The notes below the pieces were generated by a model, which saw nothing but the letters and a program-made list of their open reading frames with translations, did no database searches and was not told the DNA's origin. This document shows, in pieces, positions 1 through 44,332 of a stretch of 44,332 nt of DNA (position 1 is its first letter; each line of letters opens with the position of its first letter). The position numbers were made by a program, and so were the translations under genes. The DNA comes from Sphaerobacter sp. (GTDB lineage: Bacteria; Chloroflexota; Chloroflexia; Thermomicrobiales; Thermomicrobiaceae): NCBI RefSeq assembly GCF_019683595.1, contig NZ_JADGHZ010000012.1, positions 1 through 44,332 on the forward strand. The letters run 5' to 3'.

Positions 1-178
1 CGCGCCAGTCCCGCCGCCCTCTCGTGCGGCCCCCGGGGGCCGCCCCGGCCCCGCCCCCCCACCGGCACATCTCACACATGGGACATGGAGGGGGCCCCGC
101 CCCACCTGATGGGTGTGGAGACCGTCTGACCGGGTGATCGCGCAACCGGGGAGCGATCAAGACCATGAGGAAGCGCTG

Positions 179-682
179 ATGGAAAGTCTCGGCATCACTC
201 CCGCCAACCTCATCATCCAGTTGATCGCGTTCGTCGCGTTCATCGTGATCTTCTGGAAGTTGGCGCTCGGCCCGATCACCAACATGCTCGACGAGCGGCG
301 CCGGCGCATCCAGGAGGGTTTGGAGGCGGCGGAGCGCATGCAGCGCGAGCTGGAGGCTACGCGCGCCCAGAATGAAGAGGTGCTCAACCAGGCGCGTCGC
401 GAGGCCCAGCAGATCCTGGCGCAGGCGCGAGAGAACAGCGAGCAGGTGCTCGCCCGTGCTCAGGCGCAGGCCCGAGCCGAGGCCGAGCAGATCATCGAGA
501 AGGCGCGCGCGGCGATCCAGGCCGAACAGCAGCAGGCATGGCAGCAGCTCCGTCAGGATGTCGCTGATCTGGCCATTGCCGCCGCCACCAAGATCGTGCG
601 GCGCGAGCTGGACCGTGCCGATCAGGCGCGCCTGATCCAGGAAACCCTGGCAGAGGCCGGCAACGGCCGCGCCCGCGAGTGA
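179..682 (+). CDS. atpF: F0F1 ATP synthase subunit b
   Basis: Peripheral stalk subunit b of the F-type ATP synthase; it links the membrane sector F0 to the catalytic head F1. The 167-residue product has one N-terminal membrane segment (about residues 8-28, rich in Ile, Val and Phe) followed by a long charged coiled coil rich in Glu, Arg, Gln and Ala, as in the family. The ATG at 179 is chosen because a GAGGAA ribosome site lies about 7 bases upstream and the protein then begins directly before the membrane helix; an in-frame ATG at 113 would add 22 residues unlike the family. It is the first gene of the run atpF-H-A-G-D-C. The genes for subunits a and c would be expected upstream, but the 178 bases before it show no recognisable end of atpE. 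Confidence 0.93.
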   Translation: MESLGITPANLIIQLIAFVAFIVIFWKLALGPITNMLDERRRRIQEGLEAAERMQRELEATRAQNEEVLNQARREAQQILAQARENSEQVLARAQAQARAEAEQIIEKARAAIQAEQQQAWQQLRQDVADLAIAAATKIVRRELDRADQARLIQETLAEAGNGRARE

Positions 683-706
683 CGCGGATGCAAGGGGGAG
701 AGTGCG

Positions 707-1240
707 ATGCCAGTGGCCGGCGCGGCCAAGCGATACGCGCAAGCGGCATTTGAGATAGCTCGGGAGCGCGGCGAGCTCGACCAGTGGGAGCAGGATCTCC
801 GTCAACTGGCCGGCGTGATGGCGAACCCGAGCGTGTCGGAGTTTTTCGATAGCCCGGCAGTGCCCGAGACGGCCAAGCGGCAGGCGATCGAGGCGATCCT
901 GCCGGACGAGTCGCAGCAGCTTGTACGGAATCTGGCCTTGCTGCTCCTGGAGCGCGGGCGGCTGCCGCAACTCCCGCAGGTGGCCGAGGTCTTCCAGCAG
1001 CTCGTCATGGAGGAGCGCGGCATTGCCGTGGCCGAGGTGACGACCGCGGTCCCGCTCGATGAGGATGAGCAGGCGCAGGTGCGCGAGCGCGTGGCGGCCC
1101 TGATCGGCAAGCAGGTCGAGATGCGGCCGCGGGTCGATCCCGATATCATCGGCGGAATTGTCGTGCGGGTGGAGGACAACCTGATCGACGGCAGCGTACG
1201 GACGCAACTCCACCAGCTTCGACAGCGGATGGTGAGCTAG
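707..1240 (+). CDS. atpH: F0F1 ATP synthase subunit delta
   Basis: Delta (OSCP-type) subunit, which sits on top of F1 and joins it to the b stalk. The 177-residue product starts with the typical helical domain (AKRYAQAAFEIARERGELDQ) and ends with the conserved C-terminal part containing a DPDIIGGIVVRVEDNLIDGS motif followed by SVRTQLHQLRQRM. Length and motif order match the family. The GGGGGAG ribosome site ends about 6 bases before the ATG. It lies 24 bases after atpF and 84 bases before atpA, the usual order in bacterial atp operons. Confidence 0.94.
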   Translation: MPVAGAAKRYAQAAFEIARERGELDQWEQDLRQLAGVMANPSVSEFFDSPAVPETAKRQAIEAILPDESQQLVRNLALLLLERGRLPQLPQVAEVFQQLVMEERGIAVAEVTTAVPLDEDEQAQVRERVAALIGKQVEMRPRVDPDIIGGIVVRVEDNLIDGSVRTQLHQLRQRMVS

Positions 1241-1312
1241 CCGGGGCCGCCTCGAGTCGGGCGAGTGCCACCGGCTTCTGACATGACAGAAACGAGCGGC
1301 CCAAGCGGATAA

Positions 1313-2848
<1,536 letters not shown>

Positions 2849-2877
2849 CGCCGGGGATCTGAGGGAGGAGACAGACC

Positions 2878-3744
2878 GTGCCCACACCGCGAGAGATCCG
2901 GCGCCGCATCCGGAGCGTGCGCAACACGGCGCAGATCACCCGCGCGATGGAGATGGTCGCCGCGTCCAAGATGCGGCGAGCGCAGCAGCACGTGCTGGCC
3001 ACCCGGCCCTATGCGGAGCGCATCCGCGCCATGATCGGTGATCTGGCGGCCATGGCCGACACCGAGGAGCAGGCGCGCTACCCGCTCCTTGCGCGGCGGC
3101 CGATTCAGCGCTCGCAGATCATTCTGATCACCTCCGACCGCGGACTGGCCGGTGCTTTCAACACGAACGTCATCCGCCGCGCGATTCAGGTCATGAATGA
3201 GCGGCCGGAGTCGCTGGAGAACATCGACATCGTGACCATCGGCCGGAAGGGGCGCGACTTCCTGACGCGGTACGGCCGGCCGCTGGTGGCGTCGTTCACC
3301 GACGTCGGTGACTATCCGTCGCTGGAATCGATCCGGCCGGTGGTGCGGATCGCGACGGACGACTTCGTCGCAGGCAAGGTCGATGCCGTGTACGTGGTGT
3401 ACACGCGCTTCATCAACACGCTGCGCCAGGTGCCGGAAGTGCTGCAGGTCTTGCCGATTGAGGCACCGCCCGGCACGGACGAGGTCACGGATTATATCTT
3501 CGAGCCCAGCCCGGAGGCCGTGCTGCAGGCGCTGCTGCCGCGCTTCGTCGAAGTGCAGCTCTACCAGGCGCTGCTGGAGTCGATCGCGAGCGAGCACAGC
3601 GCCCGCATGGTGGCGATGCGCAACGCGACCGACAACGCGCGCGAGTTGGTGTCGGAGTTGACGCTCACCTACAACAAGGCGCGCCAGGCCCAGATCACCC
3701 GCGAGGTGACGGAGATTGCGGCCGGCGCGGCGGCGTTGGGCTAG
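2878..3744 (+). CDS. atpG: F0F1 ATP synthase subunit gamma
   Basis: Central rotor shaft of F1. The 288-residue product has the two long terminal helices that form the coiled-coil shaft: N-terminal REIRRRIRSVRNTAQITRAM with the MVAASKMRRAQ stretch, and C-terminal MVAMRNATDNARELVSELT followed by YNKARQAQITREVTEIAAGA. The central Rossmann-like part contains the conserved ITSDRGLAGAFN. The start is GTG at 2878 with GGGAGGAG just upstream. Length is typical, with no truncation. Confidence 0.96.
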   Translation: MPTPREIRRRIRSVRNTAQITRAMEMVAASKMRRAQQHVLATRPYAERIRAMIGDLAAMADTEEQARYPLLARRPIQRSQIILITSDRGLAGAFNTNVIRRAIQVMNERPESLENIDIVTIGRKGRDFLTRYGRPLVASFTDVGDYPSLESIRPVVRIATDDFVAGKVDAVYVVYTRFINTLRQVPEVLQVLPIEAPPGTDEVTDYIFEPSPEAVLQALLPRFVEVQLYQALLESIASEHSARMVAMRNATDNARELVSELTLTYNKARQAQITREVTEIAAGAAALG

Positions 3745-5211
<1,467 letters not shown>

Positions 5212-5231
5212 CACCGGAGCAGGCGTCAACG

Positions 5232-5315
5232 GTCATGCGTCATACGTCATTCGTCCGAACCCGGGCAGCCCGGGCAGGACGTGTGACGTATGACGTATGA
5301 TGTAGGGCGCATGAC
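5232..5315. repeat. Nested inverted-repeat element between atpD and atpC
   Basis: An 84-base imperfect palindrome. The outer arms GTCATGCG (5232-5239) and CGCATGAC (5308-5315) pair perfectly. The inner arms 5240-5256 and 5277-5293 pair over 17 positions with one G-T pair and one mismatch; 14 bases on the right side are unpaired. The loop carries CCCGGG CAG CCCGGG (5260-5274). Short TGACGTA units recur in tandem on the right arm. It codes for nothing seen and looks like a REP-like or small mobile repeat in the operon, possibly modulating expression of atpC. Confidence 0.75.
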
Positions 5316-5338
5316 GACAGTCGCTTGAGGAGACAGGC

Positions 5339-5788
5339 ATGGCCAAGCTGAGTGTGGAAGTCGTCACCGGGGAGCGCGTCGTCTTCCAGGAGGACGACGT
5401 GGACATGGTGGTAGTCCCCGGGGCCGACGGTACGCTCGGCATCCTGCCGCGGCACGCCCCGCTGATCTCACTCCTGTCGCTCGGCGAGATGCGCGTCATC
5501 AAAGGCGGCCAGGAGCAGTCGCTGGCGGTCTTCGGTGGGTTCGTCGAGGTCGCGCACAACCGGGTGCGGGTTCTGGCTGACACCGCGGAGCGGGCCGAGG
5601 AAATCGATCTCGCGCGGGCTGAGGAGGCACGAAAGCGAGCCGAGGCACGACTTGGGCGGGCCCAGGCCGATGTGGACCTGATCCGGGCCGAGGCGGCGCT
5701 GCGCCGCTCGATCATCCGCTTGAAGGTCGGGCGCCGCAGCCGTGGCCGGCAGCCGGTCGGTCCGCAGCAAGAACTCGGCAATTTGTAG
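5339..5788 (+). CDS. atpC: F0F1 ATP synthase subunit epsilon
   Basis: Epsilon subunit of the rotor; it couples gamma to the c-ring and can inhibit ATP hydrolysis. The 149-residue product has the N-terminal beta-sandwich with the conserved PGADGTLGILPRHAPLIS and the FGGFVEVAHNRVRVLADTAE segment, followed by the C-terminal helical hairpin of about 50 charged residues (RAEEIDLARAEEARKRAEAR onward). The tail after about residue 130 (GRRSRGRQPVG...) is slightly longer and more basic than usual. A GAGGAG ribosome site lies 8 bases before the ATG. It is the last gene of the ATP synthase run and is followed by a hairpin. Confidence 0.94.
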   Translation: MAKLSVEVVTGERVVFQEDDVDMVVVPGADGTLGILPRHAPLISLLSLGEMRVIKGGQEQSLAVFGGFVEVAHNRVRVLADTAERAEEIDLARAEEARKRAEARLGRAQADVDLIRAEAALRRSIIRLKVGRRSRGRQPVGPQQELGNL

Positions 5789-5803
5789 CGCGTGCCGTGT
5801 GTC

Positions 5804-5826
5804 GGTCCCGGGGCAGTCCCGGGACC
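5804..5826 (+). terminator. Terminator-like hairpin after atpC
   Basis: Perfect 9-bp stem GGTCCCGGG / CCCGGGACC with a 5-base loop, starting 16 bases after the atpC stop codon. The tail is only weakly T-rich (GTCTTCT some bases later), so it may end transcription inefficiently or protect the 3' end of the atp message. Confidence 0.6.
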
Positions 5827-5979
5827 GCAGCGTCTTCTACGGACGCGTCCGGCGGGTTGCTCAAGCGGGGGAACCGGTGTGGAATTGGGACAACCGGGTC
5901 CACCGCGCGCGTGGCGTCGGGGCACCCACAGGAAACAACCGAGACCCACATCTCCCTGAACAGAGTTCGGAGCGGCGCA

Positions 5980-7254
5980 ATGCAGGTGGCGACGGAGGCG
6001 AAGACGATCCGGGTACGCGGCGGCACGCGGCTGTATGGGCGCGTCGCAATCGGCGGGGCGAAAAACGCGGCATTGCCCGCGATGGCGGCGGCTCTGCTCA
6101 CCGACGAGGAGTGCCTGCTCGATAACGTCCCGGTGCTGGAGGACACGCTGGTGATGGCGGATCTCCTGCGCTGGCTCGGCGCCGATGTCGAGTTTGATCA
6201 GGAGAACCGTCGGGTTCGCATCTGCGCGGCGAACATCCACCGGTTCGACGCCCCGCCCGAACTGGTCGAGCGTATGCGCGCGTCGTTCCTCGTCTCCGGT
6301 CCGCTGCTGTCGCGTTTCGGCGAGGCATCGTCGTCGCCGCCAGGTGGCTGCCGTCTCGGCACCCGGCCGGTCGACGTGGATCTGCGCGGTTTCCGGCGCA
6401 TGGGGGCGGAGATCACGCAGACCGACGGTGGGTACGTGATGCGGGCCCGTCGCCTCTACGGTGCCGAGCTGTACATGGACTATCCCAGCCACACCGGCAC
6501 TGAGAACCTGCTGATGGCGGCGACCCTGGCTCGCGGCACGACCACGATCGTCAACGCCGCCAGCGAGCCGGAGATCAGCTTCCTCGGTTCGATCCTGCGC
6601 GACATGGGCGCGCGCATTTCCGGTGTCGGCACCCCGCACATTCGCGTGCACGGGGTCGATCGGCTCCGCGGGTACCGCGCCGCGATCCTCCCGGACCGCA
6701 TCGAGGCAGGAACCTTCGCCATCGCCGCCGCGATCACCGACGGCGAGGTGATCCTCGACAACGTCTCCGAGCCGGACATGCTCCCGCTTACCTACAAGCT
6801 CCGCGAAGCCGGAGCCGAGGTGTGGTGGAATCAGACGTCGATGCTCGTGCGCGGGCGCGGGGAACTGCACGCCACCGAGATCCAGGCGCTCCCATTCCCC
6901 GGCTTCCCGACGGACCTGCAAGCCGCGTTCGCGGTGCTCATGACCCAGGCCAAGGGGCAGAGCCGCATCTTTGAGCGGGTCTTCAACGACCGGCTGCGCT
7001 ACGCCGCGGAGCTGGCCAAGCTCGGCGCCGACATCACGGTGATTGACCGGCAGCAGGCGATCATCAACGGGCCGACCCGGCTCCGGGGCGCCGACGTGGA
7101 GGCGCTCGATATTCGAAGCGGCGCCTGCCTCGTGCTCGCGGGCCTGGTGGCCGAGGGTGAGACCCGCATCGGGCAGATCCAGCACCTGCGCCGCGGCTAT
7201 GAGGATATCGTCGAGAAGTTTGCCTCCCTGGGAGCGGAAATCTCCTACCTCTAA
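5980..7254 (+). CDS. murA: UDP-N-acetylglucosamine 1-carboxyvinyltransferase (MurA)
   Basis: First committed step of peptidoglycan synthesis in the cytoplasm: transfer of enolpyruvate from PEP to UDP-GlcNAc. The 424-residue protein has the EPSP-synthase-type inside-out barrel repeats. It carries the substrate-binding Lys28-Asn29 in GGAKNAALP and the catalytic loop PPGGCRLGTRPVD with Cys124, the residue attacked by fosfomycin; it is therefore the Cys type, not the Asp type. The ATG at 5980 has GGAG about 7 bases upstream and gives the family length; a longer reading frame upstream adds residues unlike MurA. It stands alone after atpC and is followed by a long inverted repeat. Confidence 0.95.
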   Translation: MQVATEAKTIRVRGGTRLYGRVAIGGAKNAALPAMAAALLTDEECLLDNVPVLEDTLVMADLLRWLGADVEFDQENRRVRICAANIHRFDAPPELVERMRASFLVSGPLLSRFGEASSSPPGGCRLGTRPVDVDLRGFRRMGAEITQTDGGYVMRARRLYGAELYMDYPSHTGTENLLMAATLARGTTTIVNAASEPEISFLGSILRDMGARISGVGTPHIRVHGVDRLRGYRAAILPDRIEAGTFAIAAAITDGEVILDNVSEPDMLPLTYKLREAGAEVWWNQTSMLVRGRGELHATEIQALPFPGFPTDLQAAFAVLMTQAKGQSRIFERVFNDRLRYAAELAKLGADITVIDRQQAIINGPTRLRGADVEALDIRSGACLVLAGLVAEGETRIGQIQHLRRGYEDIVEKFASLGAEISYL

Positions 7255-7284
7255 GACGGCGTGCCGTTGGTCGCTTGATGCCGC

Positions 7285-7361
7285 GTGATGCTGAGCGGCG
7301 CGAAGTATCGTATGCCGGACGGTTGGACTCGTCCGAGATCCTTCGCTTCGCTCAGGATGAC
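7285..7361. repeat. REP-like inverted pair downstream of murA
   Basis: The right arm 7337-7361 contains ATCCTTCGCTTCGCTCAGGA, a palindromic repeat unit that I recognise as common between genes in many bacterial genomes. The left arm 7285-7309 is an inverted, decayed copy with 5 mismatches in 25. The spacer holds a further CGGAC / GTCCG pairing, so the whole can fold into one long hairpin. It starts 31 bases after the murA stop and may act as a 3' end or terminator for murA. Confidence 0.75.
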
Positions 7362-7539
7362 GGGCCGGCGCGTCGAACCGCCACTTGACGGAACTTCCAT
7401 GACGTCCTCGGTCCGAGTTGTCGGGCACGGGTGACCTCGCGGCGTGGCCGGCTTGGGCGTTGCGCCGCGGCTCTGTGCGACGGCCACGCGGTCACGCGAC
7501 GGCGAGGCTGGCTCAGAGACGGCGAGCCGTGGCGCGCCC

Positions 7540-7567
7540 TTGAAAGCGTCGGGCCGTGGGGGATAAT
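7540..7567 (+). promoter_or_regulatory. Sigma-70-type promoter for the ccm operon
   Basis: TTGAAA (7540-7545), 16-base spacer, GATAAT (7562-7567); each hexamer matches the consensus at 5 of 6 positions. It lies 62 bases before the first thioredoxin gene. The -10 is at the very left edge of the 723-bp duplicated unit while the -35 is outside it, so the second copy does not repeat this promoter. The rest of the 374-base gap from 7255 to 7628 holds only the REP-like pair and no gene that I can see. Confidence 0.5.
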
Positions 7568-7628
7568 TGCGCGGGCATCCGCCGCCGGATCGGTGCCCTG
7601 CCGTCCGGTGGAACGTGGGGGCTGCACC

Positions 7629-8219
7629 GTGGAGCGCGTGCTACAGGATTCGCTACGGAACCGTCTCATCCCGACGCTGGTCGTCCTCATCGTCGTCGCG
7701 CTTCTCGGCCTCTTCGCCTATGCCATGTGGTCCCCCGGTGACTCGACCAACCTGGCGGGCGGTGGTCGGATCAACACCGTCGGCCACCTCATCCGCTTTG
7801 AGAACCGCACTGCCCCCTCGTTCACGCTGCAGACGCTCGACGGCCAGCAGATCTCCCTGGAGCAGTTCCGGAGCAAGATAGTGGTCCTTAACTTCTGGGG
7901 ATCGTGGTGCCCGCCCTGCGAGGAAGAGGCCCCGGTCCTACGCGACTTTGCCGCCTCTCTGGACGACGACACGGTGATCGTGGGGATCGACATCTGGGAT
8001 CGGCAGGACGCGGCGCAAGCCTTCATTCAGAAACACGAGCTGACCTATCCCAATGCGGTCGACGACAACGGGCGGACCACGATCGACTACGGCGTCGGTG
8101 GCGTGCCGGAGACGTTTATCATCGGGCCGGATGGCGCCCTGTTGGGCAAGTACAACGGACCCATCAAGTCGGTGGAACAGCTCCACGGGTTCATTCAGGA
8201 GTTGATCGGCGCCGGATAG
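7629..8219 (+). CDS. TlpA/CcmG-type thioredoxin, copy 1
   Basis: Membrane-anchored thiol-disulfide oxidoreductase facing the outside, of the TlpA/ResA/CcmG group; in this operon the expected role is to reduce apocytochrome c cysteines for heme attachment. The 196-residue protein has an N-terminal membrane anchor (about residues 13-32) and a thioredoxin fold with the active site WCPPC (Cys94, Cys97), followed by GIDIWDRQD and the cis-Pro loop GVGGVPETF. The GTG at 7629 is chosen because the same codon is conserved in the second copy and a GGGGG ribosome site precedes it. The upstream open frame is not supported. It is the first gene of the ccm operon and one of two tandem copies. Confidence 0.88.
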   Translation: MERVLQDSLRNRLIPTLVVLIVVALLGLFAYAMWSPGDSTNLAGGGRINTVGHLIRFENRTAPSFTLQTLDGQQISLEQFRSKIVVLNFWGSWCPPCEEEAPVLRDFAASLDDDTVIVGIDIWDRQDAAQAFIQKHELTYPNAVDDNGRTTIDYGVGGVPETFIIGPDGALLGKYNGPIKSVEQLHGFIQELIGAG

Positions 8220-8351
8220 ATCGGCGGGCCCGGCGATCGTGAAATCTGGTACAGTTCCGGCGGGACGTGGGGGCCGGTGTAGGGGGTAATTGCGCGGGCA
8301 TCCGCCGCCGGATCGGTGTCCTACCGTCCGGTGGAACGTGAGGGCTGGATC

Positions 8352-8942
8352 GTGGACCGCGTGCCACAGGATTCGCTACGGAACCGTCTCATCCCGACGC
8401 TCGTTGTCGTCATCGTCGTTGCGCTTCTCGGCCTTTTCGCCTATGCCGTCTGGTCCCCCGGTGACTCGACCAGCCTGGCAAGTGGCGGCCGCATCAACAC
8501 CGTCGGCCACCTCATCCGCTTTGAAAACCGCACCGCACCCTCGTTCACCCTTCGGACGCTCGATGGCCAGCAGATCTCCCTGGAGCAGCTCCGGGGTAAG
8601 ACGGTGGTGCTCAACTTCTGGGGATCGTGGTGCCCCCCGTGCCAGGAGGAGGCCCCGGTCCTGCGTGATTTTGCGGCCTCCCTGGATGGTGACACGGTGA
8701 TCATCGGGATCGACATCTGGGATCAGCAGGATGCTGCCCAGGCCTTCATTGAGGAGCACAAGCTGTCGTATCCCAATGCCGTCGACGACAACGGGCGGAC
8801 CACGATTGACTACGGTGTCGGTGGCGTGCCGGAAACGTTTATCATCGGGCCGGATGGCACGCTGCTGGGCAAGTACAACGGCCCGATCAAGTCGGTGGAA
8901 CAGCTCCACGGCTTCATTCGGGAGTTGACCGGTGCCGGATAG
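8352..8942 (+). CDS. TlpA/CcmG-type thioredoxin, copy 2
   Basis: Second copy of the membrane-anchored thioredoxin, also 196 residues, differing at about 21 positions. The active site WCPPC is kept, preceded by LNFWGS, and the region around the cis-Pro (DYGVGGVPETFIIGPDG) is unchanged, so both copies should be active. Changes concentrate in surface positions (for example Q to E, K to E, D to G) and in the linker after the membrane anchor. The GTG start corresponds to that of copy 1. Its upstream bases come from the duplicated unit, and the sequence TGGTACAGT (8247-8255) could act as a weak extended -10; otherwise it would be expressed by read-through from copy 1. Confidence 0.88.
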   Translation: MDRVPQDSLRNRLIPTLVVVIVVALLGLFAYAVWSPGDSTSLASGGRINTVGHLIRFENRTAPSFTLRTLDGQQISLEQLRGKTVVLNFWGSWCPPCQEEAPVLRDFAASLDGDTVIIGIDIWDQQDAAQAFIEEHKLSYPNAVDDNGRTTIDYGVGGVPETFIIGPDGTLLGKYNGPIKSVEQLHGFIRELTGAG

Positions 8943-9021
8943 ACCGGTGGGGCCCGGCGATCGTGAAATTTGGTACAGTTCCGGCGGGACGTGGGAGCCG
9001 GTGAGGTGAGACAGGCGAACC

Positions 9022-9504
9022 GTGGACATCCCGTCGATCACGCGGCTGTTGCTCCGGCTGACGCACGCACTGGCGGCGGCAGCCTGGGTGGGAGGTGGTG
9101 TGTACTACGTCCTGGCGCTGCGGCCGCAGATGCGGCAGGCGGACGAGGAGGCGAGGGCACTGGCGCGCGCGGCGCAGCGGGAGTTCGGCCGCTGGGCCTC
9201 GGTGGCTGCGTTCCTCATGGTCGGCTCCGGGGTCGTCCTGATGTGGGACGGGCTTGCCGACGGGCGTGGAACGGTTGCCTACGTCGTCCTGCTGGCGATC
9301 AAGGTCGCCGCTGCGGTGGCAGCCTTCTGGCTGGCGGGGTCATTCGTCCGCGCGCGGCGTACGGTGTCGCTGCCCGGTCGGAAGGTTCCCCGGCAGCCGT
9401 CCCGGTTCGATCGCGCCTGGCTCATCCTGATGCTCGGGAGCGTGGCATTCCTGCTCGGCGTGATCCTGTCGAGCGTGTACCCCACCGGGATTGGACAGCG
9501 ATGA
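9022..9504 (+). CDS. CopD-like integral membrane protein
   Basis: A 160-residue protein with about four membrane segments (near residues 8-30, 57-76, 84-106 and 134-153) and a His in the first helix (LTHALAAAAWVGGGVYYV). This pattern resembles the CopD / DUF2269-type membrane proteins, some of which bind copper or heme; I cannot assign a substrate. The GTG start at 9022 has GAGGTGAG about 11 bases upstream. It lies between the thioredoxin genes and ccmE in the same direction, so a role in cytochrome c or cytochrome oxidase assembly is an inference from context only. Confidence 0.65.
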   Translation: MDIPSITRLLLRLTHALAAAAWVGGGVYYVLALRPQMRQADEEARALARAAQREFGRWASVAAFLMVGSGVVLMWDGLADGRGTVAYVVLLAIKVAAAVAAFWLAGSFVRARRTVSLPGRKVPRQPSRFDRAWLILMLGSVAFLLGVILSSVYPTGIGQR

Positions 9505-9586
9505 GTTGCGTCGCCCTCGGCGCTGCCGGGCGCCGGGCGCGCCAGCGGCCCGCGGCGAGCGGGTCCGGTGTGTGGGAGGAGGAGCG

Positions 9587-10039
9587 ATGACTGGCGGAGT
9601 GGCCGCCGAGCCGGCTGCGGTGGGCCGTCGCGCCCCGTGGCTCAACACGAAGATCCTCGTCGCCGGCGTCGTCCTGGCCCTGGCTGTCGGGTTCCTGATT
9701 TACAACAGTATGCAGGGGACCGCGGCGTCCTACTTCGTGACGGTGGGCGAGTTGCAGGCCCAGGCGGACAAGGTCGACGGGACGCGCGTGCGGGTTGGTG
9801 GCGACGTGGTTCCCGGCTCAATTCAGATGGGCGGACCAGGGCAGCCGATCCGCTTCCAGGTGACGGACGGCACGCACACGATGGACGTGGTCTACACGGA
9901 GGTCGTGCCCGACATCTTCTCCGACCACGTCCAGGTGGTCGTGGAAGGTACGTTCCACAAGGGTCAAGAGTTCCAGGCCGACACGCTGTTGACCAAGTGC
10001 CCCTCGCGCTTCGAGGCAGCGCAGCCGACCGACTCGTAG
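9587..10039 (+). CDS. ccmE: Heme chaperone CcmE, Cys-type variant
   Basis: Periplasmic-side heme chaperone of System I cytochrome c maturation; it receives heme from CcmABCD and hands it to CcmF/H. The 150-residue product has an N-terminal membrane anchor (about residues 22-41) and the OB-fold domain. In place of the usual HxxxY heme-binding motif it has LLTKCPSRFE, with Cys138 in place of His and Phe142 in place of Tyr. Cys-type CcmE proteins are known from archaea and some bacteria. The ATG at 9587 has GGAGGAGGAG just upstream and gives the family length. Genes for ccmF and ccmH follow directly. Confidence 0.9.
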   Translation: MTGGVAAEPAAVGRRAPWLNTKILVAGVVLALAVGFLIYNSMQGTAASYFVTVGELQAQADKVDGTRVRVGGDVVPGSIQMGGPGQPIRFQVTDGTHTMDVVYTEVVPDIFSDHVQVVVEGTFHKGQEFQADTLLTKCPSRFEAAQPTDS

Positions 10040-10051
10040 AGGGGAGACCCC

Positions 10052-12040
10052 GTGGCGCAGCTTGGTTCCGGTGCACTCGTCGTTGCCCTGGCGCTGGCCG
10101 TCTACGGCATCGTGGCCGGGGTACTTGGTGCCCGGCGTCGCATCCCAGAGCTGGTTGAGAGTAGCATCCGCGCGGTCTGGGGCGTGACGGCCCTGATCCT
10201 GGTGGCCGTCGTCACGCTCCTGACGGCATTCCTGACCCACGACTTCCGGCTGGAGTACGTCTATGGTCGATCCAGCCGTGACATGCCGATTTACTACGTC
10301 GCGGCGGCCTTCTACGGTGGTCAGGAGGGGAGTCTCCTCTACTGGTCCATGATCGCGGGGATCCTGTCGTCGCTCGCCGTCTACCTCCACCGCAAGCGCG
10401 ATCGCGCGCTCATCCCCTACGTGGCGGCCACCGTCCTCTCGGTCGAGACGTTCCTCCTCTTCATGCTGACTGTCATTGCCAGTCCCTTCACGCTCCTGCC
10501 GATGCGGCCGGATGATGGCCAGGGGCTGAACCCCCTGCTGCGCGACGTGGGCATGATCCTCCACCCGCCGTTTCTGCTTGCCGGGTTCGCGAGCTTCACG
10601 GTGCCGTTCGGCTTCGCGATGGCGGCCATGATCACCGGCCGGTTGGGGGCCGACTGGATCCGCGCGATTCGGCGGTGGTCGCTCGTCGCGTGGGGCATTC
10701 TGGGCGTCGGCCTGCTATTCGGCGCCTGGTGGGCCTATCACGTCCTCGGCTGGGGTGGCTATTGGGGCTGGGACCCGGTTGAGAACGTGGCGTTGCTCCC
10801 GTGGCTGACGGGGACCGCGTTCATCCACTCCGTGATCGTGCAGGAGCGGCGCGGCATGCTCAAGGTCTGGAACATGGCCTTGATTGTCGCCACGTTCGCG
10901 CTCTCCGTCTTCGGCACGTTCACCGTCCGGAGTGGGCTGATCTCGTCAGTCCACTCGTTCGCGTTGTCGCCGATCGGGCCGTGGTTCCTGGGTTACCTGG
11001 CGGTCGTCGTGCTGGTTTCGGTGGGCCTGCTCATCTACCGGCTGCCGGGGTTGCAGAGCGACCGCGCCATTGAGTCGGTGGTGTCACGGGAGTCCGGTTT
11101 CCTGCTCAACAACCTCCTGTTCACGGCGATGGCCTTCGCCACCTTCTGGGGCACGGTCTTCCCGCTGGTCACCGAGTTGGTCCGGGAGACGAAGCTGACC
11201 GTTGGGCCGCCGTTCTACCGGCAGGTCAACGGGCCGCTGCTCTTCGTCATGATGCTGCTGATGGGTGTCGGCCCGCTGCTGGCCTGGCGCCGCTCCAACA
11301 CGGGCCTGCTGCTGCGCAACCTGCTCTGGCCCGCGGTGGCCGGCGTTGCGTCGGGGATCGTGATGGCGGTGCTGTCGGGCCATCTCATCGCGGCGGCGTC
11401 GCTCGCCGTGACCGTCTTCGCGGTGGGCACGATCGTGCTGGAGTATGTCCGCGGGGCGCGGGTGCGGCGGCGGACCACGCGGGAATCGTACGCGCTCGCG
11501 GTCGCGATGCTGGTACGCCGGAACGGCCGGCGCTACGGTGGCTACATCGTGCACCTGGCGGTGGCGCTCATGGCCGTCGGGATCATCGGCTCGACCTTCT
11601 TCCAGGTGGAACGGCAGTTCACCCTGCAGCCGGGTCAGTCGGGCACGATCGGCCCCTATACCCTGACCTACCAGCGGCTTGACAACCGGGTGAACGCCCA
11701 GGGGCAGGCTGTGGTTGCCGTGGTGGACATCGCCAAGAACGGCGAGCCGCGCGGGACCGTTGAGAGCAAGCGCTTCTTCTACCGTAACTACGAGAACCAA
11801 CCCACGGCCGAGATGGGGATCAAGACCATCGGGATCGATGACATCTACATCGTCCTCGACCAGTGGGACGAGAACGGCACCGCATCGCTGCGCGCCTATA
11901 TCAACCCGATGGTGAGCTGGATCTGGGTTGGTGGCGCGGTCTACGTGCTGGGGATGGTGACGGTGCTGTGGCCGGCACCGATGCCGGCGCGGCGGCCCGT
12001 CACGCGACCGGTTCGGGAGGCTGCCCTCAGTGAAGCGTAG
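10052..12040 (+). CDS. ccmF: Heme lyase subunit CcmF
   Basis: Large integral membrane protein of the cytochrome c heme lyase. The 662-residue product is hydrophobic almost throughout. It has the tryptophan-rich motif WGGYWGWDPVEN at residues 234-245 and the expected histidines: His171 in HPPFLLAG, His259 in FIHSVIVQERRG and His301 in SSVHSFALSPIG, which in the family ligate hemes. The C-terminal soluble domain (about residues 510-620) is present. The GTG at 10052 follows ccmE by 12 bases with GGGGAG upstream. Its 3' end overlaps the ccmH start by 11 bases, pointing to translational coupling. Confidence 0.95.
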   Translation: MAQLGSGALVVALALAVYGIVAGVLGARRRIPELVESSIRAVWGVTALILVAVVTLLTAFLTHDFRLEYVYGRSSRDMPIYYVAAAFYGGQEGSLLYWSMIAGILSSLAVYLHRKRDRALIPYVAATVLSVETFLLFMLTVIASPFTLLPMRPDDGQGLNPLLRDVGMILHPPFLLAGFASFTVPFGFAMAAMITGRLGADWIRAIRRWSLVAWGILGVGLLFGAWWAYHVLGWGGYWGWDPVENVALLPWLTGTAFIHSVIVQERRGMLKVWNMALIVATFALSVFGTFTVRSGLISSVHSFALSPIGPWFLGYLAVVVLVSVGLLIYRLPGLQSDRAIESVVSRESGFLLNNLLFTAMAFATFWGTVFPLVTELVRETKLTVGPPFYRQVNGPLLFVMMLLMGVGPLLAWRRSNTGLLLRNLLWPAVAGVASGIVMAVLSGHLIAAASLAVTVFAVGTIVLEYVRGARVRRRTTRESYALAVAMLVRRNGRRYGGYIVHLAVALMAVGIIGSTFFQVERQFTLQPGQSGTIGPYTLTYQRLDNRVNAQGQAVVAVVDIAKNGEPRGTVESKRFFYRNYENQPTAEMGIKTIGIDDIYIVLDQWDENGTASLRAYINPMVSWIWVGGAVYVLGMVTVLWPAPMPARRPVTRPVREAALSEA

Positions 12041-12521
12041 CATCGTCGTTTCCATCCTGATCGTTGTGGGGATCCTGCTCACACCGACGCTCGCGGCGGC
12101 CGAGGAAACCCTGTCGCCGGAGGCGCTGGAGATCGCGGGTTCGCTCAACTGCCCCATCTGCGAGGGCCTGAGCGTGCGCGACTCAGACTCCCAGCTCTCG
12201 CGGGACATGCGGGCGCAGATCCAGCGCATGCTGGACGAGGGAAAGACCCGGCAGGAGATCATCGACTATTTCGTCGAGCGCTACGGCATGGGGATCCTCC
12301 GTGATCCGCCGAAGGAGGGGTTTGTCCTCACCCTGTGGTGGGGTCCCGTCATCGGCCTGGCGGTCGGCGTCCTTGTGCTTGCAACCTTCATGGTGCAGCG
12401 CCGGGCCCGACGAGAGCGGGTGGGTCGTGAGAGCAGCGAGCCGGGCGACGGGGACGAGCTCAGGGCCTACGAAGAGCGGCTCCGACGCGAACTTGACAGA
12501 ATGGACGCGCCGACGTCATGA
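12030..12521 (+). CDS. ccmH: Cytochrome c maturation protein CcmH
   Basis: Membrane-anchored thiol protein that binds apocytochrome c during heme ligation. The 163-residue product has a signal segment (residues 4-24, ending AAAEE), the active site LNCPICEG with Cys41 and Cys44 (family form LRCPxCQ), the helical RDMRAQIQRMLDEGKTRQEI stretch, and one C-terminal membrane helix (about 96-116) followed by a charged tail. The GTG start at 12030 overlaps the end of ccmF and has GGGAGG upstream. The stop overlaps the next gene. Its presence together with a Cys-type CcmE is unusual. Confidence 0.93.
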   Translation: MKRSIVVSILIVVGILLTPTLAAAEETLSPEALEIAGSLNCPICEGLSVRDSDSQLSRDMRAQIQRMLDEGKTRQEIIDYFVERYGMGILRDPPKEGFVLTLWWGPVIGLAVGVLVLATFMVQRRARRERVGRESSEPGDGDELRAYEERLRRELDRMDAPTS

Positions 12522-12904
12522 GTGCCACACTGGGCTACATCGTGCTGCTTGCCGTGACGGTGGTCGTCTTTGCCTTCGTCCTGCAGCCGTTGCTGTCGGC
12601 GCGGCGGCGACCCGTATCGATCCCGCCCGCAAGGCTGGCGGACCTCCAGGCCCGCCGGGCGTACCTTTTGGATGCGATCCGCGAGGTGGACTTCGACTAT
12701 TCGATGGGGAAGGTGACCGAGGCGGAGTACCAGGAGGTTCGCGGGCGGTACCTGCGCGAGGCGGCTGAGGTGCTGCGCGAGTTGGAGCGCGAGTCGAGCG
12801 CGGTGGATGCCGAGATCGAGCGCGAGATCGCGCGACTGCAAGAGCTTGCCCGCGAGCCGGGTCGGTCGGTCACCGAGCGGGACGGGGCCGCGGACGTCTC
12901 GTGA
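12518..12904 (+). CDS. Short CcmI-like membrane protein
   Basis: A 128-residue protein with one N-terminal membrane helix (about 6-26), then a helical, charged domain of the CcmI type with YLLDAIREVDFDYSMGKVTE followed by EYQEVRGRYLREAAEVLREL. In CcmI this N-terminal part assists CcmF/H; the large TPR domain of proteobacterial CcmI is absent, so this is a minimal version rather than a broken gene. Start (ATG overlapping the ccmH stop as ATGA) and stop (overlapping ccmA as GTGA) both indicate translational coupling. The assignment rests on the motif and position. Confidence 0.7.
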   Translation: MSATLGYIVLLAVTVVVFAFVLQPLLSARRRPVSIPPARLADLQARRAYLLDAIREVDFDYSMGKVTEAEYQEVRGRYLREAAEVLRELERESSAVDAEIEREIARLQELAREPGRSVTERDGAADVS

Positions 12905-13650
12905 GCGACACCCGCCTGCGCGGCGCGCCACCCGATCTTGCGCCCACCTCGGCACCGCCGAGTGTGCGTACCGTGGGCGTTACCAAGCGCTACGGCCGGC
13001 GCGGGGTGCTGCGCGGCATCACGCTCACCGTTCAGCCAGGAGAACGGGTGGCCCTGCTGGGGCCGAACGGCGCCGGGAAGACGACGCTGCTGCGCATCCT
13101 GGCGACGCTGAGCCGGCCGACGAGCGGCACGGTCGAGATTGCAGGATTCCGGCCGGACCGGGACGCGCAGGCGGTGCGCAGCCGGCTCGGCGTGGTGGCG
13201 CATCAGTCGTACCTGTACGACGACCTGACGGCCGAGGAGAACCTGCGCTTCTACGCGCGCATGTACGCGGTCGAGGACGCCGCCGCGCGCATCGACGAGG
13301 TCCTCGAGCGTGTCGGGCTGGCGGGGTGGCGAAGGGAGCGCGTCCGCACATTCTCGCGCGGGATGCAGCAGCGCCTTGCCCTCGCGCGAGCGATGCTGCA
13401 CCGCCCGTCCGTCCTGCTGCTCGATGAGCCGGACTCGGCCCTCGACCGGGCAGGGGTTCGCATCCTGGCGCGGCTCGTCGAGGAGCATGCTGCCGCGGGC
13501 GGCACGACGGTGTTGACCACCCACGATCTGGGCCTGGGGTTGGAGGTGGCCGATCGGGTCGTCTTGTTGCAGCAGGGCCAGGTGGTGCTCGATGCGCCCG
13601 CGGCGGACCTCGACGTGGCGGAGATCGAGCGGAGGCTAGGCTACCGGTGA
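12901..13650 (+). CDS. ccmA: Heme exporter ATP-binding protein CcmA
   Basis: ATPase subunit of the CcmABCD transporter; ATP hydrolysis releases heme-loaded CcmE from CcmC. The 249-residue product has Walker A GPNGAGKT at residues 54-61, a Q-loop region (VVAHQSYLYDDLTAEENL), a signature FSRGMQQRLALARA in place of a canonical LSGGQ, Walker B VLLLDEPDSALD and the switch His in LTTHDL. The first 20 residues are a low-complexity Pro/Ala-rich extension. The GTG start overlaps the stop of the preceding gene, and the stop overlaps the ccmB start. Confidence 0.93.
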   Translation: MSDTRLRGAPPDLAPTSAPPSVRTVGVTKRYGRRGVLRGITLTVQPGERVALLGPNGAGKTTLLRILATLSRPTSGTVEIAGFRPDRDAQAVRSRLGVVAHQSYLYDDLTAEENLRFYARMYAVEDAAARIDEVLERVGLAGWRRERVRTFSRGMQQRLALARAMLHRPSVLLLDEPDSALDRAGVRILARLVEEHAAAGGTTVLTTHDLGLGLEVADRVVLLQQGQVVLDAPAADLDVAEIERRLGYR

Positions 13651-14318
13651 GGCGGGAACTGGGCCGGATCTACGCCGTCGCGTGGAAAGACCTGCTCAGC
13701 GAGATCCGCACGAAGGAGATGTTCGGCGGCATGGCGGTCTTCGCCCTGCTGACGATCATCACCTTCAACTTCGCCTTCGACCTCACCGGGGTCGATCGGG
13801 CGGCCAGCGGCGCCGGCGCGCTGTGGGTGGCGATTAGCTTCGCGGCGATGCTGGGCCTCGGACGCTCGATCGCGGTGGAGCGCGACCGCGGATCGCTCGA
13901 CGGCTTGCTGCTCTGCCCGGTCGACCGCGGCGTCCTGTACCTGGGCAAGCTGCTGAGCAACCTCATCTTCATCTTGCTGGTCGAGGCGATCAGCGTTCCG
14001 GTGTTCGGCGCGCTCTACGACCTGCCGATCTACCGACCGACGCTGCTCCTGGGGCTCCTGCTCGGCACGATCGGCTTCGCCGGAATCGGCACGCTCTTCG
14101 CGGTGATGGCGTCCACGACGCGCGCCCGGGAGATCCTCTTCCCGGTGCTGCTGTTCCCGGTCGCGGTGCCGGTGGTGATCGCCACAGTTCGCGTCGCGTC
14201 AATGACCCTGAGCGGCACCACGGGAGATGTAGGCCGCTGGCTCAACTTGCTGGTAGGCTTTGACGTAGTCTTTCTGACGATTGCGTTCCTGGTCTTCGAT
14301 CGGATCGTAGAGGAGTAG
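13647..14318 (+). CDS. ccmB: Heme exporter permease CcmB
   Basis: Membrane subunit of the CcmABCD complex. The 223-residue protein begins with a cytoplasmic segment (WKDLLSEIRTKEMFGGMAVF) typical of CcmB, followed by about six hydrophobic helices. The conserved region around SFAAMLGLGRSIAVERDRGS and LLLCPVDRGVLYLGKLLSNL is present. The GTG start at 13647 overlaps the ccmA stop as GTGA, and the gene is 4 bases from ccmC. Confidence 0.93.
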   Translation: MRRELGRIYAVAWKDLLSEIRTKEMFGGMAVFALLTIITFNFAFDLTGVDRAASGAGALWVAISFAAMLGLGRSIAVERDRGSLDGLLLCPVDRGVLYLGKLLSNLIFILLVEAISVPVFGALYDLPIYRPTLLLGLLLGTIGFAGIGTLFAVMASTTRAREILFPVLLFPVAVPVVIATVRVASMTLSGTTGDVGRWLNLLVGFDVVFLTIAFLVFDRIVEE

Positions 14319-14322
14319 CGAG

Positions 14323-15066
14323 GTGAAGCAAGGGTCAACGCGCGGCTTGCCCGGCTGGCGTTTTGCCCAGGGCGTCGGGGCGCTGGCTGGGGTGGTCATG
14401 GCGATCGCCCTCTATATGGCGTTCGTGTACGCTCCGGCCGACGCCTTGCAAGGCGATGTGCAGCGCATCTTCTACCTGCACGTGCCGATGGCCTGGGTGG
14501 CCTTCCTGGCCTTCTTCGTGACCTTCATCGGAGGAATCGGCTACCTCTGGAAGCGTCACCGGGGCTGGGACCAGTTGGCGCGTGCCTCGGCGGAGATCGG
14601 GCTGGTCTTTACCACCATTGTGCTGCTGAGCGGCTCGCTGTGGGGCAAGCCGATCTGGGGTACATGGTGGACCTGGGACGCGCGTCTGACGACGACGCTG
14701 CTCCTCTGGTTCATCTACCTGGCCTATTTCATGCTCCGCTCGTACGTCAGTGACCCGGAGCGGGCGGCGCGCTACGCGGCGGTGCTCGGCATCTTCGGCT
14801 TCATCGACGTGCCGATCATCTACAAGTCGGTCGACTGGTGGAGGACGCTGCATCCGGGGCCGGTGGTGTCCACCGGGGGTGCGGCGATGCCGGGCAGCAT
14901 GGTGGTCACGCTCCTCGTCGCGCTCGCAGCCACGACTCTTATCTACGCCTACATGCTGTACCAGCGCTTCTGGATCGAGCGGACCAAGGATGAGATCGCC
15001 GACTATCACTACCGGCTGTATGAGCGGCAACTAGCGCGCGAGATGCGCGAAGGAGCGTCGGTCTGA
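14323..15066 (+). CDS. ccmC: Heme transporter CcmC
   Basis: Membrane protein that binds heme at its outer face and loads it onto CcmE. The 247-residue product has about six helices, the tryptophan-rich motif GTWWTWDARLT (Trp115-Asp119) and the two flanking heme-ligand histidines: His53 in FYLHVPMAW and His177 in TLHPGPV. The GTG start has GAGGAG about 8-13 bases upstream. The stop overlaps the following small gene (CTGATG). Confidence 0.95.
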   Translation: MKQGSTRGLPGWRFAQGVGALAGVVMAIALYMAFVYAPADALQGDVQRIFYLHVPMAWVAFLAFFVTFIGGIGYLWKRHRGWDQLARASAEIGLVFTTIVLLSGSLWGKPIWGTWWTWDARLTTTLLLWFIYLAYFMLRSYVSDPERAARYAAVLGIFGFIDVPIIYKSVDWWRTLHPGPVVSTGGAAMPGSMVVTLLVALAATTLIYAYMLYQRFWIERTKDEIADYHYRLYERQLAREMREGASV

Positions 15067-15263
15067 TGGGCGACAACTTGATCTATCTCTTCGTGGCGTT
15101 CCTCATTACCTGGCTGATCATGGCGGCCTACCTCTGGTCGATCGGTCGCCAGGTGCGCAACCTGCGGGACGAGGTCGAGGCGTTGGAGAACGCTGAGCTC
15201 CCCGCTGAGGCGCCGACGGCTACGCCACGGCGGCAGGAGCAGGTCGAGTCGAGCCAGGCGTGA
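15066..15263 (+). CDS. ccmD: CcmD-like small membrane protein
   Basis: A 65-residue protein with one membrane helix (about residues 6-26) followed by a charged segment (SIGRQVRNLRDEVEALENAE) and a flexible Pro/Thr/Gln tail. Size, topology and position directly after ccmC match CcmD, which helps release holo-CcmE from CcmABC. The ATG overlaps the ccmC stop codon. The sequence of CcmD is poorly conserved, so the call rests partly on position. Confidence 0.78.
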   Translation: MGDNLIYLFVAFLITWLIMAAYLWSIGRQVRNLRDEVEALENAELPAEAPTATPRRQEQVESSQA

Positions 15264-15267
15264 GCGG

Positions 15268-15290
15268 TGGCCCCGCCCTCGGGGCCATTT
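15268..15290 (+). terminator. Terminator of the ccm operon
   Basis: TGGCCCC / GGGGCCA stem of 7 bp with a 6-base loop followed by TTT, 5 bases after the ccmD stop codon. Confidence 0.7.
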
Positions 15291-15310
15291 GCTGCGTATG
15301 TCGACGATCC

Positions 15311-15350
15311 GGGCGGCATCCCCTTGGGGGTGTCGCCCGTCGCGTTTCTC
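15311..15350. terminator. Second hairpin between convergent genes
   Basis: 13-bp stem (15311-15323 with 15326-15338), 11 Watson-Crick and 2 G-T pairs, 2-base loop, then CGTTTCTC. It lies between the end of the ccm operon and the end of the minus-strand gene at 15360, so it could back up termination of the ccm operon and, on the other strand, terminate the cox-side operon. Confidence 0.55.
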
Positions 15351-15359
15351 TGGAGCTGA

Positions 15360-16400
15360 CTACGCGCTGACCACGGGGTCGGAATAGACGTAGAGGGCGA
15401 AGATCGCCACGGAGACGGGATGGCGACTGCGGGCGATGATGCGAACCTCGTCGATGTCCTCGGGTCTCGGCATAAACCCGAGCCGGATGCCAACCTGGTG
15501 ATAGCCCTGCACGGTGAGGCTTGCGCCGGGCATGCCGTCGAGCACGACCTCGTGGAGGTGGTACCAGCGGCCGCGGACGCGAACCGAGACGTCCACCGGC
15601 ACCCGAGCCACAGGGTTCTGGAACGCGACGTAGACGTACTGGCTGACGTCGACGTTCCACTGCCGCCGTGCTTCGCGCGCGGCCAGCGCCATGAAATCGG
15701 GGTCGTGGAACGGGTTGGCGATCAGTTCATTCTGCGGGATGAAGGCCACGACCGGTCCTTCGTCACGGACGACACGCCGGAAGTTGTGGTTCGGACTGGC
15801 AATCGCGAACGTCGGGCGCTCGCCGGCCTGGTAGGGGAACGAGACCAACTTGTGCCCGGGCGCCTGGTAGGAGGCGGAGAGCACACGGTCGTCGATGAAC
15901 GTCACCTGGAAGAGCAGTTCCCCGTCGAATGGGTGACCGTAGCGGCCCATGCGCGTACGGATCGGCGTTCCCTCATCCTCATCAGTGAAATAGAGGAAAT
16001 AGCGGAGCGTGACGACCCGCGACTCCGGACCTTCGCTCGCAGAGACGGTGTAGTAGAGCCCGAGCGGCGTGTTGTTGGTCCCGGAGAACATCCCTGGCGT
16101 CTCAAGCAGCAGCGGCGAGTTGGCGAACACCAGCCGATCCAGGGGGTTGGCATCAGGGTCGTTCGCTACGGCATTGAGATGCTCGACGGTGGTGATGGAC
16201 GAGCTGAGGATGCGTTCCAGCGCGCGGTGAGGATCACCCAACTGGCGCACCTCAACGCGTGGCTCGTCGATCCGATGCATCTGCGTGCTCGCCACGGTGT
16301 GCAGCACCACCATCGGCAAGTAGATCGCCAGCGCCAGAGCCGGCGCTGAGCCGATCAAGGGGAGTACACGCTGTCGAGCACGCAGAAGTAGGCGCCACAT
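15360..16400 (-). CDS. Unrecognised membrane-anchored protein
   Basis: A 346-residue protein that I do not recognise. It has one N-terminal membrane segment (about residues 14-38, following a basic RARQRVLPLIG) and a large, presumably extracytoplasmic, beta-rich domain with segments such as LRYFLYFTDEDEGTPIRTRM and a C-terminal FALYVYSDP. There are no cysteines in the outer domain, and no catalytic motif is evident. The ATG at 16400 is preferred over one at 16454 because GAGG lies 6 bases upstream and the longer form adds an unstructured stretch. It is the last gene in line after the second coxL-like gene on the same strand, separated by 274 bases with a hairpin, so it may be a separate unit. 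Confidence 0.7.
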   Translation of the reverse strand: MWRLLLRARQRVLPLIGSAPALALAIYLPMVVLHTVASTQMHRIDEPRVEVRQLGDPHRALERILSSSITTVEHLNAVANDPDANPLDRLVFANSPLLLETPGMFSGTNNTPLGLYYTVSASEGPESRVVTLRYFLYFTDEDEGTPIRTRMGRYGHPFDGELLFQVTFIDDRVLSASYQAPGHKLVSFPYQAGERPTFAIASPNHNFRRVVRDEGPVVAFIPQNELIANPFHDPDFMALAAREARRQWNVDVSQYVYVAFQNPVARVPVDVSVRVRGRWYHLHEVVLDGMPGASLTVQGYHQVGIRLGFMPRPEDIDEVRIIARSRHPVSVAIFALYVYSDPVVSA

Positions 16401-16635
16401 CTCGGCCTCACATCGGGTCGGAGCGGAGCGGCCCGGTGGCCGGATGCGTCGCATGTGGTGGTGATGACGAGGTGGCGCCGGTCCGTGGGGTCCGCCCTAT
16501 GTACCTGTTCTTATTACGTAACGATACCAAACGCGCGTGGTTGTGCCCAGGAGGGCTGCAAAATGGTGTAATCGGGATGGCGCGTCGTCTGTACGCGGCA
16601 CAGATGTGGCGTCGAGCCCCTGCGCAGGAGCGACA

Positions 16636-16667
16636 GGCGGGCCTGATGGTGTATCGCCAGGCCCGCC
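16636..16667 (-). terminator. Hairpin after the second coxL-like gene
   Basis: Perfect 10-bp stem GGCGGGCCTG / CAGGCCCGCC with a 12-base loop, starting 7 bases beyond the stop codon of the minus-strand coxL-like gene. No clear T tract follows. Confidence 0.55.
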
Positions 16668-16674
16668 GGAACGC

Positions 16675-18993
16675 TCAACGCGTCTTGGCCGTCTGGATGG
16701 CCTGCCAGATGCGCTGCGGTGTGAGCGGCATGTCCAGGTGGGTGATCCCGAGCGGGGTGAGGGCATCCAGTACGGCGTTCACCACCGCGGGCGGTCCACC
16801 GGTTGTCCCGGCCTCACCGACGCCCTTGACTCCCAGCGGGTTGAACGGGCTGGGGGTGACGGTGTGCGCGGTTTCCATGGCGGCAAGCGAGGGCATCTGC
16901 GGGGCGCGGAGCGGTCCGTAGTCCAGGAAGGAGCCGGTCATGGGCTGTCCGGCCTCGTCATAGACGATGGCTTCCTGCAGCGCCTGCCCGAGCCCCTGCG
17001 CCAGCCCGCCGATCACCTGCCCCTCAACAAGCTGGGGATTGATGACCGGGCCGCAGTCGTCGACCGCGATGTAGCGCCGGAGCGTGATTCGGCCCGATTC
17101 GGGATCGACCTCGACCACCGCAGCGTGGGCGCCGAAGGGGAAGGTGCGCCCAGGCGGCATGAAGTAGGCGGTCGCCTCCAGGCCCGGCTCGAGGCCGCCT
17201 GGCGCGCCGGTAAAGGCGTAGGCGGCTCGGGCGACGGCTGCGAAGTCTACGGCGCGATCCGGGGCGCCACGGACGCTGAACACGCCGTCGGCAGCGGTGA
17301 CGTCATCCTCCGCAACCTCCAGCAGATGGGCGGCGATCCGCTGCGCTTTGTCGCGAACCTGTCGGGTGGCCAGGAGCACGGCCGACCCGCCGATGGAGGT
17401 TCCGCGGCTGCCGAAGGTGCCGATGCCCTGCGGGGTGATCGCGGTGTCGGAGGCGCGGACGGTGACCGCCTCAAGAGGGACGCCGAGTTCGTCGGCCACG
17501 AGTTGGGCGAAGGTGGTCTCCTCACCCTGGCCGTGCGGCGAGATGCCCGTGGTCACGACGACGGCGCCGCTCGGAAGCACGCGCACGGTGGCGCTGTCCC
17601 AGCCTGGCCCGGCGAACTCGCAGTAGACGGCGAGGCCGACGCCGACGAGCCTACCCTCGGCGCGGGCCGCGCGCTGTTCCTCGCGGAGCCGGGCGTAGTC
17701 GAGACGCTCCAGGGCCTCATCCAAGGCCCGGGCGTAGTTGCCGCTGTCGTAGACGACCCCGGTGGCGCCGGTATACGGGAAGGCGTCGGGCGGGATGAAG
17801 TTGCGGCGCCGGACGTCCGCCGGGTCGAGCCCGAGCTCGCGCGCGATGGCGTCCATCAGCCGCTCCAGCATATAAGCCGCTTCGGGGCGCCCCGCGCCGC
17901 GGTAGGCGCCGGTCGGGGTCGTGTTGGTCATCACGCCGCGCACTCGGACCCGCAGGTTCTGGATACGGTAGGGACCGCCGGACATCAGCGCCGTGCGCGT
18001 CGCCACGGTGGCCGCCGAGTAGGCGCCGAGGTTGCTGATCAGGTCGACGTCGAGGCCGAGCACGACGCCCTCCTCGGTGACTGCGGCCCGGAGGATCTGG
18101 ATCTGATCGCGGCCGTGGTTGGTGGCAAGGAAACTCTCGCTGCGGGTCTCCGTCCACCGGACGGGGCGCTGGAAACGGTAGCTCAGCGCGGCGGTCAGGA
18201 CGTACTCCGGGTAGATCCCACCCTTGCTGCCGAACGCTCCGCCGACGTCCGGTGCGATGACTCGCACCGCGTGCTCGTGCAGGCCGAGCGCGCCGGCGAT
18301 CCCGCCACGCAGCGTGTGGGGAACCTGCGTCGACGCCCAGACCGTCATTTCTCCGGTGGCCGGGTCGAAGCGGGCCTGCGCCGCGCGTGGCTCGATGAAG
18401 GCCGCATAGACGCGCTGGTTCACCAGCCGAAGTGACACGACCCGCGCCGCGCGGGAGAAGGCTCCCTCCACATCGCCGTGGTCGATCGTCCAATCGTAGG
18501 CGACGTTGTTGCCCCACTCGGGGTAGAGGAGCGGCGCGTCCTCGGCGAGCGCTTGCTCGGCATCGACCACCACGGGAAGGGATTCGTAGTCGACCGTCAC
18601 CAGGTCCGCGGCATCGCGCGCGGTGTACGCATCGTTCGCGATGACCACCGCGACGGCGTCCCCGACGAAGCGCACGCGGTCGAGCGCCAGCGGGTAGCGT
18701 CGCAGGACGCGTCCCGGTGGGGCGTCCGGGCGGGTTTCGAGCGGCTGCATCATGTCCGCGATGTCCTGGCCGGTGAGGATGGCGACCACCCCAGGGACGG
18801 CCGCTGCCGCGTCGGTGTCAATCCCCCGAATCCGCGCGTGGGCGTACGGGCTGCGCACGATGGTCGCGTGCAGCGTGCCCGGAAGGCGGACGTCGTCCAC
18901 GAAGGTGCCCGCTCCCGTCACGAGGCGACCATCACCGACGCGGCGAACCGATTGGCCGACATAGCGACGCGTTGCCTGGTTTCCGGCAATCAT
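16675..18993 (-). CDS. Form II molybdenum hydroxylase large subunit (second CoxL-like)
   Basis: Molybdopterin-binding large subunit of the xanthine dehydrogenase / CO dehydrogenase family. The 772-residue protein has the N-terminal a/b hammerhead domain (VGQSVRRVGDGRLVTGAGTF) and the Mo-cofactor domain with GGAFGSK, the active-site loop GAYRGAGRPEA (Tyr364, Arg369), SPHGQGEETTFAQ and the catalytic Glu727 in KGVGEAGT. The loop is AYRGAGR (form II) and lacks the Cys of the AYxCSFR loop that holds copper in proven CO dehydrogenases. ATG start with GGGAGGGG upstream. No small or FAD subunit gene is next to it; it lies at the end of the accessory run (coxD to nudix) and may use the coxS/coxM products encoded further upstream. 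Substrate unknown. Confidence 0.85.
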   Translation of the reverse strand: MIAGNQATRRYVGQSVRRVGDGRLVTGAGTFVDDVRLPGTLHATIVRSPYAHARIRGIDTDAAAAVPGVVAILTGQDIADMMQPLETRPDAPPGRVLRRYPLALDRVRFVGDAVAVVIANDAYTARDAADLVTVDYESLPVVVDAEQALAEDAPLLYPEWGNNVAYDWTIDHGDVEGAFSRAARVVSLRLVNQRVYAAFIEPRAAQARFDPATGEMTVWASTQVPHTLRGGIAGALGLHEHAVRVIAPDVGGAFGSKGGIYPEYVLTAALSYRFQRPVRWTETRSESFLATNHGRDQIQILRAAVTEEGVVLGLDVDLISNLGAYSAATVATRTALMSGGPYRIQNLRVRVRGVMTNTTPTGAYRGAGRPEAAYMLERLMDAIARELGLDPADVRRRNFIPPDAFPYTGATGVVYDSGNYARALDEALERLDYARLREEQRAARAEGRLVGVGLAVYCEFAGPGWDSATVRVLPSGAVVVTTGISPHGQGEETTFAQLVADELGVPLEAVTVRASDTAITPQGIGTFGSRGTSIGGSAVLLATRQVRDKAQRIAAHLLEVAEDDVTAADGVFSVRGAPDRAVDFAAVARAAYAFTGAPGGLEPGLEATAYFMPPGRTFPFGAHAAVVEVDPESGRITLRRYIAVDDCGPVINPQLVEGQVIGGLAQGLGQALQEAIVYDEAGQPMTGSFLDYGPLRAPQMPSLAAMETAHTVTPSPFNPLGVKGVGEAGTTGGPPAVVNAVLDALTPLGITHLDMPLTPQRIWQAIQTAKTR

Positions 18994-19224
18994 GCGCCGT
19001 CGCCCCTCCCTTCATGCAAGTCCGGCGCGGCACCATGAGGGGGGCCGGCCGGGTCTTCGTTGCGTACTGCTCGTCTTCCTGATGCAGCATAGCACGTACA
19101 AGGCACAGGATGGTCGCCCGCGCCGGCGTTGCCGCATCCTCGCCGGCATCCGGGCCTGCGGGATATCCGAGTTCACCGCCTCGTGGCACATGCCTCGGGC
19201 GTGGCCCGGTGTTGGCTCCAGGCA

Positions 19225-19755
19225 TCATGGAGCGCGATCGGGGGACGGTGATGCGGACGATCCGGCACGCCAGGCGGCGATGATCTCAGCGTCGTGGGGG
19301 AAGGCGAGGGGCGGCAGATCGTCGGGAGAGAAGAGCCCGACGGCGTCGCTTTCATCCCCGCAAGAGAGGTCGCCGTCGACCACTTCGCCGGCGTAGACCG
19401 CGAGGACCACGATGTCGCCCGGCTCGGCGTAGAGGCCGATCAGCCGTGTCAGGCGGACGGTCAGCCCGACCTCTTCCTGTACCTCACGGACGGCCGCCAC
19501 CTCCGGCGGCTCGCCTCGATCGACGTAACCGGATGGGAAGGTCCAGGCACCGAGGCCCGGGTCGATGCTGCGCCGTTGCAGCACGACCTTCCCGTCCTGC
19601 TCGATGACGACGGCCACGGCGAGTTTCGGGTCGGCGAAGAAAGTCTCGCCGCAGGCAGGGCAGTGGGGCCGAGACCGTCCGGCGACCTCGCGCTGCTCGA
19701 CCGGGCGGCCGCAGTGGGGGCAGAAGCGGATCTCGCCCACGATGTTCACGCTCAC
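19225..19755 (-). CDS. Zinc-ribbon Nudix hydrolase
   Basis: Hydrolase of nucleoside diphosphate-linked compounds. The 176-residue protein starts with a zinc ribbon (Cys12, Cys15, Cys32, Cys35) followed by the Nudix fold with a complete Nudix box at residues 76-98 (GX5EX7REVQEEVGL). The zinc ribbon before the box recalls NudC-type NADH pyrophosphatases, but the protein is shorter, and I cannot name the substrate. The GTG start overlaps the stop of the preceding mocA-like gene as GTGA and has AGGAGG upstream, so it is translationally coupled into the molybdenum-hydroxylase accessory operon. Confidence 0.85.
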   Translation of the reverse strand: MSVNIVGEIRFCPHCGRPVEQREVAGRSRPHCPACGETFFADPKLAVAVVIEQDGKVVLQRRSIDPGLGAWTFPSGYVDRGEPPEVAAVREVQEEVGLTVRLTRLIGLYAEPGDIVVLAVYAGEVVDGDLSCGDESDAVGLFSPDDLPPLAFPHDAEIIAAWRAGSSASPSPDRAP

Positions 19756-20366
19756 CGTGATTCCTCCTGCCGTGCGGTGAAGCGTTCCCGGGCGCGCTCG
19801 TAGTCGTCGGGAGTGTCGATGTCGACGGGGCGGGAGAACTCGCTCACGTCGGCGAAGGCGATCAGGTCACGGTGCTGTACCAGCAGGGGGCGGGCGCCCA
19901 CGTCGCCGCGGAGGCGGCGCAACTCGGGGAAGAGCTCGCGGGCGATCAGCACGGGGTTGCCTCGGCCTTCGGCATAGCGCGGCTGGACGATCGGGGATCG
20001 CGTGCCGCGGTACGTCTCGACGATCCGCTCCAGCACCGGCACGGCGACCTCGGGCTGGTCTCCAAGCAGAAAGACCGCGGCCTCCACGTCGTCGGGCAAC
20101 GCCTCGACGGCGGCGATGACCGAGGTGCTCTGACCCTCGCGGTAGCGGGGATTGCAGACGATCTGGGTGCCGGTGAGGTCGACCTGGGCCTTGATCTCGC
20201 TTGCGGCGCTGCCGAGGACGACGAGCAAGGGGTCGAGCGGCGCTTGGCGTGCTGCATCTAACACATAGTCGAGGATCGGGCGGCCGCCGAGGGAGAGGAG
20301 CTGCTTCCGGCCGCCGATGCGGGTGGCGGCCCCGGCGGCGAGGACGACACCGGCAACGCGGGGCAT
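19752..20366 (-). CDS. MocA-like molybdenum cofactor cytidylyltransferase
   Basis: Nucleotidyltransferase of the MobA/MocA family. The 204-residue product has the N-terminal nucleotide-binding signature LAAGAATRIGGRKQLLSLGG (about residues 9-28), the conserved GQSTSV and the metal-binding LLGDQPE. Close relatives next to molybdenum hydroxylase genes convert molybdopterin to the cytosine dinucleotide cofactor (MCD), which fits enzymes of the CoxL family. The ATG at 20366 is 2 bases from the end of the xdhC-like gene, and the stop overlaps the Nudix gene. Confidence 0.85.
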   Translation of the reverse strand: MPRVAGVVLAAGAATRIGGRKQLLSLGGRPILDYVLDAARQAPLDPLLVVLGSAASEIKAQVDLTGTQIVCNPRYREGQSTSVIAAVEALPDDVEAAVFLLGDQPEVAVPVLERIVETYRGTRSPIVQPRYAEGRGNPVLIARELFPELRRLRGDVGARPLLVQHRDLIAFADVSEFSRPVDIDTPDDYERARERFTARQEESR

Positions 20367-20368
20367 GG

Positions 20369-21172
20369 CTACGTGCCGGATTCGCCTGCGGCCGGGGCTG
20401 CGTCGGCCTTGGCCGGGGCCAGGCCCGATCCGGGCTGGCGCGGGTCGCGGCCACGACGTACCGCGATGATCTCGGCGAGGATGCTGACCGCGATCTCCCC
20501 CGGGGTTCGTGCACCGATGTTGATGCCGATCGGCCCGTGGATGCGGGCGATCTGCTCATCGGTGAAGCCGGCGGCGCGGAGACGCTCGTTGCGCTCGGCG
20601 CTGGTCTTCTTGCTGCCCATGGCGCCGATGTAACCGGCCCGGCTGCGCAGGGCGACCTCCAAGGCGGGATCCTCGAACTTCGGATCGTGCGAGAGCAGCA
20701 CGATGTCCGTCTCCGGCCCGAGCGGGAGTTGCGACAGTACCTCGTCCGGCCAGCCGACGATCAACTCCCCCGCATCGGGGAAGCGTTCGCGGGTGGCGAA
20801 GAACTCGCGCGCATCGACCACGATGGTGTAGTAGCCGAGCTCCCGCGCGAACTTCTCGAGTGGGATGGCGGTGTGGACCGCGCCGACGATGATCATGCGC
20901 CGCGGCGGGCGGTGGCTCTCGATGTACACGTCCGCCGTGGTCGCGTCGTCGAGGGTGTAGGTGCGTGTCTGGGCCTCACCCCGTGGCAGCAACTCCAGCG
21001 CGTCGGCCGCGACGCGCGCATCCAGTTCCGGGTTCCCGAGCGAGCCCGACCGGCGCCCATCTTCATAGACGAGGAGTTTGGCGCCCACCTGCTCGCCGGC
21101 CACGACGGTGGCCAGGGCGACCGGGATTTCCTGGTTGATCGCGTCGCGTAGCTCCTGGAACGTGGCACTCAT
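20369..21172 (-). CDS. XdhC/CoxF-like maturation protein, large
   Basis: Member of the XdhC/CoxF family, which binds molybdenum cofactor, helps its sulfuration and delivers it to the hydroxylase. The 267-residue product has an N-terminal XdhC-like part (about 1-90) and a C-terminal Rossmann domain (PPRRMIIVGAVHTAIPLEKF, then LGYYTIVVDAREFF, ALRSRAGYIGAMGSKKTSAE, GPIGINIGARTPGEIAVSIL). The N-terminal part lacks the two cysteine motifs seen in the small neighbour. ATG 21172 is chosen because it has GAGG about 8 bases upstream; the frame upstream overlaps the neighbouring gene. Confidence 0.85.
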   Translation of the reverse strand: MSATFQELRDAINQEIPVALATVVAGEQVGAKLLVYEDGRRSGSLGNPELDARVAADALELLPRGEAQTRTYTLDDATTADVYIESHRPPRRMIIVGAVHTAIPLEKFARELGYYTIVVDAREFFATRERFPDAGELIVGWPDEVLSQLPLGPETDIVLLSHDPKFEDPALEVALRSRAGYIGAMGSKKTSAERNERLRAAGFTDEQIARIHGPIGINIGARTPGEIAVSILAEIIAVRRGRDPRQPGSGLAPAKADAAPAAGESGT

Positions 21173-21180
21173 CGGCGCCC

Positions 21181-21492
21181 TCACACCAGCTTCTCGATAA
21201 AGACGTCGATCTGCCCGCCACAGCTCAGGCCGACGTCCCACGCCATCTCATCGCTGATGCCGTAATGCACGAGCTGTGGCCGGCCGCTCTTGATGACCTC
21301 GCGCGCGGTCTCGAAGACAGCGCCCTCGACGCAGCCGCCGCTGACCGAGCCGGCCATGCGCCCGCTGGCGGTCACCGCCAGCTTGGCGCCGACCGGTCGT
21401 GGCGCGGAGCCCGACGCCCGCACGACGGTCGCGAGGGCGATCTCCTCACCCTCCTGCTGCCACTTCTCGATCTCTGGAAGGATGTCGCGCAT
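21181..21492 (-). CDS. XdhC N-terminal domain protein, small
   Basis: A 103-residue protein consisting only of the XdhC N-terminal domain. It carries both conserved cysteine motifs: SGGCVEG (Cys54) and GLSCGGQIDVF (Cys91), which in full-length XdhC are linked to molybdenum cofactor handling. It lies 8 bases before the large XdhC-like gene, which has the Rossmann half but lacks these cysteines, so the two products may work as a complex equal to one XdhC. A strong GAGGAGG ribosome site precedes the ATG. Confidence 0.85.
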   Translation of the reverse strand: MRDILPEIEKWQQEGEEIALATVVRASGSAPRPVGAKLAVTASGRMAGSVSGGCVEGAVFETAREVIKSGRPQLVHYGISDEMAWDVGLSCGGQIDVFIEKLV

Positions 21493-21515
21493 GGTGGACC
21501 TCCTCAGGTGCTGGG

Positions 21516-22784
21516 TCAGGCCGCGGGCGAGCTTGCGCCGCTCATCATCAGCGGCTGCTGGCGCCGGTCCGGGCGGTGATCGTCGATGGTGCTGAGGTGC
21601 TTGGCGAGCGCCTCAAGGCTCGCCAGGTTGTGGACCGGCATGAAATCATCAACGTACGGGAGGGCCGCCTGCATTCCCCGCGTGAGCGGCTCATAGCGCG
21701 GCGAGCCGAGGAGCGGGTTCAACCAGATCAGCCGGTAGCTGCTGCGCTGGAGCTTGGCGATCTCCCGGCGCAGGATCTCGGGGTCGCCGCGGTCCCAGCC
21801 GTCGCTGATGATCAGGACCACGGCGCCGTTGCGCAGCACGCGACGCGCCCAGTCCTGGTTGAACGTCTGGAGCGACTGGCCGATGCGTGTCCCGCCGGAC
21901 CAGTCCTGCACCTCGCGCGAGACACGCTCCATCGCCTCGTCGATCGAGCGGTGGCGTAGCAGCCGGGTGACGCGGGTGAGCCGCGTGCCGAAGACGAATG
22001 CCTCGACCCGAGCCATGCCGTTCTCGATCGCGTAGATGAACTGGAGCAGGATCCGCGAGTAGCGGTCCATCGAGCCGCTGACGTCGCAGATCACCACCAA
22101 CTGACGCGGCTTCAGCTTCACCTGGCGCCGGGAGATGCGCAGCGGCACGCCCGCGGTTTGCAGGCTGCGGCGCATGGTGCGGCGCGGGTCGATGAAGCGC
22201 CCCTTGGGCGAGGCGACCTTCCGCCGCGATCGGCGCTTGCCCAGGCGCCACTGGAGGTTCTCCATCAGCCGGCGGGTCTGGGCCAGCTCGTCCTCGGTCA
22301 GGTCGGCAAAGTCCTTCTCGCGCAGGATCTCCGCCGCGCTGTAGCTGAAGACGTCGGACTCGCTGTCGCTGTCGTCGAGATCCGCCGCCTCTTCGGAGGA
22401 CTCCACCATCTCCAGGCGGCGGCGACCCTCCGCACCCTCGCGCTCGGCGCCGTCCTGCTGCTGTTCGCCCTCGCCCTCCTCCGCTTCTTCGTCCTCGAAG
22501 GGGATGGTGTCGTCCGGCTGGACGCCTTCGGGGGCCTCAACCGTGAAGTCCGGCTTGGCCCGCCAGTAGATGTCGAAGATCTTGTCGAAGACCTCGAGGT
22601 CGTCCCGGTGCGTGACGAGGCAGGCGCGCGCGGCCTCGCGGAACTCTGACCGGCGGCCGATGTCGATGTGTTCGACGGCGCGCACGAAGTCCATGACCTG
22701 CCCGGACGTGGTGTTGATCCCCGCCCGGCGCAGCGCACGCCCGAACCTGATGGCGCGGTTGACAAAGGTGTCCGGTGTGGCCAT
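21516..22784 (-). CDS. coxE: CoxE-type von Willebrand factor A domain protein
   Basis: Accessory protein that, with the AAA+ ATPase CoxD, matures the metal site of CODH-type molybdenum hydroxylases. The 422-residue product has an N-terminal helical part, a highly acidic middle (about residues 95-150, runs of Glu and Gln such as EDEEAEEGEGEQQQDG), and a C-terminal VWA domain with an intact metal-ion-dependent adhesion site (ICDVSGSMDRYS) and the SGGTRIGQSLQTF loop. It is 6 bases after coxD, and the ribosome site is weak, which suggests coupling to coxD. Confidence 0.88.
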   Translation of the reverse strand: MATPDTFVNRAIRFGRALRRAGINTTSGQVMDFVRAVEHIDIGRRSEFREAARACLVTHRDDLEVFDKIFDIYWRAKPDFTVEAPEGVQPDDTIPFEDEEAEEGEGEQQQDGAEREGAEGRRRLEMVESSEEAADLDDSDSESDVFSYSAAEILREKDFADLTEDELAQTRRLMENLQWRLGKRRSRRKVASPKGRFIDPRRTMRRSLQTAGVPLRISRRQVKLKPRQLVVICDVSGSMDRYSRILLQFIYAIENGMARVEAFVFGTRLTRVTRLLRHRSIDEAMERVSREVQDWSGGTRIGQSLQTFNQDWARRVLRNGAVVLIISDGWDRGDPEILRREIAKLQRSSYRLIWLNPLLGSPRYEPLTRGMQAALPYVDDFMPVHNLASLEALAKHLSTIDDHRPDRRQQPLMMSGASSPAA

Positions 22785-22790
22785 GTTCCG

Positions 22791-23693
22791 TTAGCTTCCG
22801 CTCGCCGCTGTAGCGGTCGAGACAAGGGAATCCAACTTGTTCTTCCGGATCGCGTGCACGTCTTCCTGGTGCTTAAGGATGGCCCCGAGCGTTGCAGACG
22901 CGATCTCGGCGGTCAGTTCCTGCTGGTTGAGCGCCAGGAGCGCGGCGGCCCAGTCCAGCGTCTCGGCGACGCCGGGCAGCTTGTACAGATCTTCCCGCCG
23001 CAACTGGTGGATGAAGACCGCCACCTGCTGAGCCAGGCGCTCCGAGATCCCCGGCACCTTGGCTGTGATGATCCGCAGCTCCTTCTCGACGTTCGGGTAG
23101 TCGATCCAGTGGTAGAGGCAGCGGCGCTTGAGCGCGTCGTGCAGCTCCCGAGTCCGGTTCGACGTGATGATCACGATGGGCGGCGTCTCCGCCCGGATTG
23201 TGCCGATCTCCGGAATCGTGATCTGGAAGTCCGACAGCAACTCGAGGAGGAACGCCTCGAATTCCTCATCGGCCCGGTCGATCTCGTCGATCAGCAGGAC
23301 GGGCGCCTTCCCCTTGTGGCGAACCGCCTGGAGCAGCGGGCGCTCGATGAGATACTCGGAGCTGAAGATCTCCTCCATGGCCTCATCGCGCGCGACCGAC
23401 TTGTCCTCCAGGAGGCGGATCGCCAGCATCTGGCGGGGGTAGTTCCACTCATAGACGGCGTGGCTGACGTCGAGCCCCTCGTAGCACTGGAGGCGAATCA
23501 GGTCGGTGTCCAGGATCGCGGCCAATGCCTTGGCGACCTCGGTCTTGCCGACGCCGGCCTCGCCTTCGAGCAACAGGGGCTTGGGCAGGCGAAGCGCCAG
23601 GAAGATCGCCGTGGCGAGGCTCTCCTCGCAAACGTACCGCTGAGTGGCAAGCGCCTTCTGAACTGCTTCAACAGAGTTGAGTTCCAAGCACAT
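22791..23693 (-). CDS. coxD: CoxD-type MoxR AAA+ ATPase
   Basis: MoxR-family AAA+ ATPase, in CO dehydrogenase clusters the partner of CoxE for metal centre assembly. Counting from ATG 23693 the 300-residue protein has Walker A GEAGVGKT at residues 44-51, Walker B VLLIDEIDRADEEFEAFLLE and the sensor region IITSNRTRELHDALKRRC. The start is uncertain: ATG 23693 sits right behind GAGGTG, a TTG two codons downstream (23687) would be better spaced from it, and an ATG at 23741 would add 16 residues. It heads the accessory run; a TGCTATCAT extended -10 lies about 65 bases upstream. Confidence 0.88.
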   Translation of the reverse strand: MCLELNSVEAVQKALATQRYVCEESLATAIFLALRLPKPLLLEGEAGVGKTEVAKALAAILDTDLIRLQCYEGLDVSHAVYEWNYPRQMLAIRLLEDKSVARDEAMEEIFSSEYLIERPLLQAVRHKGKAPVLLIDEIDRADEEFEAFLLELLSDFQITIPEIGTIRAETPPIVIITSNRTRELHDALKRRCLYHWIDYPNVEKELRIITAKVPGISERLAQQVAVFIHQLRREDLYKLPGVAETLDWAAALLALNQQELTAEIASATLGAILKHQEDVHAIRKNKLDSLVSTATAASGS

Positions 23694-23756
23694 CACCTCA
23701 TGGAATCCGGGTGATCCCGGTCCGACATTCCGTCCGTGCATAGGGCACCGTGTTCA

Positions 23757-23765
23757 ATGATAGCA
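23757..23765 (-). promoter_or_regulatory. Extended -10 promoter upstream of coxD
   Basis: On the minus strand TGC TATCAT (5 of 6 to TATAAT, with the TGn extension). No good -35 is seen at 17 bases. It separates the coxD-to-coxL2 run from coxGSLM, which ends at the hairpin near 24.0 kb. The remainder of the gap 23694-24042 shows no gene. Confidence 0.45.
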
Positions 23766-23994
23766 AATCCGGCCCCATCGGGGCGCACGGTTCCGTGACC
23801 AATCCGGAAGCGGGCGCACGTTTTCGGCGAGCGGTGCCCCTGCGACGCGACCCAGCCGTCGGCCGGACCTCCTGCGATGTGGGGCGTGAATCCTCAGCCC
23901 GTCAGCGACGTCACCGGTGAGCCCGCACCACTCGTGACACCGAGTGACATTTTCTTCAGCGTATGCGGTTGACTCGGCTCGCCGATGATGACAA

Positions 23995-24022
23995 ACGGGG
24001 GCGGCCATCCGGCCGCCCCCGT
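23995..24022 (-). terminator. Terminator of coxGSLM
   Basis: Perfect 12-bp stem ACGGGGGCGGCC / GGCCGCCCCCGT with a 4-base loop, 20 bases beyond the coxM stop on the minus strand and followed there by TTGTCATCATC. The strongest minus-strand terminator in the window. Confidence 0.8.
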
Positions 24023-24042
24023 GGATGCGCTGCGTAGGCGAC

Positions 24043-24906
24043 CTAGCCGCGCGCGGCCGCAACGGCGCGCGAGAGCGCCCGCTGGGTGAAGACCCGCGCG
24101 AGGTGCGCCCGGTACTCCTCCGAGGCGAAGATGTCGCCGTTCAGCTCCAGACCCTCGGCGGCGTGGGCGGCTGCGCTCTCGATGGCCTGCTCGGTCGGCT
24201 CCTGCCCGGCGAGCGCCTGCTCCACCGCGCTGGCCCGCTTGGCGACGGTGCCGGCACCGGTGATCCCGACGCGGACCGTCTGGACCTTGCCACCGTCGAG
24301 CGTCACGAAGGCCGCTACCCCCACGACCGCGTAGCCCGAGGCGGGGTGGGCGAACTTCTCATACGCCTGCCCTGAGGTGCCCTGCGGCTTCGGGAAGATG
24401 ATCTGGGTGAGCACCTCGTCGGGGCTGAGGGCCGTGGTGAACATATCGACGAAGAACTCGCTCGCCGGGATGGTCCGCTCGCCGTTCGGTCCGACCACCT
24501 TCATCGAGGCGTCGAGCGCGAGGGCGACGGCCGGCATATCCGCGGCCGGGTCGGCGTGCGCCATCGCACCGCCCAGCGTGCCGCGGTTGCGGACCTGGAT
24601 GTCGCCGACCACATTGGCCGCCTCGGTGATCAGCGGGAGCGACTGCCGGATCACATCCGACTGTAAGAGGTTCCAGTAGGTGGTGGTGGCCCCGACGACA
24701 ATGCTGTCGCCCGCGTCCTGGATCCCGTTCAGGTCCGGCACGCGCCCGATGTCGATCAGGGCAGCCGGCTCCGCCAGGCGGAGCTTCATCATCGGGAGCA
24801 AGCTATGACCACCGGCGAGAATCTTGCCGTCCGGGTGCTGCTGCAGGAGCTGGACGACCTCGGGAACACTCGTTGCCCGGTAGTATTCGAAAGCTGCCGG
24901 ATACAT
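24043..24906 (-). CDS. coxM: Molybdenum hydroxylase FAD subunit (CoxM-like)
   Basis: Medium, FAD-binding subunit that passes electrons from the iron-sulfur subunit to the respiratory chain. The 287-residue protein has the two FAD-binding motifs of the family, AGGHSLLP (residues 31-38) and RGTLGGAMAHADP (TLGG at 110-113), and the C-terminal CODH flavoprotein domain (FAHPASGYAVVGVAAFVTLD). AAAGGAAG lies upstream of the ATG. It is 4 bases after the coxL gene and is the last gene before the terminator. Confidence 0.92.
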   Translation of the reverse strand: MYPAAFEYYRATSVPEVVQLLQQHPDGKILAGGHSLLPMMKLRLAEPAALIDIGRVPDLNGIQDAGDSIVVGATTTYWNLLQSDVIRQSLPLITEAANVVGDIQVRNRGTLGGAMAHADPAADMPAVALALDASMKVVGPNGERTIPASEFFVDMFTTALSPDEVLTQIIFPKPQGTSGQAYEKFAHPASGYAVVGVAAFVTLDGGKVQTVRVGITGAGTVAKRASAVEQALAGQEPTEQAIESAAAHAAEGLELNGDIFASEEYRAHLARVFTQRALSRAVAAARG

Positions 24907-24910
24907 CGAT

Positions 24911-27268
24911 TCAGCTTCCTTTCTGCGACTCCTGGATCGCCTGCCAGATCCGCTGCGGCGTCAAGGGCATGTCCAGATGCGTGATGCCGTACGGCTTCAG
25001 CGCGTCAATGATGGCGTTGACCACCGCCGGCGTCGACGCGATCGTCCCGGTCTCACCGGCCCCCTTGAGGCCCATCGGGTTGACGGGCGTCGGGGTGACG
25101 GTGCGATCGACCTCGTAGGTCGGCACCATGCTGGCAGTGGGGAGCGCGTAGTCCATCAGCGAGCCGGATAGGAGTTGGCCGTTCTCGTCGTAGACGGCCG
25201 TCTCGTAGACGGCCTGCGCCAGCCCCTGGGCGATCCCGCCGTGGACCTGCCCGTCCACGATCATCGGGTTGATGACGTTGCCGACGTCGTCCACCGCGAC
25301 GTAACGGAGGAACTGGACCTTGCCCGTGGCCGGGTCGACCTCCACTACGCAAACGTGGGTGCCGAACGGGTACGTGTTGTTGATCGGGTCGAAGAAGTGC
25401 GTCTCCTCCAGGCCCGGCGTGACGCCCTCCGGCATGTTCCAGGCCAGGTAGGCGGCACCGGCGACCTCCTGGAAGGTCTTGACCCGATCAGGCGCGCCCT
25501 TGACGTAGTAGCGGCCCTGATCGAAGACGATGTCGTCCGGGGAAACCTCCAGCAGGTGCGCCGCGATCTTGGCGCCCTTGTCCCGGACCTTGCGGGCGGC
25601 GTAGATGAGCGCGCTGCCGCCGACCGCGGTGCTGCGGCTACCGTACGTCCCCATGCCGAAGGGGATGCGGCCGGTGTCGCCGTGCACGATCTCGACGTCG
25701 TCCAGCGGCACGCCGAGCTCATCGGCCACGAGTTGGGCGAAGGTCGTCTCCTCACCCTGCCCGTGCGGGTTGGAGCCGGTGAAGACCGAGACCTTGCCGC
25801 TGGGGTGGACGCGGACCGTCGCGCTCTCCCAGAGGCCACCCTGGAAGCCCATCGCGCCGGCCGCCTGGGACGGTGCCAGGCCGCAGACCTCGACGTAGGT
25901 GGAGAACCCGATGCCGAGGAGCCGGCCTTGCGCCCGCGCCGCTTCCTGTTCCTTGCGGAACTGCTCGTAGCCGACGATCTCCAGCGCCCGGTTCAGGGCG
26001 GCCTCGTAGTCGCCGCTGTCGTACTGGAGCGTGGTGGCGACGGTGTACGGAAACTCCTCCTTGGGGATGAAGTTCTTGCGGCGGACCTCGACCGGGTCCA
26101 TGCCCAGCCGGTCGGCCACTAGATCCATCATCCGCTCCAGGACGTAGGTCGCCTCAGGCCGGCCCGCGCCGCGGTAGGCGTCGGTCGGGGTGGTATTCGT
26201 CAGGACTCCGTGGACCTCGACGCTGATGTTCGGGATCTTGTACGGACCCGAGAGCATCAGCCCGAACAGCCAGGTGGGCACGCCGGGCGCGGCCGTCGAG
26301 AGATAGGCGCCCATGTTGGCGTACGCCTTGACCCGAATGCCGGTGATGGTACCGTCTTGCTTCGCGGCAACGTCGACGTAGTCGATGTGGTCCCGGCCGT
26401 GAGTGGTGGCAACGAAGTTCTCGCGGCGGTCCTCTACCCACTTGACGGGCCGCCCGAGATCCTTGGAGATGGCGACCGCGATCATCTCCCCGGCGTAGAA
26501 GGGAATCTTCGAGCCGAAGCCGCCGCCGACATCAGTGGCGATGACCCGGATCTTGGTCTCGGGGATGCCGGTGACCGCCGACATCAGCAGGCGATGGATG
26601 TGCGGGTTCTGGCTGGTGCACCAGAGCGTCAGCTCGCCCGAGCCGGGGTTGTAGTGGGCTACGGCGGCGCGCGGCTCCATAGCGGTCGGGATGAGCCGGT
26701 GGTTGATCAGCCGCTGGGAGACGACCACGTCCGCATCGCGCAGCGCGGCGTCGATGTCGCCGCCGGCCAGGCGCCAGACGAATGCCGTGTTGTTGGGTAC
26801 ATCCGCGTAGAGCTGCGGCGCGCCGTCCTGCGTGGCCTTCTCCTGGTCGACGACCGCCGGCAGCATCTCGTACTCGACCTCGATCGCGGCCGCCGCATCC
26901 TGTGCCTGGTACCGGTTCTCCGCCACCACCGCGGCGACGCCGTCGCCGACGTAGCGGACCGTGTCAACGGCGAGCGCGCGGTACTCCGGAACCTTCAGAT
27001 CGGAATTGGGCGGCAGCCAGGCGCACGGGACGGGAGCAAGGGAATCGACAAGATCCTTGCCGGTGTAGACGGCGACCACACCGGGCATCTGGCGCGCCTT
27101 CTCGACGTTGATCGACTTGATGCGGGCGTGCGCGTAGGGGCTGCGCAGGATCACCAGCGAGAGCGTGCCGGGCAGACGGACGTCGTCCGTGTAGTTAGCC
27201 CGGCCGGTGATCATTCGGGGGTCTTCCCGCCGTTTGACTGAGGCACCGAACATCTTCGTGACGGCCAC
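24911..27268 (-). CDS. coxL: Form II molybdenum hydroxylase large subunit (CoxL-like)
   Basis: Molybdopterin-binding catalytic subunit of a three-subunit hydroxylase with coxS and coxM. The 785-residue protein has the hammerhead domain (ASVKRREDPRMITGRANYTD), GGGFGSKIPF, the active-site loop DAYRGAGRPEA (Tyr365), NPHGQGEETTFAQ and catalytic Glu739 in KGAGETGT. As in the second copy, the loop is AYRGAGR (form II) without the copper-binding Cys of form I. Annotation as CO dehydrogenase is therefore tentative; aldehyde, purine or other substrates are possible. GTG start 27268 with a perfect AAGGAGGT ribosome site. Placed between coxS (63-base gap) and coxM (4-base gap). Confidence 0.88.
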   Translation of the reverse strand: MAVTKMFGASVKRREDPRMITGRANYTDDVRLPGTLSLVILRSPYAHARIKSINVEKARQMPGVVAVYTGKDLVDSLAPVPCAWLPPNSDLKVPEYRALAVDTVRYVGDGVAAVVAENRYQAQDAAAAIEVEYEMLPAVVDQEKATQDGAPQLYADVPNNTAFVWRLAGGDIDAALRDADVVVSQRLINHRLIPTAMEPRAAVAHYNPGSGELTLWCTSQNPHIHRLLMSAVTGIPETKIRVIATDVGGGFGSKIPFYAGEMIAVAISKDLGRPVKWVEDRRENFVATTHGRDHIDYVDVAAKQDGTITGIRVKAYANMGAYLSTAAPGVPTWLFGLMLSGPYKIPNISVEVHGVLTNTTPTDAYRGAGRPEATYVLERMMDLVADRLGMDPVEVRRKNFIPKEEFPYTVATTLQYDSGDYEAALNRALEIVGYEQFRKEQEAARAQGRLLGIGFSTYVEVCGLAPSQAAGAMGFQGGLWESATVRVHPSGKVSVFTGSNPHGQGEETTFAQLVADELGVPLDDVEIVHGDTGRIPFGMGTYGSRSTAVGGSALIYAARKVRDKGAKIAAHLLEVSPDDIVFDQGRYYVKGAPDRVKTFQEVAGAAYLAWNMPEGVTPGLEETHFFDPINNTYPFGTHVCVVEVDPATGKVQFLRYVAVDDVGNVINPMIVDGQVHGGIAQGLAQAVYETAVYDENGQLLSGSLMDYALPTASMVPTYEVDRTVTPTPVNPMGLKGAGETGTIASTPAVVNAIIDALKPYGITHLDMPLTPQRIWQAIQESQKGS

Positions 27269-27331
27269 GGGAACCTCCTTCGGCTGGTACGGACCCGATG
27301 GGCGACGCCGAGTGGTCCGGCGATCGGTGGG

Positions 27332-27826
<495 letters not shown>

Positions 27827-27882
27827 CGATCTCCCTCCTGCATTGGAGTGGATGCCATCAGACTGCCGCGCCAGCGACGGCT

Positions 27883-28326
27883 CTAACCACCGCTGATCTG
27901 CTTCTCGATGCAGCTGAAGAACTGTTCCACCATGCGCCGGGCGACGCCGCCGAGCATGCGCTGCGCAACCGAGCCGACGGGGCCACCGACCTCGACGTCG
28001 CCCTCGTAGGTGATCTCAGTCGAACCGTTGGCGCCCTCTGCCAGGCGGAGCATGCCCGTGCCCTTGACGAACCCGGGTCGGCCCGATCCTTCGATGTGCA
28101 TCTCGTAGCTCTCGGGCGGGTTGAGGTTGGCCAGCGACACTTTCCCGGAGTAGGTCCCGCGGACCGGCCCAACGCCCACGGTCATCGCCATGGTGTACTC
28201 GTTTTCGCCGACCTTCTCGAGCTGTTCGACGCCGGGCAAGCAACCGGCGATGGCATCGGGATCAATCAGTTTGTCCCAGATCGCCTCGCGCGGCGCCTGC
28301 ATGGTGTACGAACCTGAGATTTTCAT
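27883..28326 (-). CDS. coxG: CoxG-like protein, SRPBCC fold
   Basis: CoxG-family protein; in CO dehydrogenase clusters CoxG is involved in anchoring the enzyme to the membrane. The 147-residue product has the START/SRPBCC-type sequence with the conserved N-terminus [20 protein letters not shown] and the CLPGVEQLE motif, and ends with a C-terminal amphipathic helix ([17 protein letters not shown]). It is the first gene of the coxGSLM operon, 56 bases before coxS, with a GGGGGTAGG ribosome site and a good promoter about 280 bases upstream. The long leader holds no gene that I can see. Confidence 0.9.
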
Positions 28327-28598
28327 CCTACCCCCCTGACCAGGCCCGGGCTTCGGTGCCCGGCTGCCGGCCGCATCAGAGTCTGCGAACCGTCGTTCCT
28401 GCCATCGCGGCAGGGCTACCAGGCTCCCTCTGTTGCCTCCCTCCTGCGCTGTCCGGCCGGATCGGCGCTCGGCGCGTCGCGCCAGCTATATCCCTGGCGG
28501 TGGGCGGTGCCCGTCCCGAGTCCCAGGGTGTCCCGAGCTCGCGCGGCTTTGGCCGCTCCGGCGGGCGGATCGTGCGGGGTCGTGCGCCGTGCAGCATC

Positions 28599-28626
28599 AT
28601 CGTAGCACAGCGTCGAATTCGGTCAA
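28599..28626 (-). promoter_or_regulatory. Promoter of the coxGSLM operon
   Basis: On the minus strand TTGACC (28626-28621), a 16-base spacer, and TACGAT (28604-28599) preceded by TGC, an extended -10. It reads toward coxG, about 275 bases downstream. The region 28327-28598 between promoter and coxG is GC-rich leader without a recognisable gene. Confidence 0.55.
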
Positions 28627-28650
28627 GAGTTTCCTGTCTTGACGGGCCGC

Positions 28651-29454
28651 CTACCAGCCATAGGGGATGTTGCGCCGCGGGTTGAGGTGGGGGAAGATGC
28701 CCGCCTCCCGCAGCGCCGCGACCCGGCGAAGGAACATCTCGACCTCCTGCCGGGTGAGATACGGCCGCAGTGTGGCGCGCACTCGGTCAGCCTCGCGCTC
28801 CAGGGCCGCCATCGCCTCCAGCAACTCTGGCTCGATCGGCTGGCCACAGAAGTCCCAGATGACGGTGCGCAGCTTGGGATGGACGTGGAAGGTCAAACCG
28901 TGGTCGATGCCCCACAGTTGCTGTTCGTCACCGCCGACGAAGCAGTGGCTCGCCTTTCGGTCCGCGTTGTTGGTGATAAGGTCGAAGAGCGCGATGCGCT
29001 GTAACTGGCTGGTGAAGTCATCCCCAAGCCTCCCGTCGTGCACGCCCCGGGCCGGCTCCACGTAGAGCTGAACGGTGCCAACCCCGTGAGGCCCGTTGCG
29101 GATCACGACAGGCGGCACGAAGTACCACCCGAGCATGCAACTGACCAGGAACGCCGCGTACTCCCGGCGGTAGAGGGTCCCGGAGGGGAAGTCCCAGAGC
29201 GGGATCTCGCCATCGCGTGGCTTGTAGATGGCGACGGTCGGTGGGTGCTCGTCGTGCTCCAGGCGGACTGCGAAGGTGTAGTTCGACCCCCAGGGAACGA
29301 GCTCGCAGTCGGTGATGCGCGCCTCCCGGAGGAGGCGGAGTATGGCGTCATCCGGGGCATGCCAGGTGCATCGATCGACTGGAGCGAGTCTCGGGGGGAT
29401 CCCCGGGGAGTCTCCGTCACGGTCGGTGCGGTTGCGTGGGAGGAGGTCGGTCAT
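28651..29454 (-). CDS. SCO1664-family protein with PI3/PI4-kinase-like fold
   Basis: A 267-residue protein of the family called SCO1664 in Actinobacteria, with a phosphatidylinositol-kinase-like catalytic core: a Lys-containing VAIYKPRDGE strand, the active-site region ALFDLITNNADRKASHC and the metal-binding IDHGLTFHVHPKLRTVIWDF. Its biochemical role is not known; relatives occur in organisms using cofactor F420. The ATG at 29454 is chosen because it has GGGAAG upstream and because the longer frame adds 39 low-complexity residues. It lies on the same strand as the cox operon but upstream of its promoter, so it is a separate unit. Confidence 0.8.
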   Translation of the reverse strand: MTDLLPRNRTDRDGDSPGIPPRLAPVDRCTWHAPDDAILRLLREARITDCELVPWGSNYTFAVRLEHDEHPPTVAIYKPRDGEIPLWDFPSGTLYRREYAAFLVSCMLGWYFVPPVVIRNGPHGVGTVQLYVEPARGVHDGRLGDDFTSQLQRIALFDLITNNADRKASHCFVGGDEQQLWGIDHGLTFHVHPKLRTVIWDFCGQPIEPELLEAMAALEREADRVRATLRPYLTRQEVEMFLRRVAALREAGIFPHLNPRRNIPYGW

Positions 29455-29640
29455 AGCACTTCCCGGATTGGGGCGACGGCCCGATGCGACGTGGTCACAG
29501 CGTGTCGGTGACAAGTGTACCCAACGGTGGCGGTTCGGAGGCACGCCCCGTGCCTTCAGAAGCGGTGGCACGGATCACGCGCGTCGGACGTTCTCGTGTG
29601 GACGTGCCTGAATGGGCGCCAGTATGGAGGGAGTCTTCTG

Positions 29641-29913
29641 GTGATTGAAGTGACTGAGCGGGCGCTGGACGAGCTTGAGGCAATCCGCGAGGCCAGCAAC
29701 CCGCAGCCTGGACAGGGCATCACGTTGGTGGTGGACGACAGCGGTGACCTCGGTCTTGCCCTGGCATGGCCCCAGGAGGACGATCAGGTGGTCGAGCGGG
29801 ACGGGCAGCCGGTGATCATCATCCCGAAGGTCCTGATGGACCCGCTCGATGGCGTGATCATCGACTACCAGGATGTGCCGGGGCAAGAGGGGTTTACCCT
29901 GACGCGCCCCTGA
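29641..29913 (+). CDS. HesB/IscA-like protein without cysteines
   Basis: A 90-residue protein resembling the HesB/IscA/ErpA fold: start VIEVTERALDELEAIREASN, central GITLVVDDSGDLGLALAW, and the VLMDPLDGVIIDYQDVPGQE segment that corresponds to the IscA region before the CxC. The three metal-binding cysteines of IscA are missing; the protein has no Cys at all, so it cannot bind an iron-sulfur cluster in the usual way. GTG start with GGAGGGAG about 8 bases upstream. It is a single gene followed by a strong hairpin. Confidence 0.75.
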   Translation: MIEVTERALDELEAIREASNPQPGQGITLVVDDSGDLGLALAWPQEDDQVVERDGQPVIIIPKVLMDPLDGVIIDYQDVPGQEGFTLTRP

Positions 29914-29937
29914 CCAACTGGTCGCCGTTGCAGATGC

Positions 29938-29975
29938 GCCGCCGTGCCCCGCCGTTGCCGGGGCGCGGCGGCTTT
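29938..29975 (+). terminator. Terminator after the HesB-like gene
   Basis: 13-bp stem GCCGCCGTGCCCC / GGGGCGCGGCGGC (one G-T pair), 9-base loop, followed by TTT; 24 bases after the stop codon. Confidence 0.75.
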
Positions 29976-30051
29976 GATGCCGGGCGGCACGGCGGACGAG
30001 ATCGGGTGCCGAGCCACCCCCGTGGCGCGATGGTTTGGAGTGAAAGGGCTT

Positions 30052-30060
30052 TGCTATAAT
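30052..30060 (+). promoter_or_regulatory. Extended -10 promoter of tig-clpP-clpX
   Basis: TGC TATAAT: a perfect -10 hexamer with the TGn extension, 38 bases before the tig start. No good -35 at the normal distance (GGTTTG at about 17 bases), as expected for extended -10 promoters. Confidence 0.65.
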
Positions 30061-30098
30061 CCGGCGGGCGAATCCGTGCTGCGACAAGGGTGGAGTAG

Positions 30099-31649
30099 GT
30101 GAGAGTATCGGTCGAGAAGCTGCCGCAGAGCTCAGTGCGACTGGATATCGTCGCCGACTCGGATGAATTCAACCAGGCGCTGGACCGCGCGTTCCGGCGG
30201 GTGAACCAGCAGGTGCGGATTCCGGGCTTCCGTCCCGGTAAGGCGCCGCGGTTCATCCTCGAACAGCGGCTCGGGCGCGAGGTTCTGGTCGAGGAAGCCC
30301 AGCGTGAGATCATGGACACGCTCTATCGCCGGGCGCTCGATCAGGAGAACCTGATCCCGGTCTCGGATCCCCAGGTTGATGTTTACCAGGACGAGCCGGT
30401 CGGTTTCCGGGTCGAGGTTCAGGTCTATCCCGAGGTCGATCTCGGTGACTACCGCAGTATCCGGCTCGACCCGCGCGAGGTCGAGGTGACCGACGCGGAT
30501 GTGGACGAGGCGCTCGCCGAGGTGCAGCGAGCGAACGCCGTCTGGGTCGAGCCCGCCGAGAAGCGGGCGCCGAAGGACGGAGACCAGGTCATCATCGACC
30601 TGGAAGTGACCCGCGACGGCGAACCCTTCCAGGAACCGCTGCAGGGTGCGGACTTCGTCTTGGGTGAGAGCAGCCTCTTCTCCCAGATCGAAGAGGCGAT
30701 CAAGTCGCTCCACCCGGGGGAGACCGCCGAGTTCGATATCACCTTTGAAGAAGACGATGAGAAGGTCAGCCCGGAGATCCGCGGTTCCACCCTGCACTAC
30801 CGGCTGACGCTCAACGAGATCAAGGAGCGGGAACTGCCCGAGCTGGACGACGACCTCGCCAAGAGCGTCGGCGACTACGAGACGTTGGACGACCTGCGGG
30901 CGGCGATCCGCGAGGATCTGCTGCGCAGCCGTGCATTGGCAGCGCGAGCCGAGTTCTACGACCAGGCCGTGGAGGCGCTGGCGAAGCAGGCGACGCTGGA
31001 GATCCCTGAGGCGATGGTGACGAGCCAGCTCGACCGGGAGGTGGAGCAACTCCGCACGCGGCTGGCCCAGCAGGGCAGCAGCCTCGAAGAGTACCTGCGC
31101 TTCGAAGGGCAGACGCTGGAGGAATTCAAGGAGTCGCGGCGCGAGGATGCCGTCCGGCGGCTCCGCAATTCGCTGGTGCTGGAGGCCTTTGCTGAGGCCG
31201 AGGGCATCGACGTCGACCAAGAGGATCTGCTGGGGGAGATCGAGCGGCTGTCCAACCAGTCGCAGAATCCCGACCAGATGCGCCAGATTTACTCCAGCCC
31301 CTACTTCACCGACCTGCTGATGTCCGAGTTGAAGGACCGGAAGGTCATGGACCGGCTCGTCGAGCTGGTCACCGAGGGGCGGGGCGCCGTCATCGGCGAG
31401 GCCGCCGAGGTGCTGGCTCGGGCAGAAGCGGGCGTGACGGCTGAGCCCGAGCAGGCAGCCGCAGCGCCTGAGGGCGACGAGGCAGAGAATACGGACGACT
31501 CGCAGGAGACCCAGGACGCGGAGGACGCGTCTTCGAAAGCAGCCCCTGAGGATGGGGCCGCGGTGACGGTAGGCGCGGCTGAGGAGGCGTCGGCCGCTTC
31601 CGCGGAGGAAGAGGCCGAGGAGGCCGAGTCGCAGGAGTCGACCGGCTAA
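30099..31649 (+). CDS. tig: Trigger factor
   Basis: Ribosome-associated chaperone with peptidyl-prolyl isomerase activity. The 516-residue protein has the N-terminal ribosome-binding domain with the signature GFRPGKAP (Gly43-Lys48 at its core), a FKBP-type domain (about 160-245, [20 protein letters not shown] onward), and the SurA-like C-terminal helical domain to about residue 440. Residues from about 447 to the end form an unusual tail of about 70 residues rich in Glu, Asp and Ala with a single Lys, making it longer than the usual 430-450 residues. GTG start with GGGTGGAG upstream. It begins the tig-clpP-clpX operon. Confidence 0.95.
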
Positions 31650-31690
31650 CCGGGGTGCGCACCGACCGACAGCGAGAAAGGAACCCCACG

Positions 31691-32317
31691 ATGTACTTCT
31701 ACGAGCGGGCGCGACCGGAAGCGCTCATCCCGATGGTGGTGGAGACCACGAACCGGGGCGAGCGTGCCTACGACATCTACTCGCGGCTGCTGCGGGACCG
31801 GATCATCTTTCTGGGCACGCCGGTTGATGACCAGATCGCGAACGCGATCATCGCCCAGATGATCTTCCTGGAGTACGAAAACCCGGAGCAGGATATCAAG
31901 CTCTACATCAACAGCCCCGGTGGCCTCGTCTATGCCGGGCTAGCCATCTATGATACGATGCAGATGATCCGGTGCGATGTCGCCACGTACTGCATTGGGC
32001 TGGGCGCCAGCATGGCGGCTGTGCTCCTGGCGGCGGGCACGAAGGGCAAGCGCTTTGCGCTGCCGAACTCGCGCATCTTGATCCATCAGGGGTCGTCGGG
32101 GTTCCGGGGCTCGGTGCCGGACATCGAGATCCAGGCGCGTGAGACGATCAACCTGACCACCAAGATGACCGAGATCATGGCGTATCACACCGGGCAGTCG
32201 TTTGAGCGTGTGAAGCGCGACACCGAACGCGACTACTTCATGTCGGCTCAGGAGGCAAAGGAATACGGGATCGTTGATCACGTGCTGGAGCCCGCAAAGC
32301 TAGTGACTACGTCCTAG
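31691..32317 (+). CDS. clpP: ATP-dependent Clp protease proteolytic subunit
   Basis: Serine protease subunit of ClpXP. The 208-residue product has the catalytic triad Ser107 (GLGASMAA), His132 (RILIHQG) and Asp181 (TERDYFMS), and the conserved INSPGG loop. The stretch after the catalytic His ([19 protein letters not shown]) differs slightly from the usual QPxGGxxGQAxDIEI, but the handle helix is intact. The ATG at 31691 has AAAGGAA about 9 bases upstream and gives the mature family start; a GTG at 31655 would add 12 residues. It is 41 bases after tig and 26 before clpX. Confidence 0.96.
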
Positions 32318-32343
32318 CGGGCCGACGCTGAGGGGTACGGGGG

Positions 32344-33603
32344 ATGTCGAGTTCTCGTGGGGGAAGAGTCCATTACCGCTGCTCGTTCTGCGGGAAAGGA
32401 CAGGAGGAGGTCCGGCGGCTCATCGCGGGACCGGGCGCGGTCTATATCTGCGATGAGTGCGTGCAGCTCTGCCGGGAGATCATCGAGGAGGAAGAAGCTC
32501 CTGCTCGCCGGCCTGAGCCGTCGCTAGGTCGGATCCCGACTCCGAAGGCGCTCTACGAGCAACTGAGCAACTACGTCATCGGCCAGGACCGGGCGAAGAA
32601 GATCCTCTCGGTGGCGGTGTACAACCACTACAAGCGGATCACCGCGCCCAACGACGATGACGTGGAGCTGCAGAAGAGCAACATCCTGCTTCTCGGCCCG
32701 ACGGGGAGCGGCAAGACGCTGCTGGCGCAGACGCTGGCCAAGCTCCTCGATGTGCCCTTCTCCATCGCCGACGCGACCGCGCTGACCGAAGCGGGTTACG
32801 TCGGTGAGGATGTCGAGAACATCCTGCTTCGCCTGATCCAGGCGGCCGGAGACGTGCAGCGGGCCCAGACCGGGATCATCTACATCGACGAGATCGACAA
32901 GATCGCCCGGAAGAGCGACAACCCGTCGATCACGCGCGACGTCTCGGGCGAGGGGGTCCAGCAGGCGCTCCTCAAGATTATCGAGGGGACCGTCGCCAAT
33001 GTGCCGCCGCAGAGCGGGCGCAAGCACCCCCACCAGGAATACATCCAGATCGACACCCGCAATATCCTCTTCATCTGCGGCGGTGCCTTTGAAGGGCTGG
33101 AGGACATCGTCCGCCGTCGCCTGGGGCGGGAAGCAACGCTCGGCTTCGGCGCGCCGCTGCGCACGGAGCGGCAGGAGAGCGTACTGCACCACGTCCAACA
33201 GGAGGATTTGCTCAAGTACGGGCTCATCCCCGAGTTCGTCGGCCGGCTGCCGGTCGTGGTGGCCCTCGACCACCTGACGCGCGACGAACTGGCGCGCATC
33301 CTGGTCGAGCCGAAGAACGCCGTGGTGAAGCAGTACCAGAAGATGCTCAAGCTCGACGACGTCGAGCTGGTCTTCACGCCGGATGCGCTCGAGGCGGCGG
33401 CCGACTACGCCTTGAAGCGCGGCACGGGCGCGCGGGGCCTTCGGACGACCATCGAGGAGGTACTCCTCGATGTCATGTACGAGATCCCGTCGCTCGAGGG
33501 CGTGCGGAAGTGCATCATCAACGCCGACGTCATCAACCGCCGCCGCCCGCCGCTCTTGATGAGCGTCGGTGAGGAGCCGGTGGAATACCAGGCGTCTGCC
33601 TAG
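32344..33603 (+). CDS. clpX: ATP-dependent Clp protease ATPase subunit ClpX
   Basis: AAA+ unfoldase that feeds substrates to ClpP. The 419-residue protein has the N-terminal zinc-binding domain (Cys13, Cys16, Cys36, Cys39), Walker A GPTGSGKT at residues 118-125, the pore loop GYVGEDVE, Walker [11 protein letters not shown], the [20 protein letters not shown] segment and the C-terminal domain with [19 protein letters not shown]. Co-transcribed with clpP and tig and followed by a strong terminator. Confidence 0.97.
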
Positions 33604-33623
33604 GTCAACACCTAGCAAGAGAA

Positions 33624-33668
33624 CAGACATATGCGGGCCGGGCACGATTGCCCGGCCCGCTGTCTGTC
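33624..33668. terminator. Terminator between clpX and the convergent DinB-like gene
   Basis: Perfect 12-bp stem GCGGGCCGGGCA / TGCCCGGCCCGC (33633-33644 and 33649-33660), 4-base loop, extended by CAGACA / TGTCTG across a small bulge, followed by TCTC. It is placed to serve clpX on the plus strand and the minus-strand gene ending at 33693. Confidence 0.8.
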
Positions 33669-33692
33669 TCCGCGTGTGGACGCGCGAGTCCG

Positions 33693-34136
33693 CTAGCCGC
33701 TGCGAGATCGTTTACGCCACTCCATGATCTGGGTGGTGTGATTCGGGTAGTGCGTGTAAGTGTCGGACTCAACGAGTTCCCGCGAGAGGATCGGCGTAGT
33801 TTCGAGGAGCTGGATCAGCTCGTCGTGCGTCCGCCAGAAGTCCTCTCGAATCTCCGACGCGGGCCGACGGGCATCGAGGGCGGCACGCTGCGGGTTGAAA
33901 ACGTCCATGTGGGGCCAGGTGAACGCCTCGCCGCGTTCCCCGTGCCGGACCTCGTCGATCAGCTTCCGCTCCCAGGCGGTGACGTGACCCATCGTCACCT
34001 TGATCGTCCAGCCATTCGCGAGCTCCCCGTGCTCTAGGTCGTTGTCGCTGAGATCGCGCACCGCGCGCGCTAGCGCCAGCCACTCCCGTTGGATGTCTTG
34101 CAGGATGGCGATCCGTTCGTCCGTACTGATCGGCAT
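33693..34136 (-). CDS. DinB-like four-helix protein
   Basis: A 147-residue protein of the DinB/YfiT-like superfamily of metal-binding four-helix bundles. The pattern is visible in NGWTIKVTMGHVTAWERKLI (first His) and the final HYPNHTTQIMEWRK (last His pair), where three histidines could bind a metal. Members include thiol-dependent transferases and hydrolases; the reaction here is unknown. ATG start with GAGGAG about 8 bases upstream. It is a single gene ending at the clpX terminator, divergent from the amidohydrolase gene. Confidence 0.72.
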   Translation of the reverse strand: MPISTDERIAILQDIQREWLALARAVRDLSDNDLEHGELANGWTIKVTMGHVTAWERKLIDEVRHGERGEAFTWPHMDVFNPQRAALDARRPASEIREDFWRTHDELIQLLETTPILSRELVESDTYTHYPNHTTQIMEWRKRSRSG

Positions 34137-34314
34137 TGGATGGCTCCTCTCAGACGTCGCGGGGGTCGCGTCAGGCGGCTGGAGGTCGGTTAGACTACGG
34201 GGCGGATTGCATCAGAGCACCGTCGGCATCGTCGTTCGCGGAGGCGGTCACGCCGGCAATGGTAACACGGCCCGGGCCGCGCGTCGGCCTGGATCACCGG
34301 GAGGGAGGAGCGCG

Positions 34315-35697
34315 ATGGGGCGCCGCGTCGTCATTGAAGGGGGCCTGCTGGGGACCGAGGAGGGTGCCTTCAGGGCAGACCTCGTGATCGAGGGGGAGCG
34401 CATCGCCGCCATCACCCTCGATGCGTCCGACATCGACGCCGACGAGCGGATCGATGCCCGGGGGAAGCTGGTCGTCCCCGGGGGCGTCGACGTGCACACG
34501 CACTTCAAAGACCCAGGTGATCCACCGACCGAGGGGTTCTACTACGGGAGCCTGGGCGCGATCGCGGGCGGCATCACCACGGTTGTCGAGATGCCGCAGG
34601 CGACGCCGACCTCGAGCGAGGGTGCGCACATCCGGCAGAAGCGTGCGGTCGGGGAGCAGCACTCGATCGTAGACTTCGCGCTTTGGGGCGGGGCGGTCAA
34701 CCAGGATCTTGACAAGATCGACGAGATGATCGACGAGGGGATCGTCGCCCTCAAGTCGTTCATGGCGGGATCCAGCCCCAGCTTCCCGGCGGCGACCGAC
34801 GACACACTCCTCGCGGTCTTTCGGCGCGTGGCCGAGGCCGGCATCCCCTACGGGCTGCATGCGGAGAACGATGACCTGCTGGAAGCCGGTATCGCGCGCA
34901 TGAAGGCGCAGGGACGGAAGGACCCGCTGGCGCACGCGGAGTCACGGCCGCCGATCGTCGAGATCGAGGCCATCCATCGCGCAATCTTCTTCGCCGAGCA
35001 GACCGGCGGTCACGCCTACATCTGCCACTGCAGCACTGCGGGCGGCCTGGAGCTGGTCAAGGCGGCCAAGGCGCGGGGCGTGCCCGTCTCGGTCGAGACA
35101 TGCCCGCAGTACCTGGCGCTCGACGAGGACGACCTGCGCCGCCTCGGACCGTTCGGGCGCTGCGCGCCGCCGCTCCGGGCCCGCGATGAAGTCGAGGGCG
35201 TGTGGCGCTACGTCGCCGACGGCACGGTCGATGTGATCTCCTCCGACCATTGCGGCTACACCATCGAGAGCAAGGAGGCCGGCCTGGACGACATCTGGCA
35301 GGCGCCGCTCGGGCTGTCGGGCATTCAGACGATGTACCCGATCGTCCTCGACGACATGCTGCACCAGCGGGGACTGGACGTCGGCACCTTCGTCCGGCTG
35401 TCGGCGACCAATCCGGCGCGGATCTTCAGCCTGTACCCGCGTAAGGGGACGCTCCAGCCCGGCGCCGACGCAGACGTGGTGATCTACGACACCGAGCGCG
35501 AGTGGACGGTCCGGGGCGAGGAGATGCTCCACCGGAACAAGTGGACGCCCTTCGAGGGGCGCGTGGTCCGCAGCCGGGTCGTGCGGACGATCATCCGCGG
35601 ACGAACCGTGTACCAGGACGACGGGGCCCCGATGGTGACGGGCGAGCCGGGCCACGGGCGGTTCCTGCCACGTGGGTACGGGCGGATGCGGGATTAA
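34315..35697 (+). CDS. Cyclic amidohydrolase (allantoinase/hydantoinase/dihydroorotase type)
   Basis: Zinc hydrolase of cyclic amides. The 460-residue protein has a complete binuclear metal site: His61-x-His63 in DVHTHF, the carboxylated Lys147 in ALKSFMAG, His182 in GLHAEND, His238 in YICHCST and Asp311 in SSDHCGY. The sequence is closest in style to allantoinase and dihydropyrimidinase-like enzymes; no pyrimidine or purine genes are nearby to decide. ATG 34315 is chosen because of the strong GGGAGGGAGGAG just before it; the frame upstream overlaps the divergent gene. It converges with the glycosyltransferase gene with only 10 bases between them. Confidence 0.85.
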   Translation: MGRRVVIEGGLLGTEEGAFRADLVIEGERIAAITLDASDIDADERIDARGKLVVPGGVDVHTHFKDPGDPPTEGFYYGSLGAIAGGITTVVEMPQATPTSSEGAHIRQKRAVGEQHSIVDFALWGGAVNQDLDKIDEMIDEGIVALKSFMAGSSPSFPAATDDTLLAVFRRVAEAGIPYGLHAENDDLLEAGIARMKAQGRKDPLAHAESRPPIVEIEAIHRAIFFAEQTGGHAYICHCSTAGGLELVKAAKARGVPVSVETCPQYLALDEDDLRRLGPFGRCAPPLRARDEVEGVWRYVADGTVDVISSDHCGYTIESKEAGLDDIWQAPLGLSGIQTMYPIVLDDMLHQRGLDVGTFVRLSATNPARIFSLYPRKGTLQPGADADVVIYDTEREWTVRGEEMLHRNKWTPFEGRVVRSRVVRTIIRGRTVYQDDGAPMVTGEPGHGRFLPRGYGRMRD

Positions 35698-35707
35698 CCG
35701 TTGCCCG

Positions 35708-37408
35708 TTACCAGTCGTACCCGAGGAAGTCCACGACCTCGGCCGGGTCGACGCGCTCGTGCGGGTAGATCACCACGTAGCCGGGGACGACGCGCTTGTC
35801 GTAGCCGATGCCGTGGGCCTTTAGCCAGTCTTCGATCGGCAGATCAGTCTGATCGGTGGTGAAGACGTACGCCGGCCGCGGCGACGCGTGAACGCGGGCG
35901 GTCGCGGCCGGCAGCCGGTCGATGCCGTGGCCGATGGCCAGGTCGTAGTAGTCCGCCGCCGCGATCCGTTCTTCCGTGTCGAACATCAGCGGCTTTCCGG
36001 CCCAGTGGTTCATCCAGACGGCATCGACTCCGAGTTCGTCCAGTGCCGCCACCAGTTCCGTGCTCGACGGCGGCAGGTTCCGCCAGTAGGCGGACTGCCA
36101 GACCTGCTCGGGCGGTGCCGTGACATAACCCGCGAGCGACACCGCCAGGATCAGCGCGCCCAGCGCCCACCCGAGGGCACGGACCCATCGCTCCACCTGG
36201 AGAATGCCCACCGCGAGAATGATGGGGACCGCTGAAACCAGTGGGATGGCGTAGCGCCCTGTGGCGTCGAATGACTGGAACTGGAGCGCCAGGTCGCCGA
36301 AGGCGCTGAAGATGAAGCTGAGCGTGACCACGGCGCAGAAGAGGAAGAGCGCGTCGATCGGCTGACCTCGGCGCAGCGAGAGCCGGAGCCAATCGAGGAA
36401 TCCGGCGCGCCGCTGCACGATCACCGCGATGACCAGCGCCGCGATCGCCACCGCGCCCAAGAGTTTGAGCCAGTAGGGGAGCGGCGCCCAGGCATTGGCG
36501 ACACCGAGCACGCGCGGGAGGTTCACTCGGAAGAAGAACTTGGCGACGTCGACATAGTCCCCGTGCTGCCGCTCGGCGCCGATGCCGAGGAGGTGGTGGA
36601 ACGTCGTGTACTCGTGGGTTCGGGCGAACTCCAGCACCGGGGCGGCACCGACGGCGAACCCGACGACGGCAGCCGCGATCAGACCGGGCCGGATCAGGAC
36701 GCGTTTGTCGTGCAGGACGAGGATGATAGCTGCGGCTGCGACGTAGGTCGCGATCTGCCCGTGCAACCAGAAGCCGAAGCCGGCGAAGACACCCATGAGC
36801 AGGTAGCGCACCCAGCGGCGACGCGGAGGGAACACGGACGGGGGATACGCCTCGTCGATGGCCAGGAGGAGTATCAGGTTGCCCAGCGTCATCGCGTCGA
36901 GCAGTGGCCCCCAGAGCCGCGCCGTAGCCGAAAGGACGTACACCGGCGGGAGGGCGACAAAGGCAGTCGCGATGACCGCGGCGCGGCTGCCGGCCACGCG
37001 CCGGGCAAGCAGGTAGACACTCGCGGCGAAGGCGATGAACTCGATGAACGTCACCGCCTTGAACGCGGTGCGGGACATGCCAAAGATCGCGAAGAAGACC
37101 GCCCCCAGGTAGGCCTGGAGGCTTCCCATGTACGGCTGGCCGTAGAGGAAGACAGGGCGCTCCCCGTGCAGGATGTGGCGGGCCATGAGGCCGAAGGTGG
37201 CCTCGTCGCCGTCGATCATCCAGTTTGCCCGGGCCATGCTCCAGACGCGGAGGGCAATCCCGGCCAGCACGAGGCCGGCCAGGATCACGCGGCGTGTGGA
37301 GACACGAGAGATGCGACCCGCGGGCGGGGAGGGTGCGGTGACGTCCGCGGGAGGTCCGGCGGTGCCGGTAGTATCCCTCGGGTTCAGGGCGTGTGGTCCT
37401 TCCCGCAT
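35708..37408 (-). CDS. GT-C family glycosyltransferase (PMT/GT39-like)
   Basis: Integral membrane protein of 566 residues with about ten or more membrane helices after a Pro/Arg-rich cytoplasmic start (residues 1-38). The first outside loop contains the acidic motif WMIDGDEATFGLMARHILHG, typical of dolichol/polyprenyl-phosphate-sugar-using GT-C enzymes (ArnT/PMT/GT39 type), and YGQPYMGSLQAYLGAV follows as in that group. A C-terminal soluble part of about 140 residues ends in VDFLGYDW. The sugar and acceptor are unknown. ATG at 37408. It lies 31 bases downstream of the zinc protease gene on the same strand and may be co-transcribed with it. Confidence 0.82.
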   Translation of the reverse strand: MREGPHALNPRDTTGTAGPPADVTAPSPPAGRISRVSTRRVILAGLVLAGIALRVWSMARANWMIDGDEATFGLMARHILHGERPVFLYGQPYMGSLQAYLGAVFFAIFGMSRTAFKAVTFIEFIAFAASVYLLARRVAGSRAAVIATAFVALPPVYVLSATARLWGPLLDAMTLGNLILLLAIDEAYPPSVFPPRRRWVRYLLMGVFAGFGFWLHGQIATYVAAAAIILVLHDKRVLIRPGLIAAAVVGFAVGAAPVLEFARTHEYTTFHHLLGIGAERQHGDYVDVAKFFFRVNLPRVLGVANAWAPLPYWLKLLGAVAIAALVIAVIVQRRAGFLDWLRLSLRRGQPIDALFLFCAVVTLSFIFSAFGDLALQFQSFDATGRYAIPLVSAVPIILAVGILQVERWVRALGWALGALILAVSLAGYVTAPPEQVWQSAYWRNLPPSSTELVAALDELGVDAVWMNHWAGKPLMFDTEERIAAADYYDLAIGHGIDRLPAATARVHASPRPAYVFTTDQTDLPIEDWLKAHGIGYDKRVVPGYVVIYPHERVDPAEVVDFLGYDW

Positions 37409-37439
37409 GCCCCGCCCGCGGTCACGGTGTGGGGCATGG

Positions 37440-38132
37440 CTAGTCGCGGCGGTTCATGCCGCTGACGATGCTGAGCCAGTAGAGCAACTGCATCAGGGCG
37501 GCGAGGAAACCAGCAATGTAGGTCAGCGCCGCCGCGTTGAGCACCTCACGGTTCTGCTGATACTCGGTCCGGTCGGCAATGCCCATCGTCGTCAGCATCT
37601 GCAGCGCGCGGTTGCTGGCGTTGAACTCGACCGGCAACGTGACCAGGGCGAAGAGCGTCCCGGCCGCGAAAAAAGCGATACCCAACCAGGCGAGCTGGGT
37701 CAAGCCGATCACGATCCCGGCGAGGATCATGATCCAACCCAGGTTCGAGCCGATGCTCGCCGCCGGCACCAGCAGCGAGCGGATCTGAAGCGGCACGTAG
37801 CCCGACTTGTGCTGCAGGGCGTGTCCGGCCTCATGTGCGGCAATCCCGATTGCCGCGACCGAGCGACCCTGGAACACCGGCGGCGAGAGCCGCAGTACCC
37901 GCTCCCGCGGGTCGTAGTGGTCGGTGAGCTCACCCGGCACCATCTCGACCGGCACGTCGCTGAGGCCGTTCGCGTCGAGGATCGCCCGCGCCACCTCAGC
38001 GCCGCTCATGCCGCGCTGGTTGGGAACCTGGCTGTACTTGGCGAACGCTCCGCGCACCCGGGCCTGAGCGAAGAGCATCAACAAGAGCGGGGGTAAGATG
38101 AACAAGAAGTACCGTGGATCCATGTAAAACAC
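37440..38132 (-). CDS. YugP-type membrane zinc metallopeptidase
   Basis: Membrane-bound zinc peptidase family (YugP, DUF2268-like neutral zinc peptidase). The 230-residue product has an N-terminal membrane helix, the zinc motif HEAGH at residues 100-104 (AAHEAGHALQH), then two or three membrane helices and a conserved FNASNRALQML segment. The substrate is unknown. The GTG at 38132 is chosen because GAGGGT lies about 7 bases upstream of it; ATG three codons on is the alternative. Confidence 0.85.
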   Translation of the reverse strand: MFYMDPRYFLFILPPLLLMLFAQARVRGAFAKYSQVPNQRGMSGAEVARAILDANGLSDVPVEMVPGELTDHYDPRERVLRLSPPVFQGRSVAAIGIAAHEAGHALQHKSGYVPLQIRSLLVPAASIGSNLGWIMILAGIVIGLTQLAWLGIAFFAAGTLFALVTLPVEFNASNRALQMLTTMGIADRTEYQQNREVLNAAALTYIAGFLAALMQLLYWLSIVSGMNRRD

Positions 38133-38275
38133 AGCCGTACCCTCACTCTATGTCTTTCCGGCCTTTTTCACGCCGGACAACCTTGCCGAATACGCATGGT
38201 CAATCGGGTAGGTTCGGCGGGCGCACCACCCGGTGCGTGGTGGCGTCGGCTTGGGGTGGTGATCGCCTCCGATCA

Positions 38276-38284
38276 TGCTATAGT
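38276..38284 (+). promoter_or_regulatory. Extended -10 promoter of the polyprenyl synthetase gene
   Basis: TGC TATAGT (5 of 6 to TATAAT with the TGn extension), about 70 bases before the GTG start at 38353. The region is divergent from the zinc protease gene. Confidence 0.5.
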
Positions 38285-38352
38285 ATGCCCGTTGGGTGGG
38301 CCGGTGGGCAACGAAGCGGGACACGAGCTCTCATGGCGAAGGCACACCGCAG

Positions 38353-39393
38353 GTGAACGACGCGATCGCCGATGTCGAGCGGACGATGCGGCAGGTCGTC
38401 GCCGAGGCTGAAGCCGCTGCCGGCCACCGGTTCTCCGACCGTGATCTCCCCCTCTACGGTGTGCTCCGGTACCACCTGGGCTGGGCCGATCCGGACTTCC
38501 GGCCTGCGACGGCCGACGCCGGGAAACGCATCCGGCCCCTGATCTGCGTCCTGGCCTGCGCGGCCGCGGGCGGGGATCCCGAGGTGGCCGTGCCGACCGC
38601 GGCCTCGATCGAGCTACTGCACAACTTCACGCTCGTTCACGATGATGTGCAGGACGGCAGCGACCGACGTCGCCACCGTCCGACGGTCTGGGCGTTGTGG
38701 GGCGTGGGGCAGGCGATCAACGCCGGTGACGCGCTCTTCGCGCTCAGCCAGCTTCCCCTGCTGGATTCGAACGCGCGCGGCGTGCCGGCGGCGCGCGTGA
38801 TCGAGGTCGCCCGCGAGTTCAACGCTACCGTGCTGCGGATCGTCGAAGGGCAGGTGCTCGACCTGTGCTACGAGGAGCGCTGGGATATCCCAGTCGCGGC
38901 CTACCTGCACATGATCGAGGGGAAGACCGCTTCGCTGGTGGCCTTCGCAGCATGGTCGGGTGCGGTGCTGGCCGGGGCTGACGTGGAGCGGGCCGAGCGC
39001 TACCGCGCGTTCGGGCGAGCTCTGGGCCTCGGCTTCCAGATCCAGGACGACCTGCTCGGGATCTGGGGCGAAGCGGAAGTAACCGGCAAGCCGGCAGGTG
39101 ATGACATCCGCCGCCGGAAGAAGTCGTTCCCGATCCTTCTGCTGGCGTCGAAAGCCGACGCGAACGACCTGCAGCGGTTGCAGGCGATCTACGCACAGCC
39201 CGAGGTCAACGACGCCGCGGTCGAGGCCGTGCTGCGCCTGCTCGCGAAGTACGAGGTACAGACGGAGGTGCAGGTCGCGGTGGCCGACTACCACGCCGAA
39301 GCGCTGCGCCTGCTGGACGAGGCCGGCGCGACCGGTCCGGCCCGCGAGCGGCTGGCTGCGCTGGCCGAGCGGCTGGCGACCCGTCGCTTCTAA
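38353..39393 (+). CDS. Polyprenyl synthetase (geranylgeranyl/farnesyl diphosphate synthase type)
   Basis: Isoprenoid chain-elongating enzyme. The 346-residue product has the first aspartate-rich motif DDVQD at residues 97-101 (LVHDDVQDGSDRRR) and the second region FQIQDDLLGIWG (Asp232, Asp233), in which the last Asp of DDxxD is Gly, a form common in actinobacterial and Chloroflexota synthases. KTASLVAF and KKSFPILL are also in place. The product chain length cannot be read from sequence with certainty. The GTG at 38353 is chosen as family-like; a GTG at 38296 would add 19 residues and would be nearly leaderless relative to the -10 at 38279. It converges on the DUF1786 gene through a hairpin. 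Confidence 0.85.
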   Translation: MNDAIADVERTMRQVVAEAEAAAGHRFSDRDLPLYGVLRYHLGWADPDFRPATADAGKRIRPLICVLACAAAGGDPEVAVPTAASIELLHNFTLVHDDVQDGSDRRRHRPTVWALWGVGQAINAGDALFALSQLPLLDSNARGVPAARVIEVAREFNATVLRIVEGQVLDLCYEERWDIPVAAYLHMIEGKTASLVAFAAWSGAVLAGADVERAERYRAFGRALGLGFQIQDDLLGIWGEAEVTGKPAGDDIRRRKKSFPILLLASKADANDLQRLQAIYAQPEVNDAAVEAVLRLLAKYEVQTEVQVAVADYHAEALRLLDEAGATGPARERLAALAERLATRRF

Positions 39394-39398
39394 CCCCT

Positions 39399-39418
39399 CC
39401 GCACCGCGTCGGGTGCGG
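39399..39418. terminator. Hairpin between convergent genes
   Basis: CCGCACC / GGTGCGG, a 7-bp stem with a 6-base loop, 5 bases after the polyprenyl synthetase stop and 6 bases before the end of the minus-strand gene. No T tract, so a modest terminator. Confidence 0.45.
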
Positions 39419-39424
39419 CTGCGA

Positions 39425-40516
39425 CTACCGCCCGTTGGTCGCGATCAGGCTCTTTCCGGTGGGGAACCCTTCGCGGGCCAGGAGCGCCAGCAACCCCTCC
39501 ACGAGCCCATAGGAGCCCGAGAGCATCATGTCGCCGTGGGGCACCGCCTCGTAGTAGCCGAGGGAGCGGACGAGCCCTCGGTTCGGGCCGGTGATGGCGA
39601 CGAACGTGATCGGATCCATGGTCGAGTAGTCGGGGGCGAACGCCGCTCCATGACCGCCTAGCGCGACCACATCGTCGTGCGTGAGGTGCCCGCTGCGCAG
39701 GGCGTCGACCAGTTCCCGTAGATTGTCGGGCGTGACGCCCCCGGTGTGATGCTCGAACAGACCGAGGACGCGCATCCCGCGCACCGCCACGGCGAACGTG
39801 TGCAGGTTGCCGACGTTGACCAGGATCGCCCCGCCCGTCGCGGCTTCCCGCGCCACGACCGGATCGCCCAGCGTTCCGAGGACGGCCGCGGCGCCGGTGT
39901 CCATGACCGCCGCACCGGGCAACAGCTCGCGCACCGCGCGCATACGGAGCATGTAGGGCGGGGGGTCACGGTAGACCATGCTCAGCAGATCGCCGCCCCG
40001 CGAAAGCAGATCCTGCAGGAACTCGTAGCGGAACTCACGGCCGCCCGCATCCGGCGCGTAGCCGTGGTCCTGGACCGCGATAGCGAAGAGCGACGGAAGC
40101 GGGATCTCGAACCGGTCAAGGGCCGCCTCGATGGCGCCGATATCGATATCGCCCAGGCGGATGATCTCGGTGCCGGGCGGGGGCTCGTCGCGGATCTCCA
40201 CGCCCAACGCTCGGACGCGCTCCAGGTCGTTGTGCAGCGTCCGCGCTGCCTGGGGAGCGGCCGTCACCGGGAGCCCGGCGGCCAGATGCTCCTGCACCGC
40301 GGCGCTGCTGGCGCCGCCGCCCATGAGCGTGCCGGCCAGGTGGATCGGGAGGCGGCGGGCGGTGGCCCGGCGGATGCGCTCGGCGACCACCTGGGTCTGC
40401 GACGGCAGGACCAGCTTGACGCAGTTCTCCGGGGCGCGATCGCTCTCATAGACCAGGACGTCCTGCGTCCCGGCGCCGACGTCGATAGCCAGGATCCGGA
40501 TCGGCTCAGCCAGCAT
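39425..40516 (-). CDS. DUF1786 family protein
   Basis: Member of the DUF1786 family (sometimes named putative pyruvate formate-lyase activating enzyme without proof; there is no radical-SAM CxxxCxxC motif here). The 363-residue product begins with an ASKHA-like phosphate-binding strand (IRILAIDVGAGTQDVLVYES) and has a second one, GGAILVNVGNLHTFAVAVRG, which suggests an actin-like ATPase fold. Further conserved segments are LMGGGASSAAVQEHL and VALGGHGAAF. The ATG at 40516 is preferred since GGAGAG lies about 9 bases upstream; an ATG at 40552 would add 12 residues but has no clear ribosome site. Same strand as the metallophosphoesterase gene upstream. Confidence 0.75.
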   Translation of the reverse strand: MLAEPIRILAIDVGAGTQDVLVYESDRAPENCVKLVLPSQTQVVAERIRRATARRLPIHLAGTLMGGGASSAAVQEHLAAGLPVTAAPQAARTLHNDLERVRALGVEIRDEPPPGTEIIRLGDIDIGAIEAALDRFEIPLPSLFAIAVQDHGYAPDAGGREFRYEFLQDLLSRGGDLLSMVYRDPPPYMLRMRAVRELLPGAAVMDTGAAAVLGTLGDPVVAREAATGGAILVNVGNLHTFAVAVRGMRVLGLFEHHTGGVTPDNLRELVDALRSGHLTHDDVVALGGHGAAFAPDYSTMDPITFVAITGPNRGLVRSLGYYEAVPHGDMMLSGSYGLVEGLLALLAREGFPTGKSLIATNGR

Positions 40517-40578
40517 TCCCGACCGCTCTCCGCTTTCCGTTTGGTCTGCCATCCCGCGAGATTATGCCAGCGACGGCG

Positions 40579-41526
40579 CTATCGGAGCCAACGGACGTAG
40601 CGGCGCACGTCGTCGCAGGGCGCGTCCGGATCGGCCGGCGTCGCCGTGAAGTGGAGGATGACGGCCTCCGGAGGCGACATAAATCGCATTCGCCAGCGGG
40701 TGACGCCGAGCCCATTGGTGACGTACAACAGCGAGCCCCGGACCCAGTGGAATCCCCGCTGGAGTGGTGAGTGGGGCCGCCGGTACAGGCCATCCAGGTA
40801 GAAGGAGATATCGAGCGGCGTCAGCGTGGTGAACGGCGAGAGGCGCACCTGCCCACCGTGGGTGTGGCCGGTGAGGACCACTCCCGCCGCGCCCGGCGGG
40901 AGCAGCGGCGCGATCGACGGCGCGTGAGCCAGCAGCACCAGCGGGCGTGATCGGGTGGCACCACCCAATGCCTTGTCGAGGTCGGCCAACTCCAGATAGG
41001 GGTCGTCTACGCCGGCAATGACCACGTCCTGGCCGCGCAGTCGGATGCTGGTCGACGCGTTGCGCAGGACGCACACACCCTGGCGCTCAAGGAGCGCGGC
41101 GATGGCCTCGCTGTTTGCCGGGCCTCCCTTGAAGTCATGGTTGCCGAGGACGGCGAAGGTCGGCGCGGGCCATTCGGCAAGTGGGGCTGCCGACTCCCCG
41201 TCGCTCTGCCAGCGCGCGTGGTCGAAGTAGTCGCCGCCCAGGAGGATCAGGTCCGGGCGCTCCCGGTCGATGGCAGCCCGCGCGGCGCGCGCCACCCGCT
41301 CGTTGCCGGGCGCTCCTCCGAGGTGGAAATCGCTCAAGAACGCGGCGCGGAGTCCCTCCAGCCCCTCCGGCAGGTCCGGCACGGTGACCGCGACGTGCCG
41401 GACGCGCAGCCGACGGGGCTCGATGAAGATCGCGTAGAGGAGCGCGGCCGCTCCGAGGCCACCTAGCGCGCTCAGGGCGATGCCGGAGCGCCGCAGGGCA
41501 CGCCGGGAGACGCGGTCGTGCGGCAT
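40579..41526 (-). CDS. YkuE/YaeI-type metallophosphoesterase
   Basis: Calcineurin-like phosphoesterase, membrane-anchored. The 315-residue protein starts with a basic twin-arginine-like segment (SRRALRRSGIALSALG) and a membrane helix (about 14-34), then the complete set of metal motifs: FLSDFHLGG, GGDYFD, LGNHDF, LLAHAPS and LTGHTHGGQ. YkuE/YaeI relatives act on lipids such as UDP-diacylglucosamine or cell-envelope phosphoesters; the substrate here is not known. The ATG at 41526 is chosen because GGGAGGG is about 8 bases upstream; the frame continues upstream without support. Confidence 0.85.
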   Translation of the reverse strand: MPHDRVSRRALRRSGIALSALGGLGAAALLYAIFIEPRRLRVRHVAVTVPDLPEGLEGLRAAFLSDFHLGGAPGNERVARAARAAIDRERPDLILLGGDYFDHARWQSDGESAAPLAEWPAPTFAVLGNHDFKGGPANSEAIAALLERQGVCVLRNASTSIRLRGQDVVIAGVDDPYLELADLDKALGGATRSRPLVLLAHAPSIAPLLPPGAAGVVLTGHTHGGQVRLSPFTTLTPLDISFYLDGLYRRPHSPLQRGFHWVRGSLLYVTNGLGVTRWRMRFMSPPEAVILHFTATPADPDAPCDDVRRYVRWLR

Positions 41527-41854
41527 GGATTGGACCCTCCCATCAACGGAATGCCGCGGCGGTGTACCCGTCCGCGTGCACCCCGACATCTTGCGACAGG
41601 GCGCGGTACCTCGGCAAGGTGCGCGGGACGCCCGTCACCCTGAGCAGCGTCGATTTGCGTATACTTGAACCAGGCGACCACCGCTGCCGAACGCGGTCCG
41701 ATCTCCGGCGAGTGACGGCTCGCGGCCGGGCCAGGGGGCGGCGCCCGTCCAGCATGATACGCCGGGTCGGTGTGATCGATCCGTGCCGAGCGACCTCCGG
41801 CTCCATCGACACCCTTCCGGCAGTGACGTCCAGGCGAAACGGCGGTGAGAATCT
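41527..41854. other. Divergent intergenic region
   Basis: About 330 bases between the divergent metallophosphoesterase and dtxR-family genes. It shows no credible gene. TATACT at 41660-41665 could be a -10 for the plus strand, but no good -35 and no clear operator palindrome was found. Confidence 0.4.
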
Positions 41855-42532
41855 GTGCGGCGACGTGACGATACCATCACCCACGCCATGGAGGACTACC
41901 TTAAGACCATCTACAGCCTCCAGGCCGAAACCGAGGTCGTGACGACGCAGCAAATCGCTGAACGGCTCAACGTGCAGAGCCCGTCGGTGACCAACATGAT
42001 CAAGCGCCTGGCGGAGCTGAACCTGGTGGAGCACACCCCGTACCGTGGCGTGGTCCTGACCCCGAGCGGCAAGAAGGCCGCCCTGGAAGTCTTGCGCCAC
42101 CACCGGCTCCTGGAGTTGTACCTCGCTGAGGCGCTCGGGTACTCCTGGGATGAGGTGCACGAGGAGGCCGACCGGCTGGAGCACAGCATCTCGGAGGAGT
42201 TGGAGGCACGCATCGACCGGGCGCTCGGTTATCCGACGACCGACCCACACGGGCATCCCATCCCCACTCCGGAGGGCGAAATCGAACAATCCGCCGATGT
42301 CCACCTCGGTGAGTTGGAAGTGGGAGAGGTGGCCGTCGTCAACCGGGTGTGCGATCGCGACCCGGAGAAGCTCCGCTACCTGGGCGCCCTCGGGCTGTAC
42401 CCCGCGGCCGAGGTCGAGGTTCTGGAGCGCTACCCGTTTGACGGCCCGATCCGCATTTCGCTCGGGGGCACCGAGCACATCCTCGGCCGGGAGCTGGCGC
42501 AGTCGGTTCACGTCACGCGGTCCCGTCGGTGA
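41855..42532 (+). CDS. DtxR/MntR-family metal-dependent repressor
   Basis: Iron- or manganese-dependent transcription regulator. The 225-residue product has the N-terminal winged helix (HAMEDYLKTIY, then TTQQIAERLNVQSPSVTNMI as recognition part), the dimerisation and metal domain with HHRLLELYL and WDEVHEEADRLEHSISEELE, and a C-terminal SH3/FeoA-like domain (about 150-225). At the position of the key Cys of DtxR/IdeR (EACRWEH) it has Asp (EADRLEH), a feature more like manganese-responsive or archaeal members. GTG 41855 is chosen for the GGTGAGA site upstream and because the family motif THAMEDYL is then included; ATG 41888 is an alternative. Confidence 0.87.
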   Translation: MRRRDDTITHAMEDYLKTIYSLQAETEVVTTQQIAERLNVQSPSVTNMIKRLAELNLVEHTPYRGVVLTPSGKKAALEVLRHHRLLELYLAEALGYSWDEVHEEADRLEHSISEELEARIDRALGYPTTDPHGHPIPTPEGEIEQSADVHLGELEVGEVAVVNRVCDRDPEKLRYLGALGLYPAAEVEVLERYPFDGPIRISLGGTEHILGRELAQSVHVTRSRR

Positions 42533-42590
42533 CGGACCGGCCCGCCGCCTGGACTCCCCGCTCGCCGGGCTCGCCCGTCCGCCTCTCGCC

Positions 42591-42613
42591 TGGTATCATC
42601 GTTCATGTGAACG
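42591..42613 (+). promoter_or_regulatory. Extended -10 and palindrome upstream of recJ
   Basis: TGG TATCAT (42591-42599) is an extended -10. It is directly followed by the palindrome CGTTCA TG TGAACG (42600-42613), which would cover the transcription start and could be an operator. A GTG at 42607 in the recJ frame would make a nearly leaderless message. Confidence 0.4.
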
Positions 42614-42645
42614 TACACCCGCGGGATAGAGATTGCGGCGGAGCC

Positions 42646-44332
42646 GTGGCACGGTATCAGTGGATCGAGCCCGACCCAGCGCCCTGGGCACATAGGCTCT
42701 CTGAAGACTTCCTCCTCGGTGAGATCCTGTGGCGGCGAGGGTTCCGCGACCGTGCGACGGTCGATGCCTTTCTCCAGCCACGGCTCGATGATCTACCCGA
42801 CCCACACGCCCTACCGGACCTCACCGCGGCGGTCAGCCTGATCCGCGACACGATCGACGCCCAGCGGCGGATCGTGGTCTACGGGGACTACGACGCCGAC
42901 GGCCTCTGCGGTACCGCGCTGCTGACGCGGACGCTCAGAGCGCTGGACGCCGACGTGCGCACCATGGTCCCCAACCGGCTCACGGACGGCTACGGGTTGA
43001 ACCTCAATGCCGCTCACCGGATCGCGGCGGACGGTGCGGGACTGGCGATCCTGATCGACTGCGGCACGGGTGACGCCGACGCGCTGCGCATCCTCCAGGC
43101 GGCGGGCGTCCCGGCGGTCGTCCTCGATCACCACCATGTCCGCGATCCCAACCTTCCCGCCGCGGCCTTCGTCTCACCCCGGCGACCGGACTCGCGCTAT
43201 CCCTTCACGGGTCTTGCCGCGGCCGGGGTGGCCTACCAAGTGGCGCGGGCGCTGCTGGGGGAGGAACGCGCCGCGAAGCTCCTGCCGCTGGCAGCGCTGG
43301 CGACCGTTGCCGATGTCGTCCCGCTGGAGCGAGACAACCGGGCCATTGTGCACCACGGGCTGCGACGGTTCGCCGCCGACGCGCCGCTGGGGCTGCAAGT
43401 GTTGTGCGTCGATGCGGGCGTGGATGCCCGCGCGCTCACCGCCTGGCATCTCGCCTTCATCCTCGCGCCCCGCGTGAACGCCGCCGGCCGGATGGACGAC
43501 CCCATGCCGGCCTTGCGCCTGCTCTTGACGGAGGATGCGGCCGAGGCTCGCCGGCTGGCGCGGCGACTCTCCCAGTTGAACGCCCGTCGGCAGGAGGCGA
43601 CCGAGCGGATGCTGGTCCAGGCCGAGCAGCGGCTGGCGCTCGGTGAGGGCGACCTCGCATCGGTCCTGCTCGTGGCGGAGGAGGGCTGGAGCGTGGGGCT
43701 GGTCGGGCTCGTGGCAAGCCGCCTGGCGGACCGGTACCAGCGCCCGGCGGTCGTGCTGGCGCGGGACGGGGAACTGAGCCGCGGCTCAGCGCGCAGCATC
43801 GACGGGTTCAACATCGTTGAGGCACTCGACGCCTGCCGGGATCTGCTCGTGGCGCACGGTGGGCACAGCCGGGCGGCCGGTCTGACGGTCGAGACCGCGC
43901 ACCTTCGCACCCTGGAAGAGCGTCTGCAGAGCTTGGTGGGCGAGACCTTCCCGGACGGGTTCCCACGCCCGGTGTTGCAACTCGACGCCGAGCTCCACGC
44001 GGACGAACTGGTCCCCGAGACGGCGCGGCTGATCGAGGCGCTCGAACCGTGCGGGACCGGTAACCCGACCCCCGTCTTTTTCATGCGAGACGTCAGCGTC
44101 CAGCGCCCGCGTCTCAGCCGGGACGGCAAGCATCTCCTCTTCGACGTGGTCGCGCGGAACCGTACGTTGGTGCGCCGGGTGGGCGCGGTGTCGTTCAATG
44201 GCGGTGAGCGCCTCGACGAACTGGCATCCCTGCAACGAGCGGACGTGGCCTTCACCCTCCGCCGCGACCGCTGGAACGGCGCCGAACGCCTCTCCCTCGA
44301 TGTCGTAGACTTCCGCCCCGCCACGGCTCGCC
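42646..44332 (+). CDS. recJ: Single-stranded-DNA-specific exonuclease RecJ (3' end cut off)
   Basis: 5'-3' exonuclease for single-stranded DNA in recombination and repair. The 562 residues present show the DHH phosphoesterase motifs VVYGDYDADGLCGTALL, LIDCGTGDAD, VVLDHHHVRD, and RVNAAGRMDDP, and the DHHA1 motif VAHGGHSRAAGLTVET, followed by the start of the OB-fold part (CGTGNPTPVFFMRDVSVQRP). No stop is reached before the window end. The start is taken as GTG 42646 (MARYQWIEPD), with GGAG only 2-3 bases before it; GTG 42607 is an in-frame alternative that would add 13 residues. Follows the dtxR-family gene by 113 bases. Confidence 0.93.
   Translation, partial: MARYQWIEPDPAPWAHRLSEDFLLGEILWRRGFRDRATVDAFLQPRLDDLPDPHALPDLTAAVSLIRDTIDAQRRIVVYGDYDADGLCGTALLTRTLRALDADVRTMVPNRLTDGYGLNLNAAHRIAADGAGLAILIDCGTGDADALRILQAAGVPAVVLDHHHVRDPNLPAAAFVSPRRPDSRYPFTGLAAAGVAYQVARALLGEERAAKLLPLAALATVADVVPLERDNRAIVHHGLRRFAADAPLGLQVLCVDAGVDARALTAWHLAFILAPRVNAAGRMDDPMPALRLLLTEDAAEARRLARRLSQLNARRQEATERMLVQAEQRLALGEGDLASVLLVAEEGWSVGLVGLVASRLADRYQRPAVVLARDGELSRGSARSIDGFNIVEALDACRDLLVAHGGHSRAAGLTVETAHLRTLEERLQSLVGETFPDGFPRPVLQLDAELHADELVPETARLIEALEPCGTGNPTPVFFMRDVSVQRPRLSRDGKHLLFDVVARNRTLVRRVGAVSFNGGERLDELASLQRADVAFTLRRDRWNGAERLSLDVVDFRPATAR

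Follow-up and report, generated by a model that had tools for sequence, protein, structure and literature searches.

We consider it likely that the cox cluster described here from a Sphaerobacter genome encodes a copper-free form II molybdenum hydroxylase with its own set of general maturation factors, that the CoxD and CoxE proteins of this set also serve a form I carbon monoxide dehydrogenase (CODH) encoded at an unlinked locus, and that a YHS domain found at the form I locus is the copper-specific element. The cluster lies in the window, i.e. the whole stretch of 44,332 nucleotides that was analysed, which corresponds to contig C185; the draft genome is 3.89 Mb in size, with a completeness of 99.98 %. 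On the minus strand its genes follow in the order hyp-coxG-coxS-coxL2-coxM-coxD-coxE-xdhC(N)-xdhC-mocA-nudix-coxL2b-hyp, and the features are collected in Table 1.

Table 1 Features of the form II cluster, with their positions in the window and the evidence for each
Feature	Position	Strand	Evidence
CoxG, SRPBCC family; membrane recruitment/quinone partner, not maturation	27883..28326	-	PF06240 117.8 bits (cut-off 22.2); 33 % identity with Afipia CoxG
CoxS, [2Fe-2S] small subunit	27332..27826	-	PF01799 125 bits, PF00111; 71 % identity with form I CoxS of the same genome
P0001, form II large subunit, 785 aa	24911..27268	-	TIGR02416 802 bits, below 991; PF02738/PF20256/PF01315; in the tree with Azospirillum form II, outside form I
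AYRGAGR loop of P0001, residues 364-370, no Cys	26159..26179	-	Translation
CoxM, FAD medium subunit	24043..24906	-	PF00941 177 bits, PF03450
CoxD, MoxR-type AAA ATPase	22791..23741	-	PF07728; 56 % identity over 286 residues with O. carboxidovorans CoxD
CoxE, VWA protein	21516..22784	-	PF05762 241 bits
Stand-alone N-terminal domain of XdhC/CoxI, 103 aa	21181..21492	-	PF02625 100.8 bits
XdhC with Rossmann domain, 267 aa by gene call; open frame to 21241	20369..21172	-	PF13478 143.6 bits (longer frame)
MocA-like molybdenum-cofactor cytidylyltransferase	19752..20366	-	PF12804; TIGR03310 156 bits, below cut-off 186
Nudix hydrolase; cluster member conserved in the family	19225..19755	-	PF00293 77.7 bits
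P0002 (L2b), second large subunit, 772 aa	16675..18993	-	PF02738 278 bits; no CoxS/CoxM of its own adjoining
AYRGAGR loop of P0002, residues 363-369	17887..17907	-	Translation

A protein encoded upstream of coxG, at window positions 28651-29571, has no Pfam match and is kept beside the cluster across the family; judged by eye, it presumably resembles SCO1664-type kinase-like proteins. A further large subunit, in which AYRGAGR was not found by pattern, is encoded at locus L009 (G000:C192, 4306-11351). It is accompanied by a CoxM-type gene and a 155-aa gene, and the set adjoins carboxyltransferase-type subunits (CT_A_B, CT_C_D), a LamB_YcsF protein and a small biotin/lipoyl carrier.

An earlier reading of the window, made from the sequence only, had held that both large subunits have AYRGAGR and lack the AYxCSFR loop. 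The translations bear this out: AYxCSFR is absent from both P0001 and P0002, and the interval given for the loop, 26155-26190, contains 26159-26179. Among the named relatives of P0001, taken as the best 80 of 581 found, the closest is from a Sphaerobacter MAG (91 % identity), and 79 have the AYRGAGR loop; in the remaining one, L066, the loop was not picked up by the search pattern. A chance loop or a misread frame is ruled out by this conservation. With the form I CODH model TIGR02416 the scores of P0001 and P0002 were 802.1 and 667.5 bits, respectively, both below the cut-off of 991. Two glyceraldehyde dehydrogenase models (NF041018/NF041019) gave scores just short of their cut-offs, 765/790 for alpha and 325/350 for beta. 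In alignments with CODH structures, the Cys-Ser-Phe of the loop is replaced by Gly-Ala-Gly in P0001, and the stretch is one residue shorter on either side.

The large-subunit tree had 83 rows, i.e. all 40 form I rows, 15 chosen and 28 random ones, from 146 extracted, and was built by a quick method with SH-aLRT as the only support measure. The 40 form I rows formed a single group with support 100, outside which both P0001 and P0002 fell. P0001 was placed with Azospirillum sp. B510 (L158) inside a 31-row group with support 99, and P0002, outside that group, was in an 8-row group with support 96 together with the C153 pair. Since the two proteins fall in separate groups, AYRGAGR marks more than one clade; nor is it peculiar to form II. 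The window unit combines S-L-M order and AYRGAGR, as in form II, with the hammerhead, the two Moco-binding domains and the [2Fe-2S] and FAD subunits of the xanthine oxidase family, and it is an ordinary form II cluster. Its substrate is presumably other than CO. CoxD occurs with 37 and CoxE with 29 of the best 80 of 581 relatives of P0001, many of these stretches being short; these counts and the gene order in Azospirillum identify CoxD and CoxE beside form II as a common layout.

A search for a separate form I cluster in the genome, which had been proposed as a check in the sequence-only reading, was positive. One of seven MoCoBD large subunits in the genome, encoded on contig C221, has the loop AYRCSFR and scores 1288.6 bits against the TIGR02416 cut-off of 991. 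The C221 unit reads M-S-L-XdhC, and the C-terminus of its XdhC is a YHS domain (58.8 bits, cut-off 30.3). The XdhC of the window has no YHS domain in a profile search and no cysteine in its 267 residues. The searches of the genome's contigs gave no CoxD, CoxE or CoxG match on C221, which stops about 55 bases beyond coxM. Genome-wide, a single strong match was obtained for CoxD (633 bits, next best 22) and one for CoxE (243 bits, next 28.8 and 25.9), both in the window; CoxG scored 117 bits in the window and had one further match, of 54 bits, on C313. As form I is encoded in a cluster of its own and the genome offers no further strong match to CoxD or CoxE, the window CoxD and CoxE probably serve both the form II and the form I enzyme.

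The same arrangement was found in related genomes. In the two-contig Sphaerobacter genome G001 (2,741,033 and 1,252,731 bases; 99 %), form I is on C2 and form II on C1, and the sole strong matches, to CoxD with 619 bits (next 27) and to CoxE with 244 (next 33), are beside form II on C1. Form I was seen in 12 genomes of the family including the window's own, with an interrupted reading in G002, and in each of the 12 a single strong CoxD match was obtained, located on the contig with form II; nearly every candidate was scored in these searches. The form I unit on the Thermomicrobium roseum megaplasmid also reads M-S-L-XdhC, D, E and G are not annotated there, and of 75 CoxD match records, the 20 best, which were listed, do not include the plasmid. 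As for CoxG, it is a sole match on the form II contig in G010, G018 and G002, and a sole match at the edge of another contig in G016; in G014 just a weaker copy was found (84 bits), and in G003 and G008 there is a further CoxG of 88-89 bits on the contig of form I, 43-49 kb from it. Sharing of CoxG between the forms is thus possible, in some species only. A MocA-like nucleotidyltransferase was observed about 3 kb upstream of seven of the 11 mapped form I units of the family (L110-L115, L117), and on the T. roseum plasmid (L122) a nucleotidyltransferase-family gene lies upstream of form I, behind a sensor kinase and a response regulator.

CoxD and CoxE are also kept in family members without a form I CoxL over the cut-off, e.g. 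G004, G005, G012 and G017. In G004 (4 contigs, 96 %) the form II unit is complete. In G005 (L170) and G012 (L171/L172) the counterpart of P0001 is deleted except for its last 49 residues, and the other genes of the unit are retained, i.e. G, S, M, D, E, the two XdhC pieces, MocA, Nudix and L2b; the G012 unit spans two contigs and E is broken between them. No strong CoxD was found in G015, whose contigs break there (L174, L175), or in G020, which is 54 % complete. Since coxD and coxE are kept in relatives with no detected form I, in two of them even after deletion of P0001, they appear not to be copper-specific. If form I is truly missing from G005 and G012, CoxD and CoxE would there serve L2b or another large subunit. 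The retention of the rest of the unit with L2b where P0001 is deleted suggests that L2b uses S, M and maturation factors common to both large subunits.

In a phylum sample of 399 genomes with a completeness of 90 % or more, form I exceeds the TIGR02416 cut-off in 69, leaving 330 others. The best two (form I) or five (CoxD, XdhC-YHS) first-look candidates were scored per genome, so weak extra copies can be missed. The gene maps were drawn by similarity to reference proteins, and a draft assembly may lack some genes. CoxD was counted at 1e-95 or better only, the basis for this limit being a weaker band in 63 genomes at about 1e-78 to 1e-94, which includes genomes without any TIGR02416 match, e.g. 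G089 and G161. CoxD of this strength is present in 65 of the 69 form I genomes compared to 118 of the 330 others. The four form I genomes without a clear CoxD are drafts (G270, G295 and G090, and G327 with the paralogue band only), and given these genomes CoxD may not always be necessary. XdhC-YHS was found in 68 of the 69 form I genomes, three times as split matches, compared to only five of the 330 others. The form I genome without it, G270, has L and then CoxG on a 5.65-kb contig. Three of the five others (G290, G361, G373) have a cut form I CoxL adjoining XdhC-YHS, G358 is represented by a 3.1-kb contig reading CoxG-CoxE-XdhC-YHS-XdhC(N), and in G138 the gene is at a contig edge. In G320 and G156, XdhC-YHS and form I are on different contigs.

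Linkage of CoxD with form I was assessed in 60 of the 69 genomes: it is linked in 13, unlinked in 43, and four are those without a clear CoxD. Listed positions gave 41 unlinked and eight linked cases, to which fetched maps added two and five, respectively. Seven of the 13 are linked via an adjoining form II unit and six directly with form I, D and E being joined to form I in G431, G106, G287, G193, G170 and G322. The seven include L125 and L131, whose CoxD rows had been labelled form I by the nearest-L rule of the script and were reread as form II because a form II-type CoxM lies upstream and L is off the contig start. L082 has a separate D/E set for each form, and form I is joined to D and E also in Afipia, Natronorubrum and Deinococcus. 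A CoxD tree of 60 rows was built by a quick method; support for its deep forks is weak, and several of its form I rows form long branches. In it the window CoxD is in a 10-row group with support 98 consisting of form II rows only, and all 11 CoxD read as directly joined to form I are outside this group. If the form I enzyme of this genome uses the window CoxD, it thus uses one of form II descent.

The YHS tail follows the copper enzyme closely. Of the Afipia proteins, CoxF (36 %, 124 bits) is closer to XdhC-YHS than CoxI is (55 bits), and CoxF is the proposed copper supplier (PMC4240915). The YHS domain scores 50.8 bits in the form I XdhC of Natronorubrum and 29.1 bits, under the cut-off of 30.3, in Deinococcus; none was found by profile search in Afipia CoxF, Afipia CoxI or the Azospirillum form II XdhC. 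As Afipia CoxF is without it, the domain is not required everywhere. Among 29 aligned YHS stretches, DP[VI]CGM is found in 25, and 27 combine a Cys-x3-Cys pair with an Asp placed three residues ahead of a Cys; L126 (no Asp) and the Deinococcus stretch (without the Asp-Cys pattern) depart from this. L056, also among the 29, is located upstream of a form II unit, and no form I L is present in that stretch. For one YHS domain a response specific to Cu has been demonstrated, and an Asp and three Cys are its proposed ligands (PMC4626032). The YHS-tailed XdhC is thus a candidate copper carrier, and our literature search found no paper that brings the YHS domain together with carbon monoxide dehydrogenase or XdhC. 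Tandem YHS-like stretches were also seen behind form I coxL in L152 (from 8302 and 8455) and L153 (from 10157 and 10346).

According to PMC4240915, the active site of the Oligotropha carboxidovorans CODH needs coxD, coxE and coxF, coxD being assigned to sulfuration and coxE and coxF to copper insertion, and coxG mutants contain a complete and active CODH, so that coxG has no role in maturation. PMC4735515 calls coxDEF or coxG necessary for maturation and reports them near form I. The sequence-only reading was right that coxG, coxD and coxE are present (PF06240, a MoxR-type AAA protein and PF05762), and its treatment of coxG as a maturation gene does not stand. CoxG has been presented as a quinone partner in PMC13240472, which credits Kropp et al. 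2025. PMC13240472 also describes the activity of form II as unresolved, and in about 27 % of the 864 genomes it covers, coxG is placed elsewhere in the genome.

In the mechanism we propose, CoxS, CoxL2 and CoxM would form a copper-free molybdenum hydroxylase, the second large subunit probably using the same S and M. CoxD, CoxE, the split XdhC and MocA would be general late-maturation factors and not the mark of a copper site, their most likely job being sulfuration and loading of the cofactor, and CoxG would link the form II enzyme to the membrane. The same CoxD and CoxE, and perhaps CoxG, could act in trans on the form I Mo-Cu CODH, made by coxMSL and an XdhC whose C-terminal YHS tail is the likely copper-specific factor. 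The paradox of coxG, coxD and coxE beside a non-copper enzyme largely dissolves, given that coxG has no part in maturation and that coxD and coxE are not specific to copper. Two options had been offered for it earlier, and the view that the accessory genes act generally is favoured by the retention of CoxD and CoxE in genomes with no detected form I and by the Azospirillum unit, the maturation of another centre being less favoured; service to a separate form I enzyme, which had not been listed, also fits. Some findings speak against our reading: the direct linkage of D and E with form I in six of 69 genomes and the separate sets in L082 mean that sharing is not universal, the case for sharing CoxG is weaker given the second CoxG of G003 and G008, and a role of coxE in copper insertion suits a copper-free client less.

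The rival that comes closest would have CoxD and CoxE work for form II only, with form I matured by its own XdhC-YHS and housekeeping factors. The form I genomes without a clear CoxD, three of which have XdhC-YHS, are in its favour, as is the fact that CoxD and CoxE accompany form II with or without a detected form I. We nevertheless consider it unlikely, as the O. carboxidovorans active site depends on coxD, coxE and coxF (PMC4240915), nearly all form I genomes have CoxD, and form I is in some genomes, within the phylum and beyond it, joined to D and E directly. That the form II site holds another metal or ligand instead of copper, assembled by CoxD and CoxE, would explain why CoxE, a copper-insertion factor in O. 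carboxidovorans (same source), is retained with form II; with Gly-Ala-Gly where form I has Cys-Ser-Phe, and a window XdhC lacking both cysteine and YHS domain, this is very improbable.

The historical view of form II, in which the window enzyme would itself be a physiological CODH, draws on its nearest relatives in the PDB, the CODHs (8uem, 741 bits), which come before quinoline 2-oxidoreductase (525 bits), and on the high expression of an apparent counterpart in T. roseum under the CODH label (PMC6776052). Against it, the copper-ligand Cys is missing, the TIGR02416 score is below its cut-off and a dedicated form I enzyme is present in the same genome, and we regard this view as extremely unlikely. 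The end of C221 shortly past coxM leaves room for form I to have its own coxDE inside an assembly gap. With the M-S-L-XdhC unit occurring without D and E in G001 and on the complete T. roseum plasmid, such an artefact has next to no probability, and the loss of form I helpers in a gap is ruled out by G001. The preferred reading is hence that of a copper-free form II enzyme whose general helpers also serve form I. Its extension to much of the phylum is more tentative, and we would put it at somewhat short of an even chance: Mo-Cu maturation would be spread over two loci, with CoxD and CoxE from form II and YHS-XdhC with form I, the CoxG of form II maybe being used as well.

T. roseum oxidises CO (PMC2615216, PMC6776052), and its form I enzyme is trd_A0564-6 on the megaplasmid (PMC2615216). 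The transcriptome study PMC6776052 assigns type I to the structural genes trd_1206-1208 and the maturation genes trd_1209-1215, with coxGSLM described as the structural operon and the accessory genes as forming an operon of their own; the upregulation of a form I CODH by T. roseum is repeated in PMC13240472. In the Thermomicrobium form II clusters L028 and L029 and their close relatives L148 and L149, G-S-L-M is followed by seven genes, i.e. D, E, XdhCn, XdhC, MocA, Nudix and L2b, with an additional 85-aa frame in L148. G-S-L-M and seven genes, compared to M-S-L-XdhC on the plasmid, fit trd_1206-1215 better, and from gene order and count the type I transcripts of 2019 appear to derive from the form II cluster. 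The CO-uptake data of PMC6776052 would stand even with this relabelling. The caution urged earlier about automatic CODH labels is thus supported.

The assembly of the Mo-S-Cu site and the roles of its helpers are known, apparently, mainly from O. carboxidovorans mutants. Here the helpers can be told apart by association, CoxD and CoxE occurring with enzymes that lack the copper loop and the YHS-tailed XdhC with the copper enzyme, and their division of labour is now testable in CO-oxidising strains. On the more tentative phylum-wide reading, the CoxF-like, YHS-tailed XdhC would deliver the copper and accompany the copper enzyme alone, and in some species form I might even reach the quinone pool through the CoxG of the form II cluster. 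The presence of cox accessory genes is no marker of a CO dehydrogenase, and one published expression study appears to have tracked a form II cluster.

Among the named systems, glyceraldehyde dehydrogenase resembles the window enzyme in scores alone, near the threshold yet below both model cut-offs. The T. roseum CODH genes of PMC6776052, a coxGSLM operon and seven accessory genes, are arranged like the Thermomicrobium form II clusters and those of their close relatives; they are called type I there, and the form I genes are on the megaplasmid in M-S-L order (PMC2615216). The form I unit of Oligotropha/Afipia carboxidovorans pHCG3 has homologous M, S, L, D (56 %), E (38 %) and G (33 %), with M-S-L order, the copper Cys loop and D-E-F-G directly after L, while the window has S-L-M order and no Cys loop. 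The unit on pAB510c of Azospirillum sp. B510, classed as form II in this analysis by its loop and gene order (S-L-M-MoxR-VWA-XdhC-XdhC), shares with the window the S-L-M order, AYRGAGR, the MoxR ATPase, the VWA protein and the two-protein XdhC. Compared to it, the window has CoxG in front, and the MocA-like protein, the Nudix hydrolase and the second large subunit behind.
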